The position numbers were made by a program, and so were the translations under genes. Under the pieces are notes generated by a model. It searched no databases. It worked only from the letters and a program-made list of their open reading frames with translations, and was not told where the DNA came from. Below, one piece after another: positions 1 to 64,000 of a stretch of DNA of 64,000 nucleotides (position 1 is the stretch's first letter; each line of letters begins with the position of its first letter). Location of the stretch: assembly GCF_037479095.1 (NCBI RefSeq), contig NZ_JBBGZW010000001.1, forward strand, positions 1,178,001 through 1,242,000. The letters run 5' to 3'. This DNA comes from Pantoea nemavictus. GTDB lineage: Bacteria; Pseudomonadota; Gammaproteobacteria; Enterobacterales; Enterobacteriaceae.

Positions 1-991
1 GCAAACTGCCGAGCGAGCTGCTGGTGGAGCCACCGGACGCCGTCAGCGTGATGCTAGGGAAGAAGGCGGCCCGCGCCGCGCCGATATTGGCGTTGGCCGC
101 TTTCAGCGTATGCTCAGCGGCCATGATATCCGGACGGCGCGTCAGCAGATCTGACGGCAATCCGGCGGGCGTGGCCGGGAACTGCCAGTGGGCATCGAGC
201 GTGGCGTGTGACAGCAGCGTGGCGGGCAGATCGGTGCCGACCAGCAGGCGCAGCGCATCAACATCCTGCCGCACCTGGCGCGTGTAGCTCGCCACGTCAG
301 CCTGCGCCGCGCGCACCGTGCTCTCGGCCTGCGCCAGATCCATCGCGCTGCTGGCGCCGCCGTTATAGCTGAGTTGGGTGATGCGATACGACTCCTGCTG
401 GCTTTGCGCAGTACGTTGCGCCAGATGTAGCAGATCGTTATCCGAGCTCAGCGTCAGCCACGCCGTCGCCACTTCCGAAATCAGTGAAATGCGCGTAGCG
501 CGTTCGGTGGCGGCGCTCGACAGGTAGGTTTCCTGCGCCTGATCGCTCAGGCTCTGCAGGCGGCCAAAGAAGTCCAGCTCCCATGAGGTGACGTTCAAAC
601 CGCTGTTGAGTTCGTGATAGGTCACCGCGCCGGTGCTTTTGGTGTTGTAGAGATTGGCCGGTTCATGCGCCGAGGTCTGGCTGGCGCTGGCGCTGATTGA
701 CGGCATCATCGCCGCGCGCTGCACCGTCACGCCCTGCTGCGCCTCTTCGACATTCAGCGCCGCCACGCGCAGGTCGCGGTTGTTGTCGAGCGACAGCTGA
801 ATCAGGTTGCGCAGCGTGGCATCGGTGAAGAAGTTCTGCCACGGCAGATCGGCGACGTTGCCGACCGGCGTTGGCTGGTCGTATTTGGCGTCCACCGGCA
901 TTGCCGGACGCTGATAGTGCGGCGCCAGCGTACAACCGGCCAGCACCAACGCCAGCGGCAACAGCGCCAGGCGGAGATTTTTACTGTTCAT
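1..991 (-). CDS. RND efflux outer-membrane factor lipoprotein (OprM/NodT family), 3' part outside window
   Basis: The reading frame begins at ATG 991 and runs open to the window edge, giving about 330 residues of a family that is usually 460-490 long. The N-terminus is a lipoprotein signal with lipobox LVLAGC (Cys20). Later segments such as WELDFFGRLQSLSDQAQ and AARAAFFPSITLTASGG are typical of OprM/CusC/NodT trimeric outer-membrane channels. It would form the outer-membrane duct for the pump and adaptor encoded just upstream on the same strand, from which it is separated by 634 bp of repeats. No -35/-10 was assigned in that gap. The family is certain; the substrate is not known. The end is truncated only by the window. 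Confidence 0.9.
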   Translation of the reverse strand, partial: MNSKNLRLALLPLALVLAGCTLAPHYQRPAMPVDAKYDQPTPVGNVADLPWQNFFTDATLRNLIQLSLDNNRDLRVAALNVEEAQQGVTVQRAAMMPSISASASQTSAHEPANLYNTKSTGAVTYHELNSGLNVTSWELDFFGRLQSLSDQAQETYLSSAATERATRISLISEVATAWLTLSSDNDLLHLAQRTAQSQQESYRITQLSYNGGASSAMDLAQAESTVRAAQADVASYTRQVRQDVDALRLLVGTDLPATLLSHATLDAHWQFPATPAGLPSDLLTRRPDIMAAEHTLKAANANIGAARAAFFPSITLTASGGSTSSSLGSL

Positions 992-1014
992 TGTCAATAT
1001 TCTCAATATGTTAT

Positions 1015-1574
1015 GCCGTGCAGTTTGCCAGGTGCGCATTAATGCGCACCCTACTAATACGAGCACGCTTCCGTAGCGGCGCGATTCATCGCGCTCCTTG
1101 ATGCCCGCATCTTGCCCATCCCGGCATTGCGCAATAAATTGCGCCGCTACAAGTACTCGCGCGCTTGATTTATGCCGCGACTCTTTGCGCCGTGCAGTTT
1201 GCCAGGTGCGCATTAATGCGCACCCTACTAATACGAGCACGCTTCCGTAGCGGCGCGATTCATCGCGCTCCTTGATGCCCGCATCTTGCCCATCCCGGCA
1301 TTGCGCAATAAATTGCGCCGCTACAAGTTCTTGTGCGCTTGATTTATGCCGCGCCTCTTTGCGCCGTGCAGTTTGCCAGTGCGCATTAATGCGCACTCTA
1401 CTAATACGAGCACGCTTCCGTAGCGGCGCGATTCATCGCGCTCCTTGATGCCCGCATCTTGCCCATCCCGGCATTGCGCAATAAATTGCGCCGCTACAAG
1501 TACTCGCGCGCTTGATTTATGCCGCGACTCTTTGCGCCGTGCGATTTGCCAGGTGCGCATTAATGCGCACCCTA
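1015..1574. repeat. 174-bp tandem repeat, about 3.2 copies
   Basis: Units begin at 1015, 1189, 1363 and 1536 (spacings 174, 174 and 173), each starting GCCGTGC(A/G). The last copy stops after about 40 bp. Each unit holds two palindromes: GGTGCGCATTAATGCGCACC, and a longer one whose ends read GTAGCGGCGCGATTCATCGC and GCGCAATAAATTGCGCCGC. The copies differ at only a few positions. The array fills the gap between the pump gene and the outer-membrane factor gene of one efflux operon. Confidence 0.93.
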
Positions 1575-1599
1575 CGTAACACCTCACTGCGTCTCACAC

Positions 1600-1621
1600 G
1601 TAGGGTCGCCATTCATGGCGA
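1600..1621. repeat. Short palindrome of the GGTCGCCATTNATGGCGACC family
   Basis: An inverted repeat (TAGGGTCGCCATTCATGGCG ACC) lies immediately 3' of the pump gene stop. Relatives occur at 6161-6181, 40736-40761, 41746-41769, 41808-41836 and 56910-56931, mostly beside gene ends. This is a dispersed REP-like family. Confidence 0.75.
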
Positions 1622-1625
1622 CCGC

Positions 1626-4600
1626 TTAACGCTCTTGCGCGACCTCTGGGGATGTTTTTTTCTTGCGCGCAAACAGCTGTGAAACCACCACGTAAAACAT
1701 CGGCACAAAGAAGATGGCGAGGAAGGTGGCGGTGATCATGCCGCCCGCCACTGCGGTGCCGATCGAGTGCTGGCTGCCCGCGCCTGCGCCGTTAGAAATG
1801 GTGAGCGGCAGCACGCCGAGGATAAACGCCATTGAAGTCATGATGATTGGCCGGATACGCAGCCGCGCCGCTTCTACCGCCGCTTCCACCAGCGTTTTGC
1901 CTTCGTGCTCATGCAGCTCTTTGGCGAACTCGACGATCAGGATGGCGTTTTTCGCCGCCAGCCCCACCGTGGTCAGCAAGCCCACCTGGAAGAACACATC
2001 ATTCTGCAAACCGCGCAGCAGCACCGCGCTGATGGTGCCGAGGATGCCGAGCGGCACCACCATGATCACCGAGAACGGAATCGACCAGCTCTCATACAGC
2101 GCCGCCAGACACAGGAACACCACCACAATCGAGATCAGATAGAGCTGGGTAGTTTGGCTACCGGACGCGTGCTCCTCATAGGAAATGCCGTACCACTGCA
2201 CGCGGAAACCGTGCGGCAGCTGTTTCGCCAGCTGTTCTACCGCTTTCATGGCTTCGCCGGTACTTTGGCCCGGCGCAGGTGACCCAAGGATCTCCTCGGC
2301 GGTTAAGCCGTTAAAGCGTTCGAAGTGTGGCGATCCGTACACCCATTTGCCCGAGGCAAAGGCGGAGAATGGCACCATGCTGCCGCTGCTGTTGCGGAAG
2401 TACCATTTATCCAGATCCGATGGCGTAACGCGGGAATCCGCTTTGCCCATCAGATACACCTCTTTCACGCGGCCGTTGTACATGAACTGATCGATGTAGC
2501 TGGAGCCCCACGCCACCGACAAGGTGTTGTTGATATCGGTCATGCTCAGGCCGAGCGCGCTGGCCTTCTCGTCATTGATCTCCAGTTGATACTGCGGTTC
2601 ATCCTCCAGCCCGTTGAGGCGCACCTGCGCCAGATGCGGATCGTTGTTCGCCAGCGTAATCAACTGATGCGTGGCATCCATCATCTGCTGATGGCTGTGC
2701 GCGCCGGTGTCCTGCAGATAGAGATCGAAACCGGTGGCGTTGCCCAGCTCCATCACCGCTGGCGGCACCATGGCGAAGATTTTGGCGTTCTGATAGTTGG
2801 CGAAGTGCGCCATCACGCGGTTGGCGAGATCCTGCACGCTTTGCCCGCTGTGGGTACGATCGCCCCAATCTTTCAGCCGCACGAAGGCCATGGCGTTGCT
2901 CTGGCCGCGACCGGCAAAGTTAAAGCCCGCCACGCCAAAAGTGGTGGTCACCACCGAGGCTTCGTTCTGCTCCAGATAGGCGTTGAGATCGTTAATCACC
3001 TGCTGGGTACGCTGTGACGAGGCGTTCACCGGCAGCGTCATCTGCACCATCATCAGGCCCTGATCTTCCGCTGGTAGAAAGGTGGTGGGTACGCGGGTGA
3101 ACAAAAAGCCCGTCACGCCGACGATAGCCAGATAGATCACCAGAAACAGGCCGCGACGGGAGATCACTTTGCTGACGCCATTGGTGTAATGCATTGCGCC
3201 GCTATCAAACTTGCGGTTGAACCAGCCGGCGAAGCCAGTGGTTTTGTGCTCCGCCGCCGCCGGTTTCAGCAGGGTGGCGCACAGCGCCGGGGTGAAGATC
3301 AGCGCCATGATCACCGACAGCGCCATCGCCGAGACGATAGTGATGGAGAACTGGCGGTAGATCACACCGGTTGATCCGGAGAAGAACGCCATCGGCAGCA
3401 GCACCGCCGACAGCACCAGCGCGATGCCAAACAGCGCGCCCTGAATCTGCTGCATCGATTTGATAGTGGCGGCTTTTGGGTCGAGCTGCTCTTCGTGCAT
3501 TACGCGCTCGACGTTCTCCACCACCACAATCGCATCATCCACCAACAGCCCGATGGCCAGCACCATGCCGAACATGGTTAAGGTGTTAATGCTGTAACCA
3601 AACGCCGACAGAATGCCGAAGGTACCGAGCAGCACCACCGGCACCACCAGCGTGGTGATCAGCGTAGCGCGCAGGTTTTGCAGGAAGATCAGCATCACGA
3701 AGAACACTAAAACTACCGCTTCAATCAGCGTTTTTACCACCTCTTCAATCGAGGCGCTGACCACCGGCGAGGTGTCGTACGGGTACTGAATCTCGACGTT
3801 ATCCGGCAGCGACTCTTTTAAGTCGGCGATGGTTTGCCGCACCGCTTTGGCGGTATCCAGTTCGTTAGCACCGGTTGCCAGACGCAGCGCGATACCGGCG
3901 GCGGGCTTGCCGTTCAGCGTGGCATCAATACCGTAGCTCTGCGGCCCCAACGCCACGCTGGCCACATCTTTCAGCCGCACCTGCGAGCCATCGCTGTTCA
4001 CTTTCAGCAGCACATTCTCAAACTGCTGCACGCTAGTGAAACGGGTTTTGCCGAGGATCGTCGCCTCGGTTTTCGCGCCCTGAATGGTCGGCAAACCGCC
4101 GAGCGAACCGGACGAGACCTGCACGTTCTGGTTATCAATCGCGGTGGTGACATCGCTGGGGATCAGGTTGTATTTGTACAGCCTGGCCGGATCGAGCCAG
4201 ATGCGCATCGCGTACTCCGATCCCAGCACCATAAAGTCACCGACGCCCGGCGTGCGCGAGATCGGATCTTCCAGCTTCGACACCAGCATGTCGGCGAGAT
4301 CGCCGTTGGTCAGCTTGCCGTCTTTTGAGATCAGCCCGATCACCATCATGAAGTTTTTCTGGTACTTACGGATGCGGATCCCTTGCTGCGTCACGTCGGT
4401 GGGCAGCTGCGACTCCGCCAGCGACACGCGATCCTGCACCTGCACCTGAGCGATATCGGGATTGATGCCCTGATTAAAGGTGGCGATGATCTGCGCGCTG
4501 CCGTCCGAGGCGCTGCTTGATTCCAGATAGCGCAAACCATCCAGACCATTGAGCTGCTGCTCAATCACCTGCACCACGGTGTTTTGCGTGGTTTCGGCGC

Positions 4601-4757
4601 TGGCCCCCGGATAGGTCACCGAAATAGAGACCGCAGGCGCGGAGATATTGGGATATTGATTGACCGGCAGGCTGATGGCAGCAATGGCGCCCACCAGCAT
4701 CACGATAATCGCAATAACCCAGGCAAAGATCGGACGTTCAATAAAAAACTTCGACAT
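1626..4757 (-). CDS. RND multidrug efflux pump, inner-membrane proton/drug antiporter (HAE1/AcrB family)
   Basis: At 1043 aa it has the AcrB-type length. It begins MSKFFIERPIFAWVIAII, the classical first transmembrane helix. Helix 4 carries the proton-relay aspartates in GLLVDDAIVVVENVERVMHE, and the helix-10 lysine is in GLAAKNAILIVEFAKE. The C-terminal half repeats the fold with a second block of helices. The protein should form the trimeric pump that binds drugs in its periplasmic porter domain and passes them to the outer-membrane channel. The ATG lies 9 bp after the adaptor stop, so the two are one transcript. It is close to AcrB/AcrF/MexB/AdeB-type pumps, but I cannot name the ortholog or the substrates. 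No regulator gene is in the window. Confidence 0.96.
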   Translation of the reverse strand: MSKFFIERPIFAWVIAIIVMLVGAIAAISLPVNQYPNISAPAVSISVTYPGASAETTQNTVVQVIEQQLNGLDGLRYLESSSASDGSAQIIATFNQGINPDIAQVQVQDRVSLAESQLPTDVTQQGIRIRKYQKNFMMVIGLISKDGKLTNGDLADMLVSKLEDPISRTPGVGDFMVLGSEYAMRIWLDPARLYKYNLIPSDVTTAIDNQNVQVSSGSLGGLPTIQGAKTEATILGKTRFTSVQQFENVLLKVNSDGSQVRLKDVASVALGPQSYGIDATLNGKPAAGIALRLATGANELDTAKAVRQTIADLKESLPDNVEIQYPYDTSPVVSASIEEVVKTLIEAVVLVFFVMLIFLQNLRATLITTLVVPVVLLGTFGILSAFGYSINTLTMFGMVLAIGLLVDDAIVVVENVERVMHEEQLDPKAATIKSMQQIQGALFGIALVLSAVLLPMAFFSGSTGVIYRQFSITIVSAMALSVIMALIFTPALCATLLKPAAAEHKTTGFAGWFNRKFDSGAMHYTNGVSKVISRRGLFLVIYLAIVGVTGFLFTRVPTTFLPAEDQGLMMVQMTLPVNASSQRTQQVINDLNAYLEQNEASVVTTTFGVAGFNFAGRGQSNAMAFVRLKDWGDRTHSGQSVQDLANRVMAHFANYQNAKIFAMVPPAVMELGNATGFDLYLQDTGAHSHQQMMDATHQLITLANNDPHLAQVRLNGLEDEPQYQLEINDEKASALGLSMTDINNTLSVAWGSSYIDQFMYNGRVKEVYLMGKADSRVTPSDLDKWYFRNSSGSMVPFSAFASGKWVYGSPHFERFNGLTAEEILGSPAPGQSTGEAMKAVEQLAKQLPHGFRVQWYGISYEEHASGSQTTQLYLISIVVVFLCLAALYESWSIPFSVIMVVPLGILGTISAVLLRGLQNDVFFQVGLLTTVGLAAKNAILIVEFAKELHEHEGKTLVEAAVEAARLRIRPIIMTSMAFILGVLPLTISNGAGAGSQHSIGTAVAGGMITATFLAIFFVPMFYVVVSQLFARKKKTSPEVAQER

Positions 4758-4766
4758 GCCGCCCCC

Positions 4767-5903
4767 TTATTGCGCTGCTGCGTCGGTCATTGACAGACTG
4801 ACCGCATTGGCGGATGGCGTGTCGTTGGTGTTGGCGGCGGCGGTGGTGACTTTCACCCCGCTGCGCACGCTTTGCAGGTTATTCACCACCACGTTTTCCC
4901 CCTGCTGCAGGCCCGACGTCACCAGCCATTCTCCTTTGATCATCTCGCCGGTGTGGATGCTGCGCTGCTCGATGGTGTTGTCGCTTTTCACCACGAAGAC
5001 ATACGGCTGACCTTTGCTGTCATGCATGATCGCCTCCTGCGGCAGCAAAATGCCCTGCTGCTGAATGCCCTGCGGGAAGCTGGCGTGCACGTACATGCCG
5101 GGCAGCAGTTCGTTGTGCGCGTTGGGGAACACCGCGCGCAGCACCACGGTGCCGGTGGCGGTATCGACGTTCACTTCTGAAAACGCCAGCTTGCCCTGCT
5201 CGCCGTACTGGCTGTTGTCTTCCAGCGTTAAGCCCACCGCGGCGGTATTGTCATCCACTTTGGCAATTTTGCCGTCGGCCAGCGCGCGGCGCAGACGCAA
5301 CAGATCGGTTGCCGATTCGCTGACATCGACGTAGATCGGATCGAGCTGGGTAATGGTGGCGAGATAGTCGGTTTGACCGTTGGTGACCAGCGCACCGGCG
5401 GTATACAGCGAACGGCTGATGTGGCCGGCAATCGGCGCTTTCACCAGCGTGTAATCGAGGTTGACCTTAGCGGTTTCCACATCGGCCTGCGCTTCGCGCG
5501 CGGCGGCGACGGCATCGTCGTAAGTTTGCTGGCTGATGGCATGCGCGCTGGCCAGCGGCTGATAGCGTTTCACCACCATCGCATCGTTTTGCCAGGTTGC
5601 CATCGCCTTGTCGTAGGCCGCTTTGTAGGTGGCGGGATCGATCTGATACAGCGGCTGACCGACTTTCACTTCGCCGCCTTCGGTGAACAGGATTTTCTCA
5701 ATCACGCCGCTGACCTGCGGACGCACCTGCGCGGTACGCACCGCCGTGGTTCGGCCCGGCAGTTGAGTGACAAGCGTAACGGGTTGCGCTTTCAGGTTCA
5801 CAACACCAACCTGCGGCGTTGCGGGTGCGGCGGGCTTGGCTCCGCCCTGGTCACAGGCTGCCAGTAAAAACACCGCGCTGGCAGAAAGAAGTTTCAGGCG
5901 CAT
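4767..5903 (-). CDS. RND efflux periplasmic adaptor (membrane fusion protein, AcrA/MexA family)
   Basis: The protein is 378 aa with lipobox LLAAC (Cys17), so it is probably lipid-anchored in the inner membrane facing the periplasm. The order is short beta strands, the lipoyl half-motif around GEVKVGQPLYQIDPATYKAA, an alpha-helical hairpin (about residues 95-160), the second lipoyl half ending VKAPIAGHISRSLY, then beta-barrel and membrane-proximal domains (GLTLEDNSQYGEQGKLAFSE). It should link the pump to the outer-membrane factor. It is the first gene of the three-gene operon. The start ATG at 5903 is preceded by AGAGAA. The upstream 600 bp contain repeats and no divergent regulator, which is unusual for this type of operon. 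Confidence 0.95.
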   Translation of the reverse strand: MRLKLLSASAVFLLAACDQGGAKPAAPATPQVGVVNLKAQPVTLVTQLPGRTTAVRTAQVRPQVSGVIEKILFTEGGEVKVGQPLYQIDPATYKAAYDKAMATWQNDAMVVKRYQPLASAHAISQQTYDDAVAAAREAQADVETAKVNLDYTLVKAPIAGHISRSLYTAGALVTNGQTDYLATITQLDPIYVDVSESATDLLRLRRALADGKIAKVDDNTAAVGLTLEDNSQYGEQGKLAFSEVNVDTATGTVVLRAVFPNAHNELLPGMYVHASFPQGIQQQGILLPQEAIMHDSKGQPYVFVVKSDNTIEQRSIHTGEMIKGEWLVTSGLQQGENVVVNNLQSVRSGVKVTTAAANTNDTPSANAVSLSMTDAAAQ

Positions 5904-6244
5904 AGTTATTCTCTAAAAGATAGGAGGTGAATAGTCACGAAGGGAATGACTCTGGAGTGTCATTGTAGGGAGGCGGGAAACGCGCGGTTGTTAAGGTTGC
6001 GTAAAATATATTTTCCAAAGGAAAATGGTAAACCTTCCGTGCGATAAATCGTTGGAATTTTTAGCGTTTTGTGGGTTTCACAGCGTACGACCATCATCCC
6101 ATTCGGACTCACCGGTTTTGTATTACGACAATCATCACATCCGGACTCACCGGTTTTGTAGGGGCGCCATTAATGGCGACCGGCAAACTGCTCGGCACGA
6201 CTTTCGTTCGCCCTCGGCGGAGGTCAGCCTGAAATTTTGCATAT
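5904..6244. other. Intergenic DNA between efflux operon and adhesin genes
   Basis: No coding region is supported here. It contains a 19-bp direct repeat (CGGACTCACCGGTTTTGTA at 6104-6122 and 6142-6160), followed by a GGGGCGCCATTAATGGCGAC C palindrome at 6161-6181 of the family also seen at 1600. The efflux operon promoter should lie just 5' of 5903 on the minus strand, but I see no convincing box. Confidence 0.6.
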
Positions 6245-6380
6245 GCTCGCTGTCCCCCATCCCGGCCTTCCCCCGCCAGCGGGGGAAGGAGACGCTGCCA
6301 GATGCCGCTCCCCAACGCACATCTGGCAGCGTCTTCCTCCCCCATTTATGGGGGAGGACCGAGGAGGGGGATAGCGAGCA
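6245..6380. repeat. ~135-bp cloverleaf-like palindromic element, copy 1 of 4
   Basis: From the left edge: GCTGTCCCCCATCCCGG, a hairpin (CTTCCCCCGCCAGCGGGGG), an inner arm CAGATG...CATCTG, a second hairpin with CTCCCCCATTTATGGGGGAG, then CCGAGGAGGGGGATAGC closing the outer stem. Similar elements are at 12079-12215, 23142-23278 and 28636-28777. It contains no ORF of its own. Its outer ends pair with each other and each half folds locally, which suggests a miniature inverted-repeat or REP/BIME type element. Confidence 0.85.
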
Positions 6381-6390
6381 CCAGATTTAT

Positions 6391-6513
6391 CCCCTTCAGG
6401 AGCAGACGTTTCTCATACGTCCTTTGCATCGTTTTTAGGCATTCTCCTAATCCAGGTCACTAGCGGCCGCTAAATCCACAACTTTTACCCATTCCACATC
6501 AGGTAACGCATGT
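6391..6513 (+). promoter_or_regulatory. Conserved leader of adhesin gene 1
   Basis: About 120 bp directly 5' of the first adhesin gene are nearly identical to 9325-9447 before the second adhesin gene, including CACTAGCGGCCGCTAAATCC (a NotI site inside a longer palindrome) and CATTCCACATCAGGTAACGC just before the start. The conservation of non-coding leader suggests shared promoter and translation signals. No clear -35/-10 was assigned. Confidence 0.7.
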
Positions 6514-9072
6514 ATGAAAATCAATAAGCTTTTCGACCCGATCGAAACCTTTGTTGCAGAGTTCGCCACCGGCAAGATCGCCTTTGAATCCCAGGAGGAT
6601 GCTCGCGATCCTGACGAAGCAGGCGTCGTGGTGCACATCATCATCAACGATCAGCACTTCTCCACCGTCATCGAGGAAGACGGCAACTGGCACTGGACCG
6701 CGCCGGAAGACTTACCGGACGGCACCTACAACGCCGTGATGTACAACGTTGACAAGGGCGGCTTGCAGTCGGAAGACTACACCCCGCTCAGCATCGTGGT
6801 TGATACCAAGCCGCCCGTCGCACCAACCCTGCTTAATCTGTTTGATGACGTCGGCGAAACCGGCAGCTTCGATAAAGGCGGCATCACCGATGACACCCGT
6901 CCAACCCTGACCGGCGTGGCGCAAAAAGGCACCACCGTTTATCTGTTGGATGAAGCAGGCAACAAGCTCGGCAGCGCCGTGGCGGATAAAGAAAGCGGTA
7001 TCTGGACCATCGAGCCGTCCGCAGACCTGAAAGAAGGTGCCAATTCCCTGCGCCTGCGTTCTGATGAGATGTTCGCGAACAAGCTGCGTGAAGGCGTGAT
7101 TTCGGATGCGTTCGTGATTAACGTCGAGGGCGGCACGCCACAACCGGTGACCGTTGAGATTACCGGCGCAGAGGACAACTTCGGCACCGCCACCGGTGAC
7201 CTGAAAAACGGCGCCATCACCGATGACCAGACGCCAATCCTCAAAGGCACCGTCACTGGCGGCGACAGCGTTACCGTTTACTACCGCCTTACAGGCACGT
7301 CCGGCGCGTGGATCCCCGGCGGCGCGGCCACCGTGACCGGCGACAGCTGGAGCTGGGAAGCGGGCAGCAACATCGCCGCCGGTAAGTACGATTTCGAGGC
7401 GCGCAACGGCGACGTCAGCTCGGCGCAGTTTGTGCTGGAGCTGGTCGAGAGCAGCAATATCGGTACGAAAACCACCATCGTTGACGCCTGGGATGACGTG
7501 GGCACCACCGGCAAGCTGGCGAGCGGCGCGATCACCGACGACTTCAAACCTACCCTGCGCGGACGCGGTGAAGCCAACAGCATTGTTTATATTGATGCGG
7601 ACCATCCACTGCTGACGACCCCAAGAAAATACTCGGCAAAGGTTAATGCATCTGGCAACTGGGAATTTACGCCAACCAGTAACCTGACTACCGGCAGCTG
7701 GTCATTCCAGGTGAAGAAAGACGCCAACGCGACACCGGGCACTGCATTTAAGTTGATTCTGGAAGGCGCGGGGGCTGCGGGACCAGATATTGAGAAAGCC
7801 CATGATGACTTTGGAACAAAAAAAGACCTGATAAGCGGTGAAACCACCGACGACCTGACGCCGACACTCAGCGGTACTGGCACGGCGAACACCACCATTA
7901 CGCTGCGCACCACTCTTAACGGCAAAAATACCAATTACAACGTTGAAGTTAATGATGAGGGCGAATGGAATTGGACGCCGAAAAAAGATCTGGCAGAAGG
8001 TGACTGGACATTTAAGGTTAAAAAAGAAGGCGGAACCAAATGGGAAAGTGCCTTTGATTTGACACTTAAGAGCGGAGGTTCTAATTCGGGAATTATCGAT
8101 TTTGAACATCCACCAGAAGATTTTCCTGTTGTCATTGCGGATCTTAAATACTATGATGAATATATAATATTCTTATCTTATTACCCTAATTTAGCTAAAA
8201 TTGTCGAGATTGATTCAGGCCCATTAAATTTCGGGAGTAAAGTTCTTGAATTTACGCCACGACTGTCCAATCATTCTTTCGGAATAGCTACCAGCTATAC
8301 TCCTGATTTAATTCCAAAGCCGAATACAAAAAAAATAACAAGCTTTAATTTCCAAGTTTACAATCCCACAGGATCAGATTTACAACTCATCATTGATTCA
8401 CATACAGGAGCAAAAAATCAATATTCCGGCAGATTTACTTTTACCATACCCGCAGGAAAATCAGTTAATATTAGTGAATTAAGCTTTATTAACGTAGATT
8501 TTAAAGTTGGTCTTACTGAACTTGTTTTTCACGCACCTATAAACGGAAAAGAAAATATTTTCTGGATTGATAACATAAATTATGGTTTTGCTAGCCGAGA
8601 TACTTCAAGCCAATTTACTGCTGAAGACGACGACACCGTCCACACCCTCGCCGCCATCGACGATCTCACCTCGTCCGCCATTATCGGCCACGAAGGTCAG
8701 ACCGACGAACTGTATCTGACCGGCCACGATCAGCTGCTGGATCTCAGCGCGCACAGCGCTCAAATCCAGTCGGTTGAAGTGTTCGATATCAGCGGCGACG
8801 GCGATAACACCCTGGTGGTGGATATCAACAGCCTGCTGCAGCACGGCGAGAAAAACCTGTTTATCGACGACGGCAAAACCCAGCTGCTGGTGCGCGGTGA
8901 TGCGGGCGATACCGTGCAGCTGAAAGATATCCTGCCGGAAGGCAGCGACGTCAGCGAGTGGGTGCATCAGGACGGCACCGTCACCGTTGCCGGTGTTGAG
9001 TACAACGTTTATAGCCACGGCGATAACGCCGAGCTCCTTATCCAGCAAGGCGTTAAAACCGAACTGGTGTAA
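6514..9072 (+). CDS. Large Ig-like-repeat surface protein (adhesin-like), first of tandem pair
   Basis: The protein has 852 residues. Residues 1-105 form an N-terminal module without a signal peptide (begins MKINKLFDPIETFV). Four bacterial Ig-like repeats of about 100 residues then start near 110, 214, 322 and 428, each opening with a DDxG...G.(I/T)TDD..P.L.G pattern and ending G.W.W.P...L..G.(W/Y).F. Residues about 527-705 form a unique domain ending FWIDNINYGF, encoded by strikingly AT-rich DNA (8095-8625). Residues 705-852 form a C-terminal module (VEVFDISGDGDNTLVVDI, FIDDGKTQLLVRGDAGD, VAGVEYNVYSHGD) of the sort found near the C-terminus of type I secreted Ig-repeat/RTX adhesins. Secretion by a type I system is an inference; no ABC exporter is in the window. 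Confidence 0.85.
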   Translation: MKINKLFDPIETFVAEFATGKIAFESQEDARDPDEAGVVVHIIINDQHFSTVIEEDGNWHWTAPEDLPDGTYNAVMYNVDKGGLQSEDYTPLSIVVDTKPPVAPTLLNLFDDVGETGSFDKGGITDDTRPTLTGVAQKGTTVYLLDEAGNKLGSAVADKESGIWTIEPSADLKEGANSLRLRSDEMFANKLREGVISDAFVINVEGGTPQPVTVEITGAEDNFGTATGDLKNGAITDDQTPILKGTVTGGDSVTVYYRLTGTSGAWIPGGAATVTGDSWSWEAGSNIAAGKYDFEARNGDVSSAQFVLELVESSNIGTKTTIVDAWDDVGTTGKLASGAITDDFKPTLRGRGEANSIVYIDADHPLLTTPRKYSAKVNASGNWEFTPTSNLTTGSWSFQVKKDANATPGTAFKLILEGAGAAGPDIEKAHDDFGTKKDLISGETTDDLTPTLSGTGTANTTITLRTTLNGKNTNYNVEVNDEGEWNWTPKKDLAEGDWTFKVKKEGGTKWESAFDLTLKSGGSNSGIIDFEHPPEDFPVVIADLKYYDEYIIFLSYYPNLAKIVEIDSGPLNFGSKVLEFTPRLSNHSFGIATSYTPDLIPKPNTKKITSFNFQVYNPTGSDLQLIIDSHTGAKNQYSGRFTFTIPAGKSVNISELSFINVDFKVGLTELVFHAPINGKENIFWIDNINYGFASRDTSSQFTAEDDDTVHTLAAIDDLTSSAIIGHEGQTDELYLTGHDQLLDLSAHSAQIQSVEVFDISGDGDNTLVVDINSLLQHGEKNLFIDDGKTQLLVRGDAGDTVQLKDILPEGSDVSEWVHQDGTVTVAGVEYNVYSHGDNAELLIQQGVKTELV

Positions 9073-9126
9073 TAAAGCAGTACCCTTAACTTCGTTTATG
9101 TATTCAGACGCACACAGCAATAACCC

Positions 9127-9154
9127 AAAGCCACACTTCGGTGTGGCTTTTTTT
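9127..9154 (+). terminator. Rho-independent terminator of adhesin gene 1
   Basis: The stem AAGCCACAC-TTCG-GTGTGGCTT with a stable UUCG loop is followed by seven or more T, 55 bp after the stop. It is identical in stem to 12010-12037. Confidence 0.95.
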
Positions 9155-9173
9155 ATTGATATTTGCACCAACC

Positions 9174-9251
9174 GTAGCGGCGCAATTTATTGCGCAATAC
9201 CCGGATGGGCACGGTGCCACCATAAATACGCGCGATAAATCGCGCCGCTAC
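9174..9251. repeat. REP-like palindrome pair (GTAGCGGCGCAATTTATTGCGC family)
   Basis: The left arm GTAGCGGCGCAATTTATTGC and the right arm GCGCGATAAATCGCGCCGC TAC are inverted with respect to each other around a short spacer. This is the same family as in the tandem array at 1015-1574 and at 18147-18186 and 34752-34816. Confidence 0.85.
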
Positions 9252-9324
9252 AAAACCTGCGGTGACTGAATTGCGCACCAAACTGAATGCGATTACGCCG
9301 TTAATGGCGACCTGCCCACATCTC

Positions 9325-9447
9325 CCCGCAAGGAGCAGACATTTCTCATACGTCCTTTGCGCCGTTTTTAGGCATTCTCCTAATCCAGGTCACTAGCGGC
9401 CGCTAAATCCATAACTTATTACCCATTCCACATCAGGTAACGCATAG
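9325..9447 (+). promoter_or_regulatory. Conserved leader of adhesin gene 2
   Basis: This is a near copy of 6391-6513, including the TAGCGGCCGC palindrome and the CATCAGGTAACGCAT stretch before the start codon. The AGGT lies 11-13 bases from the ATG, so ribosome binding may be weak or non-standard in both genes. Confidence 0.7.
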
Positions 9448-11955
9448 ATGAAAATTAATAACCTTTTCGACCCGATCGAAACCTTCGTTTTAGAGTTCGC
9501 CACCGGCAAGGTCGCTTTTCAATCCGACCCGAAGCACCTCCACCCTGAAGATGCGGGCGCCGAGATACACATCTTTATCAACGATCAGCACTTCACCACC
9601 ATCATCGAGCCAGACGGTAACTGGCACTGGACCGCACCGGAAGATTTACCGGACGGTATCTACAACGCCGTAATGTACACCGTTGATACCGGTGGCACCC
9701 CCTCGGATGACGTCACCCCGCTCAGCATCGTGGTTGACAGCACGCCGCCGGATGCGCCGAAGCTGCATAACCTGTACGACGATGTCGGCGGCAAAGTCGG
9801 CAGCTTTGACAAGGGCGGCACCACCGACGACAAAACCCCACAGCTCACCGGCGTGGCGCAGAAAGGCAGTAAAGTGCTGCTGAAAAACGCGGATGGCGAA
9901 ACCATCGGCAGCGCGGTGGCTGACAAAGATAGCGGTGAATGGGTGATTACCCCCACCGTTGAACTGCAAGACGGCACCAACAACCTGACGCTGACCACGG
10001 TGGAAAAATTCGCCGGTCAATTCCGTGAAAGTACGCCTTCTGAGGCATTCGTGATTAACGTCGCGCCGGATGCCGATATCGGCACGCTGCCGCCGGATAC
10101 CATTCTGATTAACCATGCGTTCGATAATGCGGGCACCAACACCGGCATCCTGAAAAACGGCGCGCTGACCGATGACGATATGCCTGAACTGCGCGGCTTC
10201 GCCTCGGCGGGCAGCACCGTGGTGATTATGTACCGTGAAGTGGGCAGCAATAACTGGGCAGGCAGCGCCACCGCCACCCTGACCGGTCAGCAGTGGACAT
10301 GGACGCCATCTGCGGCTCTCAGCAGCGGTAACTACGAGTTCCAGGCCAGCATCGGCGACACCTCCTCTGCGCTGTTTAATCTCGAGATATATGGACCGGA
10401 CGATTACGCCCGTTCCGCGCGCATCGTCTCAGCCTATGATGACGCAGGTACGGCCACCGGCTCGCTCGGTAACGGCGCCTACACTGATGACCTGACGCCA
10501 ACCCTGCGCGGCCGTGCGGAAGCCAACAGCCATGTTGTGCTGCGCTATACGCTGCTGGATGGCTCTGAAGCATCGGTTACTCTGGATGTTGACGGTAAGG
10601 GCAACTGGAGCTGGACGCCGCAAGAGGATCTGGGCATTGGCCGCTGGGAGTTCTTCGTTCAGCCGGTCGGCGAAACCGAGTGGAGTGATGCGTTTGTGGT
10701 TAACATCACTGACGCAGATAGCTTTGAGCCAACCATTGATTACGCCTATGACGATGTCGGCGCCTCCGGTAAACGTGCCAGCGGTGAGCCAATGGACGAC
10801 CTGACGCCAACCCTGCACGGTCACGGCGAACCCAACAGTATTGTTTATTTAAATGCCCAACATGGAACCGATGCGGCACAGATTTACAGCGCTAAGGTTG
10901 ATGCAAACGGTGAATGGCAATGGACGCCAGACAATAATCTGTTAACGGGTGATTGGTCATTCCAGGTGAGTAAAAATAAAGATGGGGATTGGGTGAATAA
11001 CTTTGATGTGAAATTGGTTAATCCGGTGGAAGCCGGGCTTGTCGATTTTGAAAACATCCCAAGCAACTGGCCAAAGAAATTTATATATGAAAAATTTTAT
11101 GCTTACAATGATATTGTAAGCATAAACTCCATTGGTAATATTAGCATTGAAAATAATAATAATTCTTTTAAAGAGTCCTTTGGTAATACATCGTTAGCTA
11201 TCAACAACTCTTGGCTACAAGTCGAGCTTGGTACTTTCGGCAGCACCAGAGATATAAAAATTAAAAATGTTAGCTTTGAATTATTTGGCGCAAATTATTT
11301 AACCAACGTTAAAGTTTTAGCATACGATTCAGCTGGTAATGTCTTACCTGAAACAAGCTATAGTTTGAATCGTGACTCAGTCTTAAAAATAAATTTACCT
11401 GCTCATGATATTTATAAATTCAATATTACAACGAATGGCTATATTCACTTGGATAATATTAGATACGACATCGAAAAAACTCCTGAAACTGAGCCGCCAG
11501 TATCAGAACCGGATAATAATATACATGCACTGAATGATATTGATGATTTAATCACTAATGATATTATCGGTAATACTGATAAGATCGATACGCTTCAATT
11601 AACTGGCAAAGACCAGATATTGGACCTAAATATTCATAGCGACCATATTCAGTCAGTTGAAATTATCGACCTCACCGGCACCGGAGATAAAACTCTGAAA
11701 CTGGATCTCGCTGCGCTGTTGGCGCACGGCGAAAAAGGCCTGTTTATCGACGACGGTAAAACTCAGCTGGTAGTACAAGGTGACGAAGGTGATGTGGTTC
11801 AACTGGCCGATATCCTGCCGGAAGGCAGCGACGTCAGCGAGTGGGTGCATCAGGATGGCACCGTCACCGTTGCCGGTGTTGAGTACAACGTTTATAGCCA
11901 CGGCGATGACGCCGAGCTCCTCATCCAGCAAGGCGTTAAAACCGAACTGGTGTAA
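9448..11955 (+). CDS. Large Ig-like-repeat surface protein (adhesin-like), second of tandem pair
   Basis: At 835 aa it has the same architecture as its neighbour: N-terminal module without signal peptide, four Ig-like repeats (from about residues 111, 223, 329 and 431), an AT-rich unique domain (about 530-690, ending YIHLDNIRYDI), a short Pro/Glu-rich linker (ETEPPVSEPDN) and the C-terminal module. The last ~55 codons and the downstream terminator differ from gene 1 at only about five bases in 225, while the central domain shows no obvious residue identity to gene 1's. This points to duplication with domain replacement or gene conversion at the ends. A role in adhesion or biofilm is inferred from repeat architecture only. 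Confidence 0.85.
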   Translation: MKINNLFDPIETFVLEFATGKVAFQSDPKHLHPEDAGAEIHIFINDQHFTTIIEPDGNWHWTAPEDLPDGIYNAVMYTVDTGGTPSDDVTPLSIVVDSTPPDAPKLHNLYDDVGGKVGSFDKGGTTDDKTPQLTGVAQKGSKVLLKNADGETIGSAVADKDSGEWVITPTVELQDGTNNLTLTTVEKFAGQFRESTPSEAFVINVAPDADIGTLPPDTILINHAFDNAGTNTGILKNGALTDDDMPELRGFASAGSTVVIMYREVGSNNWAGSATATLTGQQWTWTPSAALSSGNYEFQASIGDTSSALFNLEIYGPDDYARSARIVSAYDDAGTATGSLGNGAYTDDLTPTLRGRAEANSHVVLRYTLLDGSEASVTLDVDGKGNWSWTPQEDLGIGRWEFFVQPVGETEWSDAFVVNITDADSFEPTIDYAYDDVGASGKRASGEPMDDLTPTLHGHGEPNSIVYLNAQHGTDAAQIYSAKVDANGEWQWTPDNNLLTGDWSFQVSKNKDGDWVNNFDVKLVNPVEAGLVDFENIPSNWPKKFIYEKFYAYNDIVSINSIGNISIENNNNSFKESFGNTSLAINNSWLQVELGTFGSTRDIKIKNVSFELFGANYLTNVKVLAYDSAGNVLPETSYSLNRDSVLKINLPAHDIYKFNITTNGYIHLDNIRYDIEKTPETEPPVSEPDNNIHALNDIDDLITNDIIGNTDKIDTLQLTGKDQILDLNIHSDHIQSVEIIDLTGTGDKTLKLDLAALLAHGEKGLFIDDGKTQLVVQGDEGDVVQLADILPEGSDVSEWVHQDGTVTVAGVEYNVYSHGDDAELLIQQGVKTELV

Positions 11956-12009
11956 CAAAGCAGTACCCTTAACTTCGTCTATGTATTCAGACGCACACAG
12001 CAATAACCC

Positions 12010-12037
12010 AAAGCCACACTTCGGTGTGGCTTTTTTT
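12010..12037 (+). terminator. Rho-independent terminator of adhesin gene 2
   Basis: The stem AAGCCACAC-TTCG-GTGTGGCTT is followed by T7, at the same distance from the stop as in gene 1. Confidence 0.95.
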
Positions 12038-12051
12038 GTTTTTCAGGTGGG

Positions 12052-12215
12052 TGCTGGCTGTCTCCTACCTCGGTCCGTGCTGGCTGTCCCCCTCCTCGGT
12101 CCTCCCCCGCGAGCGGGGGAGGAAGATGCTGCAAAATGTGAGTTTAGAAGCGGCATGTGGCAGCGTCTCCTTCCCCCGCTTGCGGGGGAAGGCCGGGATG
12201 GGGGGCAGCGAGCAC
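12052..12215. repeat. Cloverleaf-like palindromic element, copy 2, with a partial extra end
   Basis: The full element is at 12079-12215 and is inverted relative to the copy at 6245: GCTGTCCCCCTCCTCGGTCC at the left and GGCCGGGATGGGGGGCAGC at the right, with hairpins CCCCCGCGAGCGGGGG and CCCCCGCTTGCGGGGG. A partial left end (GCTGGCTGTCTCCTACCTCG) is repeated just 5' of it, so end-duplication has happened here. Confidence 0.85.
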
Positions 12216-12336
12216 ATTTTAACTTCAGCGAGCACATTCTAACTACAGCGAGCAAACTGAAACCTATAAGCCCGGTTTGTCACTGCATGGCGACCCGCTC
12301 ACACATCCAACCCACAACACCCACCAAATTACAGGC

Positions 12337-12424
12337 AAAAAAAACCCACGCATCTGCGTGGGTTGGTGTAATAACAGGGGTGCTGCACGGCAGCGTTGTT
12401 TTCACACCCATCAATACCTCTGGG
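12337..12424 (-). ncRNA. omrA/omrB: OmrA/OmrB-type small regulatory RNA, copy distal to galR
   Basis: Read on the minus strand, it starts CCCAGAGGTATTGATGGGTG, the conserved 5' seed of OmrA and OmrB, and ends in the terminator hairpin ACCCACGCAGATGCGTGGGT followed by T8, with GTTATTACACCAA just before it. The length of 88 nt fits OmrA/B (82-88). The family is Hfq-dependent and OmpR-activated, and represses outer-membrane protein and curli genes (known for E. coli). The upstream CAATAT places an A and T at the key -10 positions. Whether it is the OmrA or OmrB ortholog cannot be settled by eye. Confidence 0.85.
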
Positions 12425-12539
12425 ATGACCATATTGGCACTGATGAGCCGCTGAAAGACAGGTGCAAAAAGCAACGGTGTTCGGCGAAGTGAAACGAGGT
12501 GTGAATATTCTCCACAGCGCAATTACACTTTTGATTTAA

Positions 12540-14270
12540 CTAGGATTTATCCGAGGTCGGTTTGCTGTAAATCGCGTCCGGCGCCACGTTCATGTGTTTC
12601 AGCACCGGGCCCATGATATTGCCGAAAATTGGTGCCGCCACCGAACCACCGAAGTGATCGCCCGCCGTAGGATGGTTAATCATCACCACCAGCGCCACTT
12701 CCGGATGGCTGGCCGGTGCGATACCGGCGGTGTAGTTGATATAGCCGCCATCGTACTTGCCGCTGCTGCCCATCTTCTCGGCGGTACCGGTTTTGGTCGC
12801 CAGACGATAACCCGGCACCGCCGCGCGCACCCCGGTGCCGCCCGGCAGCACGTCGCTCTCCAGCATATGCACCACGGTTTGTACCACCTGCGGATTCGCC
12901 ACCTGCTTGCCCAGCACCGGCGGCGTCACTTTGGTGATCGACAGCGGACGATACACGCCGTAAGAACCGAGCGTGGCGTATTCACGCGCAATCTGCAGCG
13001 GCGTCACGCGCAGGCCGTAGCCGAAGGCAAAGGTCGCGCGTTCGATATCCGCCCAGCGCTCGCGGTGCAGCGGGAAGTAGCCAACGCTTTCGCCGGTCAA
13101 TCCCAGCCCGGTCGGTTTACCCAAACCAAACGCCTGATAGGTATTCACCAGCGCTTCGGCGGGCATCGCCAGCGCAATGTGCGATACGCCGATATCACTC
13201 GATTTCTGCAGAATGCCGGTCATGGTGAGGCGCGGCCAGTGGCCGACGTCACGGATCAGGTGGCCATTGACGCTATACGGCGTGGTATCGATCACCGAAT
13301 CGGCGCGCACCAGATGGCGCTCCAGCCCTTCCATCACCACCAGCGGTTTTACCGTGGAGCCGGGTTCGTAGCTGTCGTTGATCGCCGAGTTACGCATCTG
13401 CGCTGGCGTGGCGTTTTCATAGTTATTCGGGTTGAACGACGGATAAGAGGCCATCGCCAGAATCTCGCCGGTATCGATCTTCACCAGCACCGCCGCGCCC
13501 GAATCGGCTTTGTTCAGCAGCACGCCGTCGCGCAGTTTGCTGTAGAGCGTGAACTGGTCGAACTTATCGATGCTGAGCTGCACCGTCGGCGGCTGCTGTG
13601 GCGGCTGGTAATCGATCATCGCGATGATGTTGCCTTCACCATCCTGACGATAAACCTCTTTGCCCGGATCGCCCTGCAACACATGGTCGAAGCCCTTTTC
13701 GATGCCGTTCAGGCCGTTGCTATCGGCGCCAACAATGCCAATCAACGGCGCCGCCGCTTCACTCATCGGATAGAAACGGCTGTCGTTATACACCGAGCTG
13801 ATGCCTTTCAGTTTCAGCTCGGCGATGTCTTTGGCGATGCCAAGTTCGATTTTACGGCCCAGATAGAGGAAGCGCTTTTTCGGGTTGGCGGTGATGGCCG
13901 CGCGCAGATCTTCCGGCCGCTGATTGAGCGCCGCCGCCAGATAAGCCCATTTAGCGCTGGTGAAATCAGGATTGGCCTCCAGCACGCGCAGCGGATCGGC
14001 GATGATATCGCGCGCCGGTACGCTGAGCGCCAGCGCCTGGCCGTCACGATCCAGCAGCGTGCCACGGTTGGTCGGCAGCGTTACGGTGCGCAGCGAGCGC
14101 TGATCGGCTTCGTGCTCCAGCATCGGATGCTTGATCAGCTGCAGATCGCCCACGCAGATCAGTAATAGTACCAGACAGCAGAAAACGCCAAGGCAGATCA
14201 GGCGAAAACGAAACGGGTTGAAGGGCGCTTTTATCTGGTCTTTTCCCAGAAGTTTTTTAATAGGGGCCAT
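12540..14270 (-). CDS. Class B penicillin-binding protein, FtsI/PBP3-like peptidoglycan transpeptidase
   Basis: The protein has 576 residues from ATG 14270. An in-frame TTG 15 bases upstream is possible, but AGTGGA lies before the ATG. A cytoplasmic stub is followed by one membrane helix (about 25-45), a pedestal domain and a transpeptidase domain with active-site S305-T-V-K, a second motif S357-S-D and K493-T-G. E. coli FtsI has SSN at the second motif, while class B PBP2 has an Asp there. The body reads like FtsI (GILQKSSDIGVSHIALAMP), yet there is no division/cell-wall cluster around it, so it is an accessory paralog. Salmonella PBP3SAL, which acts in acid conditions, is a plausible functional relative (inference). 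The gene lies between two Omr sRNA genes. Confidence 0.9.
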   Translation of the reverse strand: MAPIKKLLGKDQIKAPFNPFRFRLICLGVFCCLVLLLICVGDLQLIKHPMLEHEADQRSLRTVTLPTNRGTLLDRDGQALALSVPARDIIADPLRVLEANPDFTSAKWAYLAAALNQRPEDLRAAITANPKKRFLYLGRKIELGIAKDIAELKLKGISSVYNDSRFYPMSEAAAPLIGIVGADSNGLNGIEKGFDHVLQGDPGKEVYRQDGEGNIIAMIDYQPPQQPPTVQLSIDKFDQFTLYSKLRDGVLLNKADSGAAVLVKIDTGEILAMASYPSFNPNNYENATPAQMRNSAINDSYEPGSTVKPLVVMEGLERHLVRADSVIDTTPYSVNGHLIRDVGHWPRLTMTGILQKSSDIGVSHIALAMPAEALVNTYQAFGLGKPTGLGLTGESVGYFPLHRERWADIERATFAFGYGLRVTPLQIAREYATLGSYGVYRPLSITKVTPPVLGKQVANPQVVQTVVHMLESDVLPGGTGVRAAVPGYRLATKTGTAEKMGSSGKYDGGYINYTAGIAPASHPEVALVVMINHPTAGDHFGGSVAAPIFGNIMGPVLKHMNVAPDAIYSKPTSDKS

Positions 14271-14297
14271 AACAATCCACTGCAATCAAAATGGTAA

Positions 14298-14422
14298 TAC
14301 CCTTCATACTTCGAGCTGTAGCTGCGTTGGCTGCGCGTGTCCACCCCAGTCACTTACTTCAGTAAGCTCCTGGGGATGAACCCACTTGCCGCCTTGCTAC
14401 AACTCGAATTATTTTGGGTATG
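14298..14422. repeat. ERIC (intergenic repeat unit) element 1
   Basis: An imperfect palindrome of about 125 bp whose ends read ATACCCTTCATACTTCGAGC and, inverted, ATACCCAAAATAATTCGAG. The core CTTACTTCAGTAAGCTCCTG GGG corresponds to the classic ERIC core. It lies just 5' of the PBP3-like gene. Confidence 0.9.
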
Positions 14423-14488
14423 AATGGTTTCTCTTATAAAGAAACGTAAAGAAAGTTGACAGAAAAAGTGTGTATCAGTTCGTTAAGC

Positions 14489-14565
14489 AAAAAAAAACCT
14501 GCGCATCTGCGCAGGTCGGTGTAATCAAGAAAACTTTTTGATGTTCACCCATCAATACCTCTGGG
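14489..14565 (-). ncRNA. omrA/omrB: OmrA/OmrB-type small regulatory RNA, copy proximal to galR
   Basis: On the minus strand it begins CCCAGAGGTATTGATGGGTG and ends ACCTGCGCAGATGCGCAGGT followed by T9, matching the Omr 5' seed and the E. coli OmrB terminator stem almost exactly. It is 77 nt long. TACAGT sits exactly at -12 to -7 with no good -35, as expected for an activator (OmpR) dependent promoter. In E. coli omrA and omrB are adjacent and lie next to galR. Here this copy is separated from the other by the PBP3-like gene and an ERIC, and from galR by the molybdoenzyme gene. Confidence 0.88.
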
Positions 14566-14650
14566 ACCCTGACTGTAGCAAGGCGGCACGATGAGAAACC
14601 ATCGCCTAAACGCAACAGTTACCCGCAAAATGTAACCAGCGGTGAGATTG

Positions 14651-16924
14651 TTAACCGTTTGTGCAAATCCGATGTTTTTTGATTTCCACCAGGCAACTCA
14701 TGGCGTTCGGCCCCTGAGTTAACGACGAGGTGCCGATATCCAGCGTCAGCACATTGGGGTTGCCGGCGCGATCCCACGGCTGCCACGCGCGACCAAATCC
14801 GGGATCAAACCAGGCACCGGTGGCGATAATCACCACGCCCGGCGTTAAACCGTCGGTGAGGCGCACGCCAGCCAGCATGCGGCCCCGCGCGTTGCTGACT
14901 TCAATCTCATCGCCGTCCTGAATATCACGTGTTGCCGCATCCTGCGGATGCATATACAGCGTTTCATGGCCGGCGGTTTTATTGCCCTGCACCGTGGCGG
15001 TGGCGTCCATCTGGCTGTGCAGACGATCTGACGGCTGAATGGAGATCATATGCAGCGGGAACTGCGCGCTGAGCGGCGCACCGAGCCACTCCTGCGGCTC
15101 GCGCCATTCGGGATGTCCGGCGAAATCGTCCAGCTGATAATCGGCGATGGTCTGGCAGAACAGCTCAATCTTGCCGCTGGCGGTTTGAATCGGGTGCGTT
15201 TCTGGATTGGCGCGGAAATCATCCATAAACACGAACGGCTTGCCGCCTGCGGGGATCTCGACAAAACCGCGATCCCAAAATTCTCCAAACTCCGGGAAAT
15301 GGATATCCCGGCGCGCATGCGCGGTGGCGCACTGCTGATACAGATGCTCAATCCACTGCATCTCGTTGCGGCCTTCGGTAAACACATCGCGATAGCCGAG
15401 ACGATCGGCGATATCGGCAAAAATATCGAAATCGTTACGCGCCTGATGCTGCGGCTTGATCGCCTGATGCATCGCCAGCACGAAGCGATCGCGCGACGAT
15501 CCGCCGATGTCGTTGCGCTCCAGCGTGGTGGTGGCGGGTAACACGATATCCGCCATCTGCGCCGCTGGCGTCCAGACAATATCCTGCACAATCACGGTAT
15601 CCGGACGCTGCCAGCCCTCCACCAGACGATTGAGCTGCTGGTGATGATGGAACGGATTGCCGCCCGCCCAGTGCACTAAGTGAATATCCGGATAGTGCTG
15701 GGTTTCGCCCTGGAAGTGATACGGCTGGCCGGGATTGAGCAGCATGTCGCTGATGCGCGCCACCGGAATCGACAAATTGCCCGGATTCGGGCCGGTGCTC
15801 ATCATCGGTGCCGGGCCATCCTGACGCGGATTGCCGACGCTGTTCATCGAACCGTGACCAAACGAGAAGCCGCCGCCCGGCAAGCCCGGCTGCCCGAGCA
15901 TCGACGACAGCGCAATCATCATCCAGTACGGCTGCTCGCCGCGATGGGCGCGCTGCACCGAATAGGAGCAGGTAATAAAGCTGCGTTTGCCCATCAGCTG
16001 CTGCGCCAGCAGAGCGATGCGCGCCGCCGGAATGCCGGTAATCGCGCTCGCCCACTCCGGCGTTTTAGCCATGCCATCGCTTTCGCCCAGCAAATAACCG
16101 CGCAGCTGCGGCCAGCCGGTGCAGTGGCTAGCAAGGAAGCCTTCATCAATGCCGTTGCGGCGGGTGATTTCATAACCCAGCGCCAGCATCAGCGCCACGT
16201 CGGTGTTCGGGCGAATGGCAATCCACTCGGCATTAACGAACGCCGGACAGTCATCGCGCATCGGGCTGATGTTGATGATCGGCGTGCCTTTGGCGCTAAG
16301 CTGCTCCAGCGCCGGTTTCAGGCTGTGCTGCCCTGCTCCGCCGGACGCCACCTGGGCATTTTTCAGCGCCAGACCGCCAAAGGCGATGAAGATCTCGGCG
16401 TGCTCCACCACTTCCGGCCAGTCGGTGACGCGTCCGGTCAGCGGCATGTAGGTGCCAATCACATACGGCAGGAAGAACTGCGCCGCGCCCCAGCTGTAGT
16501 TGCCTTGCTGATCGACCCCGCCGCCGCCCTGAAAATAGAAGCGACGAATCAGCGTGCGCGCGTGATTGACGCGGCCCGCCGATGACCAGCCGTAAGAGCC
16601 GTTGAAAATGCCCGATGCGCCGTAGCGATCGCGCACGCGGCGATTCTCTTCCGCCACCAGATCCAGCGCGGTATCCCAATCCACCGCCACGAAATCTTCC
16701 CGACCGCGCAAGGTGCGATCGCTGTTCTCGCGTGACTTGAGCCACGATCGGCGCACCATCGGCTGACGAATACGTTTATCCGAATAGACCAGTTCAGGAA
16801 TGGTGTTAAGCATTGGCGACGGATCGGCATCGGCGAAGAACGGTTCACAGCCAATCAGGCGATGGTTTTCGGTGACGGCGGTAAAAGCGCCCCAGTGCGC
16901 CAGATGTGGCACGCGAGTTTTCAT
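14651..16924 (-). CDS. Molybdopterin-dependent oxidoreductase, BisC/TorA-like (DMSO reductase family)
   Basis: The protein has 757 residues from ATG 16924. An upstream in-frame ATG at 16972 would add 16 residues unlike the family start. The N-terminus goes directly into AHWGAF as in BisC, with no Tat signal and no iron-sulfur Cys motif, so it is cytoplasmic. Family signatures are GSYGWSSAGRVNHA (the Ser likely binds molybdenum), MLGQPGLPGGGFSFGHGS, HWAGGNPFHHHQQLNRL and ADIVLPATTTLERND. The predicted role is reduction of biotin sulfoxide, methionine sulfoxide or another S/N-oxide using a bis-MGD cofactor. It is divergent enough from E. coli BisC that the substrate is uncertain. It is transcribed divergently from galR and has no redox partner gene nearby. 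Confidence 0.85.
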   Translation of the reverse strand: MKTRVPHLAHWGAFTAVTENHRLIGCEPFFADADPSPMLNTIPELVYSDKRIRQPMVRRSWLKSRENSDRTLRGREDFVAVDWDTALDLVAEENRRVRDRYGASGIFNGSYGWSSAGRVNHARTLIRRFYFQGGGGVDQQGNYSWGAAQFFLPYVIGTYMPLTGRVTDWPEVVEHAEIFIAFGGLALKNAQVASGGAGQHSLKPALEQLSAKGTPIINISPMRDDCPAFVNAEWIAIRPNTDVALMLALGYEITRRNGIDEGFLASHCTGWPQLRGYLLGESDGMAKTPEWASAITGIPAARIALLAQQLMGKRSFITCSYSVQRAHRGEQPYWMMIALSSMLGQPGLPGGGFSFGHGSMNSVGNPRQDGPAPMMSTGPNPGNLSIPVARISDMLLNPGQPYHFQGETQHYPDIHLVHWAGGNPFHHHQQLNRLVEGWQRPDTVIVQDIVWTPAAQMADIVLPATTTLERNDIGGSSRDRFVLAMHQAIKPQHQARNDFDIFADIADRLGYRDVFTEGRNEMQWIEHLYQQCATAHARRDIHFPEFGEFWDRGFVEIPAGGKPFVFMDDFRANPETHPIQTASGKIELFCQTIADYQLDDFAGHPEWREPQEWLGAPLSAQFPLHMISIQPSDRLHSQMDATATVQGNKTAGHETLYMHPQDAATRDIQDGDEIEVSNARGRMLAGVRLTDGLTPGVVIIATGAWFDPGFGRAWQPWDRAGNPNVLTLDIGTSSLTQGPNAMSCLVEIKKHRICTNG

Positions 16925-17088
16925 GGTTTTGGGTCCGGCAGGCAGGTGTGATGATGTCTGGCAGCATAACATGAGCCTGTGACTGAGCTAAAGCGCGGCC
17001 GTGAGCGCCTGATTTTCCGTGCTTTTGCGACAGCGCTGGCATTCTGGCGGGTTGCTACAGGGTGGCTTTTCCGTAACACTGATGGCAT

Positions 17089-17104
17089 GTGTAAACGTTT
17101 TCCC
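17089..17104. promoter_or_regulatory. GalR operator (autoregulatory site)
   Basis: GTGTAAACGTTTTCCC resembles the GalR/GalS operator GTGKAANCGNTTNCAC, lying 17 bases before the galR start. This location fits repression of galR by its own product. Confidence 0.7.
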
Positions 17105-17120
17105 GGATGTCGATAATCGC

Positions 17121-18122
17121 ATGGCTACCATTAAGGATGTTGCCCGCATGGCGGGGGTTTCGGTCGCGACCGTTTCCCGCGTCATCAATAATTCGCCCAA
17201 AGCCAGCGAGAGTTCGCGCCTCGCCGTAACCCAGGCAATGGAGCAGTTGCAGTATCACCCGAACGCCAATGCGCGCGCCCTGGCGCAGCAATCTACCGAA
17301 ACCCTCGGTTTAGTGGTGGGCGATGTGTCCGATCCGTTTTTTGGCGCGATGGTCAAAGCGGTGGATGAGGTTGCAGGCCAGACCGGCAACTTTTTGCTGA
17401 TTGGTAACGGTTACCACAATGAGCAAAAAGAGCGTCAGGCCATTGAGCAGCTGATGCGTCATCGCTGCGCCGCGCTGGTGGTGCACGCCAAGAAAATCCC
17501 CGACGATGATTTAGAGATGCTGATGAAGCAGGTGCCAGGCATGGTGCTGCTGAATCGCCTGTTGAAAGGTTTTGAAACGCGCTGCATCGCGCTGGATGAC
17601 CGCTACGGCGCGTGGCTGGCAACCCGTCATCTGATTCAGCAAGGCCACACGCAGATCGCCTTTATCTGTTCAACGCACACTATTTCGGATGCTGAAGATC
17701 GCCTGCAGGGTTATTACGATGCGCTGAAAGAGCACGGTTTGCCGTGTAACGATCGTTTAGTGGCGTGGGGCGAACCAGACGAAGTCGGCGGCGAGCAGGC
17801 GATGACCGAGTTGATGGGACGCGGCAAGCAGTTTACCGCAGTGGCCTGCTACAACGATTCAATGGCGGCCGGTGCGCTAGCGGTGCTAAGCGATAACGGC
17901 ATTCGCGTGCCGGAAGAGATGTCGCTGATTGGTTTTGATGATGTGCTGGTGTCGCGCTATGTGCGTCCAAGATTGACCACGGTGCGCTATCCGATTGTCA
18001 CCATGGCGCAACAGGCCGCGCAGCTGGCGCTGGCGTTAGCCAATGGCGGCGAGATGCCGGAAGTGACGAATATGTTTAGCCCGACGCTGGTGAGACGGCA
18101 TTCGGTGAGTGGGCCGGGTTAA
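17121..18122 (+). CDS. galR: Galactose operon repressor GalR (LacI family)
   Basis: The protein has 333 residues from ATG 17121, chosen because E. coli GalR starts with the same MATIKDVARxAGVSVATVSR helix-turn-helix. The effector domain carries DVSDPFFGAMVKAVD, GNGYHNEQKERQAIEQL, TAVACYNDSMAAGALAVL and ISLIGFDDVLVSRYVRP-like segments shared with GalR. It represses gal genes and responds to galactose (known for the family). The operator just upstream suggests autoregulation. The open frame extends a further 34 codons upstream, but that stretch does not look like protein. Its position beside lysA and the Omr sRNAs matches E. coli order. Confidence 0.97.
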   Translation: MATIKDVARMAGVSVATVSRVINNSPKASESSRLAVTQAMEQLQYHPNANARALAQQSTETLGLVVGDVSDPFFGAMVKAVDEVAGQTGNFLLIGNGYHNEQKERQAIEQLMRHRCAALVVHAKKIPDDDLEMLMKQVPGMVLLNRLLKGFETRCIALDDRYGAWLATRHLIQQGHTQIAFICSTHTISDAEDRLQGYYDALKEHGLPCNDRLVAWGEPDEVGGEQAMTELMGRGKQFTAVACYNDSMAAGALAVLSDNGIRVPEEMSLIGFDDVLVSRYVRPRLTTVRYPIVTMAQQAAQLALALANGGEMPEVTNMFSPTLVRRHSVSGPG

Positions 18123-18146
18123 GCAAGATTGCGCGCCGCACAATTT

Positions 18147-18186
18147 GTAGCGGCGCAATTTATTGCGCGATAAATCGCGCCGCTAC
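18147..18186. repeat. REP-like palindrome between galR and GNAT gene
   Basis: GTAGCGGCGCAATTTATTGC followed by GCGATAAATCGCGCCGCTAC forms two abutting inverted arms at the convergent 3' ends of galR and the GNAT gene. Same family as 9174-9251. Confidence 0.85.
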
Positions 18187-18205
18187 GATTCAGTGCGTTG
18201 TGCAA

Positions 18206-18655
18206 CTACAAATCCCGCGCGTACACCTTCACCCGCACATCCGGGAACTCCAGCGCCTCGCACTGATACTGCCAGCCAAAACGTTCGTAATAACCACCAA
18301 ACGTCGACCATAACCACAACTTGTCATAACCACGCTGCTGCGCGAACGCAATCACATGCTGCTGCAGCGCTTCGCTCAATCCCTTGCCGCGCGCCGACTC
18401 CTCGACGTACAGCGCCGCCACCCACGGCGTCAGATCCTGACGGCTGATCAAATCGCAGCGCCAAAATCCCACCGTACCCAGCGGCGTATCGCCGTCGAGC
18501 GCCACAAAAGTCACCGGGAAATCGGCGCCGTTGAGGCTGCTGCGCACGATGCTGTCGTAAAACTCGCGCGAGGTGCCATCGCCAAACGCCTGCCACAGCC
18601 AATCGGTGATCTGCGTGGCGTGATGCGGCACCGCGCTGAGCGCAACGATCTTCAT
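18206..18655 (-). CDS. GNAT-family N-acetyltransferase, translationally coupled to lysA
   Basis: The protein has 149 residues. The acetyl-CoA site is in ALYVEESARGKGLSEALQ (motif A, R/Q-x-x-G-x-G/A variant RGKGLS), preceded by the beta strand GTVGFWRCDL and followed by YYERFGWQYQ, a typical GNAT C-terminus. Its ATG shares one base with the lysA stop (TGATG), so it is read from the lysA message and probably by re-initiation. The substrate is unknown. The coupling to diaminopimelate decarboxylase hints at a link to lysine or a related amine, but that is only context. Confidence 0.88.
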   Translation of the reverse strand: MKIVALSAVPHHATQITDWLWQAFGDGTSREFYDSIVRSSLNGADFPVTFVALDGDTPLGTVGFWRCDLISRQDLTPWVAALYVEESARGKGLSEALQQHVIAFAQQRGYDKLWLWSTFGGYYERFGWQYQCEALEFPDVRVKVYARDL

Positions 18656-19908
18656 CAGTTCAGTTCCAGCGCCAGCAGCTCCTGAATGGTCTGCGCACGA
18701 CGAATCTCCCGCGCCTCACCGTTCTCAAACAGCACTTCAGGAATCAGCGGGCGGCTATTGTAGTTCGACGACATCGACGCGCCGTACGCACCGGTATCGT
18801 GGAACACCAGATAATCGCCCACCTGCGCCGCAGGCAGCGCGCGGGTTTCCACTTTGCCGCCCTCCAGCTGCGTAAATACATCGCCCGATTCGCACAGCGG
18901 ACCGGCCACCACGCTTTCAATCGTTGCGTCACCCAGCGCGCGACCGTCAACCGGCAGCAGCGAAATGTGGTGATAGCTGCCGTACATCGACGGACGCATC
19001 AAATCGCTGAAACCGGCATCGACCAGCACAAAGTGACGGCTGCCCATCGCTTTCACCGCCCGCACCTGTGACACCAGCACGCCCGACTCAGCCACGAGGA
19101 AACGGCCCGGCTCAATCTCCAGCTTCACGGGATGACCAAGATGCGCGGCAATACGCTCGCGCGCGCCGTTCCACAAGCCGTAATAGTGCTGGGTATCAAT
19201 CGCTTCTTCATCGTAACGATACGGAATCGACAAGCCGCCGCCTGCCGAGATCGCTGTCAGATCCTGACCAAATGCCACCACCTGATCGACCATCGCGTCG
19301 CACACCTGCTGCAGATGGCCGTAATCAACGCCGGAACCGATATGCATATGCAAACCAACCAGACGCAGGCCGTGCTGCTGAATCGCCGCCAGCGCCAGCG
19401 GCAGATCGCTGTGCCAGATGCCGTGTTTGCTGTTCTCACCGCCGGTGTTGGTTTTCTGGCTGTGGCCGTGACCAAATCCGGGATTGATGCGCAGCCACAC
19501 CGCGTGGCCCGGCGACACGTCACCTAACTGATGCAGCATATCTACTGAACCGGCGTTAACCGGCACCTTCAGCTCGGCAATGCGCGCCAGCGTAGGCTGG
19601 TCGAACACGTCGGCGGTGAAAACAATATCTTCGCCACCCGGCTGATAACCGGCGGCAATGGCACGCTCGATCTCACCCAGCGAAACCGAATCGACTTTGA
19701 CGCCGGCCGCGCGCATCAGGCGCAGGATGTGAATATTTGAGCAGGCCTTCTGCGCAAAACGCACCACGTCGAACGCGCTCAGCTGGGCAATGCGCTGCTG
19801 AATAATCGCCGCATCATAAGCCCAGAATGGACCGCTATAACGCTGCGCCAGCGGCAGTAAATGGGCGGCGGTTAACGCCGTTTCGGTGTTGTTCAGTGGA
19901 CGTGGCAT
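18655..19908 (-). CDS. lysA: Diaminopimelate decarboxylase LysA
   Basis: The protein has 417 residues (E. coli 420). The PLP lysine is K54 in RFAQKACSN. The glycine-rich phosphate-binding region is SAGGGLSIPYRYDEE, the HMHIGSG motif is present, and the C-terminal active-site Cys motif is GPLCESGDVF. It removes CO2 from meso-diaminopimelate to make lysine, the last step of the pathway. It is divergent from lysR across a 110-bp gap, the known arrangement in which LysR activates lysA when diaminopimelate is available and lysine is low. Confidence 0.98.
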   Translation of the reverse strand: MPRPLNNTETALTAAHLLPLAQRYSGPFWAYDAAIIQQRIAQLSAFDVVRFAQKACSNIHILRLMRAAGVKVDSVSLGEIERAIAAGYQPGGEDIVFTADVFDQPTLARIAELKVPVNAGSVDMLHQLGDVSPGHAVWLRINPGFGHGHSQKTNTGGENSKHGIWHSDLPLALAAIQQHGLRLVGLHMHIGSGVDYGHLQQVCDAMVDQVVAFGQDLTAISAGGGLSIPYRYDEEAIDTQHYYGLWNGARERIAAHLGHPVKLEIEPGRFLVAESGVLVSQVRAVKAMGSRHFVLVDAGFSDLMRPSMYGSYHHISLLPVDGRALGDATIESVVAGPLCESGDVFTQLEGGKVETRALPAAQVGDYLVFHDTGAYGASMSSNYNSRPLIPEVLFENGEAREIRRAQTIQELLALELN

Positions 19909-20018
19909 CTCAATTCTCCTGTGTCATTACCCCTATTTAGCCATAGCGCAGCGATTCAGAAAAATATCTGTTTTAGCGACATCTATACAAATATGATATG
20001 GCTTTAGCGGAGGGCGCA

Positions 20019-20939
20019 ATGGCAAAAATTAACTGGCGACATATCGAAATTTTTCACGCGGTGATGACCAGCGGCAACCTGACGCAGGCGGCGACGCTGC
20101 TGCACACCTCGCAGCCAACGGTAAGCCGCGAGCTGGCGCGGCTGGAGCAGCAGCTCGGCTTGCAGCTGTTCGAGCGAGTGCGCGGACGTTTGCAGCCGAC
20201 GGTGCAAGGCCTGCGGCTGTACGAAGAGGTGCAGCGCTCGTGGTATGGGCTCGATCGCATTATGGATGCCGCCGAAGGGCTGCGGCAGTTTCGTCAGGGC
20301 GAACTGTCGATCGCCTGTTTGCCGGTGTTTTCCCAGTCGCTGCTGCCGCCGCTGCTGCAGCCCTTTATGCAGCGCTATCCGCAGGTCAGCCTGAATATCA
20401 TTCCGCAGGAGTCGCCGCTGCTGGAAGAGTGGCTGTCGGCGCAGCGCTACGATCTCGGTCTGACCGAAACCCAGCATGCGCCCGCCGGCACCGAGCGTCT
20501 GCCGCTGCTGACCTGCGATGAAGTGTGCGTGCTGCCGCCACAGCATCCGCTGTGCCAGCGCGCGGTGCTGACGCCGCAAGATTTCCACGGCGAGAATTAC
20601 GTCAGCCTGTCGCGCAGCGATAGCTATCGCCAGCTACTGGATTCGCTGTTTCATGAGCAGGAGGTGGAGCGGAGGTTGGTGCTGGAGACGCACAGTGCGG
20701 CGTCGGTGTGCGCGATGGTGCGCGCGGGCGTGGGGATTTCGATTGTGAATCCGCTGACGGCGCTTGATTACGCCGCCAGCGGGGTGGTGATGCGTCGCTT
20801 CAGTATCGCCGTGCCGTTTACCGTCAGTCTGGTGCGGCCACAGCATCGGCCGGCTTCAGCGCTGGTCGATCACTTCTGCGACCACCTGCAACAGCAAGTG
20901 GCCGCGTTTCCACAACGTATTGCCGAGCAATTAGCTTAA
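20019..20939 (+). CDS. lysR: LysR, transcriptional activator of lysA
   Basis: The protein has 306 residues from ATG 20019, preceded by GGAGG at good distance. A further upstream ATG (19998) would add seven residues and lacks this site. The N-terminal winged helix-turn-helix contains LTQAATLLHTSQPTVSREL. The effector domain contains QGELSIACLPVFSQS, PQESPLLEEWLSAQR and ETHSAASVCAMVRAGVGISI, nearly the same as E. coli LysR. It activates the divergent lysA. Its stop overlaps the convergent MFS gene by four bases. Confidence 0.97.
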   Translation: MAKINWRHIEIFHAVMTSGNLTQAATLLHTSQPTVSRELARLEQQLGLQLFERVRGRLQPTVQGLRLYEEVQRSWYGLDRIMDAAEGLRQFRQGELSIACLPVFSQSLLPPLLQPFMQRYPQVSLNIIPQESPLLEEWLSAQRYDLGLTETQHAPAGTERLPLLTCDEVCVLPPQHPLCQRAVLTPQDFHGENYVSLSRSDSYRQLLDSLFHEQEVERRLVLETHSAASVCAMVRAGVGISIVNPLTALDYAASGVVMRRFSIAVPFTVSLVRPQHRPASALVDHFCDHLQQQVAAFPQRIAEQLA

Positions 20940-22099
20940 GCGTTAACCGCTTCGCCCTGCCCGCCCGATTTGCGGAAGGTGATCAGGCAGATCACTAAAC
21001 CGATGACTGCCAGCGCGGCTGCAGCAACCGGCACCGACGTCAGGCCGTAACCTTTCTCGATCACCGCGCCGCCGACCCACGCGCCGAGCGCGTTACCGAC
21101 GTTGAAGGCGGAGATGTTGAGCGTGGAAACCAGGTTTGGCGCATCTTTACCGTGGCGCACCACGTTAATCTGCAGGCCTGGCACGGTGGCAAAGGTCGCC
21201 ATCGCCCACAAGAACAGGGTGATCTCCGCCAGCCAAAGCGCATGGCTGGTCCAGCTGAACAGCAGCGAGAACAGCGCAATCAGCACAAAGCTGAGGATCA
21301 GGCTGAACGACACTTTCCAGTCGGCCAGCTTGCCGCCGAGGATATTGCCGACGGTTAAACCGGCACCGATCAGGAACAGCGTCCAGCTCACACCACGATC
21401 CGAGATGCCGGTCACTTGCAACAGCAGCGGGGCGATGTAGCTGAACAGCGCAAACATCGCGGCGGCAAAGAACACCGTCATCAACAGTGAAAGCCACAGT
21501 TTGCCATTCGCCAGCGCGCTGATTTCACTCGCCAGGTGCACCGGCTTCTCTTCTTTGTTGTTCGGCAGGCTAACAATCAGCGCGATAAAGGCGAAGATGC
21601 CGATAATCGCCACGCCCCAGAAGGTGGCGCGCCAGCCAAACATCTGACCAAACCAGGTGCCGAGCGGCACGCCAAGCACGTTAGCCAGCGTCAGGCCGGT
21701 GAACATCAGCGCCACGGCAGAAGCCTGACGACTCGGTGCCACCAGGCTCGCCGCGACCACCGCGCCAATGCCGAAGAAGGCGCCGTGACACAGCGCGGTC
21801 ACCACACGCGCCAGCATCAGCAGGTTGTAGGTGTAGGCCAACGCACAGAGCACGTTGCCGATGATGAAGATAATCATCAGCAGAATCAGCGTCTTTTTCC
21901 GCGGCAGTTTGGCGGTCAGCAGCGCCATGATCGGCGCGCCGATGGCCACGCCCAGCGCGTAACCGCTGATCAGCCATCCCGCCGAAGGAATGGTCACCTG
22001 CAGATCGCCCGCCACGTCCGGCAGTAATCCCATGATGACGAACTCCGTGGTGCCGATGGCGAACGCACTCAGCGCCAGCGCCAGTAATGCAACAGGCAT
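20936..22099 (-). CDS. MFS transporter, DHA1/AraJ-YdhP type exporter
   Basis: The protein has 387 residues from ATG 22099, chosen because GGGAGAG lies seven bases upstream. A longer frame starting at 22138 adds a charged, non-membrane stretch. Twelve hydrophobic segments are visible. The first reads LLALALSAFAIGTTEFVIMG, and the loop 2-3 motif is GAPIMALLTAKLPRKKTL. Overall it is like YdhP/AraJ sugar or drug efflux proteins. The location in place of E. coli ygeA/araE downstream of lysR is an accessory feature. The substrate is unknown. Confidence 0.9.
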   Translation of the reverse strand: MPVALLALALSAFAIGTTEFVIMGLLPDVAGDLQVTIPSAGWLISGYALGVAIGAPIMALLTAKLPRKKTLILLMIIFIIGNVLCALAYTYNLLMLARVVTALCHGAFFGIGAVVAASLVAPSRQASAVALMFTGLTLANVLGVPLGTWFGQMFGWRATFWGVAIIGIFAFIALIVSLPNNKEEKPVHLASEISALANGKLWLSLLMTVFFAAAMFALFSYIAPLLLQVTGISDRGVSWTLFLIGAGLTVGNILGGKLADWKVSFSLILSFVLIALFSLLFSWTSHALWLAEITLFLWAMATFATVPGLQINVVRHGKDAPNLVSTLNISAFNVGNALGAWVGGAVIEKGYGLTSVPVAAAALAVIGLVICLITFRKSGGQGEAVNA

Positions 22100-22462
22100 A
22101 ACACACTCTCCCAAATATTTTTTGCAGGCAGGCCGCACGGCGAACGCAGTGCGGTTACAACGGACGCTTATTAAAATTTGAACTGCGTCACATTGTTATT
22201 AAAGCATAGCCTTTTCACCGCAACCACCCCGCGCGCCGCAAGGCTATGTTGCGCCTGCAGCAATAATCGCAGTGCGGGAAAATGACGGCAGCGAACCATT
22301 GAGACAGATTGATGTTTCCGCGCTACGCTTGAAGCAGGTTGTGATCGCTGTCACAGCAGCACAGCTTTTGGCGCTAAATCAATCAGTAAAGGATGGACGA
22401 GCACTGCCGATACCTCAATGGATTGCCCGGTTATGCGGTGTCAAAAATCGAGGGGAGAGCGT
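22100..22462. other. Intergenic region between two divergent accessory genes
   Basis: This stretch holds the promoter regions of the MFS gene (minus) and of the lipoprotein gene (plus). It contains no palindromic repeat of the families seen elsewhere. A GTTATTAAAGCATAGCC stretch near 22195 is AT-rich, but no confident promoter or RNA can be called. Confidence 0.5.
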
Positions 22463-23089
22463 ATGCGATGGCTCATCGCGCTAACGGTTGGCTGCCTGAG
22501 TGGCTGCTCTGTTGGGCACTACGAATACAGTAAAGAAGCAGCAAAACGCGTTGATATGACCGTGACCGGCATTCCCACGGTGCTGGGCATTGGTGCGCTC
22601 GGCACCACCATTCCTCTCACGCCCGAATACAGCCTGACGGCGGCGCACGTGGCGAAGTATTCGCTGTATCGGGTGAAAGCCTGGCATCCTGAGTGTGATA
22701 TTGCGGTGGTGTACCACAAGAACAGTGAAGCCAATCTGCCGCCGCCGTTTCGTAATAGCCATATTGGCGACAACGTGAATTTATATGGCTACAGCTTTAT
22801 TTCGGCGATGCCGGTGGCATCGAGCGGTAAGAATCTGATCAATACCACGCTGGCGAATGACTGGAATAAGGCCAGCTGTGTGGTGGTAGCGGCTAATGCT
22901 GGCGTGGTGAAAGGCATGTCCGGCGGTGCGGTGTATAACGCCAGCGACGATACGCTGGCGGGAGTGATTGTCGGTTATAGCAGCCAGATTGATGACAATA
23001 AGAGCGGTAAGACGCTGTTTAAGAATGTGGCGCTGTATGTGCCGTATGCGCGGTTCCAGGCCTGGCTGGATGGGGTGGTGAAGTCGTAG
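22463..23089 (+). CDS. Predicted lipoprotein with chymotrypsin-like serine protease fold
   Basis: The protein has 208 residues from ATG 22463, preceded by GGGAGAG. Fifteen further upstream codons are open but lack a signal sequence. The lipobox is LSGC with Cys15. A complete chymotrypsin-type triad is visible in order: H62 in SLTAAHVAKY, D79 in ECDIAVVYH and S153 in KGMSGGAVYN. That spacing and the GxSGG box are typical of trypsin-like peptidase (S1) domains. It should be anchored in the envelope, facing the periplasm or outside depending on sorting. It may be a true protease, or an inactive relative if the fold has drifted. There is no obvious partner gene. Confidence 0.8.
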   Translation: MRWLIALTVGCLSGCSVGHYEYSKEAAKRVDMTVTGIPTVLGIGALGTTIPLTPEYSLTAAHVAKYSLYRVKAWHPECDIAVVYHKNSEANLPPPFRNSHIGDNVNLYGYSFISAMPVASSGKNLINTTLANDWNKASCVVVAANAGVVKGMSGGAVYNASDDTLAGVIVGYSSQIDDNKSGKTLFKNVALYVPYARFQAWLDGVVKS

Positions 23090-23115
23090 ATTTGCTTCGG
23101 GCTGATTGAGATTGT

Positions 23116-23278
23116 GCTGGCTGTCCCCCATCCCGGTCGGTGCTGGCTGTCCCCCTCCTCGGTCCTCCCCCATAAATGGGGGAGGAAGATGCTGCAATAT
23201 GATAGTTGGGGAGCTGCATGTGGCAGCGTCTCCTTCCCCCATTTATGGGGGAAGGCCGGGATGGGGGACAGCATGCAC
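23116..23278. repeat. Cloverleaf-like palindromic element, copy 3, with duplicated left end
   Basis: The core is 23142-23278: GCTGTCCCCCTCCTCGGTCC ... hairpin CCCCCATAAATGGGGG ... GCATGTGGCAGC ... hairpin CCCCCATTTATGGGGG ... GGCCGGGATGGGGGACAGC. An additional GCTGGCTGTCCCCCATCCCG end sits just to the left. It separates the converging 3' ends of the lipoprotein gene and the last gene of the DUF1989 operon. Confidence 0.87.
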
Positions 23279-23280
23279 AG

Positions 23281-23952
23281 TCAAGCGGGAACCCACGCGC
23301 CCTGCAGCTGCACCTGCGGGAAGCCATCGGTCAAAATGCGCAGTTCAGCATCGCGCGGCGTGTTGTCGCCCTGCCCCTGAATGCTGACGATATCCTGCGG
23401 GCAGGCGGAGAACGCCACCAAACAATCCATCTCGGCGCGCAGCACAATATAGTCGCCCGGCTTAGTCACCACCGGCAGCGTCTTCAGAGTGATGCCGTCC
23501 GGCTGCACCTGAATATTCATAAAAATATTAAACGATGCCAGATTGCCGTGCGGCAGCGTCACGCCCAGCTCGCTCATGCCTTCAAACAGGTTGTCATGGC
23601 AGTTGCGATGCGGTTCAGTGCACCCCAGCAACTCATAACGTCGCGCATCGCAGGCGGCCATAAAGGTGTCGTGCACGCCCGGCGAGGTATCCGCCACCAG
23701 CGTCAGAATCGGGTGGCGCTGGCTGGTGATAAAGCTGTCGCCCACTTTCGGATTGAGACGCTGATTCCACACCCGCGTCGCCTCCATACACATATATTCA
23801 CTCACATCCTCAGCGTTATACGCCCAGCAATCCACCACCTGGGTGCCGTGCAGGTTAATCACCTGTACCGCTTCACCCTTCTTCAGTCGCACCGCTTTAC
23901 CAAAGCGCGCCGGGATAGTTATCACTTCACGATGCTGAAATTCCGCTGACAT
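23281..23952 (-). CDS. DUF1989 (urea carboxylase-associated type) protein, third of operon
   Basis: The protein has 223 residues and is the last gene of the operon, 13 bp after the second permease. It opens with a beta-rich segment (ARFGKAVRLKKGEAVQVINL) and has the DUF1989 core with conserved polar/metal-type residues in PGVHDTFMAACDARR, EPHRNCHDNLFEGM and FSACPQDIVSIQ. Related DUF1989 pairs (UAAP/CgdAB) deiminate carboxyguanidine to allophanate in guanidine users (established for those proteins). This one belongs to the same superfamily, but its substrate is unknown. Confidence 0.88.
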   Translation of the reverse strand: MSAEFQHREVITIPARFGKAVRLKKGEAVQVINLHGTQVVDCWAYNAEDVSEYMCMEATRVWNQRLNPKVGDSFITSQRHPILTLVADTSPGVHDTFMAACDARRYELLGCTEPHRNCHDNLFEGMSELGVTLPHGNLASFNIFMNIQVQPDGITLKTLPVVTKPGDYIVLRAEMDCLVAFSACPQDIVSIQGQGDNTPRDAELRILTDGFPQVQLQGAWVPA

Positions 23953-23965
23953 GTTGTTCTCCAGA

Positions 23966-24631
23966 TTAGTGCTGCATGGCGCGACGATAGCGCGTCATGC
24001 GAGATTCAAGGCCGCGCGCCAGCCAGTCGATCGCGCTGTTGAGCAGCCAGTAACAGAGCGCCACGGTGAGATAGATCTCCAGCGGCGCGTAGGTATCCGA
24101 AATCGCCTGTTTGGCGGCGTACATAAACTCCTGCACCGAGACAATCGACAGCAGCGCCGAGTCTTTAATCAAACCGATCATCAGCCCCACCAGCGGCGAT
24201 AACATCTGCGGCAGGGTTTGCGGCAGCACCACATCGCGCAGCTGTTCGCTACGGCTTAAGCCGAGCACGCGGCACGCTTCCCACTGCCCTTTCGGCAGCG
24301 CATCAATGGCTGAGCGGATCACCTGCGCGATATAGGGCGCGTAGTAGAGCGTTAGCGCCAGCACGCCCACCACCGGCGACGACAGCGTGATGTCATATTC
24401 CGGCAGCACAAAGTAGAGCAGATAGATCACCACCAGCAGCGGCAGCGCGAGAGTTAAGCCGCTGTAAAGATTGAGCAAACGCAGCCAGAACGGCGAGGCG
24501 CGCATCAGCAGTACGGCCAGCAGCGCGCCCCACAGCAGTGAACAGAGCGCCGCCACCAGACAGAGCTGCAGGGTAGCGACCAGGCCGTCAGCCAGCGACG
24601 GCAACGAGGTGGTAATTGCCTGCCAATCCAT
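23966..24631 (-). CDS. Polar amino acid-type ABC transporter permease (second subunit)
   Basis: The protein has 221 residues. Hydrophobic helices flank the EAA-type cytoplasmic loop GQWEACRVLGLSRSEQLRDV, the site where an ATPase would dock. It is related to HisM/GlnP family permeases. The start overlaps the stop of the other permease by one base, so the two are translationally coupled and probably form a heterodimeric channel. No ATPase gene is adjacent or elsewhere in the operon. Confidence 0.93.
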   Translation of the reverse strand: MDWQAITTSLPSLADGLVATLQLCLVAALCSLLWGALLAVLLMRASPFWLRLLNLYSGLTLALPLLVVIYLLYFVLPEYDITLSSPVVGVLALTLYYAPYIAQVIRSAIDALPKGQWEACRVLGLSRSEQLRDVVLPQTLPQMLSPLVGLMIGLIKDSALLSIVSVQEFMYAAKQAISDTYAPLEIYLTVALCYWLLNSAIDWLARGLESRMTRYRRAMQH

Positions 24632-25281
24632 TACGCCATCCTCCGTTTCGCTTCCAGACGCCGCGCCGCCGCAATCAACGGCATGGCGATTAGCAGGTAA
24701 CCCGCCGCCACCAGCAGCAACACCTGAGTGGCTTCGTAGGTGCGGGCGATAACGATCTGTCCGGCATAGGTCAGTTCGGTCAGCGCCACCACTGAGGCCA
24801 GCGGCGTGGTTTTCAGCAGAATGGTGAATTCATTGACCAGCATCGGCAGGCTGGCGCGCATCACCTGGGGATTAATCACATACCACCAGCTGAGAAAACG
24901 GCTCAACCCCAGCGTGCGCGCGGCTTCAAGCTGGCCGCGCGTCACCAGGCTGCGATTAACGCGCAGGATTTCTGCCACGTACGCACCGCTGTTGAGGCCG
25001 ATGGCAATTACCGCCGCCAGCATCGGCTGCCCACCCAATCCCAGCCGTGGCAGCGTGAAAAACACCACAAACAGCTGCACGATCGCTGGCGTGCCGCGCA
25101 TCACACTGACGTAGCTGCGGCCGATGGCGCGCCAGATCCAGGCTCGGCGCAGCTGCAGGTAGCAGCCGAGCTGCCCCATTACCACGCTGACTAACGACGC
25201 CAGCACGGTGAGCATCAGCGTCATTATCAGTCCGCGTCCGAGTTCCGGCAGCGCGGCCACCACCTGTTGATCCAGCCCCAT
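24631..25281 (-). CDS. Polar amino acid-type ABC transporter permease (first subunit)
   Basis: The protein has 216 residues. It carries the EAA loop as RGQLEAARTLGLSRFLSW and the typical early segment VMRGTPAIVQLFVVFF of HisQ/GlnP-like permeases. It lies 3 bp after a DUF1989 gene and overlaps the second permease by one base. Together they should transport the ligand delivered by the binding protein encoded at the head of the operon. Confidence 0.93.
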   Translation of the reverse strand: MGLDQQVVAALPELGRGLIMTLMLTVLASLVSVVMGQLGCYLQLRRAWIWRAIGRSYVSVMRGTPAIVQLFVVFFTLPRLGLGGQPMLAAVIAIGLNSGAYVAEILRVNRSLVTRGQLEAARTLGLSRFLSWWYVINPQVMRASLPMLVNEFTILLKTTPLASVVALTELTYAGQIVIARTYEATQVLLLVAAGYLLIAMPLIAAARRLEAKRRMA

Positions 25282-25284
25282 GCG

Positions 25285-25932
25285 TTACTCCGCGTTAAAT
25301 TCGTGCAGGTTTTCCGCCACCGACAGCAGCAGCGGCGCGGGCTTATCGTTACCCTCAATGCCGGTGTTGCAGGCAGAGACGATGAATTCCGTATCCATCA
25401 CCACGCGACAGGTAATGCTGTCGCCGGCTTTGGTCAGATTGGTTTCCGGCAGAATATCGCCCTCGCGCGTGAGCTTGACGTGCATAAACAAGTTGATCGG
25501 ATCCGGCAGCTTCGGCACCACCCGCCCAAGACGCGCCAGCTCGCCGCGCACACCCTCAAGGCAACCTTCGCCCTGATAGCCGCGCTCGGCGAGAAACGCG
25601 GTGGTAGACGCCGGTAGCAGCAGGTCGTGACGCTTTACGCTGTCTTTGCCCAGCACCATCATCGGACGGCGACGGTTATTCACCAGACGCATACCGGAAC
25701 CCAGCAGATAACTGTTGCTGAACACCCGCGTATGGTGCACCGACAACCATACGGCGGAATCGGCAAGGCTAAAGCCAAACAGCGACGCAACGGCACCTTC
25801 GCCCAGCGCGGTGATGCGCAGCAGCTGACCGCGCAGCACGCGAATCGAACCCACGCTGCCCGCCGCAACCTGCACCGGTTCAGCCAGCGTGCGCACGGCG
25901 GTTTCTTCATAACTTTCACGCATTAACAGCAT
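25285..25932 (-). CDS. DUF1989-like protein, divergent member of the operon
   Basis: The protein has 215 residues from ATG 25932, which has CAGGAG upstream and overlaps the preceding DUF1989 gene by 17 bases. The fold pattern of DUF1989 is retained (VLRGQLLRITALGEGAVASL; PDPINLFMHVKLTREGDILP; FIVSACNTGIEGND), but the conserved HD....CD and HRNC.DN boxes of its two paralogs are replaced (KRHDLLLPASTTAF, QGEGCLEGVRGEL). It may be a regulatory or structural partner of a heteromeric enzyme, since known DUF1989 enzymes are two-subunit. That role is inferred. Confidence 0.82.
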   Translation of the reverse strand: MLLMRESYEETAVRTLAEPVQVAAGSVGSIRVLRGQLLRITALGEGAVASLFGFSLADSAVWLSVHHTRVFSNSYLLGSGMRLVNNRRRPMMVLGKDSVKRHDLLLPASTTAFLAERGYQGEGCLEGVRGELARLGRVVPKLPDPINLFMHVKLTREGDILPETNLTKAGDSITCRVVMDTEFIVSACNTGIEGNDKPAPLLLSVAENLHEFNAE

Positions 25933-26548
25933 GATTCATCTCCTGAGCGTGAAAATGGTCGCTGACCACGATGTCAATTGGCGTCACCTGCAGGCCGTTA
26001 CCGGGAATGATGTCCTGCGGGCAGGATGACACCGAGCAGATCAGGTCGCACAGCGCTTCAAAGGTGATGCTATCGCCCGCAACGCTGTTGGGATCGGTGA
26101 CTTCCATGCGGCCATCGGCGGTGACCGGGCCGTTCTGGAACAAGTTGAACGGTTCCGGCAGCGAGAAGTAGGTCACGCCAAATGCCTTCATCCCCTCCAG
26201 CAGGTTATCAACGCAGTTGCGATGCCCTTCTACGCCGAAATCGACGCTAAAACGGGTGCGATCGCACGCCGGTACGTTGGCATCGTGAATGCCGATGCTG
26301 TCGGCAAGAATGCGCAGCATCGGGCGGTTTTCACTCGACCACAGCGCATCGCCGGGTTTAAAGAACAGCGAACGCAGCTGCTGGCGCGTATGGACCGGCG
26401 ACAGCTTCTCGTTGAGGTCGTCGGCGTTTACCGCGACGAAATCGGCTGCCTGCTGCCCTTCGCTATCAATCACGGTAATGAACTGGCCTTTGCGCACGCG
26501 GAAGGTTTTGCCAAAGCCGGCGGGCACCGTCAGGTTGGACTGGCACAT
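25916..26548 (-). CDS. DUF1989 (urea carboxylase-associated type) protein
   Basis: The protein has 210 residues. Its ATG lies two bases after the binding-protein stop, with GCAGGAG as ribosome site inside the end of that gene. It has the full set of family boxes: VRKGQFITVIDSEGQQAADF, GIHDANVPACDRTRF, GHRNCVDNLLEGM and VSSCPQDIIPGNG. The residues His, Asp, Cys and Asn in these boxes are the likely catalytic or metal-binding ones. It most resembles the paralog at 23281. A hydrolytic or deiminating activity on the imported compound is a reasonable guess, not shown. Confidence 0.88.
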   Translation of the reverse strand: MCQSNLTVPAGFGKTFRVRKGQFITVIDSEGQQAADFVAVNADDLNEKLSPVHTRQQLRSLFFKPGDALWSSENRPMLRILADSIGIHDANVPACDRTRFSVDFGVEGHRNCVDNLLEGMKAFGVTYFSLPEPFNLFQNGPVTADGRMEVTDPNSVAGDSITFEALCDLICSVSSCPQDIIPGNGLQVTPIDIVVSDHFHAQEMNHAVNA

Positions 26549-26550
26549 AA

Positions 26551-27387
26551 TTACTCCTGCGGAATGAAGTCGCTGGCGGGTACGGTGAAGGTGGTGCCGA
26601 GATACTGCTGCTGCAGTTTGGTCAGCTCGCCATCTTTCTGCATCGCCAGGATATGCGCGCTAATCGCCTGGTTCAGGCTGCCATCTTCTTTACGCGTCGC
26701 CCAACCCATCCACTGCGACGGGCCGACTTCGCCCACCTGCGCCACTTTACCGGCGTATTTTTTCGCTACTGGCGCCAGTACCGAGATGTCGTCATAGACG
26801 AAATCGGCGCGTTTAGTCATCAGCGTGCTGACGGTTTGATCCAGCGAATCAACGTTAATGATGGTGATCGGTTTTTTGCCCTCTTTCTTCAGCTGCTCGT
26901 TAAAGCCTTTCAGCAACTGCTCCGGCACGCTGGCGGTTTTCACCGCGCCACGCAGGCCTGACAAGCTTTCCGGGCTGAGGGTTTTGCCACTGAACGCTTT
27001 GGCTGCGTCTTCACGCACCAGCACGCCGTTAACGGTTTTGCTGTACGGCACGGTGAACAGCACTTTCTTCGCGCGTTCAGCAGTGACGTTAAGGGAAGAA
27101 CCTTCGGCGTTGAACGAACCAGAGATCAGCCCCGGCAAAATGCCACTGAAGGCAGTTTTCTGAAACTCCAGTTTCACACCGAGATCTTTTGCAAAGGATT
27201 GCATGATCGCCACGCTGTAGCCGGTGATCTCACCTTTGTCATCGGTGTATTCATAGGGAGGAAAGGTTGGATCGATACCGACGGTGATTTTGCCGCTGCT
27301 TTTGATGTCGGCCAGCGTATCGGCTTGCGCCTGCGCCATGGTGCCAACGGAAAGAAGTGCGGCGATCAGCAGTGCTGTTTTTTTCAT
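26551..27387 (-). CDS. Periplasmic solute-binding protein of polar amino acid ABC transporter (SBP_bac_3)
   Basis: The protein has 278 residues with an N-terminal signal peptide (MKKTALLIAALLSVGTMAQA, cleavage near AQA-DT). The mature part is of the type 3 binding-protein family: SGKITVGIDPTFPPYEY, ITGYSVAIMQSFAKDLG, NVTAERAKKVLFTVPYSKT and KRADFVYDD. It captures a small amino acid-like or nitrogenous solute in the periplasm. It is the first gene of the operon and is preceded by a sigma-54 type promoter 43-58 bp before its start. The ligand cannot be told from sequence; the aromatic PPYEY and the Arg-containing AERAKK segment are ligand-site elements in this family. Confidence 0.95.
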   Translation of the reverse strand: MKKTALLIAALLSVGTMAQAQADTLADIKSSGKITVGIDPTFPPYEYTDDKGEITGYSVAIMQSFAKDLGVKLEFQKTAFSGILPGLISGSFNAEGSSLNVTAERAKKVLFTVPYSKTVNGVLVREDAAKAFSGKTLSPESLSGLRGAVKTASVPEQLLKGFNEQLKKEGKKPITIINVDSLDQTVSTLMTKRADFVYDDISVLAPVAKKYAGKVAQVGEVGPSQWMGWATRKEDGSLNQAISAHILAMQKDGELTKLQQQYLGTTFTVPASDFIPQE

Positions 27388-27429
27388 TATGGTGTTTCCC
27401 TGGTGTTGGTGAAATGTCTTTTTCTACTG

Positions 27430-27445
27430 AGCATGTTTTGTGCCA
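27430..27445 (-). promoter_or_regulatory. Sigma-54 (RpoN) type -24/-12 promoter of DUF1989 transporter operon
   Basis: On the minus strand this reads TGGCACAAAACATGCT. The GG and GC dinucleotides have the required spacing, and 10 of the 12 defined positions match the TGGCACG-N4-TTGCW consensus (positions 7 and 12 differ). Transcription would start near 27420, about 33 bases before the first gene. Confidence 0.72.
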
Positions 27446-27454
27446 GTTTTTTCA

Positions 27455-27468
27455 CCACTGCGCAGAGT
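27455..27468. promoter_or_regulatory. Palindromic candidate operator
   Basis: CACTGCGCAGAGTG has outer arms CACT/AGTG inverted and lies 10 bp upstream of the sigma-54 site. It could bind the RpiR-type regulator encoded upstream. Weak evidence. Confidence 0.35.
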
Positions 27469-27600
27469 GCATAACGCCAGGTCAATCTTTAGTGAATAAA
27501 ATCAACTGGAAACAATTGTTTCTTTGTTTTTATTTTTAATTTCTTAGGTTTCACTGACGAGCGGGACGGCGGCTATTGCTGGAGAGAGAGTTGGCAGGAT

Positions 27601-27639
27601 TGCACTGTTTTGGGGCGATTTCTGGCGCAAAATGCGCCA
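27601..27639. promoter_or_regulatory. NtrC-like enhancer sites upstream of the sigma-54 promoter
   Basis: The first site, TGCACTGTTTTGGGGCG at 27601-27617, resembles the NtrC box TGCACYAWWWTGGTGCA closely. A second palindrome TGGCGCAAAATGCGCCA (27623-27639) follows with centres about 22 bp (two helical turns) apart. They lie about 180 bp upstream of the predicted start site, with a strongly AT-rich stretch (27480-27550) between. The second palindrome could instead be a hairpin after the regulator gene. Confidence 0.55.
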
Positions 27640-27649
27640 GCACGGCGCA

Positions 27650-28501
27650 CTATTCAAGCTCGTCGAGGGATTGGTGCAGCGCTTCAATTTGCGCGAGATG
27701 ATCGTTGCTGGCTTTACCCATTTGTCGGGCCACCAATGAACAGAGCAGATTGCACACGCCAGAGAGCGCGGCTGTGCTGTCGAAGATCAGGCTGCTGTCG
27801 GTGTGGCAGCGGATCACCCATTGCGCGTGGCGCACCGGTTTGCCGGAGAGCACATCGGCGATATACAGCATCGGGACATTGCGATCGGCCAGCGCGTTCA
27901 TCGCCGCTTCCAGCGCCGGCATGCGTCGCCGCAGACCGACGCAAATCACCACATCTTCCGCCGTCAGCGCCGCCATATGCTCCGCCAGCGAATCGCCGGG
28001 ACGCGGCAGCAGACGGACATCGGAATGAATATGGATCAGGTCGCGGTAGATCAAATGGGCGATGGTTTGGCTATGGCGCCAGCCCATCACCACCACGCGC
28101 CGCGCCGCGCTGATGGCGGTAACCGCTTGCTGCAGCTGTTCGCTATCCAGCGTGCGATAGCTGTTGACCAGGTTGGCGATCTCTTTTTCCAGGTGCTGCT
28201 GCATGATGCTGGCCAGCGGTGATGCGCTGGGCGCCGGTTGCAGATAGAGCGGCGATCCGCTGCTCTGCATCTCACGCGCCTGGCGACGTGCGGCTTCATA
28301 GCTTTCATAGCCAAGATGGCGGAAGAAACGCGTGGTGGTGGCTTTCGAGACGCCGGCGCTGTGCGCCAGTTCGGTGGCGGTGTTCATGGCTAACTGGCCA
28401 GGTGCGGCAAGAAGCACATCGGCTAAGCGCTGTTCATGGCTGGAGAGTTGATCCCAGTGCTGACGAATCCGGCCCTCTAACGTTGCCGCTTTTGCACTCA
28501 T
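27650..28501 (-). CDS. RpiR/MurR family transcriptional regulator
   Basis: The protein has 283 residues from ATG 28501 with AGGGA upstream. The open frame continues into the repeat at 28583-28669, but that is not coding. An N-terminal HTH_6 domain (residues 1-80, ELAHSAGVSKATTTRFFRHLG) is followed by a SIS sugar-isomerase-like domain (about 115-260, RRVVVMGWRHSQTIAHLIYR; AEDVVICVGLRRR). Family members usually sense phosphosugars or other small ligands. It lies upstream of and on the same strand as the DUF1989 transporter operon, with 262 bp between, so it is the likely local regulator of that operon. Confidence 0.93.
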   Translation of the reverse strand: MSAKAATLEGRIRQHWDQLSSHEQRLADVLLAAPGQLAMNTATELAHSAGVSKATTTRFFRHLGYESYEAARRQAREMQSSGSPLYLQPAPSASPLASIMQQHLEKEIANLVNSYRTLDSEQLQQAVTAISAARRVVVMGWRHSQTIAHLIYRDLIHIHSDVRLLPRPGDSLAEHMAALTAEDVVICVGLRRRMPALEAAMNALADRNVPMLYIADVLSGKPVRHAQWVIRCHTDSSLIFDSTAALSGVCNLLCSLVARQMGKASNDHLAQIEALHQSLDELE

Positions 28502-28582
28502 GGTGATTCCCTGAAAATGAAAAAAACCATCCTGCACAGAGCGTGCCGGGTTGTCATCAGGAATTTTGTGTTGGGGGGAGTG

Positions 28583-28793
28583 TGCTGGCTGTCTCACTAC
28601 TCGGTCTGTGCTGGCTGTCTCACTACTCGGTCTGTGCTGGCTGTCCCCCATCCCGGCCTTCCCCCGCAAGCGGGGGAAGGAGACGCTGCCACATGCAACT
28701 CAGAACTAACATGTGGCAGCATCTTCCTCCCCCACTTGTGGGGGAGGACCGAGGAGGGGGACAGCAGGCACCGACCGGGATGGGGGACAGCGA
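28583..28793. repeat. Cloverleaf-like palindromic element, copy 4, with iterated ends
   Basis: The core is 28636-28777, in the same orientation as the copy at 6245: CCCATCCCGGCCTTCCCCCG ... CCACATG ... CATGTGGCAGC ... CTTGTGGGGGAGGACCGAGG ... GGGGGACAGC. At the left, the unit GTGCTGGCTGTCTCACTACT CGGTCT occurs twice in tandem. At the right, an extra GACCGGGATGGGGGACAGC end is added. It lies between the RpiR-type gene and lysS. Confidence 0.87.
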
Positions 28794-28800
28794 CGCCGAA

Positions 28801-30321
28801 TTACTTCCCGGTCGGGCGCAGTGCCGGGAACAGGATTACGTCGCGGATGGTGTGGCTGTTGGTAAACAACATCACCATACGGTCAATACCAATACCCAAA
28901 CCTGCGGTTGGCGGTAAACCGTGCTCCAGCGCGGTGACGTAGTCTTCGTCGTAGAACATCGCTTCGTCATCACCGGCATCTTTCGCATTCACCTGCTGCA
29001 GGAAACGCTCAGCCTGATCTTCTGCATCGTTCAGCTCCGAGAAGCCGTTACCGATTTCACGGCCGCCGATGAAGAACTCGAAACGATCGGTGATTTCCGG
29101 GTTCTCGTCGTTACGACGCGCCAGCGGGGAAACCTCAGCCGGATATTCAGTGATGAAGGTTGGCTGAATCAGGTGTGCTTCGGCGGTCTCTTCGAAGATC
29201 TCCGTGACCACGCGGCCCAGGCCCCAGCTCTTCTCAACTTTGATATGCAGCGATTTGGCAATCGCCACCGCTTTATCGAAGTCTTCCAGATCGCTCAGGT
29301 CGGTTTCCGGACGGTATTTCTTGATCGCTTCACGCATGGTGAGCTTCTCGAACGGCTTACCGAAATCGAAGCTGTGATCGCCATACGGCACTTCGGTGGT
29401 GCCCAAAACATCCTGCGCCAGAGTACGGAACAGGCTTTCGGTCAGCTCGATCAGATCTTTGTAATCCGCATACGCCATATAGAGTTCCATCATGGTGAAC
29501 TCTGGGTTATGACGCGGCGAAATACCTTCGTTACGGAAGTTACGGTTGATCTCGAACACGCGATCAAAACCGCCTACCACCAGACGCTTCAGATACAGCT
29601 CTGGCGCAATACGCAGGTACATATCGATGTCGAGCGCATTGTGATGGGTGATGAACGGACGCGCAGAAGCACCGCCAGGAATCACCTGCATCATCGGGGT
29701 TTCCACTTCCATAAAGTCGCGGTTAACCATGAACTGGCGAATGCCGGCCATGATTTTTGAGCGTACTTTGAAAGTGTTACGCGATTCGTCGTTGGAGATC
29801 AGATCAAGATAACGCTGACGATAACGGGTTTCCTGATCGGCCAGGCCGTGGAATTTATCCGGCAGCGGACGCAGCGCTTTGGTCAGCAGACGCAGCTCAG
29901 AGATGTGGATCGACAGCTCACCGGTTTTGGTTTTGAACAGCTTGCCGCGCGCACCGAGGATATCGCCAAGGTCCCACTTCTTAAACTGCTCGTTGTAGAC
30001 GCCTTCTGGTAGATCGTCGCGTGATACGTAGATCTGAATCTGGCCGCCAACATCCTGCAGGGTAGCGAAAGACGCTTTACCCATGATGCGGCGCGTCATC
30101 ATACGACCCGCCACGCTCACTTCGACGCCGAGCGCTTCCAGCTCTTCGTTCTCTTTGGCGTCATAGCTGGCGTGCAGCAGATCTGACGTGGTATCACGGC
30201 GGAAATCGTTAGGAAACGCCACGCCTTTTTCACGCAGCGCGTTGAGTTTTTCGCGACGCGCTTTCAGTTCGTTATTTAACTCAAGGGCGGCATCAGCGCT
30301 CTGCGGTTGTTGTTCAGACAT
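28801..30321 (-). CDS. lysS: Lysyl-tRNA synthetase, class II
   Basis: The protein has 506 residues (E. coli LysS 505). An N-terminal OB-fold anticodon-binding domain (about 65-145, [20 protein letters not shown]) is followed by the class II catalytic core: motif 1 near [19 protein letters not shown], motif 2 [20 protein letters not shown] and motif 3 [13 protein letters not shown]. It charges tRNA-Lys. It lies 9 bp after prfB, the conserved prfB-lysS pair. There is no clear terminator between its stop and the cloverleaf element, whose hairpins may serve this role. Confidence 0.98.
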
Positions 30322-30330
30322 GTCGGTTCC

Positions 30331-31429
30331 TTATAGCCCTGCTTTTAAACTTGCTTCAATAAAACGATCGATATCGCCATCCAACACCGCCTGGGTGTTG
30401 CGGGTCTCTACGCCGGTGCGCAGATCCTTGATGCGTGAATCGTCGAGAACATAAGAACGGATCTGGCTGCCCCAGCCGATATCAGACTTGTTATCTTCCG
30501 CTGCCTGCTTGTCCGCGTTTTTCTTCTGCATCTCATATTCGTACAGCTTGGCGCGTAACTGCTTGAAGGCCTGATCTTTGTTCTTGTGCTGTGAACGGTC
30601 GTTCTGGCACTGCACCACAATGTTGGTCGGCAAGTGGGTAATACGCACCGCAGATTCGGTTTTGTTGACGTGCTGGCCGCCCGCACCGGAGGCGCGGTAA
30701 ACGTCGATACGCAGATCGGCGGGGTTGATATCGATATCGATGTTGTCATCCACTTCCGGGTAGATAAACACCGAACTGAATGAGGTATGACGACGGCCAC
30801 CGGAATCGAACGGGCTCTTACGTACCAGGCGGTGCACGCCGGTTTCGGTACGCAGCCAGCCAAACGCGTAGTCGCCGATGATTTTAATGGTGGCGGATTT
30901 GGTTCCGGCCACCTCACCGTCTGACTCTTCGATGATTTCGGTTTTGTAGCCTTTGGCTTCGGCCCAACGCAGATACATACGCAGCAGCATGCTGGCCCAA
31001 TCCTGCGCTTCGGTGCCGCCGGAACCGGCCTGAATATCCATGTAGCAGTCAGCGCTGTCATATTCGCCGGAGAACATACGACGAAACTCCAGTTCGCCCA
31101 GCTTCACTTCCAGTGCATCCAGCTCGGCCACGGCTTCATTGAAGGTCTCTTCGTCGTCGGCTTCTACCGCCAGATCCAGCAAGCCCTGCACATCTTCCAG
31201 GCCCTGACGCATGTGATCTAAGGTTTCTACCACCGCTTCCAGAGAAGCGCGTTCTTTACCCAGCGCTTGTGCGCGCTCAGGTTCGTTCCAGACGTCAGGC
31301 TGTTCCAGCTCGGCGTTTACTTCTTCAAGGCGTTCTTTCTTGGCATCGTAGTCAAAGATACCCCCGAAGAACGTCGCTGCGCTCACTGAGGTCCTGAATA
31401 CGATTTTTGACCGGATTAATTTCAAACAT
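30331..31429 (-). CDS. prfB: Peptide chain release factor 2, expressed through programmed +1 frameshift
   Basis: Translation starts at ATG 31429 ([15 protein letters not shown]...), reads 25 codons to an in-frame UGA at 31352-31354, shifts +1 and continues [20 protein letters not shown] to 30331, giving 365 residues as in E. coli RF2. The anticodon-mimic tripeptide is in [10 protein letters not shown] and the catalytic GGQ in [11 protein letters not shown]2 releases peptides at UGA and UAA, and the frameshift autoregulates it. A continuous frame can be read from 31425, but its first 25 residues are the wrong frame and do not resemble RF2. Confidence 0.98.
31350..31367 (-). promoter_or_regulatory. 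RF2 programmed +1 frameshift site
   Basis: On the minus strand the sequence CGGGGGTATCTTTGAC contains the slippery CUU, the UGA stop (31354-31352) and C as next base, with a Shine-Dalgarno-like GGGGG spaced as in E. coli. Confidence 0.97.
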
Positions 31430-31981
31430 GGCTTTTCAGTCTTTTTTGACGATTCGGTGAAAGGAGATAAAAACTAACGCGCTAGTTTACCCGAAAGTGT
31501 GCGTACTTTGTAGCATTGCACGCGGCTGACGAAGGTATCTGTCAGCGAAAAGAAAAAAAGTTCGCCCACTTCTGGAAAGCTCCCCGCGCGACCCTTTCCA
31601 AAAATCCTCCGCTGGCCCAACAACTTCAGACATCGCTTAAGAAATTTCGTATAAATCCCGGATAATTAATGCCGAATGCATTTATTAAAGACCATGATTT
31701 TTAAGGCAATTTCATCAAAAATACTGCGTGAGAAATTTCCTGCAATAAAGCAGAAGCGTCTCAAATAACGCCATTAAGCAGCTGATACTCCGACCATCGA
31801 ATTGTGCGTCCGCCTTTATCATTTTGCTCAGTGACTATCCCCTATCCAGCATCACTACCGTCCCGATCGTTTGTCACCACGCCCGCCAGGAACGCGCCGC
31901 CCCGACAAGGAACGACACCGTAATCAGCGCCCGTTAATGTGAGCGGGCACGACATGTCCTGAGAGACATGAAGGAGCATTG
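31430..31981. other. Intergenic region between prfB and the autotransporter; tandem hairpins before the start
   Basis: 552 bp lie here without a gene. The left part should hold the prfB-lysS promoter, because the E. coli-type cotranscription with recJ is interrupted here. The right part ends with two inverted repeats directly before the autotransporter start: GCCCG...CGGGC (31930-31947) and CATGTC...GACATG (31953-31970), the latter touching the AAGGAG ribosome site. These may control translation. The middle is AT-rich with no recognised RNA. Confidence 0.55.
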
Positions 31982-34729
31982 ATGTATACCGGTTTGCGCA
32001 CTTCACCACGCTTACTTGCCTGGTTAATTCCCTTGTTACTCGCCGCCTGTGGCGGCGGTGGAGGCGGCGGCGGCAATTCAGCCCCCTCACCCACCACCGG
32101 CACGCCTAAACCGCCGGAGCAGCCCAGCAGCGCGGCTAATGCCAGCAAAGTGGGCATTATTGATTCGGGATTGTCGCCGGATCGCAGCGAAATCAACTAC
32201 GCCAACGTGCATTTCGCCAGCTATGTCGGCGGTGGCTCCGGCTTAAATGATAATCAGGGGATCAACGGCCACGGCACAGTTGTGGCGCTGACGCTGCTGG
32301 GTTTGTCGTCCAGCAGCGCGCTGTATGTGGCTCAGGGATCGCAGAATAATCTGTTTAACTATGATGACACCGAGCGCGCGGTTAACGGCCTGCTGAGTCA
32401 GGGCGTGCGCGTTTTCAATATGTCGTTTGCCTCAACCGAGCGCCTGACCACGGCGCAGGCGTTAACTGATGCACAGCCGCGCTATCAGGTGCTGGTGCAA
32501 AGCCTGCGCGCTATTGCCGCCGCTGACGGTCTGGCGGTAGTGATCACCGGCAACGGAGGTACCTCAACCCCTTCCCCTAATGCCCAGCTACCGCTGATTT
32601 ATCAGGAGAGTACGCTGCAAAAAAACATGCTGGCCGTCACCGGCGTGATGGACAGCACTTCCTATGACACGGCAAATCGCGCTCCATTAACCGGCCCGTT
32701 TGATGCCTGCGGCAATGCTGCGGCCTGGTGTCTGAGTGCGCCCGGTTATACCGATTATCGCTTCCAAAATACCGATGGCAGCGGGTCAAACGTGCGTAGC
32801 TACGGCACCTCGTTTGCTGCACCACGTGCCGCAGCGGCGGCCTCGCAGGTGTTACAGCGCTTTCCGTGGATGAGCGGCTACAACCTGCAGCAAACCCTGC
32901 TAACGACCGCCAGTTACCGCAGCGATGCTTACGCGAACGTGGCGGATAGCGCCAACGGGCGACCTTACAACGACACCTTCGGCTGGGGCGATCTCAACCA
33001 GGCCAAAGCGCTGAACGGTCCGGCGATGTTCTGGGCCGATGATTTTCATGCCAGCCTCGATGGCGGTCGTTATCAATTTGCCAATGCGATTAGCGGCGAC
33101 CATGGATTAGTGCTGGACGGCACTGAGCGTGGCGGCGTACTGCAGTTAACCGCGAATAACAGCTATCTCGGCCAGACGCGCGTCGCAGCCAACACCTTGC
33201 TGATCGCGGGGGCTATCGCCGGAAGTGCCAGCGTCAGCGGCAGCGGCACCCTGGGCGGCAGCGGCGTGATTGGCGGCAACCTGCTGAATCAGGGCTCGGT
33301 TAACGGCGGCTTACAGGTACAAGGCGATTATCAGCAAGGCAGCAACGGCGCACTGAATATCGCGCTGGATAGCCCGCTGCGCGTCGCAGGCCACTCGACG
33401 CTGGACGGCACGCTGAATCTTGCGCCGCCCTCATCGGCCTATGTGGTGAAACAGCAGGAGACACTGCTGACCAGCGATGCGGGCGTCAGCGGGCAGTTCA
33501 GCCAGGTGAACACCGGCGTATTCCTTGAGGGTTCCGTCAGCTATAACGCCACTAGCGTTAGCGGCCAACTTACTCGCAAAAATACCGCTGCTACTGCGGC
33601 GGCACTCGGCTTAAGCGCTGCCAGCACGCAGCAAACGGCGGCCAATCTGGAGCAGGCATTCAGCGTGGCGGATAACTGGCAGCAACAGGGTTCGCTCAGC
33701 CGCTCACAGCAGAGTGCGCTGGGTGCCGCTGGTGCATTCCAGACGCTGGCCGATGCCAGCAGCGCGCAATCTGCTATCAATTCGCTTTCCGGCCAGGCGC
33801 ACGCCTCCAGCAACGCGGTGCTGTTTAATGCGCTGGATTATCAAACGCGTCTGCTGAGCAACCGCATCGCCGATGCCAGCGCCGATAAGCGTTACGGATT
33901 CTGGCTGGAGAGCGGCCAACTACGCGGTTCACTCAATCAGGATGGCTATCTCGGCAGCGATTATCGCAATACTTTGACGGCCTTAGGCGTGGACAGTGAT
34001 TTGGGCATTTCCGGTCTGCGCGTGGGTGTGGCCTGGACGCAGAATCAGATCGATTCAACATACGATCAAACCGGCGGCACCAGCCGCAACCGCCTGCAGG
34101 GCGCCATGCTGTATGGTCGTTACGACCTGACGCAGGCATGGTATCTGCAGGGCAATCTTAGCTACCAACACGGCCGCGATGAGTTAAAGCGTCTGGTGCT
34201 GCTGGATGAGGCCGCACCGGTCTCCTCCACCACCAGCAGCAACAGCTGGCAGGCGGCGCTGCAAAGCGGCTATCGCTGGATGATTGAGGATAATTATCGC
34301 CTGGAACCGTATCTCGGCTGGCGCGAAACCGGGCTGGAAACCGGCGCGTTTACCGATAAAGGCAGCGCGTTCGGCTTGAGCGGCGACGGCGATAGCTATC
34401 ATCGCAGCGTCGGTTACAGCGGCTTGAATCTCAGCGCACGACAGGATTGGTCGGCGAATTGGTGGAGCATGTTGAGTCTGTATGGCGAATATCAGTACGC
34501 GCTGAACAATCCGTCAATGGATGTCAGCGCGCGCTGGAGCGGTTTTGGCGCTGAACAGAACAGCTTCCAGATTACTGGCATGCAGCTCGATCGCCGTTCG
34601 CAGTGGTTAGGCGTACGGTTGGACGTGGTGCAAGCGGCGCGCGCGCGGCTGTTCTTGCGTGCCGATCAGCACTTCGCCGATCGCGGTGACGAGAAAGTGC
34701 TGCGCGGCGGCGTGGATGTGAGTTTCTGA
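31982..34729 (+). CDS. Lipidated subtilisin-like serine protease autotransporter
   Basis: The protein has 915 residues from ATG 31982, five bases after AAGGAG. The frame can also start at a TTG one codon before. Lipobox LLAAC (Cys23) is followed by eight glycines and a Pro-rich linker. The S8 subtilase domain has D61 (VGIIDSGLSP), H97 (INGHGTVVA), oxyanion N191 (VITGNGG) and S277 (SYGTSFAAPRAA). A Gly/Ser-rich beta-helix-like passenger and linker (about 355-520) follows, then an autotransporter barrel over the last ~270 residues ending in Phe. It should be displayed at the cell surface, like the lipidated NalP and SphB1 proteases that process other surface proteins. It stands alone, inserted between prfB and recJ on the opposite strand. 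Confidence 0.93.
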   Translation: MYTGLRTSPRLLAWLIPLLLAACGGGGGGGGNSAPSPTTGTPKPPEQPSSAANASKVGIIDSGLSPDRSEINYANVHFASYVGGGSGLNDNQGINGHGTVVALTLLGLSSSSALYVAQGSQNNLFNYDDTERAVNGLLSQGVRVFNMSFASTERLTTAQALTDAQPRYQVLVQSLRAIAAADGLAVVITGNGGTSTPSPNAQLPLIYQESTLQKNMLAVTGVMDSTSYDTANRAPLTGPFDACGNAAAWCLSAPGYTDYRFQNTDGSGSNVRSYGTSFAAPRAAAAASQVLQRFPWMSGYNLQQTLLTTASYRSDAYANVADSANGRPYNDTFGWGDLNQAKALNGPAMFWADDFHASLDGGRYQFANAISGDHGLVLDGTERGGVLQLTANNSYLGQTRVAANTLLIAGAIAGSASVSGSGTLGGSGVIGGNLLNQGSVNGGLQVQGDYQQGSNGALNIALDSPLRVAGHSTLDGTLNLAPPSSAYVVKQQETLLTSDAGVSGQFSQVNTGVFLEGSVSYNATSVSGQLTRKNTAATAAALGLSAASTQQTAANLEQAFSVADNWQQQGSLSRSQQSALGAAGAFQTLADASSAQSAINSLSGQAHASSNAVLFNALDYQTRLLSNRIADASADKRYGFWLESGQLRGSLNQDGYLGSDYRNTLTALGVDSDLGISGLRVGVAWTQNQIDSTYDQTGGTSRNRLQGAMLYGRYDLTQAWYLQGNLSYQHGRDELKRLVLLDEAAPVSSTTSSNSWQAALQSGYRWMIEDNYRLEPYLGWRETGLETGAFTDKGSAFGLSGDGDSYHRSVGYSGLNLSARQDWSANWWSMLSLYGEYQYALNNPSMDVSARWSGFGAEQNSFQITGMQLDRRSQWLGVRLDVVQAARARLFLRADQHFADRGDEKVLRGGVDVSF

Positions 34730-34751
34730 AAAGCGCTATGAAGGTCAAAAG

Positions 34752-34816
34752 AGCGCGATAAAACGCGCCGCTACAAATACGTGCAAATATTGTAGCGGCG
34801 CAATTCATTGCGCGAT
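34752..34816. repeat. REP-like palindrome pair between autotransporter and recJ
   Basis: GCGCGATAAAACGCGCCGCT AC and GTAGCGGCGCAATTCATTGC GCG are placed back to back in inverted orientation at the convergent 3' ends of the two genes. Confidence 0.83.
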
Positions 34817-34830
34817 GCAACTGATGCAAC

Positions 34831-36558
34831 CTACATCGGCCAGATGTGATCGATGATCAACTGTACTGAACGGTTGCCGCGGTACTCGTTAATATCCAGC
34901 TTATAGGCCAGCTGCACCTGACGCACGCTGCTGTCCGGCCACAGCGTGGTATCCACGTTGAAGGCAATGCCATCTAATAGCGGGCCTCCACCGAGCGGCT
35001 CGACCATCACTTTTAAATGGCGCTCGCCCACCAGCCGCTGTTGCAATAGCTTGAACTTGCCATCAAACACTGGTTCCGGGAACGCCTGGCCCCAGGGACC
35101 GGCTTCGCGCAGCATCTCAGCGGTGTGCAGCGTAAACTCCTGCGCGTGCAGCTCGCCATCAGACCAAATCACGCCCTGCAACGCTTCACCATCCAGCCAC
35201 TCATCAATCAGTGCGGCAAAACGCTCACGAAATTGCTCATACTTTTCGCTTTGCAGTGACAAACCGGCCGCCATGGCGTGGCCACCAAACTTGATCATCA
35301 TGCCGGGGTAGAGCGTATCGAGACGCTCCAGCGCATCGCGCAGATGCAAACCGGCGATCGAGCGACCGGAGCCCTTCAGCGTGCCGTCACCGGCGGGTGC
35401 GAAGGCGATCACCGGACGATGGAAACGCTCTTTGAGACGCGACGCGAGGATGCCCACCACGCCCTGATGCCACTCCGGATGGTAGAACGCCAGGCCCAGC
35501 GGCAGATCGGTGTGCTGACGTTCGAGCTCATCACATAGCGCCAGCGCTTCGCTCTTCATGCCCTGCTCAATCTCTTTACGCGTCTGATTGAGCGCATCAA
35601 GTTCATTAGCCAGCATGCGTGCCTGAGAAATATCCTCGGTGAGCAGCAGCGCCACGCCGACCGACATATCATCCAGGCGACCGGCGGCGTTGAGGCGCGG
35701 ACCGACGGCAAAGCCAAGATCACTGGCGGCGAGCTGGCGGGCATCGCGGTTGGCGATCTCCAGCAGCGCGCGGATACCGGCGCGGCATTTGCCCGCGCGG
35801 ATGCGACTTAAGCCTTGCCACACCAGAATGCGATTATTGGCATCCAGCGGCACCACATCCGCCACCGTACCCAGCGCCACCAGATCGAGCAGTTCCGCCA
35901 GGTTCGGCTCCGCGCGGCCATCGCTAAACCAGTTTTGCTGACGCAGATGCGCACGCAGCGCCAGCATCAGATAGAAGGCAACGCCGACACCCGCCAGCGA
36001 GCGCGAAGGAAATGCGCTGTCATGAAGATTGGGGTTCACAATCGCTTCGGCGGCAGGCAAGGTTTCGCCCGGCAGATGGTGATCGGTAACCAGCACCGGA
36101 ATACCATGCTGATGTGCGGTATCAACACCGGCATGCGAAGAGATGCCGTTATCGACGGTGAGGATCATCTCCGCACCGCGCGCTTTGGCCTGCTCGACCA
36201 CTTCCGGACTTAATCCGTAGCCATCTTCGAAACGGTTCGGCACCAGGTAATCAACGTTGCCGCCCAGGCTGCGCAACGCCAGCACGGTTAACGCCGTACT
36301 GGTGGCGCCATCGGCATCGAAATCGCCCACCACCACAATGCGCTTGCCCGCTTGCAGCATCTGATGCAGCAGCGTTACTGCGGCTTCAATCCCCCCCAGC
36401 GTTTGCCACGGTAGCAAGTGTTTGGCGCCGCGCTCCAGCTCCTGCGCGTCTTTAACGCCGCGCTGCAGATATAAACGACGCAGCAAGGGCGGTAAATCAG
36501 CGGGTAAGCTGGCGTCGGCCTCGGCTTCACGCCGACGCAGTTCAACAGAGTGCATCAC
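34831..36558 (-). CDS. recJ: Single-stranded-DNA-specific 5'-3' exonuclease RecJ
   Basis: The protein has 575 residues (E. coli 577). The DHH-family motifs are VVVGDFDADGATSTALTVLA, MILTVDNGISSHAGV and LVTDHHLPGETLPAAEAIVN; the later GSGRSI and GGHAMAAG boxes are also present. It degrades single-stranded DNA in recombination and mismatch repair. The start is GTG at 36558 with an ATG as the next codon; either may be used. The start lies 6 bases after the dsbC stop, as in the conserved xerD-dsbC-recJ operon. In E. coli this operon goes on into prfB-lysS; here the autotransporter gene interrupts it. Confidence 0.98.
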   Translation of the reverse strand: MMHSVELRRREAEADASLPADLPPLLRRLYLQRGVKDAQELERGAKHLLPWQTLGGIEAAVTLLHQMLQAGKRIVVVGDFDADGATSTALTVLALRSLGGNVDYLVPNRFEDGYGLSPEVVEQAKARGAEMILTVDNGISSHAGVDTAHQHGIPVLVTDHHLPGETLPAAEAIVNPNLHDSAFPSRSLAGVGVAFYLMLALRAHLRQQNWFSDGRAEPNLAELLDLVALGTVADVVPLDANNRILVWQGLSRIRAGKCRAGIRALLEIANRDARQLAASDLGFAVGPRLNAAGRLDDMSVGVALLLTEDISQARMLANELDALNQTRKEIEQGMKSEALALCDELERQHTDLPLGLAFYHPEWHQGVVGILASRLKERFHRPVIAFAPAGDGTLKGSGRSIAGLHLRDALERLDTLYPGMMIKFGGHAMAAGLSLQSEKYEQFRERFAALIDEWLDGEALQGVIWSDGELHAQEFTLHTAEMLREAGPWGQAFPEPVFDGKFKLLQQRLVGERHLKVMVEPLGGGPLLDGIAFNVDTTLWPDSSVRQVQLAYKLDINEYRGNRSVQLIIDHIWPM

Positions 36559-36564
36559 TGTGCG

Positions 36565-37278
36565 TTAACCGCCACGCTTCTGACCGTCGAGCACTTGCTT
36601 CAGCTCTTGCGGTCCCTGATAGCCAGGAATCATCATGCCGCTATCGGTAAGAATGGCTGGCGTGCCCTGAATCCCAAACAGGATGCCGAGTTTGTACTGC
36701 TGCTCAATATTGATTTTGCAGGTAGCCGGCGCATCCATCTGCGGCGCATCGCCTTTCATCGCGGCATCAAAGGCTTTTTTACGATCGGCGCTGCACCAGA
36801 TGGCGCGCATGGCTTTTTCCACCTGGCCGTTCAGACCTTCACGCGGGAAGGCGAGATAGCGCACGGTGATGCCAAGCGCGTTGTAGTCCGCCATCTGCTC
36901 ATGCAGCTTGCGGCAGTAGCCGCAGGTGATGTCGGTGAACACGGTGATTACGTGCTGCTCTTTCGGCGCTTTGTAGACAATCATGTCTGGCGCCAGCGCG
37001 CTGACTTTTTTGTCCAGCAGCTGGTTGGTGACGTTGACCGGCTGGCTGCCGCTGACATCATACAGCGGGCCCTGAATCATATGCTTGCCGTCTTCGGAAA
37101 CGTACAGCACGCCGCTTTCGGTCAGCACGGTTTTCATGCCTGGCAGCGGTGACGGCTGGATTTCCGCCTGCTGCAGCCCAATTTTCTTCAGGGTTTGCTG
37201 AATGGCATTGTCATCGGCGTGTACCAATCCAGTGAATGCACTGACCAGCAGAGCCAGCATCGTAAGCTGCTTTTTCAT
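36565..37278 (-). CDS. dsbC: Periplasmic disulfide isomerase DsbC
   Basis: The protein has 237 residues with a signal peptide cleaved after about residue 21 (GLVHA-DD). An N-terminal dimerisation domain is followed by a thioredoxin fold with the C119-G-Y-C122 active site (FTDITCGYCRKL). A second pair of cysteines (IWCSADRK and PATCKIN) gives the structural disulfide, and the cis-Pro loop is GIQGTPAILT. It shuffles wrongly paired disulfides in exported proteins and is kept reduced by DsbD. It is in the xerD-dsbC-recJ operon, 22 bp after xerD. Confidence 0.98.
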   Translation of the reverse strand: MKKQLTMLALLVSAFTGLVHADDNAIQQTLKKIGLQQAEIQPSPLPGMKTVLTESGVLYVSEDGKHMIQGPLYDVSGSQPVNVTNQLLDKKVSALAPDMIVYKAPKEQHVITVFTDITCGYCRKLHEQMADYNALGITVRYLAFPREGLNGQVEKAMRAIWCSADRKKAFDAAMKGDAPQMDAPATCKINIEQQYKLGILFGIQGTPAILTDSGMMIPGYQGPQELKQVLDGQKRGG

Positions 37279-37300
37279 CTTAAATCCTTGTTACCGCAAC

Positions 37301-38194
37301 TCAAGCGCGCGGATGATGCTGTTGATGTAACAGACGCAGACGCTCGGTAGCGACGTGCGTATAAATTTGCGTAGTCGAGAGGTCGCTGTGGCCCAGCAAC
37401 ATCTGTACGACGCGTAAATCGGCGCCGTGGTTCAGTAAATGTGTGGCAAATGCGTGGCGCAGCACGTGCGGCGACAGTTTTTCGCTATCGATACCGGCAA
37501 GGGTCGCATAGTGTTTAATGCGATGCCAGAAGGTCTGCCGCGTCATTTGCTGCGCGCGCTGGCTGGGGAACATGACGTCCAGCGTTTGCCCATTCAGCAA
37601 CCACGGCCGGCCATGTTCCATATAGTATTCAATCCAGTAAACCGCTTCTTCACCTAACGGCACAAGGCGCTCTTTGTTGCCTTTACCGATTACGCGCACC
37701 ACGCCCTGGCGCAGGCTAATATCGCTGATGGTTAGCCCGACCAGTTCCGTGACGCGCAATCCGGTGGCGTACAGCAGCTCCAGCATCGCTTTGTCACGCA
37801 GTTCAAGTGGTACATCAATACTCGGCGCCTGCAGCAGGCGCTCGACCTGATTCTCGCTGAGATCTTTCGGCAAACGCTGCGGCAGCTTTGGCGCGGCAAG
37901 CAGCGCGCTGGGATCGTCGCTGCGCACTTTTTCCCGATAGAGATATTGGCAAAGGCGGCGGATGGCGCTGAGGGTGCGCGCCGAGCTGGTGGCCTTATAG
38001 CCGCCCTCAACGCGCTCGGCGAGAAACTGCTGCAAATCAAGCGCTTCCAGCGTTAGCAGCGTGCGATCGTGATGATGCAGCCAGCCGGTGAGCGTCTGGA
38101 GATCTTGCCGGTAGGAGGCGAGCGTGTTCTGCGCCAGATTACGTTCAATCCAAAGCGCATCGAGAAACTGTTCGATCAGATCGCTGTCCTGCAC
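37301..38194 (-). CDS. xerD: Site-specific tyrosine recombinase XerD
   Basis: The protein has 297 residues (E. coli 298). The catalytic set is complete: R147 ([10 protein letters not shown]), K171 ([10 protein letters not shown]), H243 and R246 ([14 protein letters not shown]), H269 ([15 protein letters not shown]) and Y278. With XerC it resolves chromosome dimers at dif under control of FtsK. It is the first gene of the xerD-dsbC-recJ operon and is divergent from fldB. Confidence 0.98.
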
Positions 38195-38293
38195 TGTTAT
38201 CTCCGCCGTGTGAAATCGTGCTCATTATGCCTGAATGTAGCCTGCTTCTGGTACAATTGCCCCCGAGTCAGTTTCAGTCAGAGCATTAATTGC

Positions 38294-38812
38294 ATGAATA
38301 TTGGTCTATTTTACGGTTCCAGTACCTGTTACACCGAGATGACGGCGGAGAAGATTCGCGACTTTATCGGCGAAGAATTAGTCACGCTGCACAATCTGAA
38401 AGATGACGACCCATCGCTAATGGAGCAGTACGATCTGCTGATCCTCGGGATTCCAACGTGGGATTTTGGTGAGCTGCAGGAAGATTGGGAAGCGATTTGG
38501 CCGCAAATCCCGGCACTGAATCTGCGCGGTAAAATCGTGGCGCTATATGGCATGGGCGATCAGGGCGAGTACGCCGAATGGTTTCTCGATGCGCTAGGCA
38601 TGTTGCACGAATTGCTGCAGCCGATGGGCGTGCAGTTTGTCGGCTACTGGCCGCTGGAAGGCTACGAGTTCACCAGTAAAAAACCGCTGACCGCTGACGG
38701 CTCGCAGTTCGTTGGTTTAGCGCTTGATGATGTGAACCAATTCGACCTGAGCGATGAGCGCGTCGAACAGTGGTGCGAACAGATTCTGACCGAAACCGCG
38801 GCGCTGCTTTAA
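38294..38812 (+). CDS. fldB: Flavodoxin 2
   Basis: The protein has 172 residues from ATG 38294, matching the E. coli FldB start [19 protein letters not shown], with the FMN phosphate loop SSTCYT. The aromatic FMN-stacking segments are [13 protein letters not shown] and [18 protein letters not shown]. It is a long-chain flavodoxin carrying low-potential electrons to reductive enzymes. The open frame extends upstream through the xerD promoter region, but those residues are not flavodoxin. Its stop overlaps the convergent ygfX stop by four bases. Confidence 0.97.
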
Positions 38813-39228
38813 GGCAGCGTTTGCCCATCACGCAGAAAACAGCAGGCGCGCAGCGTGCGCCATTCACCGGGCGGCAGGCTATCGTGCATCAACCACAGCC
38901 GCCAGCGTTTCCCCTGCTGATTACGCAATACCAGCAACACGCCGTACGGCAGCCAATCCGCTTTACGTTGGGCTTGCCAGCGCACGCCGCGCCACAGCCA
39001 ATCGCCCTTTACGTCCAGCGTCAGGCAACCCACGCGCTGCACTAAGCGCCGTTCGTTACGCCAGCACTCCGCCAGCAGTAACAATAAGATGGCCGCTTTG
39101 CCCCACGCCCATTCGTCTGGCCAACTCAGGCTCAGCAGCAAACCGGCACACAGCAGCGACAGCGTCACATTCAGCGCGCGCGCACTGGGTGACGCCCGCA
39201 AATTACATTGCCACCGGACCGCGTTCAC
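38809..39228 (-). CDS. ygfX: YgfX (CptA) family inner-membrane protein
   Basis: The protein has 139 residues, with two adjacent membrane helices (about 20-55) and a soluble C-terminal part ([20 protein letters not shown]). It overlaps the 3' end of sdhE by 26 bases, as these two genes do in E. coli. The E. coli protein starts with GTG at VVLWQSDL. Here the equivalent valine is residue 4 (GTG at 39219), so the true start may be three codons in. YgfX has been described as a toxin-like partner of SdhE affecting cell shape and as a pigment-related protein in Serratia (family knowledge). Confidence 0.9.
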
Positions 39229-39469
39229 GGTTGCGCTGCTGAATCAGTTTCACCATACGTTTGAACTCGGGATCCACCGGTTCGCCGTGATTCATCAACC
39301 AGTTGAACAGATCCGGATCGTCACTCTTCAGCAGGGCAATAAACACCTGCTTATCGGTATCATTCAGCGAATCATATTCGTATTTGAAAAACGGCATGAT
39401 AGCGATATCCAGCTCCAGCATGCCGCGACGGCACGCCCACTGGACGCGGGCTTTGTCATTAATTTCCAT
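39203..39469 (-). CDS. sdhE: FAD assembly factor SdhE
   Basis: The protein has 88 residues from ATG 39469, exactly the E. coli length. Another ATG nine bases upstream is less likely. The conserved RGxxE motif is at residues 15-19 (RRGMLELD), and the C-terminus reads NRERGPVAM. The protein helps attach FAD covalently to succinate dehydrogenase and fumarate reductase. It is coupled to ygfX and divergent from ygfZ. Confidence 0.97.
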
Positions 39470-39687
39470 GTCTCTCATTCCATGGCTAAAAACAGTGGGG
39501 CTCAGTGTACCTGCTTTTTTTTCTCGCTGCAGGCGCTGTGCTTATCCCTGTGCAATGTCACGGCGTTACGGCCCCTGATTTGCAAAGGACATCACGCGAT
39601 TTGTGCGCCAGATTCAGTAAACAGGTTGCAAAGCCGCACTGCTCTTTTACCATTGCTACCTATTACCTCATTAATCAGGAAAGACAT

Positions 39688-40671
39688 ATGTCGATTTTTA
39701 CCCTTCCACCCCGCCAGCCCGCTGCTTCGTCACGCCTGCCTTTAACCCTGATTTCGCTCGACGAATGGGCGTTGGTTAAGGTGCAGGGCAACGACAGCAC
39801 GTCTTATCTGCAAGGTCAGTTAACGTTGGACGTCGCCGCCATGGGCGCAACGCAACATCGCCCGGCCGCGCACTGCGATGCCAAAGGCAAAATGTGGAGC
39901 AATATTCGCCTGTTCCATCGCGGCGAAGGTTACGCTTACACGGTGCGTCGTAATCTGCGTGAACAGCAGCTTACCGAACTGAAAAAATACGCGGTGTTCG
40001 CCAAAGTGACCATCGTGGCCGATGATGATGCGGTACTGCTGGGCGTCGCCGGTTTTCAGGCGCGCGCCGCGCTGGCGAATCTTTTCAGCACCCTGCCCGA
40101 TGCAGAAACACCGGTTGTACAGCACGGCGAGAGTACGCTGCTGTGGTTTGCACATCCTGCTGAGCGTTTCATGCTGGTGACGACGCCAGAGCAAGCGAAT
40201 GTGTTGAAAGAGAAGCTGGCGGGGGAAGCGCAGTTCAACGACAGCCTGCAATGGCTGGCGCTGGATATCGAAGCTGGCATTCCAGTGATTGAAAGCACCA
40301 CCAGCGCGCAACTGATTCCACAAGCCACTAACCTGCAGGCGCTGGATGCCATCAGCTTTAAAAAAGGCTGTTACACCGGCCAGGAGATGGTGGCGCGCGC
40401 CAAATTCCGCGGTGCGAACAAACGTGCGCTTTACTGGCTGGCAGGCAAAGCCAGCAAAGTGCCGGAAGTGGGTGGTTCACTCGAGCTGCAGATGGGCGAT
40501 AAGTGGCGCCGCACCGGCACAGTCTTGAGTGGCGTGCAGCTGGATGATGGCAATGTGTGGGTGCAGGTGGTGATGAACAACGATCTGGAACCGGATAGCG
40601 TACTGCGCGTGGAAGGTGACGAAAGTGGCCAACTGACGATTCAGCCACTGCCGTATTCATTGGCTGATTGA
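39688..40671 (+). CDS. ygfZ: Folate-dependent iron-sulfur cluster maintenance protein YgfZ
   Basis: The protein has 327 residues from ATG 39688, with AGGAAAG before it. The signature [12 protein letters not shown] is intact, including the functional cysteine. The fold is related to the aminomethyltransferase GcvT and binds tetrahydrofolate. It supports certain Fe-S enzymes such as MiaB and succinate dehydrogenase, which fits its position opposite sdhE. The frame is open 61 codons upstream but without family similarity. Confidence 0.96.
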
Positions 40672-40686
40672 TTGCCGCTGTTTTAA

Positions 40687-40762
40687 TCCGGGTGCGCCTG
40701 AATGCGCACCCGACGAAATCCGCGCGGTTCTATTGTAGGGTCGCCATTCAGGGCGACCGGGA
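40687..40762. repeat. Two short palindromes after ygfZ
   Basis: GGGTGCGCCTGAATGCGCAC CC (40690-40711), related to the GGTGCGCATTAATGCGCACC unit in the array at 1015, is followed by GTAGGGTCGCCATTCAGGGC GACC (40736-40761). They lie at the convergent 3' ends of ygfZ and yqfA. Confidence 0.8.
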
Positions 40763-40769
40763 CCACAAA

Positions 40770-41423
40770 CTACATCACATAAAAATAGATAGCGCAGAAG
40801 TGCAGCACGCTGCCGCCCAGCACGAAGCCATGCCAGATGGCGTGACTGTATGGAATACGGCGCGAGACGTAAAAAATCACGCCGAGCGAGTAGACAACCC
40901 CTCCGGCTGCCAGCAGCCAAATCCCGCCCGGCGACAGCTTAATCGCCAGTTGATAAATCACCACCAATGACAACCATCCCATACCCAGATAGGTCACCAG
41001 CGACAGCGCTTCAAAGCGATGGGCAAAGGCGATTTTGAACAGGATGCCCATCAGCGCCAGGCCCCAGATCACCGCCATCAATCCCTGTGCCAGCGGCGAA
41101 TTGAGCCCGACCAGCAAAAATGGCGTGTAGGTGCCCGCAATCAACACGTAGATGGCGCAATGGTCAAATTTCTTCAGCCAATATTTGGCTTTCTGATGTG
41201 GAATAGCGTGATAAAGAGTTGAAGCGAGATACAGCAAAATGATGCTGCCGCCGTACAAACTGTAACTGGTAATTGCGGTAAGGTTAGCTTGAGATTCAAC
41301 GGCTTGGGTCAGCATTAGCACCAAGCCGATGATGCCGAAAATGCAGCCAATTCCGTGACTAATACTATTGGCGATCTCTTCAGCCAATGAATAGCCCTGG
41401 GCCAAAATTCGGTTTTGTGCCAT
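40770..41423 (-). CDS. yqfA: YqfA, hemolysin III / PAQR family membrane protein
   Basis: The protein has 217 residues (E. coli 219) with seven hydrophobic helices. The motif near the N-terminus is [20 protein letters not shown]. The conserved polar positions SxxxH in helix 2 ([16 protein letters not shown]) and the C-terminal H...H ([20 protein letters not shown]) match the PAQR/hemolysin III metal site. The E. coli role is fatty-acid related or unknown. No hemolytic role should be assumed. Confidence 0.95.
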
Positions 41424-41908
41424 GAAGGGGATTCCTGAACAACGGAAAAAGCGAGTGTGCTATTTCTGAGCAATCAGAGTAACGAAGATAAATTTCAGTG
41501 TACACATGTACGCTAAAATAAATCTGTCAGCGGGTGTGAACGACTTGAACTCAATTTTGGCTGCATTGACTGACATCGGTCGCCATCAATGGCGTAATGC
41601 CGATTAATTAAGCGCTGAGCGACTTTCGTTCGCCATCGGCTGGGGCAGTTTCAGCTATGCCGTGCGGCGACCGAGCAGAGGACGCCTCAACACCCGCGCT
41701 GCAGCATCGATGCATATTCCTGAATCATCATAGCTGTAACGCCTGTAGGGGCGCCATTCATGGCGACCAGGTAGCCCCCGCGGAGCCAGAGCGCTGCTTA
41801 ACTAACGGGCATTACGCCATAAATAGCGCCCCTACGATGTTTGGATGCGTTTTTTGATACAGGGTTATGGGCTGCTTTTTCAGATCGGCATTTGTGCCGA
41901 GCAGGTAA
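41424..41908. other. Intergenic region rich in short palindromes between yqfA and ygfF
   Basis: No gene is supported. Palindromes TAGGGGCGCCATTCATGGCG ACC (41746-41769) and ATTACGCCATAAATAGCGCC CCTAC (41808-41834) face each other about 60 bp apart, which resembles a BIME pair. Degenerate relatives (CGGTCGCCATCAATGGCG) are near 41578-41596. The yqfA promoter should lie near 41430-41530, which is AT-rich. Confidence 0.6.
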
Positions 41909-42652
41909 TTATCTGCCGCCAGCGGCGTCAATAAAGGTGCCCGTCACGTACGACGCAGCATCGCTCGCCAGCCAGACAATCGCTTCGGCGATCTCTTCAG
42001 CCTGGCCGCCGCGCCCCATCGGCAACGCGCTGGCAAGACGATCCACTCGGCCCGCTTCGCCGCCATCGGCGTGCATTTCGGTATAAATCAGGCCCGGTCG
42101 CACGCTGTTAACGCGGATTCCGTGCGCCGCCACTTCCAGCGATAAGCCTTTGGTTAGCGTATCCATCGCCCCTTTTGACGCGGCATAATCCACATACTCA
42201 CCCGGCGCACCGAGACGTGACGCGGCGGATGATACATTGACGATGGCGCCACCTTTTCCGCCATGATGCGTACCCATGCGTTTTACCGCCTCGCGGCAGC
42301 AAATAAAGGTGCCGGTGACGTTGGTGGCGAACACGCGCTGAATTCGCTCGGCATCTAACTCTTCTACCCGACATTGAGTAAACAAAATACCGGCATTATT
42401 CACCAGCACCCGCAGCGCGCCGGCTTGCTCATCCAGTTGGGCAAACATGCGCATCACCTGCACCTCATCAGCGATATCGGCCTGCAGCGCAAAGGCGCTT
42501 CCGCCCTGCGCTTCAATTTCTGTCACTACCGCAGCCGCTTCAGCTACACGCTGGCGAAAGTTAATCGCTACACGATAACCAGCCTGCGCCAGCAATAAGG
42601 CGGTTGCACGTCCAATCCCGCGACTGCCGCCCGTTACCAAAGCCAGATCCAT
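41909..42652 (-). CDS. ygfF: YgfF, short-chain dehydrogenase/reductase
   Basis: The protein has 247 residues from ATG 42652, with GGAGG seven bases upstream. The E. coli protein has the same length and start (MAIALVTGGSRGIGRATALL). The NAD(P) binding motif is TGGSRGIG, NNAG is present, and the catalytic Ser, Tyr and Lys are in VNVSSAASRL and YVDYAASKGA. It is a classical SDR of unknown substrate. It starts only about 16 bases after the gcvTHP terminator. Confidence 0.95.
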   Translation of the reverse strand: MDLALVTGGSRGIGRATALLLAQAGYRVAINFRQRVAEAAAVVTEIEAQGGSAFALQADIADEVQVMRMFAQLDEQAGALRVLVNNAGILFTQCRVEELDAERIQRVFATNVTGTFICCREAVKRMGTHHGGKGGAIVNVSSAASRLGAPGEYVDYAASKGAMDTLTKGLSLEVAAHGIRVNSVRPGLIYTEMHADGGEAGRVDRLASALPMGRGGQAEEIAEAIVWLASDAASYVTGTFIDAAGGR

Positions 42653-42667
42653 TTTTGCCTCCAAAAC

Positions 42668-42693
42668 AAAAGGGCCGAATAATCGGCCCTTTT
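42668..42693 (-). terminator. Terminator after gcvTHP
   Basis: The stem AAAAGGGCCGA-TT-ATCGGCCCTTTT (read on minus) is followed by GTTTT. It is symmetrical and may work both ways. Confidence 0.85.
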
Positions 42694-42714
42694 CATAAAT
42701 ACTCCCCATAACTT

Positions 42715-42837
42715 TAGCCTAAATAATTTGCGCTGCAGCAAGGCGGTAAACTCGTTCATCCCCGGAAGCTTACTTCGGTAAGTGACCGGGGTGAATGAGC
42801 GCAGCCAACGCCGCTAAGGCTCAAAGTATGACGGCTA
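42715..42837. repeat. ERIC element 2, at the 3' end of gcvP
   Basis: The core AGCTTACTTCGGTAAGTGAC CGGGG matches the ERIC core. The ends TAGCCTAAATAATTTGCGC and (inverted) TAGCCGTCATACTTTGAG flank it. It stops two bases from the gcvP stop codon and before the operon terminator, so it is transcribed with gcvP. Confidence 0.92.
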
Positions 42838-42839
42838 AA

Positions 42840-45713
42840 TTACTGGTATTCGCTCATGGGTACACACGAACAGAACACGTTGCGGTCACCAAATACATCG
42901 TCCAGACGTTTAACGGTCGGCCAGTATTTGTTAGCGCTGCCTGCAGGGAACACCGCCAGCTCGCGGGTGTAAGGATGTGCCCAGTCGCCGACGATTTCCG
43001 TCTGCGTGTGCGGCGCGTTAACCAGCGGGTTATCTTCCAGCGGCCATTCGCCATCGGCTACGCGGTCGATCTCCATGCGGATTGCCAGCATCGCATCGAT
43101 AAAGCGATCCAGCTCGATTTTGCTTTCCGATTCCGTTGGCTCAACCATCAGCGTGCCCGCTACCGGGAATGACATGGTTGGGGCGTGGAAACCGTAATCG
43201 ATCAGACGCTTGGCGATATCCAGTTCGCTAATGCCGGTTTGCTCTTTCAGCGGACGAATGTCGAGAATACATTCGTGTGCCACGCGACCATCGCGGCCAG
43301 CATAGAGAATGGGATAAGCCGATTGCAGACGGCTGGCGATGTAGTTGGCGTTAAGAATCGCTACCGAACTCGCTTGCTTCAGGCCTTCCGCGCCCATCAT
43401 GCGGATATACATCCAGCTAATTGGCAGAATCGATGCGCTGCCGAAAGGTGCCGCAGAAACCGCGCCCTGCTGCGTCAGTACGCCATCAATTTGTACCACG
43501 CTGTGGCCCGGAACAAACGGCGCCAGGTGCGCTTTCACGCCGATTGGCCCCATGCCTGGACCGCCACCGCCGTGTGGGATGCAGAAGGTTTTATGCAGGT
43601 TGAGGTGCGAGACATCCGCGCCGATGTAACCTGGCGTGGTGATTCCCACCTGCGCATTCATGTTAGCGCCGTCAAGATACACCTGGCCGCCGTGCTGATG
43701 CACAATCTGGCACACTTCGCGAATGGTCTCTTCGTAAACGCCGTGTGTTGACGGGTAAGTCACCATGATGCACGACAGCTGCTCGCCGACCTGTGCGGCT
43801 TTCTCACGCAGATCGCCGAGGTCGATGTTGCCTTGTTTATCGCATGCCACCACCACAACGGACATACCGGCCATTTGTGCAGACGCCGGGTTGGTACCGT
43901 GTGCCGAGCTTGGAATCAGGCAAACATTGCGGCCGCCTTCATTGCGGCTTTCGTGGTAACGACGAATCGCCAACAGACCCGCATATTCCCCCTGCGCGCC
44001 GGAGTTTGGCTGCATGCACAGCGCGTCGTAGCCGGTTAGCTGTACCAACCATTGCGACAGCTGAGCAATCATCTGCAGGTAACCCGACGCCTGCTCAGCC
44101 GGGCAGAACGGATGCAGCTCAGCAAATTCTGGCCAGGTGATCGGAATCATTTCCGCCGCGGCGTTGAGCTTCATGGTGCACGAGCCGAGTGGGATCATCG
44201 CCTGGTTCAGCGCCAGATCCTTTTTCTCCAGGCTGTGCATATAACGCATCATCTCAGTTTCGCTGTGATGACGATTGAACACCGGATGCGTCAGGAAGGC
44301 GCTCTCACGCACCTGACCGGCTGGGATGGCACTGTTTTCCGCCGCAACTGCTGTATCCAGTGCATCAATATCCTGGCCATGCGCATCGCCCAGCAGGATG
44401 GCGAACAGCGCCAGCACGTCTTCACGCGCGGTGGTTTCGTCCAGCGTAATGCCCACGGCATTATGGATGTCACTGCGCAGATTGACGCCAAAGCTCAGTG
44501 CACGGTTCAGCACCGCTGCTTTATCAGCGACTTCTACCGTCAGCGTATCGAACCAGCTGTTGTGGCGCAGTTTCAGACCGCCATTTTGCAGGCCAGCGGC
44601 CAGAATGCTGGTCAGACGGTGAATGCGGGAAGCAATGCGCTTCAGGCCAACCGGGCCGTGATACACCGCATAGAGACCGGCGATATTCGCCAGCAGCACC
44701 TGCGATGTACAGATGTTGGAGTTGGCTTTTTCACGACGAATATGCTGCTCGCGGGTTTGCATCGCCATGCGCAGCGCGGTGTTACCGGCGGCATCGCGTG
44801 ATACGCCAATGATACGTCCAGGCATTGAGCGCTTGTGTTCGTCGCGGCTGGCGAAGAACGCAGCGTGTGGTCCGCCGTAACCCATTGGCACGCCGAAACG
44901 CTGGGCCGAACCAAAGACGATATCTGCGCCCTGCTTGCCTGGCGCTTCTAACTGCACCAGCGCCATAAAGTCTGCCGCGACGCTCACCACCACTTTGCGG
45001 TTTTTCAGCTCGGCAATCAGTGAACGGTAATCGTGCACTTCACCGTGCGTACCAACCTGCTGCAGCAATACGCCGAACAGATCGTCGTGATCTAATACTT
45101 TATCAACGCTATCGATAATCAGTTCAAAACCAAAGGTTTCGGCACGCGTGCGCACCACATCCAACGTCTGGGGATGGATGTCATTGGCGATAAAGAATTT
45201 AGTGGCGTTTTTCAGTTTGCTAACACGTTTGGCCATTGCCATGGCTTCTGCAGCGGCGGTGGCTTCGTCCAGCAGTGATGCGGAAGCGATGTCCAGACCG
45301 GTCAGATCCAGCGTCAGGGTTTGGAAGTTCAGCAGCGCTTCAAGACGCCCCTGCGACACTTCTGGCTGATACGGCGTATACGCGGTGTACCAGCCCGGAT
45401 TTTCCAGCATGTTACGTAGGATAACCGGCGGCGTAATTACCGCGCTGTAGCCCATGCCGATCCAGGATTTGTAGCGTTGATTCTGACTGGCAATGGCCTT
45501 CAGCTCTGCCAGCGCTTGCTGCTCGGTCGCGGCGTCGCCAACCGCAGGCGGGCCTGGCAGCTGGATGTCGGCCGGGACGATAGAGCTAATCAATGATGAG
45601 AGCGAACTGGCACCAATCGCTTTCAGCATTAAGGCCTGTTGTTCCGGCGTAGGACCGATGTGGCGCTCAATGAAAGCACCGTTATGTTCGAGCTGGCTGA
45701 GAGTCTGGGTCAT
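42840..45713 (-). CDS. gcvP: Glycine decarboxylase, P-protein of glycine cleavage system
   Basis: The protein has 957 residues, the same as E. coli GcvP. Typical segments are [16 protein letters not shown] (start), [20 protein letters not shown] (N-terminal half) and the PLP-lysine in [18 protein letters not shown] (C-terminal half). It decarboxylates glycine and passes the aminomethyl group to lipoyl-GcvH. It is last in the gcvT-gcvH-gcvP operon, separated from gcvH by 99 bp that contain a terminator-like hairpin. Confidence 0.99.
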
Positions 45714-45769
45714 TTGCAGTAAATCCTGAATCGGGCTGGGTTACAAAAATGGCGTTAAGTCAGGCAGAT

Positions 45770-45800
45770 AAAAAAGAAGGTGCCGCTGTGCGCCACCTTC
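45770..45800 (-). terminator. Terminator-like hairpin between gcvH and gcvP
   Basis: On the minus strand, GAAGGTG...CACCTTC is followed by six T. It could be a partial terminator or attenuator lowering gcvP relative to gcvTH, or an mRNA-stabilising hairpin at the gcvTH 3' end. Confidence 0.65.
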
Positions 45801-45812
45801 TGCAACTACCGG

Positions 45813-46199
45813 TTACTCGTCGATCGCGGCTTTGTAGGCATCGGCATCCAGCATGGAGTCGAGCTCTGACTCGTCGCTGGCTTTGATGCGGAACAACCAA
45901 CCATCGGCATACGGCGCGCTGTTAACCAGCTCCGGTGAATCGCCTAGCTGATCGTTCACCTCGACGATTTCACCGCTCAAGGGTGCATAGATGTCAGAAG
46001 CGGCTTTCACCGATTCCGCCACCGCGCAATCATCACCGGCCGCGAAGGAGGCGCCGACGTCTGGCAGATCGACAAATACCATGTCGCCCAGCAGTTCCTG
46101 CGCATGTTCGGTGATACCTACCGTGAAGGTGCCGTCGGCTTCTTTACGGACCCACTCGTGGCTATCGCGGTATTTCAATTCACTTGGCACATTGCTCAT
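45813..46199 (-). CDS. gcvH: Glycine cleavage system H protein
   Basis: The protein has 128 residues from ATG 46199 ([16 protein letters not shown]). The open frame continues 18 codons upstream but without similarity. The lipoylated lysine is K65 in [15 protein letters not shown]. It shuttles the aminomethyl arm between GcvP, GcvT and Lpd. It lies 22 bp after gcvT. Confidence 0.98.
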
Positions 46200-46221
46200 T
46201 GGCCATTTCTCCTGAAAAAAA

Positions 46222-47319
46222 TTACTGGGCGACCGGCTTACCGGCGCGAACAAAAATCGGTTTTGTCACTTTCACTGGCATTTCACGGTTGCGGATTTCC
46301 ACAATCGCCTGCTCGCCAATCCCCGCAGGCACACGTGCCAGCGCGATGCTGTAACCCAGCGTTGGCGAGAAGGAGCCACTGGTAATAATACCTTGCTGCG
46401 GCTGACCTTGTTCATCGGTGAAACGCACAGTCAAACCGTTACGCAGCACCCCTTTTTCGGTCATCACCAGACCAACCAGCTTCTCGGTGCCCTTTTCGCG
46501 CTGCGCTTGCAGTGCGTCACGACCGATGAAATCGCGGTCGGCAGGTTCCCAACTGATGGTCCAGCCCATGTTGGCAGCCAGCGGCGACACGCCTTCATCC
46601 ATCTCCTGGCCGTACAGGTTCATGCCCGCTTCCAGACGCAGCGTGTCACGCGCACCCAGACCCGCCGGCTTAACGCCTGCAGCTAGCAGCTGCTGCCAGA
46701 AAGCGGCAGCTTCAGTGGCAGGCATAGCAATCTCGTAGCCCGCTTCGCCGGTGTAGCCGGTAGTAGCAATGAACAGGTTTTCTGCCTGCACGCCAAAGAA
46801 CGGCTTCATGCCAGCAACGGCGTCACGCTGAGCGGCACTGAACAGCGTTTGCGCTTTTTGCTGCGCGTTCGGGCCCTGCACCGCAATCAGCGCCAGATCG
46901 TCACGCTCGGTCAGCTCGACGCCAAACGGTTGTGCATGCTGTTTAATCCAGGCCAAATCTTTCTCACGCGTGGCGGAGTTCACCACCAGGCGGAAGAAAT
47001 CTTCGCTCATAAAGTAAACAATCAAATCATCGATGACGCCAGCGGAGGCATTCAACATGCCGGTGTAAAGTGCTTTGCCCGGCTGGGTCAATTTAGCGAC
47101 ATCGTTGGCTAACAGATAACGCAGGAATTCGCGGGTACGTGCGCCGCGTAGATCGACGATGGTCATGTGGGAAACATCAAACATGCCGGCATCGTTACGC
47201 ACCGCGTGATGCTCATCCATTTGCGAGCCGTAATGCAGCGGCATCATCCAACCGTGGAAATCCACCATGCGTGCACCACATGCCTGATGCTGTTCGAATA
47301 GAGGCGTTTGCTGAGTCAT
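46222..47319 (-). CDS. gcvT: Aminomethyltransferase, T-protein of glycine cleavage system
   Basis: The protein has 365 residues from ATG 47319. The ATG two codons upstream overlaps the AGGATGG ribosome site. Motifs include [31 protein letters not shown] (catalytic Asp region), [12 protein letters not shown] and [19 protein letters not shown]. It transfers the methylene group to tetrahydrofolate and releases ammonia. It is the first gene of gcvTHP, which in E. coli is controlled by GcvA, GcvR, Lrp and CRP. Confidence 0.98.
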
Positions 47320-47502
47320 AACCATCCTGTGAAAACAAGTGAGTGTGACGCGCCTGCGTCGCCTTTGCTGGCTGACGCAAACGTTCTCTTTGTGCTGAAG
47401 TTATCACCTAATGCGGCAATTAACCATGAGGAAAACGAGGGTGAAACACTACCACCTTTCATCAAAGCACCGAACAGCGACCAGCATAAATCACTACATT
47501 AT

Positions 47503-47518
47503 TGTGATTAGCCTCGCA
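47503..47518. promoter_or_regulatory. CRP-like site upstream of gcvT
   Basis: TGTGATTAGCCTCGCA keeps nine of ten defined positions of TGTGA-N6-TCACA. The region 47320-47703 is the gcvT promoter region. It is AT-rich with several CTAAT/ATTAG pentamers (for example at 47508 and 47615), a feature of GcvA-bound DNA, but no site can be fixed by eye. Confidence 0.4.
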
Positions 47519-47703
47519 CAAAATACGACTAAATTACTTTCATGCAGCAAAATGAAGGAATAGACGCCGCAGGATTAAGAAATGGTCCGGTGTTCGCATT
47601 GTCATAACATGAATTAATCTAATGCGAATTAAGGGGTGAAATTAGAATAAATCAAACGAGGCGCAATTGCGGTGCAGTGCTGCATCATGGCGGTGCAGCA
47701 AAG

Positions 47704-47730
47704 AAAAACGGCGCCCAGTTGGGCGCCGTC
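47704..47730 (-). terminator. Terminator after the pepP-ubiH-ubiI operon
   Basis: On minus, ACGGCGCCCAACTGGGCGCC GT followed by TTTTC, 12 bp after the ubiI stop. Confidence 0.92.
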
Positions 47731-47741
47731 AGCGGAAAAGA

Positions 47742-48944
47742 TTAACGTATCCAGCTGGGTAGATCGTTGAGCCCCATCGCCTGCTTCAGCATCAGCGGTT
47801 TAACGCCCGGTAAAGTATCGGCTAGCTTGAGGCCGACATCACGCAACAGCTTTTTCGCCGGATGCGTGCCGGCAAATAGCTCGCGGAACCCCTGCATCCC
47901 CGCCAGCATCATCGCCGCGCTGTGTTTGCGGCTACGTTCATAGCGACGCAGATAGAGATGCTGACCAATGTCTTTGCCTTCCTGGTGCAGACGGCGAATT
48001 TCACCAATCAGTTCGGCCGCATCCATAAAGCCAAGATTGACGCCCTGCCCGGCCAGCGGATGAATGGTGTGTGCGGCATCGCCAACCAGCGCCAAACGGT
48101 GCGCGGCGAAGTTACGCGCATAACGCGCCGTCAGCGGGAAGGTTTTGCGCTCGCTCTCGACCTGACACAGGCCAAGACGCATATCAAACGCTACCGACAG
48201 CTGCTGGTTGAACAGCGCTTCCGGCATCGATTGCATGCGCGTCGCTTCCTGCGGCGAGAGCGACCAAACGATCGAGCAGAGATGAGGATCCTGCATCGGC
48301 AGGAATGCCAGAATGCCATCGCCGTGGAATACCTGACGCGCGATGGCATCATGCGGCATATCGGTGCGGATATTTGCCACTAACGCATGATGCTCGTAAT
48401 CCCAGAAGGTCAGCGGGATATCGGCTTTGTCACGCAGCCACGAATTAGCGCCGTCAGCAGCAACCAGCAAACGCGCGCTCATCATGCTGCCATCCTGCAA
48501 GGTAATGAAGGCTTCGTTGTCGCCAAACGCCACCTGCTGCAACTGCGCCGGAGCGAACAGCGTGATGTCGCTGCTGTTGCTGGCTCGTTGCCACAAGGCA
48601 CTATGAATCACTTCGTTTTCAATAATATGACCGAGATGCGACAGGCCCTGCTGCTCATCATCAAAACTGATGGAGCCGAAGCTGTCCTGATCCCACACTT
48701 CCATGCCGTGATAGGCGCTGGCGCGCAGGGCCAGAATGCTCGACCAGACATCGAGCTTTTGCAGCAGACGTTCACTGGCAGCGTTGATGGCGGAGACGCG
48801 AATCGACGCGTTAGCCGCCGGATCAAATTGTGGCTCGGGTGCTTTTTCCAGCACGGCAACGCGTAAGCCGCTGCCCTGTAATCCGCAGGCGACGGCCAAG
48901 CCCACCATGCCGCCACCGGCGATTGCCACATCGAAAGTTTGCAT
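47742..48944 (-). CDS. ubiI: 2-octaprenylphenol hydroxylase (UbiI, formerly VisC)
   Basis: The protein has 400 residues, the E. coli length. The FAD motif is DVAIAGGGMVGLAVACGL near the N-terminus, the second motif is LLVAADGANSWLR and the third is ALVGDAAHTIHPLAGQGVNL. It adds the C5 hydroxyl in ubiquinone synthesis, as part of the Ubi complex. It is last in the ygfB-pepP-ubiH-ubiI cluster, 20 bp after ubiH. Confidence 0.97.
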   Translation of the reverse strand: MQTFDVAIAGGGMVGLAVACGLQGSGLRVAVLEKAPEPQFDPAANASIRVSAINAASERLLQKLDVWSSILALRASAYHGMEVWDQDSFGSISFDDEQQGLSHLGHIIENEVIHSALWQRASNSSDITLFAPAQLQQVAFGDNEAFITLQDGSMMSARLLVAADGANSWLRDKADIPLTFWDYEHHALVANIRTDMPHDAIARQVFHGDGILAFLPMQDPHLCSIVWSLSPQEATRMQSMPEALFNQQLSVAFDMRLGLCQVESERKTFPLTARYARNFAAHRLALVGDAAHTIHPLAGQGVNLGFMDAAELIGEIRRLHQEGKDIGQHLYLRRYERSRKHSAAMMLAGMQGFRELFAGTHPAKKLLRDVGLKLADTLPGVKPLMLKQAMGLNDLPSWIR

Positions 48945-48964
48945 TGCTGCCCCTTAATTGGTGC

Positions 48965-50143
48965 TTAACGCTTAACCCAGCCGAGCGTTCGCGCGGCAAG
49001 TGGGTTTCGCAGCCATGGCAGATGGTCCATTGCCACCAGCCCAAGATTTCGTCCCGCCACTAATGGCGCATAACGGTTAGCAAACAGTTTGACTAAACCG
49101 TCGGTGACGCCAATGGTGGCGGCACGATCGGGTTGACGCCGCGTGGCAAAATGCTGCAATACCGCGTAGCTGCCTGGGTCCTGCTGCTGACGCCATGCGC
49201 CCGCCAGCGTTTCTGCCAGCGACATCACATCGCGCAGGCCAAGGTTAAAGCCTTGTCCGGCAATCGGATGCAGCGTTTGCGCCGCATTGCCCACCAGCGC
49301 CAGCCGATGCGTGACCTGACGTTCGGCGGTTTGCAGCGCCAGCGGATAAAGCTCGCGTTGCCCTGCGTGCGCAAAGCGCCCAAGGCGCCAGCCAAATGCC
49401 TGCTGCAGTTCTTGCAGGAAGGTCGCATCATCCCACTGTTTAATCGTTGCTTGCGCGTCAAGCGGATGGCACCACACCAATGACATGCGGTTACCGGACA
49501 TCGGCAACAGCGCCAGCGGGCCATGCTCGGTAAAACGCTCAAATGCGCGTCCCTGATGCGGCAGCTGGGTCGAGACATTGGCGATAACCGCTACCTGATG
49601 ATAGTCGTTGCGCTGCCAGGTCATACCGCAGGATGCGCCTAAAGGCGATCGCGATCCATCGGCGGCCACCAGTAAATCACCGGTTAATTGCTCACCGCTG
49701 TTGAGTGTAACCAGCACGCTATTGGCGCTACGTGACACCGCCGTGGCGTGATCCGGGCAGCGCACGCTGATGCCCGGTGCCTGTTGTAAACGCTGGAACA
49801 AGCGCTGGCCGACATCGAAAAGTTCCACGACCTGACCCAGTGCGGGCAACTGGTGATCTTGCGCTTTGAGCGAGACGAAACCGGTATGGCCGCGATCGGA
49901 GACGTGGATATCAGTGATAGGCGTGGCGCAATCCACCAGCGAGCGCCACACATCGATATCGGCTAACTGCTGGCAGGTGCCCGCCGCCAGGGCAATCGCG
50001 CGTCCATCGAAGCCGGGATGTGCACGGCTGTCGGGCTGGCTACGCTCAATCAGCGTTACCGGCAGCTGACCTTGCGTCAGGTGCGAAATCGCCAGCGCCA
50101 GGGTGGCGCCGGTCATACCGCCGCCAGCAATTAAAATGCTCAT
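48965..50143 (-). CDS. ubiH: 2-octaprenyl-6-methoxyphenol hydroxylase
   Basis: The protein has 392 residues (E. coli 392). The FAD motif ILIAGGGMTGATLALAI is at the N-terminus, with DLLVAADGSRSPLGASCG and ALVGNAAQTLHPIAGQGFNL later. It introduces the C1 hydroxyl of the quinone ring, while its paralog UbiI acts at C5. It overlaps pepP by four bases (ATGA). Confidence 0.97.
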   Translation of the reverse strand: MSILIAGGGMTGATLALAISHLTQGQLPVTLIERSQPDSRAHPGFDGRAIALAAGTCQQLADIDVWRSLVDCATPITDIHVSDRGHTGFVSLKAQDHQLPALGQVVELFDVGQRLFQRLQQAPGISVRCPDHATAVSRSANSVLVTLNSGEQLTGDLLVAADGSRSPLGASCGMTWQRNDYHQVAVIANVSTQLPHQGRAFERFTEHGPLALLPMSGNRMSLVWCHPLDAQATIKQWDDATFLQELQQAFGWRLGRFAHAGQRELYPLALQTAERQVTHRLALVGNAAQTLHPIAGQGFNLGLRDVMSLAETLAGAWRQQQDPGSYAVLQHFATRRQPDRAATIGVTDGLVKLFANRYAPLVAGRNLGLVAMDHLPWLRNPLAARTLGWVKR

Positions 50144-51462
50144 GCCTGACGTGCCGCCGCCATCAGGGCTTCAATCGCATCGGCGTCTTTCACCACGCTG
50201 TCGGTGAGATTCTCGTTGCCGTCCGCGGTGATGACGATGTCATCTTCAATGCGAATACCAATGCCACGATATTGCGGCGGCACGTTGGCATCTGGCGCGA
50301 TATACAAGCCAGGCTCAACGGTTAGCACCATGCCCGGCTCAAGAGTGCGATCGCGGCTCGGCGTGCCGTAATGTCCCACGTCATGCACATCAAGCCCCAG
50401 CCAGTGGCTTAAACCGTGCATAAAGAACGGGCGGTGTGCCTGCTCTTCAAACAGCGTATCGATATTGCCATCCAGAATGCCGAGGTCGACCAGGCCGGTA
50501 ATCATGATGCGCACCACTTCGTCGTTAACATCATGGATGCTGATACCCGGGCGGAACATCGACAGCGCTTTGTAGAGCGAAGCCAGCACGATGTCGTAGA
50601 TGGCACGTTGCGGCTCGCTGAACTTACCGTTGACCGGGAAGGTGCGGGTGATATCGCCCGCATAGCCGTGGAATTCACAGCCAGCGTCAATCAGCACCAG
50701 GTCGCCATCGCGCATCTCACATTCGTTTTCGGTGTAGTGCAGAATGCAGCCGTTTTCGCCAGCACCGACAATGGTGCTGTAAGAGGGGAAACGCGCGCCG
50801 TGGCGATTGAATTCGTGGTGAATTTCGCCTTCCAGCTGATATTCGAACATGCCCGGACGGCAGGTTTGCATCGCTCGGGTATGCGCCAGTGCGCTGATTT
50901 TTCCGGCACGGCGCAGAATCTCAATCTCTTCCGCGCTTTTGAACAGGCGCATCTCATGCACCCACGGACGCCAGTCAGTGACCGTATTCGGTGCGCTAAG
51001 ATTTTGGCGGAAGCCGCGACGCAGTTTTTCCAGCGCGCTAAACACCCGTTGATCGGCTTCGGCGTATTCGCCCTGTGCGTGATAAACCACATCAAGGCCG
51101 TTAAGCAGTTGATGCAGCTGCTCATCAATGTCATCCCACGGCAAAGCACGATCGACACCCAGCCTGGCCGGAGCGGCATCCTGGCCAAGGCGGCGACCAA
51201 ACCAGATTTCCGCGGTTAGATCGCGCACACGATTGAACAACACGCTGTGATTGTGCTTGTCATCGCTTTTGATTAAAACCAGCAGCGCCTGCGGTTCGTT
51301 AAAACCGGTGAAGTACCAGAAATCACTGTTTTGCCGAAAGTTATATTCAGTATCGTTGCTGCGCGTCACTTCAGGTGCAGCAAAAATCAAAGCGGCACTG
51401 CCTGGCGCCATGCGGGCAATCAGCGCCTGACGACGTTGCTGGAACGTTTCCAGAGTAATCAT
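50140..51462 (-). CDS. pepP: Xaa-Pro aminopeptidase P II
   Basis: The protein has 440 residues from ATG 51462 with GGGAG upstream; E. coli has 441. The longer frame to 51504 adds no family residues. The creatinase-fold dimetal site is visible as LVLIDAGCEFHGYAGDITRT (two Asp), FMHGLSHWLGLDVHD (His), LTVEPGLYI (Glu) and RIEDDIVIT (Glu). It removes N-terminal residues before proline. The position between ygfB and ubiH is conserved. Confidence 0.98.
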   Translation of the reverse strand: MITLETFQQRRQALIARMAPGSAALIFAAPEVTRSNDTEYNFRQNSDFWYFTGFNEPQALLVLIKSDDKHNHSVLFNRVRDLTAEIWFGRRLGQDAAPARLGVDRALPWDDIDEQLHQLLNGLDVVYHAQGEYAEADQRVFSALEKLRRGFRQNLSAPNTVTDWRPWVHEMRLFKSAEEIEILRRAGKISALAHTRAMQTCRPGMFEYQLEGEIHHEFNRHGARFPSYSTIVGAGENGCILHYTENECEMRDGDLVLIDAGCEFHGYAGDITRTFPVNGKFSEPQRAIYDIVLASLYKALSMFRPGISIHDVNDEVVRIMITGLVDLGILDGNIDTLFEEQAHRPFFMHGLSHWLGLDVHDVGHYGTPSRDRTLEPGMVLTVEPGLYIAPDANVPPQYRGIGIRIEDDIVITADGNENLTDSVVKDADAIEALMAAARQA

Positions 51463-51512
51463 GTTTGCACTCCCTGTTGAAGACGGGCCACAACGTACCC
51501 GCATTGACGCGC

Positions 51513-52094
51513 TTAGTGTAACGTAGGTTTTTGTACTTCAGGTGCCGTTGGCTGATGCTGACGCGTGAAGGTGTCGTGGCACAGTAAGGCGGCAACACGC
51601 ACGTACTCGATCACCTCTTCCAGCGACTGCTCCAGCTCTTCCTGGTCTTCATCTTCGTCATAGCCGAGCTGCGCGATGGTGCGCAGATCGTCAATCGCTT
51701 CACCGGTTTCGCCGGTTACTTTCTCAAGCTTAGGCTGCGTAACGCCCAAACCGAGCAGGAAGTGATTGACCCAGCCGGCCAGCGCATCGGCGCGATCGAA
51801 TACCGTGATGTCATCATCTTCCGGCAACATCAGCTGGAACATAAAGCCTTCGTCTTCCAGCGTGGTCGCCAGGCTCTCGTGCAGCGCCTGTAACGGCTGA
51901 GACAGGCTCTGCGAAAACGCCATGCCTTCGTTGGTGAGATCGTGAACCATGGTTTTCCAGCTGGTATCCTGATTGCCACCGCACAGAATCCCGGAAAGGA
52001 GTCCGTGCATTTCGGCCGGCGTCATGCCCACGCCCTGCTGAGAAAGGGCCGCGGCCAGCGCGTTGTAACTAGGCGTTGCGTTCTGTAAAGACAT
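51513..52094 (-). CDS. ygfB: YgfB, UPF0149 family protein
   Basis: The protein has 193 residues (E. coli 192). It is helical and acidic, with [16 protein letters not shown] and a conserved C-terminal ASP/GLU-rich stretch ([17 protein letters not shown]). It is the first gene of the pepP-ubiH-ubiI cluster and divergent from zapA. In Pseudomonas, YgfB affects AmpC/AmpDh3 expression. The enterobacterial role is not settled. Confidence 0.95.
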
Positions 52095-52264
52095 AAGCTT
52101 TGGTCGTCGTTGGCGGAATAAGTTCGTGTTATGCTACCACCAGGTGCCTCTGGGTTTCCAGAAAAGGGGTTGTAACTTATAACTCGGGTATATATAGTTT
52201 CGCACCTCCCAACCCATTGACCGGTAAGGGAGATGCGATCGAAGTAATCAGTCAGGATGGTGGC

Positions 52265-52594
52265 ATGTCTGCACAACCAGTAGATATTCAAATTTTTGGT
52301 CGTTCATTGAGAGTGAATTGTCCGCCTGAACAGCAAGATGCGCTGAATCTGGCCGCAGAGGATCTCAATCAACGGTTGCAAGATTTAAAAGTTCGCACTA
52401 GAGTCACCAATACAGAGCAACTGGTGTTCATCGCCGCGTTAAACATCTGCCACGAGCTGGCACAAGAGAAAGGTAAGACGCGCGACTATGCAGCAAACAT
52501 GGAACAACGTATCCGCATGCTGCAGCAGACCATTGAACAAGCGTTAGTTGAGCAAGGTCGCATAACTGACCGCCAGGGCCCTAATTTTGAATAA
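52265..52594 (+). CDS. zapA: Cell division protein ZapA
   Basis: The protein has 109 residues from ATG 52265 ([19 protein letters not shown]), the E. coli length. An N-terminal globular domain is followed by a C-terminal coiled coil (about 70-100, [17 protein letters not shown]). It cross-links FtsZ protofilaments at the Z ring. The 55 open codons upstream do not resemble ZapA. It is followed by 6S RNA and fau, as in E. coli. Confidence 0.97.
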
Positions 52595-52632
52595 CACTTC
52601 ATGGTCCTCATGCTAGAGTGACGGTGAAGTAA

Positions 52633-52818
52633 ATTTTCTCTGAGATGTTTGCAAGCGGGCCAGTCCCCTGAGCCGATATTTCATACCAACAGAATGTGAC
52701 GCTCCACAATTTGTGCGCATGCTCGGTCCGTCCGAGAAGCCTAATAGTTGTGACGGCATGTTCACCTTGAACCAAGGGTTCAAGGGTTACAGCCTGCGGC
52801 GGCATCTCGGAGATCTCC
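52633..52818 (+). ncRNA. ssrS: 6S RNA
   Basis: About 186 nt beginning ATTTTCTCTGAGATGTTTGC and ending GGCGGCATCTCGGAGATCTC C. The ends pair, and the internal GCAAGCGGGCCAGTCCCCTG and TGAACCAAGGGTTCAAGGGT blocks match E. coli 6S RNA closely. It binds sigma-70 RNA polymerase and dampens transcription in stationary phase. Its position between zapA and fau is conserved. The exact ends are estimated from the E. coli RNA. Confidence 0.97.
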
Positions 52819-52830
52819 ACTTAGTTTTAC

Positions 52831-52950
52831 TCGCTAAATAATTCAGTCTGCAGCAAGGCGGCAATCGAGAGAATCCCAGTGAGCTTACTTAAGTAAGTGA
52901 TTCTGGTGAACGAGAGCAGCCAACGCGGCTGCAGATTGAAGTATGACGCG
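52831..52950. repeat. ERIC element 3, between 6S RNA and fau
   Basis: The core AGCTTACTTAAGTAAGTGAT TCTGG matches the ERIC core with a perfect CTTACTTAAGTAAG centre. The arms are CTGCAGCAAGGCGGCAATCG and (inverted) CTGCAGCCGCGTTGGCTGC. It lies within the transcript joining ssrS to fau in E. coli. Confidence 0.9.
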
Positions 52951-53007
52951 AATCCCCCGGTTCGCATGATATAGTGGCTTGCAACAGCCCACTCTGCCGG
53001 GGATATC

Positions 53008-53604
53008 ATGTCAGCACCCTCCTTTCTCGACCGTCAAGACATCCGTCAGCATGTGCGCCATTTGCGCCGTAATCTCACGTCTGAGCAGCAAGAACAGGCC
53101 GCCGATCAGCTGGCTGAACACGCCATCAATATCGCGCCGATCGCCAATGCCCAACGCATCGCGCTGTTTTTGTCTGTCGATGGTGAAATCAACACCCGCC
53201 CGCTGATCGCCAAACTGTGGCAGCAAAAAAAGCAGGTTTATCTACCCGTGCTGCACCCCTTCTCGCCAGGCAATCTGCTGTTTATCCGCTATACGCCCGC
53301 GAGCGCGCTCACGCCAAATAAACTGCGTATTCCCGAGCCGCCGTTAGATATCACGCAGCTGGCCACGCTAGACCAATTAGATGTGATGCTGGTGCCGCTG
53401 GTAGCGTTTGACCACCAGGGCCAACGTTTGGGGATGGGCGGCGGATTCTACGATCGCACGCTGCAAAACTGGCAGCAGCACGGTTTTCTTCCGGTGGGCA
53501 TTGCGCATGATTGCCAGCGCGCGGATACACTTCCCGTCGCCGCATGGGACGTCCCGCTGCCGGCGATACTGACGCCATCAAAACTGTGGCAATGGGAAAC
53601 GTAA
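53008..53604 (+). CDS. fau: 5-formyltetrahydrofolate cyclo-ligase
   Basis: The protein has 198 residues with the family ATP-binding loop GQRLGMGGGFYDRTL, the substrate segment YLPVLHPFS and a C-terminal AAWDVPLPAILTPSK. It converts 5-formyl-THF, formed by serine hydroxymethyltransferase side reaction, to 5,10-methenyl-THF. It is also called ygfA and is linked to persister formation in E. coli. The zapA-ssrS-fau arrangement is retained. It converges with serA across 34 bp. Confidence 0.97.
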   Translation: MSAPSFLDRQDIRQHVRHLRRNLTSEQQEQAADQLAEHAINIAPIANAQRIALFLSVDGEINTRPLIAKLWQQKKQVYLPVLHPFSPGNLLFIRYTPASALTPNKLRIPEPPLDITQLATLDQLDVMLVPLVAFDHQGQRLGMGGGFYDRTLQNWQQHGFLPVGIAHDCQRADTLPVAAWDVPLPAILTPSKLWQWET

Positions 53605-53608
53605 GCAG

Positions 53609-53632
53609 AAAAAAGGGCGCCAGTGGCGCCCT
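53609..53632 (-). terminator. Terminator after serA
   Basis: On minus, AGGGCGCCACTGGCGCCC followed by TTTTTT, starting a few bases after the serA stop. It may also act on fau. Confidence 0.9.
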
Positions 53633-53638
53633 GATTGA

Positions 53639-54877
53639 TTAGTAGAGCAGACGGGCGCGAATGGTGCCCGGAATGGCTTTCATTGCCTGAAGCGCTTTAT
53701 CCGCCACTTCTTCTGTCGCATCAATATCGATCACCACGTAGCCCATAATTGGCGTGGTTTGCAGATACTGCGCGGCAATGTTAATGCCCTGCTCAGCAAA
53801 GATCTGGTTGATAGCCGTCAGCACACCTGGACGGTTCTCATGGATATGCAGCAGACGACTGGCGCTCGCTGCATGCATTGGCAGCGAAACTTCCGGGAAG
53901 TTGACCGCAGACAGCGTAGAACCGTTGTCTGAGTATTTCGCCAGCTTGCCAGACACTTCCAGACCGATGTTTTCCTGCGCTTCCTGGGTTGAACCACCAA
54001 TGTGCGGAGTTAAAATCACGTTGTCGAATTCGCACAGCGGAGAGTTGAACGGATCGCTGTTAGTCGCCGGCTCGACCGGGAACACGTCGATAGCGGCACC
54101 AGCCAGATGTTTGTTCGCCAGTGCTTCACACAGCGCCGGGATATCAATCACGGTACCGCGCGCGGCATTAATCAGCAGCGAGCCCGGCTTCATTAATGCC
54201 AGCTCCTCAGCACCGATCATGTTCTGCGTGGATTGGGTTTCAGGCACATGCAGGCTGACCACATCGCTCATATTGAGCAAATCGGAGAGGTGGCGAACCT
54301 GCGTGGCGTTACCCAGCGGCAGTTTGCTTTCGATATCGTAGAAGAACACGTGCATACCCAGGCTTTCTGCCAACACACCCAGCTGCATGCCGATGTGACC
54401 GTAACCAATGATGCCCAGTTTCTTACCACGCGCTTCGAATGAGCCGTTGGCAACTTTATTCCAGATGCCTCGGTGCGCTTTGGCGTTCGCTTCTGGAATA
54501 CCGCGCAGCATCAGCAGCATTTCGCCAATCACCAGCTCAGCAACGGAGCGGGTGTTGGAGAACGGTGCGTTAAACACCGGCACACCGCGTTTCGCCGCAG
54601 CAGCAAGATCAACCTGGTTAGTACCGATACAGAAGCAGCCAACTGCAACCAACTTTTCAGCGGCAGCAAAGATCTCTTCAGTCAGTTGGGTACGGGAACG
54701 GATACCAATGAAGTGCGCATCGCGGATGGAGGATTTCAGCGACTCCGCATCCAGCGCCCCTTTGTGAAACTCGATGTTGGTGTAGCCTGCTGCACGCAGG
54801 TTTTCCAGCGCACTCTGGTGAACGCCTTCCACCAGCAGGAACTTAATCTTGTCTTTTTCCAGTGATACCTTTGCCAT
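53639..54877 (-). CDS. serA: D-3-phosphoglycerate dehydrogenase
   Basis: The protein has 412 residues (E. coli 410). The NAD-binding motif is LGIIGYGHIGMQLGVLAE, with catalytic Arg (INAARGTVID), Glu and His (LTPHIGGSTQEAQENIG). A C-terminal ACT domain (from about 338, LLHIHENRPGVLTAINQIF) gives serine feedback inhibition. It starts serine synthesis, feeding the one-carbon pool that gcvTHP also serves. It is Lrp-controlled in E. coli. Confidence 0.98.
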   Translation of the reverse strand: MAKVSLEKDKIKFLLVEGVHQSALENLRAAGYTNIEFHKGALDAESLKSSIRDAHFIGIRSRTQLTEEIFAAAEKLVAVGCFCIGTNQVDLAAAAKRGVPVFNAPFSNTRSVAELVIGEMLLMLRGIPEANAKAHRGIWNKVANGSFEARGKKLGIIGYGHIGMQLGVLAESLGMHVFFYDIESKLPLGNATQVRHLSDLLNMSDVVSLHVPETQSTQNMIGAEELALMKPGSLLINAARGTVIDIPALCEALANKHLAGAAIDVFPVEPATNSDPFNSPLCEFDNVILTPHIGGSTQEAQENIGLEVSGKLAKYSDNGSTLSAVNFPEVSLPMHAASASRLLHIHENRPGVLTAINQIFAEQGINIAAQYLQTTPIMGYVVIDIDATEEVADKALQAMKAIPGTIRARLLY

Positions 54878-55156
54878 TTCCCGACCCTATTCAGAATTCA
54901 ATGAGGACTACCATAAGGTAGCCTTCTGTCAAAATATCAAAAATTTCGTGCGCAGCAATACAAACGATTGCCTGCGTGCCAGCACGCGCCCACGCGGAGG
55001 CAGCACAATGCCGTACAAAATCGTGGCATCTATGTTGGACGGAGTACGAACCCACTGCTGATGAATCTTTTGTGACATAAGTCACCAAATTTCAGCCTGG
55101 CGAGAAAAGATGTTTTGCGGATGGAAATAACCGGCGCATGTCGGGCGCCGGACAGA

Positions 55157-55816
55157 TCATTTTACGATGGTTTTTACGCCGTCAGCGGTGCCAATCAGCG
55201 CGACGTCAGCACCTCGTCCGGCAAACAGACCCACGGTCACCACGCCCGGCAGCGCGTTAATGGTTTTTTCCAGCTCGATAGGATCAAGAATCCGCAGATT
55301 ATGCACGTCGAGAATAATGTTACCGTTATCGGTGATGACGTTCTGGCGATACTCCGGCAAGCCGCCCAGCTTCACCAGTTCACGAGCCACAAAGGAACGC
55401 GCCATGGGAATGACTTCAACCGGCAGCGGGAAGTGCCCCAGCACATCAACTTCTTTCGATGCATCAGCAATACAGACGAATTTTTTTGCGACCGCCGCAA
55501 CGATTTTCTCACGCGTTAGCGCTGCACCACCGCCTTTGATCATCTGCATCTGCGGATTGATTTCATCTGCGCCATCCACATACACCGACAGTTCGTCAAT
55601 TTCATTGAGATCGAAGACGTGGATACCTAAAGCTTTCAGTTTTTCTGTCGACGCTTCCGAACTGGAAACCGCGCCTTCAATCTGATTCTTCATGGTGCCG
55701 AGCGCATCAATGAAATGCGCGGCAGTGGATCCCGTTCCCACGCCAACCACCGTGCCGGGCTCTACGTAATGCAGCGCTGCCCAACCTACCGCTTTTTTCA
55801 GTTCATCCTGGGTCAT
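55157..55816 (-). CDS. rpiA: Ribose-5-phosphate isomerase A
   Basis: The protein has 219 residues from ATG 55816, identical in length to E. coli RpiA. Motifs are [38 protein letters not shown] and the C-terminal [17 protein letters not shown]. It interconverts ribose-5-phosphate and ribulose-5-phosphate. A GC-rich inverted repeat with little T run (55130-55150) may end its transcript. It is divergent from argP. Confidence 0.98.
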
Positions 55817-55997
55817 GGTATGTTTAAAACCTGTGCGACATCGAAGTGCGCGTAGTATAAAACAAGGCGTCGTAAAAAAGCGCGACTGTTGAACAGCCGA
55901 TTTAAGTCTTTGGAAGCCAGCCCGCAAAAAAGCGCCACAGCACTATTTGAGCGTTTTATGGCATAGTAATGTCCACCCTGAACGAGAGAGAACAACA

Positions 55998-56903
55998 ATG
56001 AAACGCCCGGATTATCGAACGCTTCAGGCGCTGGATGCTGTGATTCGCGAGCGCGGCTTCGAGCGCGCCGCGCAAAAACTCTGTATTACGCAATCTGCGG
56101 TTTCGCAGCGTATTAAACAGCTGGAAAATTTATTCGGTCAGCCGCTGTTGGTGCGCACCGTGCCGCCGCGCCCCACCGAACAGGGACAAAAACTGCTGGC
56201 GTTATTGCATCAGGTTGAGCTGCTGGAAGAGGAGTGGCTGGGTGACGATAACGGCGGTACCACGCCGCTGCTACTGTCGCTGGCGGTTAACGCCGACAGT
56301 CTGGCAACCTGGCTGCTGCCCGCCCTGAAAGATGTGCTGGCCGATTCGCCGGTGCGCCTGAATTTACAGGTAGAAGATGAAACCCGCACCCAGGAACGTC
56401 TGCGTCGCGGTGAAGTGGTTGGCGCGGTGAGTATTCAGCCACAACCCCTGCCAAGCTGTTTGGTTGATCAGCTGGGTGCGCTCGACTATCTGTTCTGCGC
56501 CTCGCCTGATTTCGCCGCACGTTATTTCCCCAACGGCGTGACCCGCTCCGCATTGCTGAAAGCACCGGCGGTAGCATTTGATCATTTAGATGATATGCAT
56601 CAGGCGTTTTTGCAGCAGAACTTTGACCTGTCGCCAGGCAGCGTGCCCTGCCACATCGTTAACTCGTCAGAAGCCTTTGTGCAGTTGGCGCGCCAAGGTT
56701 CGGTGTGCTGTATGATTCCGCATCTGCAGATTGAGCGCGAGCTGGCGCAAGGTGAGCTGGTAGATTTGACGCCAGGTTTGTATCAGCGTCGCATGCTGTA
56801 CTGGCACCGTTTTGCCCCAGAAAGCCGTTTGATGCGCAGCGTAACGGATGCGCTGATTGCGCACGGACATCGCGTGCTGCGCCAGGATGTTTTGCCTGCA
56901 TAA
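55998..56903 (+). CDS. argP: ArgP (IciA), LysR-type regulator of arginine/lysine genes
   Basis: The protein has 301 residues from ATG 55998, with GAGAGA upstream. The winged helix-turn-helix is in [21 protein letters not shown]. The effector domain is close to E. coli ArgP ([20 protein letters not shown]). It activates argO with arginine and is antagonised by lysine; argO lies 5.3 kb away in this genome, because of the inserted accessory island. Confidence 0.97.
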
Positions 56904-56941
56904 TGATCAGGTCGCCATAAACGGCGACCTGACTCAAAGCC

Positions 56942-57670
56942 TTACGGCGTATTCGGTTTAATCTCGAACACCACATCCACCTGATCGTCAAAGTGAATGC
57001 TCTGCTGCTCGTAAGTTTGCTGTGCGGTGGTGTCAGCCGGCGCTGCCGCGGCTTTGTACATCCGCGCCATCGGCATTGGTTGGTAGTTAGCAACGTGGTA
57101 ACGAATGCTGTAGACCGAACCCAGTTTAGCGTTGAAGCCTTCAGCCAGCGCATTGGCCTGCTGCGTGGCGTTAGCAATCGCCACTTTACGCGCCTTCTCT
57201 TTATAGCTGTCAGGATTGGCCACACCCAACTCTACCGACCGAATTTCATTCAGGCCGGATTTTAGCGCGCCATCCAGCAGCTCGTTCAGCTTATCCAGCT
57301 GACGCAGCGTCACCTGTACCTGACGCTCCGCACGATAACCTTTCAGCACCGATTTGCCTTCTTTGGTGTAGTCATACTCCGGTTGGGTGCTGAGGTTTGC
57401 CGCATCAATATCTTTTTTCTCGATGCCATTCTTTTGCAGGAAATCGAAATATTGCGCCACGCGGTCATCAGCCTGTTTCTTCGCTTCCGCCGCGTCTTTC
57501 GACGAAACATTCACCACAATAGCGAGCGTGGCGATATCGGGCGTGGCATCAACGCTTGCCTGTCCTGACGTCACCACATGCGGTCCATTTGGTAATTCAC
57601 CCGCGTGGACTAAACCGGACAGTGCGCCGGTGCTCATTACGGCGGCCAGCGCCAGTGCTTTCAGTTTCAC
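56942..57670 (-). CDS. yggE: YggE, SIMPL-domain periplasmic protein
   Basis: The protein has 242 residues from GTG 57670, chosen because AGGAGG lies six bases upstream and the E. coli signal peptide aligns (VKLKALALAAVMSTGALS...HA-GE). An ATG 39 bases upstream gives an unlikely longer signal. The SIMPL (DUF541) domain includes VTSGQASVDATPDIATLAI and RSVELGVANPDSYKEKAR. It is an oxidative-stress-related protein of unclear mechanism that forms oligomers in homologs. Confidence 0.95.
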   Translation of the reverse strand: MKLKALALAAVMSTGALSGLVHAGELPNGPHVVTSGQASVDATPDIATLAIVVNVSSKDAAEAKKQADDRVAQYFDFLQKNGIEKKDIDAANLSTQPEYDYTKEGKSVLKGYRAERQVQVTLRQLDKLNELLDGALKSGLNEIRSVELGVANPDSYKEKARKVAIANATQQANALAEGFNAKLGSVYSIRYHVANYQPMPMARMYKAAAAPADTTAQQTYEQQSIHFDDQVDVVFEIKPNTP

Positions 57671-57889
57671 GAAAGTCCTCCTTGAGGGATTCAATTTACA
57701 GGTCGCCACTATGGCTAAACCTAAAACACATTAACATGTGTGCTTATCTGATTTTTAAACTGACTAAAAGTTCGGGCATGCTGCGGTTTAAACCTGGCCG
57801 CGATCGCAAATTTTAATGAACAGGTTGGCCGAAACCTCATTTAAACGTTTCTATTAAAGAAACACCTCTGCATTCGGGAGAGTTGCATT

Positions 57890-59197
57890 ATGACAGAACA
57901 GCCGCTGAGCCAAACCGCTGCCAGCCTTCCCGCCGGACGTACGCGCTTTCTGATGCTCGGCCTGGTGTTTATCAACATCATCATCAACTATATGGATCGC
58001 ACTAACCTGTCGGTTGCCGCCACGGAAATGGCCGGAGAGCTGCGCTTCACGCCGCTGGAAATGGGGTTAATCTTCTCAGCGTTCGGCTGGATTTACGCCG
58101 CCCTGCAGATCCCCGGCGGCTTCCTGATTGATCGCCTTGGCGCGCGCGTGGTGTATGGCGTTGGTCTGTTCGTCTGGTCTTTAATCACCGCGCTGCATGC
58201 GCTTGCCAACAGTTTTACTGCGCTATTTGGCCTGCGGCTCGGCGTGGGCGCGTTTGAAGCGCCAGTGATGCCCGCCAACAATCGGGTGATCTCCAGCTGG
58301 TTCCCAGAACAGGAGCGCGCCAGCGCCATTGGTATCTACTCTTCAGCGCAGTTTGTTGGCCTGGCCTGCATGACACCGCTGCTGTTTCATGTGCAGGCTG
58401 CGTTTGGCTGGCGCGGACTGTTTTTGATTACCGGTTTGGCGGGCATGATTTGGTCGCTGGTGTGGTATTGGCTTTACCGCGAGCCAAACCACCATAAAGG
58501 TGTGTCCGACGCTGAACTGAACTACCTGCGCAGTAACGGTGCGCTCCTGGAGAGTGAGCATAAGAATCAATCACCGCAAGCGCGCTGGAGCGATTTGGCG
58601 CAGATGTTCCGCAGCCGCAAATTGGTCGGCATCTATATTGGTCAGTTCACCATCTCTGCCACCTTCTGGTTCTTTCTCACCTGGTTCCCGACCTATCTGG
58701 TGGAATATCGCCATATGGGATTCATCAAAAGCGGCTATGTCGCCTCAGTGCCCTACTTCGCCGCCTTCTGCGGAGTTTTGCTGGCCGGCTTTGCCTCAGA
58801 TCGTATGATACGACGCGGCGTGTCCGCCAGCGTGGCGCGTAAGCTGCCGGTAATTCTTGGCCTGTTCCTGACGCTGTTTATCCTGGGTGCCAATTACACC
58901 AATGATTCCGCGCTGATCATTCTGTTTATGTCGCTGGCGTTCTTCGGTAACGGTCTGGCAACCATCACCTGGGTGTTTGTGACGGCGCTGGCGCCGCGTC
59001 ATTTGATTGGCCTGGCGGGTGGGGTGTTTAACTTTACCGGCGCGCTGTCATCGATCGTCGTGCCGATTGCCATCGGCGCGCTGATTGATGGCAACAACTT
59101 CGCGCCAGCACTGGCATTTATTGCGGTTCTGGCCGCGATTGGCATCTGCAGCTATCTGTTTATCGTCGGGAAAATCGACCATGTTAGCGCGGGCTGA
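57890..59197 (+). CDS. MFS transporter, anion:cation symporter (ACS) family
   Basis: The protein has 435 residues with twelve predicted helices. The ACS pattern is clear: FINIIINYMDRTNLSVAAT in helix 1, the motif GGFLIDRLGARVVYGVGLF and SWFPEQERASAIGIYSSAQF after helix 4. Relatives carry hexuronates, galactonate, phthalate or other organic anions. The stop overlaps the convergent iclR-type gene by 14 bases. It is probably the uptake part of a small catabolic island with the regulator and FAD enzyme. Confidence 0.93.
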   Translation: MTEQPLSQTAASLPAGRTRFLMLGLVFINIIINYMDRTNLSVAATEMAGELRFTPLEMGLIFSAFGWIYAALQIPGGFLIDRLGARVVYGVGLFVWSLITALHALANSFTALFGLRLGVGAFEAPVMPANNRVISSWFPEQERASAIGIYSSAQFVGLACMTPLLFHVQAAFGWRGLFLITGLAGMIWSLVWYWLYREPNHHKGVSDAELNYLRSNGALLESEHKNQSPQARWSDLAQMFRSRKLVGIYIGQFTISATFWFFLTWFPTYLVEYRHMGFIKSGYVASVPYFAAFCGVLLAGFASDRMIRRGVSASVARKLPVILGLFLTLFILGANYTNDSALIILFMSLAFFGNGLATITWVFVTALAPRHLIGLAGGVFNFTGALSSIVVPIAIGALIDGNNFAPALAFIAVLAAIGICSYLFIVGKIDHVSAG

Positions 59198-59882
59198 CAA
59201 CTATCTGCGCCAGCGATTGCAGCTGTTGCAACCGCTGCGCGAGATGCGCCTCATCGTGCTGCCAGATTTTGGCAAAGGCCAGCGCCGCGCGATTGTGATT
59301 AATCGGCTGCGCCATGCTGATTTCACCGTCATCACGATGCCAAATCAGATGATCTGCCGCACGCTTGCGTGCCAGCAGCGGCGCAATCTGCTGCCACTGT
59401 TCGTCGCTAAAACGCGGGCGCAGCACCTCATCACTTTCGGCAGCCAGCAACGACACGCCAATCACCGACTGCCACGCAGGCAGCATGCGGAAACCCGCCA
59501 GCGCCTGGCTGGCGTTGGTGCGCTCACCCGGCTCGGAGTGCCAGATATAGATCACCTGATCTTCCCACAGCACGCCCAGCGCCACCACAATGTCGCGCGG
59601 CGCGTGCATTTCCAGCTGCGGCAGCGCCTGAGCAAACAGCGAGGAGCCGCGAATCGCCTGCGCCGCCAGCGCGTGAATGCCGGGACCGGGCAGATAGCGC
59701 CGGTGCTCATCCTGCGTCGTCAATCCGATGGAAGCCATGGTCATCAGCAGGCGATTAACGCGCGTACTGTTCATCCCCATCTGACGCGCCAGTTCGCGAC
59801 AGCCCACGGCTTTATCGCTGGAGACCAGATATTGCAGGCAGCGAATACCGTCGATCAGGCTTTGGTTGGGTTGAGAAGACAT
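59184..59882 (-). CDS. IclR family transcriptional regulator
   Basis: The protein has 232 residues. The N-terminal winged helix domain (about 8-65, GCRELARQMGMNSTRVNRLLMT) is followed by an IclR effector domain with VVALGVLWEDQVIYIWHSEP and AWQSVIGVSLLAAE. Members bind small acids. It is divergent from the FAD oxidoreductase (54 bp) and convergent with the MFS gene, so it probably controls both. Confidence 0.92.
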   Translation of the reverse strand: MSSQPNQSLIDGIRCLQYLVSSDKAVGCRELARQMGMNSTRVNRLLMTMASIGLTTQDEHRRYLPGPGIHALAAQAIRGSSLFAQALPQLEMHAPRDIVVALGVLWEDQVIYIWHSEPGERTNASQALAGFRMLPAWQSVIGVSLLAAESDEVLRPRFSDEQWQQIAPLLARKRAADHLIWHRDDGEISMAQPINHNRAALAFAKIWQHDEAHLAQRLQQLQSLAQIVVSPR

Positions 59883-59936
59883 AGATCACCTGCGGCGGGG
59901 AAAACTCAATCTTAGCCTTAGAGTTAGAGGAATGAA

Positions 59937-62198
59937 ATGATGCAAACTTTCTCTTCGCAAAATGCGCGTCACTTTCCGCAGCAGCGATTACATGCGGACT
60001 TACTGATTGCTGGCGGTGGATTAGCGGGCGTGTGTGCGGCATTGGCCGCCGCGCGTGATGGCCTTAGCGTAATATTGATACAGGATCGCCCGGTATTAGG
60101 CGGCAACGCCTCCAGCGAAGTGCGTTTGTGGGCCAATGGCGCCACCTCGCACATGGGTAATAATAATCGCTGGGCGCGCGAAGGCGGTATCATGGGCGAG
60201 ATCATGGAGGAGAACCTGTGGCGCAATAAAGAAGGAAATCCGGTGCTGTTCGATATGGTGCTGCTGGATATCGTACAGTCGCAGACCGGTCTAACGTTAC
60301 TGCTTAACACCGTGGTTACCGACATCGAAAAATCCGGCCGCAGCCTGCAGGCGGTGCGGGCTTTTAACGCCATTAATCAAACCCAGTATCACGTCTCGGC
60401 GGCGCAGTTTATCGATGCCAGCGGCGATGGCGTGTTGGGGTATCTGGCTGGCGCGGCGCATCGCGTGGGAGCAGAATCCATTGAAGAGTTTGGCGAGAAG
60501 ATGGCACCGGGCGAGAATTTCGGTCACAAGCTCGGACACTCGATCTACTTCTACACCAAGCGCTCTTCCCAGCCGGTGCGCTTCGTGCCGCCCTCTTTCG
60601 CGCTAAAAGAGATCAACGCGATTCCGCGTTACAGACGCCTGACCTCAGCACTGAACGGCTGCGACTTATGGTGGCTGGAATGGGGCGGACGGCTTGATAC
60701 CGTGCATGAGAGCGAAACCATCAAATGGGAGCTGTGGAAAATCGTTTGGGGCGTGTGGGATTACATCAAAAACTCCGGCGAATTCCCCGATGCCGACAAC
60801 CTCACCCTCGAATGGGTTGGCCTGATTCCCGGCAAGCGCGAAAGTCGGCGTTTTCTCGGCGATACCCTGCTCTGCCAGCAGGATATTATCGAGCAGCGCG
60901 ATCATTACGATGCGGTCGCGTATGGCGGCTGGTCGATTGATCTGCATCCAGCCGATGGCGTATACAGCGAGCACGATGGCTGCCGCCAGTTTCACAGCAA
61001 AGGCACCTACACCATTCCATTCCGCGCGTTGTACAGCCAATCACTGGATAATCTGTTGTTAACTGGCCGGCTCATCTCCGCCACTCACGTCGCTTTTGGC
61101 AGCGCACGCGTGATGTGCACCTGCGGCGTGCTGGGTGAAGCCGTGGGTCGCGCGGCGTCGCTCTGCCAGCAACAGCAGATCACCCCCGCCGAACTGGCAC
61201 AGCCGGAGCGCGTGGGGCAGTTGCAGCAGCATCTGCTGCGCGCCGGCGCGTTTATCCCGCGACATCGGCTAGAGAATCCGGCGCGCAATGCCCACGTCAC
61301 CGTCAGCAGTACTTTTGAACTCCGCGCCCTGACCGCCGATGCCGGCTGGCAACCCCTGCAATCACGCTGTGCGCTACTGCTGCCGTTGAAAGCCGGTGAG
61401 CGCTTGCCAGCGATCGGGGTGCAACTGCGTGCCGCACAGACGCAGAAGCTGCAGGTATCGCTGCTTACCAGCGAGAATCCTGCCAATACCTGCGGCGATC
61501 GCCCGATCGCCACGCAGCATATTGAGGTCAACGATCAGGGCGCTTATCGTCTGAGCTTTGATTACCTCGCCGATTGCGATCGCTATCTGTTTATCGCTTT
61601 CGCAGAAAACCCAGCGATTGAGATAGCGCTCACCAGTCAGCGCTTGCCGGGTGTCATGATGGTGTTCAATAGCCTTAACCCGCGCGTGGCGAAACGCACG
61701 CGTCAAATTAACGATGGCGATTACGGCGTCGACGAGTTTGATTTTTGGCTGCCGCGCCGAGCGCCACAGCAGATCCTGCTGGCCTTTGCGCTGGAAACGC
61801 CGCTGCAGTTGTGGCACCGCGACTATCTGCTCAACGGCAAGTTACGTCCGGAACAGCACACCAACTGCTGGGTACCCGCACCGGATGACCCGCATCCCAA
61901 CGTCAGCTGGCAATGGCCGCAGCCGCAGCAGGCCCGCCAGATCACCCTGCTGTTTGATAACGATTTTGATCATGCAATGGAAACGGTGCAGATGGGCCAT
62001 GCGCAGGCGGTTACGCCGCACTGCACCACGCATTATCGCCTGTGGCTGGATGAGATGTTGCTGGCCGAGGTGACGGAGAATCACCACTCGCTTTGCCATC
62101 ACCGGGTTCCGCAGGATGCGACCTTCCAGCAGATTCGGCTCGAGCTGCTGGCCAGTGCAGGCGCGCTGCCTGCACTGTATGGCCTGCATCTGGATTAA
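59937..62198 (+). CDS. FAD-dependent oxidoreductase (FAD_oxidored family) with beta-rich C-terminal extension
   Basis: The protein has 753 residues from ATG 59937 (a second ATG follows immediately), with TTAGAGG before. The FAD Rossmann motif is [20 protein letters not shown] (about 23-42), followed by [20 protein letters not shown]. Residues about 1-440 form the catalytic part. Residues about 455-753 look like beta-sandwich domains ([33 protein letters not shown]). Family members accompany sugar and polyol degradation operons. The substrate is not known. It overlaps the argO stop by four bases. Confidence 0.88.
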
Positions 62199-62818
62199 AA
62201 GGCAGCCATGCCCTGACGCGCCAGCTGAATGGCGATAAACCACATCACGCCGCCGACTAACAGATTGATAATCCGCTGCGCCCGTACGGTACGCAGGCGC
62301 GGTGATAGCCATGCCGCCAGCAAAGCCAGGCCGAAGAACCAGATGATCGATGCACTTACGGTGCCCAGAGCAAACCAGCGGCGTGCATCCGCGGAGGGCA
62401 GCTGGCTGCCGAGGCTGCCGAGCACCACAAAGGTATCGAGATAGACATGCGGATTAAGCCAGGTGACCGCAAGGATAGTGGCGATGATGCGCCAGCGCCC
62501 CTGCTTCAACTCCGCGTCAGACGTTAGCGACACATCACCTTGCCAGGCACTGCGCAGCGCACCCCAGCCATACCACAGCAGAAACGCGACGCCCGCCCAG
62601 GTAATCAGCATCAGCAGCATCGGTGATTGATTGAGCAACGCGCTACCGCCAAAAATACCGCCGCAGATCAGCGCAATATCGCTGAGGGTACAGAGCGAAG
62701 CGGTCATCAGATGGTAGTGGCGCTTAATGCCTTGATTCATTACGAAAGCGTTTTGCGGACCTAGCGGCAGAATAAGCGCAGCACCTAAAGCAAGCCCTTG
62801 TAAATAAACAGATAACAC
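62195..62818 (-). CDS. argO: Arginine exporter ArgO
   Basis: The protein has 207 residues with six membrane helices. The LysE/ArgO motif is [20 protein letters not shown], and later [15 protein letters not shown] is present. It exports arginine (and canavanine) and is activated by ArgP in E. coli. Its normal neighbour yggE has been moved about 4.5 kb away by the island inserted here. It is downstream of mscS on the same strand. Confidence 0.97.
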
Positions 62819-62916
62819 AGCGATATTCCTGAAAATTGGGGAGATGCTGTGCAGTATAGTGACGCGAGGTTATTAGAGGAAATTGAAAAAATTAATTGGG
62901 TATTAGCTTAATTAAT

Positions 62917-62941
62917 AAGAAAGGCACCCGCAGGTGCCTTG
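62917..62941 (-). terminator. Terminator after mscS
   Basis: AAGGCACCTGCGGGTGCCTT read on minus, followed by TCTTATT. It begins about 7 bp after the mscS stop and separates mscS from argO. Confidence 0.9.
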
Positions 62942-62946
62942 CTCAG

Positions 62947-63822
62947 TTACTCGGTGCGGGCGGGCAGCTGTTGCTCGCTCTTCACCTGATGCAGATGCAC
63001 ATCCATCTGCGGGTAAGGAATACCGATGCCGTTCGCGTCCAGCGTACGTTTGAAGTTCTTCATCAGATCCCAGTAGACGTTCTGCAGATCGCTACTTTTG
63101 CTCCAGCAGCGCACCACGAAATTGAGCGACGATGCAGCCAGTTCATTCAGGCCAATCTGGATGCCCAGATCTTTTAATACGCGCTCATCCGCTTCAACCA
63201 CTTCCTTGAACAGCGCAATCACTTGATCGACATCCGCATCGTAGGCCACGCCAATAATGAATTCATTACGGCGGATCGGCTCACGCGAATAGTTAATGAT
63301 ATTGCCGGCGATGATTTTACCGTTTGGCACCACCACGATTTTGCCATCGGCGCTTTTCAGCGTGGTAGAGAAGATCTGCACATTCTGTACGGTACCCATC
63401 ACGCCGCCAAGATCAACAAACTCACCGGTTTTGAACGGACGGAAAGTAACCAACAGTACGCCCGCCGCGAGATTCGACAGCGAACCTTGCAATGCCAAAC
63501 CGACGGCCAAACCGGCGGCACCCAGCACGGCGATCACCGACGCGGTTTGCACCCCGACGCGGCCCAGTGCGGCAATAATGGTGAAGGCGATAATGCCGTA
63601 ACGCACCATGGCAGAGAGAAAATCGGCCACTGTGGCATCAATATGACGCGCCAGCAGCACGCGGTTAATCGCATTAGAGATGATGCGGGCGATGAACATA
63701 CCGATAATGATGGTAATGATTGCCGCCACAATATTTACCGCGTAGCTCAGGATCAGTTCCTGATTGCGTACCAGCCATCCACCGGCACTGTTAATGCCAT
63801 TAACGACATCTAAGTCTTCCAT
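62947..63822 (-). CDS. mscS: Small-conductance mechanosensitive channel MscS
   Basis: The protein has 291 residues (E. coli 286). Three membrane helices are seen, and the pore helix (about 96-127) has the Gly/Ala pattern [21 protein letters not shown] beta domain follows ([20 protein letters not shown]) and a cytoplasmic vestibule. It releases solutes on hypo-osmotic shock. The longer C-terminal tail ([18 protein letters not shown]) is only slightly different from E. coli. Confidence 0.97.
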
Positions 63823-63966
63823 TTGTTAGCCCTGTTAGTGAGTTTCCCGCAGGAAAATGCAAAAAACTGCCAGATTGACTCCGACACTCCGACTACAAGG
63901 GTAAACAATAATGGAGCGAAGCGCCAAAAATGGCCTGAATTTACGGGCTTTTCCAGATGAGACGCA

Positions 63967-63994
63967 TAAAAAAAGGCCCTTTCGGGCCTTTTTT
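63967..63994. terminator. Bidirectional terminator at right edge
   Basis: The stem AAAGGCCC-TTTC-GGGCCTTT has A7 on the left and T6 on the right. In E. coli order the next gene to the right is fbaA on the minus strand, and this would be its terminator; that gene is outside the window. Confidence 0.9.
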
Positions 63995-64000
63995 GTACTG

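Follow-up and report, generated by a model that had tools for sequence, protein, structure and literature searches.

Operon layout and conservation

The window, a stretch of 64,000 nucleotides of the Pantoea nemavictus genome, holds an operon in the order RpiR | SBP–D3–D2–P2–P1–D1, with every gene on the minus strand according to the ORF coordinates (Table 1). The three DUF1989 (PF09347) proteins score 105-170 bits against a Pfam cut-off of 27, and a genome-wide search returned D1, D2 and D3 as the only DUF1989 matches. D3 and D2 overlap by 17 nt and P2 and P1 by 1 nt, and the gaps in the operon measure 2, 3 and 13 nt. Pfam and the coordinates thereby confirm what a first-pass annotation had read from this DNA, namely a type 3 binding protein, two permeases and three DUF1989 proteins with an RpiR-type regulator upstream, in a tightly spaced transcript. 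No ATPase gene lies within the window operon, so that the importer, represented by its binding protein and permeases, is incomplete there. Scans for terminators and sigma70 promoters stayed at chance level.

Table 1 Genes and predicted regulatory sites of the operon, with their positions in the window
Feature	Positions	Strand	Basis
RpiR-family regulator (HTH_6 + SIS), 284 aa	27650..28504	-	Pfam
NtrC-like site 1, 10/12 to TGCACC-N5-GGTGCA	27633..27649	-	Consensus match
NtrC-like site 2, 9/12, 32 nt from site 1	27601..27617	-	Consensus match
Perfect palindrome GAAACAATTGTTTC, predicted RpiR operator	27509..27522	.	0 in 100 shuffles
Sigma54-type promoter TGGCAC-AAAAC-ATGC, 9/10	27431..27445	-	Consensus match
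SBP, family-3 (polar amino acid type) solute-binding protein	26551..27387	-	Pfam SBP_bac_3
D3, DUF1989, intact Cys95/Cys112/Cys176, His109, Asp36, Asp179	25916..26548	-	Pfam + residue alignment
D2, DUF1989, fold kept, metal site degraded	25285..25932	-	Pfam, model, alignment
P2, amino-acid-type ABC permease	24631..25281	-	Pfam BPD_transp_1
P1, amino-acid-type ABC permease	23966..24631	-	Pfam BPD_transp_1
D1, DUF1989, intact Cys101/Cys118/Cys184, His115, Asp41, Asp187	23281..23952	-	Pfam + residue alignment

The first-pass annotation had proposed conservation as a unit as a check on its reading, to be given up if the operon proved not to be conserved as such. The order D3-D2-P2-P1-D1 is kept in all 44 loci found, in Enterobacterales, Vibrio, Pseudomonas and Burkholderiales, which places the observation beyond chance. 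SBP is likewise present in 44/44 loci and is adjoined by RpiR in 43, the exception (L036) being a locus ended by a contig edge; in the Burkholderiales loci the RpiR gene is divergent. An ATPase gene lies between P1 and D1 in 13/13 Burkholderiales loci and in 0/31 of the others, and an alphaproteobacterial plasmid (Palleronia) carries the same genes, including the ATPase. Matches to D2 at 1e-20 occur in 22/398 genomes of the phylum and 10/198 of the family, and at ortholog level in 2/398 and 3/198, the own genome counted; at 1e-35 none was found among 385 genomes in the class of genome G345, a set without a positive control. The gene cluster is conserved and apparently undescribed.

A putative nitrogen-control promoter

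Sites upstream of SBP were scored against what we take to be the sigma54 and NtrC consensus sequences. On this basis, the region has the layout of a sigma54/NtrC-type promoter, with a putative -24/-12 element and paired enhancer sites upstream of it. A sigma54-type element of at least 8/10 is found at -48 to -70 in 44/45 upstream regions, an NtrC-like site of at least 9/12 in 42/45 (5.9 expected from shuffles) and a GAAAC-N4-GTTTC palindrome in 42/45, and in 34/44 loci the sigma54 element and NtrC-like sites are found together ahead of SBP at the paired spacing. A combined criterion, picked after the sites had been seen, is matched once in the window and at 0 places in 2,185,102 control strand-bases. 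The predicted sites probably act as promoter, enhancer and operator, and at the level of sequence the sigma54 element, the NtrC-like sites and the RpiR-type palindrome together strongly indicate nitrogen control of the operon, in line with the nitrogen role assigned to it by the first-pass annotation. A literature search on the NtrC motif returned nothing.

DUF1989 metal sites and relation to CgdAB and Tdm

To our knowledge, DUF1989 is a large family with two characterised reactions, those of CgdAB and Tdm. D1 and D3 retain the HD..xACD and HRNC.DN boxes, and the zinc Cys3/His/Asp set is kept in 23/23 rows for each, across alpha-, beta- and gammaproteobacteria. In the D2 of the window, the first Cys and Asp36 are replaced by Ser and Asp179 by Gly, the His is gone, and Cys124 and Cys188 are kept. 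Among the D2 rows, the first Cys, the His and Asp36 are lost in 23/23 and Asp179 in 22/23, and the second Cys is retained in 21/23 and the third in 22/23. The earlier statement that one DUF1989 protein has lost its boxes therefore holds for the boxes as such, although HD and mostly the second and third Cys remain, and the broader picture of one conserved operon with importer parts, two intact DUF1989 proteins and a degraded one is supported.

The closest solved sequence relative of D1 (E 3e-46), D3 and D2 is the DUF1989 protein TM1040_0329 (PDB 3ORU/3SIY). The predicted model of the single D2 chain matches it with a TM of 0.81 and shares the DUF1989 fold, whereas part of the metal site is missing from D2. 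We infer that D3 pairs with D2 as a heteromer. The degraded site of D2 would also fit a role of the DUF1989 proteins as importer subunits that have no catalytic activity and serve as accessory or regulatory parts, a role that is hardly credible in view of the metal residues kept in all D1 and D3 rows across three proteobacterial classes.

D3 and D2 resemble the carboxyguanidine deiminase CgdAB (UAAP2/UAAP1) in being an adjacent DUF1989 pair of which one member has all three zinc Cys and the other has not (D3 23/23; first Cys of D2 0/23), with an ABC importer alongside and a nitrogen role. Membership of D1-D3 in CgdAB is not borne out by clade, family cut-offs or carboxylase type. The CgdAB clade, defined in PMC11410670 by descent from the common ancestor of CgdA and CgdB, comprises 26 UAAP1 and UAAP2 rows in our unrooted tree (support 100/99) and excludes D1-D3. 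These reach 51.1-126.8 of the 284.7 bits required for TIGR03424 and 46.6-76.4 of 205.95 for TIGR03425 (D3, 127 bits vs 285 for UAAP2; D2, 47 bits vs 206 for UAAP1). Their residues differ as well, UAAP1 being without the first two Cys in 13/13 rows and without the third in 10/13, whereas D2 mostly keeps the second, and UAAP2 being devoid in 13/13 rows of the Tdm-type His and Asp that D1 and D3 both have. Three DUF1989 genes instead of two, an RpiR gene and sigma54-type sites set the operon apart from CgdAB, as does the carboxylase, which lies outside the cluster and is of the urea type. According to PMC11410670, guanidine carboxylases have Asp at K. lactis position 1330. Asn at this position marks urea carboxylase, and the carboxylase of the window's genome, its sole match over the cut-off, has Asn (Asn706).

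The first-pass annotation had noted that urea carboxylase and allophanate hydrolase are missing from the window; this is true of the window only, as the genome has both over cut-off. With these two enzymes encoded elsewhere and no further DUF1989 in the genome, the intact/degraded pair D3-D2 could in principle be a carboxyguanidine deiminase that completes a guanidine pathway in trans. The Asn of the carboxylase, the position outside the CgdA and CgdB clade and the low family scores make this very unlikely; moreover, 17/25 operon genomes have a further DUF1989, in 16 of these 17 as an adjacent high-scoring pair elsewhere, and no Rfam riboswitch, guanidine ones included, reaches the gathering score in the window.

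Among NCBIfam models, D1 and D3 match TMAO demethylase NF053776 best, at 102.8 and 142.2 bits against a cut-off of 1100. They share with Tdm the Cys3/His/Asp set, assigned to zinc and iron in PMC12560246, including the His and the CPQD Asp, and the same text has a Cys-less DUF1989-like domain preceding the intact one in Tdm. Unlike Tdm, which combines DUF1989 with GcvT, D1-D3 are separate small proteins in an importer operon that, by ORF list and Pfam, has no GcvT domain or one-carbon gene; below the cut-off and without GcvT, D1 and D3 are rejected as TMAO demethylases. A literature search for a Tdm crystal structure found nothing. D1 and D3 might still be lyases that cleave C-N bonds in the manner of TMAO demethylase, rather than deiminases. 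Their substrate would then be a methylated compound, an N-oxide or a hemiaminal; ureidoglycolate is an example of the last, and its cleavage would free urea and account for the enterics without ureidoglycolate lyase (see below). That they share the His and Asp of Tdm and UAAP2 does not adds weight to this alternative, at some cost to the explanation favoured below. We consider it possible but doubtful, given their scores far under the cut-off, the missing one-carbon context, and the ureohydrolases and carbamoylases that adjoin related single DUF1989 genes. Together with 17 of the 25 single-DUF1989 rows, D1 belongs to a clade of 40 rows (98/97). Genes found next to DUF1989 in other places encode, among others, ureohydrolases, carbamoylases and amino-acid importers. 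In single-DUF1989 operons (SBP-P-P-ATPase-M20 carbamoylase-DUF1989-regulator-ureohydrolase), which are uncharacterised so far as we know, the importer is of the type found here; they differ in having one DUF1989, M20 and ureohydrolase enzymes and no D3/D2 pair.

Urea routes, importer ligand and proposed pathway

An allantoicase gene follows D1 in 10/44 loci, in some Burkholderiales and one Pseudomonas; none was seen behind D1 in the other 34, one of which (L043) stops at D1. All four linked copies tested exceed the equivalog cut-off, and in the allantoicase tree the operon-linked copies form two groups, so that allantoicase was apparently recruited twice. This linkage, a possible tie to the ureide route, contrasts with the genome of the window, in which no allantoicase was found by a search positive in 5/14 relatives. 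Ureidoglycolate lyase had no match there either, nor in any of the 12 enterics among 25 genomes, which argues that the textbook ureide route is not present in them. Literature searches found nothing on allantoicase with an ABC importer and RpiR, or on Pantoea with allantoin and allantoate.

Allophanate hydrolase is over cut-off in 25/25 operon genomes. Beside the 29 over-cut-off copies inspected (28 fetched stretches and L056) lie 14 carboxylases of the Asn type, 8 of the Asp type and 1 fragment, and 6 copies have none; four of these six were inspected, and some look biuret-related. Because of the carboxylase-less and Asp-type copies, we relied instead on urease (12/25 genomes) or Asn-type urea carboxylase (14/25), one or the other being present in 25/25. 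A sigma54 element of 9-10/10 precedes allophanate hydrolase in 13/14 Asn-type operons. The co-occurrence of urea routes with the operon in part reflects phylogeny: G192, a genome of the same genus that has no D2, also has allophanate hydrolase, as do 60/198 family members. Fisher test values, which take no account of relatedness, were set aside.

SBP retains, in 8/8 proteins, the Asp/Arg/Asp residues that we take to be those used by LAO/HisJ-type proteins and typical for alpha-amino acids. Among its solved relatives, whose scores are tied, are proteins for Arg, Gln, Lys, opines and other ligands, and its structure neighbours, likewise tied, name no ligand. The importer may accordingly take up a guanidino amino acid, such as a relative of arginine, whose side chain is broken by the DUF1989 proteins, the allantoicase linkage being incidental; two unrelated forms of allantoicase at the same place speak against this, and we regard it as unlikely.

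The explanation we favour, at slightly below an even chance, is that the operon serves uptake and breakdown of a small ureido- or guanidino-acid, induced by nitrogen starvation, by the zinc enzymes D3·D2 and D1 with an outlet to urea. In its favour stand the conserved gene order, the promoter elements and RpiR-type palindrome, the zinc residues of D1 and D3, the allantoicase linkage, the urease or Asn-type urea carboxylase of all 25 genomes, the sigma54 element before allophanate hydrolase and the neighbours of DUF1989 genes elsewhere. NtrC and sigma54 would turn the operon on under nitrogen shortage, and the RpiR protein would tune it through a substrate-linked ligand at the GAAAC-N4-GTTTC palindrome. 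Uptake would run through SBP and the two permeases, and operons that have no ATPase gene would borrow an ATPase encoded at another locus of the genome. Nitrogen would be removed in the cytosol by the zinc enzyme D3, assembled with the degraded D2, and by the zinc enzyme D1; the most likely reaction is hydrolytic deimination, which turns a guanidino into a ureido group, or C-N cleavage of a related kind. The product would yield urea through the linked allantoicase where there is one, and elsewhere through D1, D3-D2 or slow decay, and the urea would be used either by urea carboxylase together with allophanate hydrolase or by urease. This explanation is weakened by the alpha-amino-acid-type residues of SBP, by TMAO demethylase, not a deiminase, being the top match of D1 and D3, by the loci without allantoicase, by the enterics without ureidoglycolate lyase and by the partly phylogenetic co-occurrence of urea routes.

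It is also conceivable, though we would put it somewhat short of even, that the operon encodes a pathway for nitrogen limitation that has not been described before. Two zinc DUF1989 enzymes, one of which forms a heteromer with a degraded copy whose origin is separate from that of CgdA, would turn the ureido- or guanidino-acid taken up by the cell into urea and so replace the ureide enzymes in genomes that have neither allantoicase nor ureidoglycolate lyase. In this operon, three DUF1989 members share a single importer and a single regulator as well as a promoter of the nitrogen-control type and, probably, an outlet to urea, which narrows the search for a substrate to small ureido- and guanidino-acids. 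If true, D3-D2 would be a second independent intact/degraded pair, indicating that DUF1989 enzymes repeatedly make a damaged copy a subunit, and the pathway would reveal a compound from which Pantoea, Rahnella and Burkholderiales draw nitrogen.

Content and distribution of the operon

The operon (see table) encodes an RpiR regulator, a family-3 binding protein (SBP), three DUF1989 proteins (D1, D2 and D3) and two amino-acid-type ABC permeases (P1 and P2), and the Pfam domains named for these genes in the first-pass annotation were recovered by Pfam search. The window's genome (5.19 Mb, 2 contigs) is Pantoea-like judging by its closest named relatives, and its DUF1989 matches are the operon's three only. 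Scanning with D2 as query, one genome per species, yielded 44 loci spanning Pantoea, Erwinia, Kosakonia, Mangrovibacter, Rahnella, Rouxiella, Winslowiella, another enterobacterium, Vibrio, Pseudomonas and Burkholderiales, including two records labelled Enterobacter and two loci of Paraburkholderia xenovorans. The order D3-D2-P2-P1-D1 and the SBP gene were found in 44/44 loci and RpiR in 43, the sole exception sitting at a contig end; in L014, L015 and L028 single genes are split into two reading pieces. An ATPase gene lies between P1 and D1 in 13/13 Burkholderiales loci and 0/31 remaining loci, and a Palleronia plasmid has the order SBP-D3-D2-P2-P1-ATPase-D1-RpiR, with a BisC/TorA-type S/N-oxide reductase gene upstream (L083 3489-5795). 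The distribution is patchy: ortholog-level D2 was present in 2/398 phylum-sample and 3/198 family-sample genomes, the window's own genome being counted in both. A full-text literature search, of limited reach for subscription journals, returned no title or abstract start describing the operon.

Further copies of the repeat flanking the operon, at window positions 6242 and 12193 and adjoining the urea locus L056, show it to be a dispersed intergenic repeat; among 10 operon loci checked, it flanked L004, L006 and L007 only.

Features located in the window
Feature	Position	Strand	Remark
RpiR, SBP, D3, D2, P2, P1, D1	23281-28504	minus	gene calls, in close succession
NtrC-like site	27649-27633	minus	upstream of SBP
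Second NtrC-like site	27617-27601	minus	upstream of SBP
Palindrome CTGGCGCATTTTGCGCCAG	27640-27622		just past RpiR stop; overlaps first NtrC-like site
Perfect palindrome	27522-27509		upstream of SBP
Sigma54-type element	27445-27431	minus	upstream of SBP
Composite palindromic repeat	23110-23282		flanks operon; 88 nt, 92% inverted
Composite palindromic repeat	28578-28791		flanks operon; 70 nt, 90% inverted
OmrA-B family sRNA	14490-14565	minus	
OmrA-B family sRNA	12337-12424	minus	
6S RNA	52634-52817	+	

Probable nitrogen-control elements upstream of SBP

We compared 45 upstream regions (window, 43 loci and Palleronia; L036 begins too late). A sigma54 element scored at least 8/10 in 44 and at least 9/10 in 27 of them, at positions -48 to -70, and in 2000 shuffles of the window's region a score of 8 was reached in 86 and of 9 in 8. 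NtrC-like sites (at least 9/12) occurred in 42/45 regions versus 5.9 expected. The palindrome GAAAC-N4-GTTTC, likewise present in 42/45, recurred once outside operon pieces when 1.06 Mb from other loci was scanned; the Palleronia region had neither sigma54 element nor palindrome. A sigma54 element with paired enhancer was found upstream of SBP in 34/44 loci, being missing there in L016, L029, L031-L034, L036 (cut) and L043-L045; by this post hoc criterion the combination occurs at a single place in the window and nowhere in 2,185,102 strand-bases taken from other loci. Many enteric loci carry palindromes similar to CTGGCGCATTTTGCGCCAG, which may be an enhancer, a terminator or both.

The DUF1989 proteins and the binding protein

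Residues were counted in 23 rows per protein (21 loci, window and Palleronia). D1 and D3 have all three Cys, the HRNC His and the Asp residues of both CPQD and the GxQxxD stretch in 23/23 rows; work on TMAO demethylase describes the Cys as zinc ligands and assigns the His and CPQD Asp to iron (PMC12560246). D2 has the first Cys replaced by Ser and lacks the His in 23/23 rows, and the two Asp are gone in 23/23 and 22/23; it retains the second Cys (21/23), the third Cys (22/23) and the HD pair (23/23), and a D2-specific stretch, HHTRVFSNSY...NRRR..MVLGKD, is invariant in nine aligned copies. Its AlphaFold model (pLDDT 89.6) matches the DUF1989 structure 3SIY (TM 0.81), and on this fold match and the residues lost across rows D2 looks like a conserved but degraded DUF1989 copy.

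D3/D2 are built like the carboxyguanidine deiminase CgdAB, an intact Cys3 copy beside a degraded one: in 13 rows each, all three Cys are present in UAAP2 but not in UAAP1, and the discussion of PMC11271267 cites CgdAB as an example with an inactive cognate. However, the residues lost in D2 differ from those lost in UAAP1, and in a tree of 120 rows (unrooted, several long branches) UAAP1 and UAAP2 group together (100/99), separate from D1, D2 and D3, so that the degradation of D2 is best read as independent of that of UAAP1. D1, D2 and D3 each form a single clade (100/98 or better), and D1 groups with 17/25 single DUF1989 rows (98/97).

In SBP, Asp39, Arg105 and Asp199/Asp200 are invariant (8/8); the residues they match in LAO/HisJ contact the side chain, the carboxylate and the amine of the ligand. 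Among the structural neighbours of the SBP model, with tied scores, are proteins that bind Lys/Arg/Orn, Gln, cystine and opines; residues and neighbours together favour a small zwitterion or acid bearing a terminal NH2 group as ligand.

Proposed urea outlet, allantoicase and related neighbourhoods

Partners were surveyed in 25 operon genomes (the window's own and 24 relatives; 12 enterics). Allophanate hydrolase was above cut-off in 25/25, versus 60/198 family-sample genomes, and urease alpha was present in 12/25 (0/12 enterics). According to PMC11410670 and PMC12186494, Asp at position 1330 of the K. lactis carboxylase denotes guanidine and Asn urea; typing the carboxylase adjoining allophanate hydrolase by this residue gave Asn in 14 operon genomes, all 12 enterics among them, and Asp in eight, one also having an Asn-type enzyme. 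Urease or an Asn-type carboxylase was present in 25/25, and a sigma54 element (9-10/10) precedes allophanate hydrolase in 13/14 Asn-type operons. One relative's urea carboxylase gene is in two pieces (L160 2784-6397), a frameshift or assembly error. Ureidoglycolate lyase was found in 11/25 genomes, no enteric among them. Additional DUF1989 genes occur in 17/25, 16 of which have an adjacent high-scoring pair elsewhere; 8/25 have only the operon's three.

An allantoicase gene follows D1 in 10/44 loci, nine Burkholderiales and Pseudomonas NFR16, and the four scored were all above cut-off (404-449 versus 277.9 bits). The nine Burkholderiales copies form one clade (99/96), next to six allantoicases from elsewhere in three of those genomes (99/96); that of Pseudomonas clusters with two other Pseudomonas allantoicases (100/100). 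The same position reached from two apparent origins argues for a functional tie.

Among DUF1989 neighbourhoods picked from best matches, as examples and not rates, some adjoin M20 carbamoylases and ureohydrolases behind the operon's importer type, and others occur with cytosine-permease, amidase and deacetylase genes (one with permease alone) or with gntA-like genes. On each of two plasmids (L144 6262-7555, L145 6190-7552) a gntA-like heme N-hydroxylase gene directly adjoins a lone DUF1989 gene, with a third case among the matches listed (H7). A UAAP1-UAAP2 pair lies between an amino-acid-type ABC importer and an amidase (L142 122-6128), a stretch with no annotated urea carboxylase. Guanidino and ureido nitrogen is the theme common to these neighbourhoods. 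The reaction proposed for the operon's enzymes is weakly supported and a ureido/guanidino class of substrate moderately; that the operon is a nitrogen-controlled uptake and breakdown unit is well supported.
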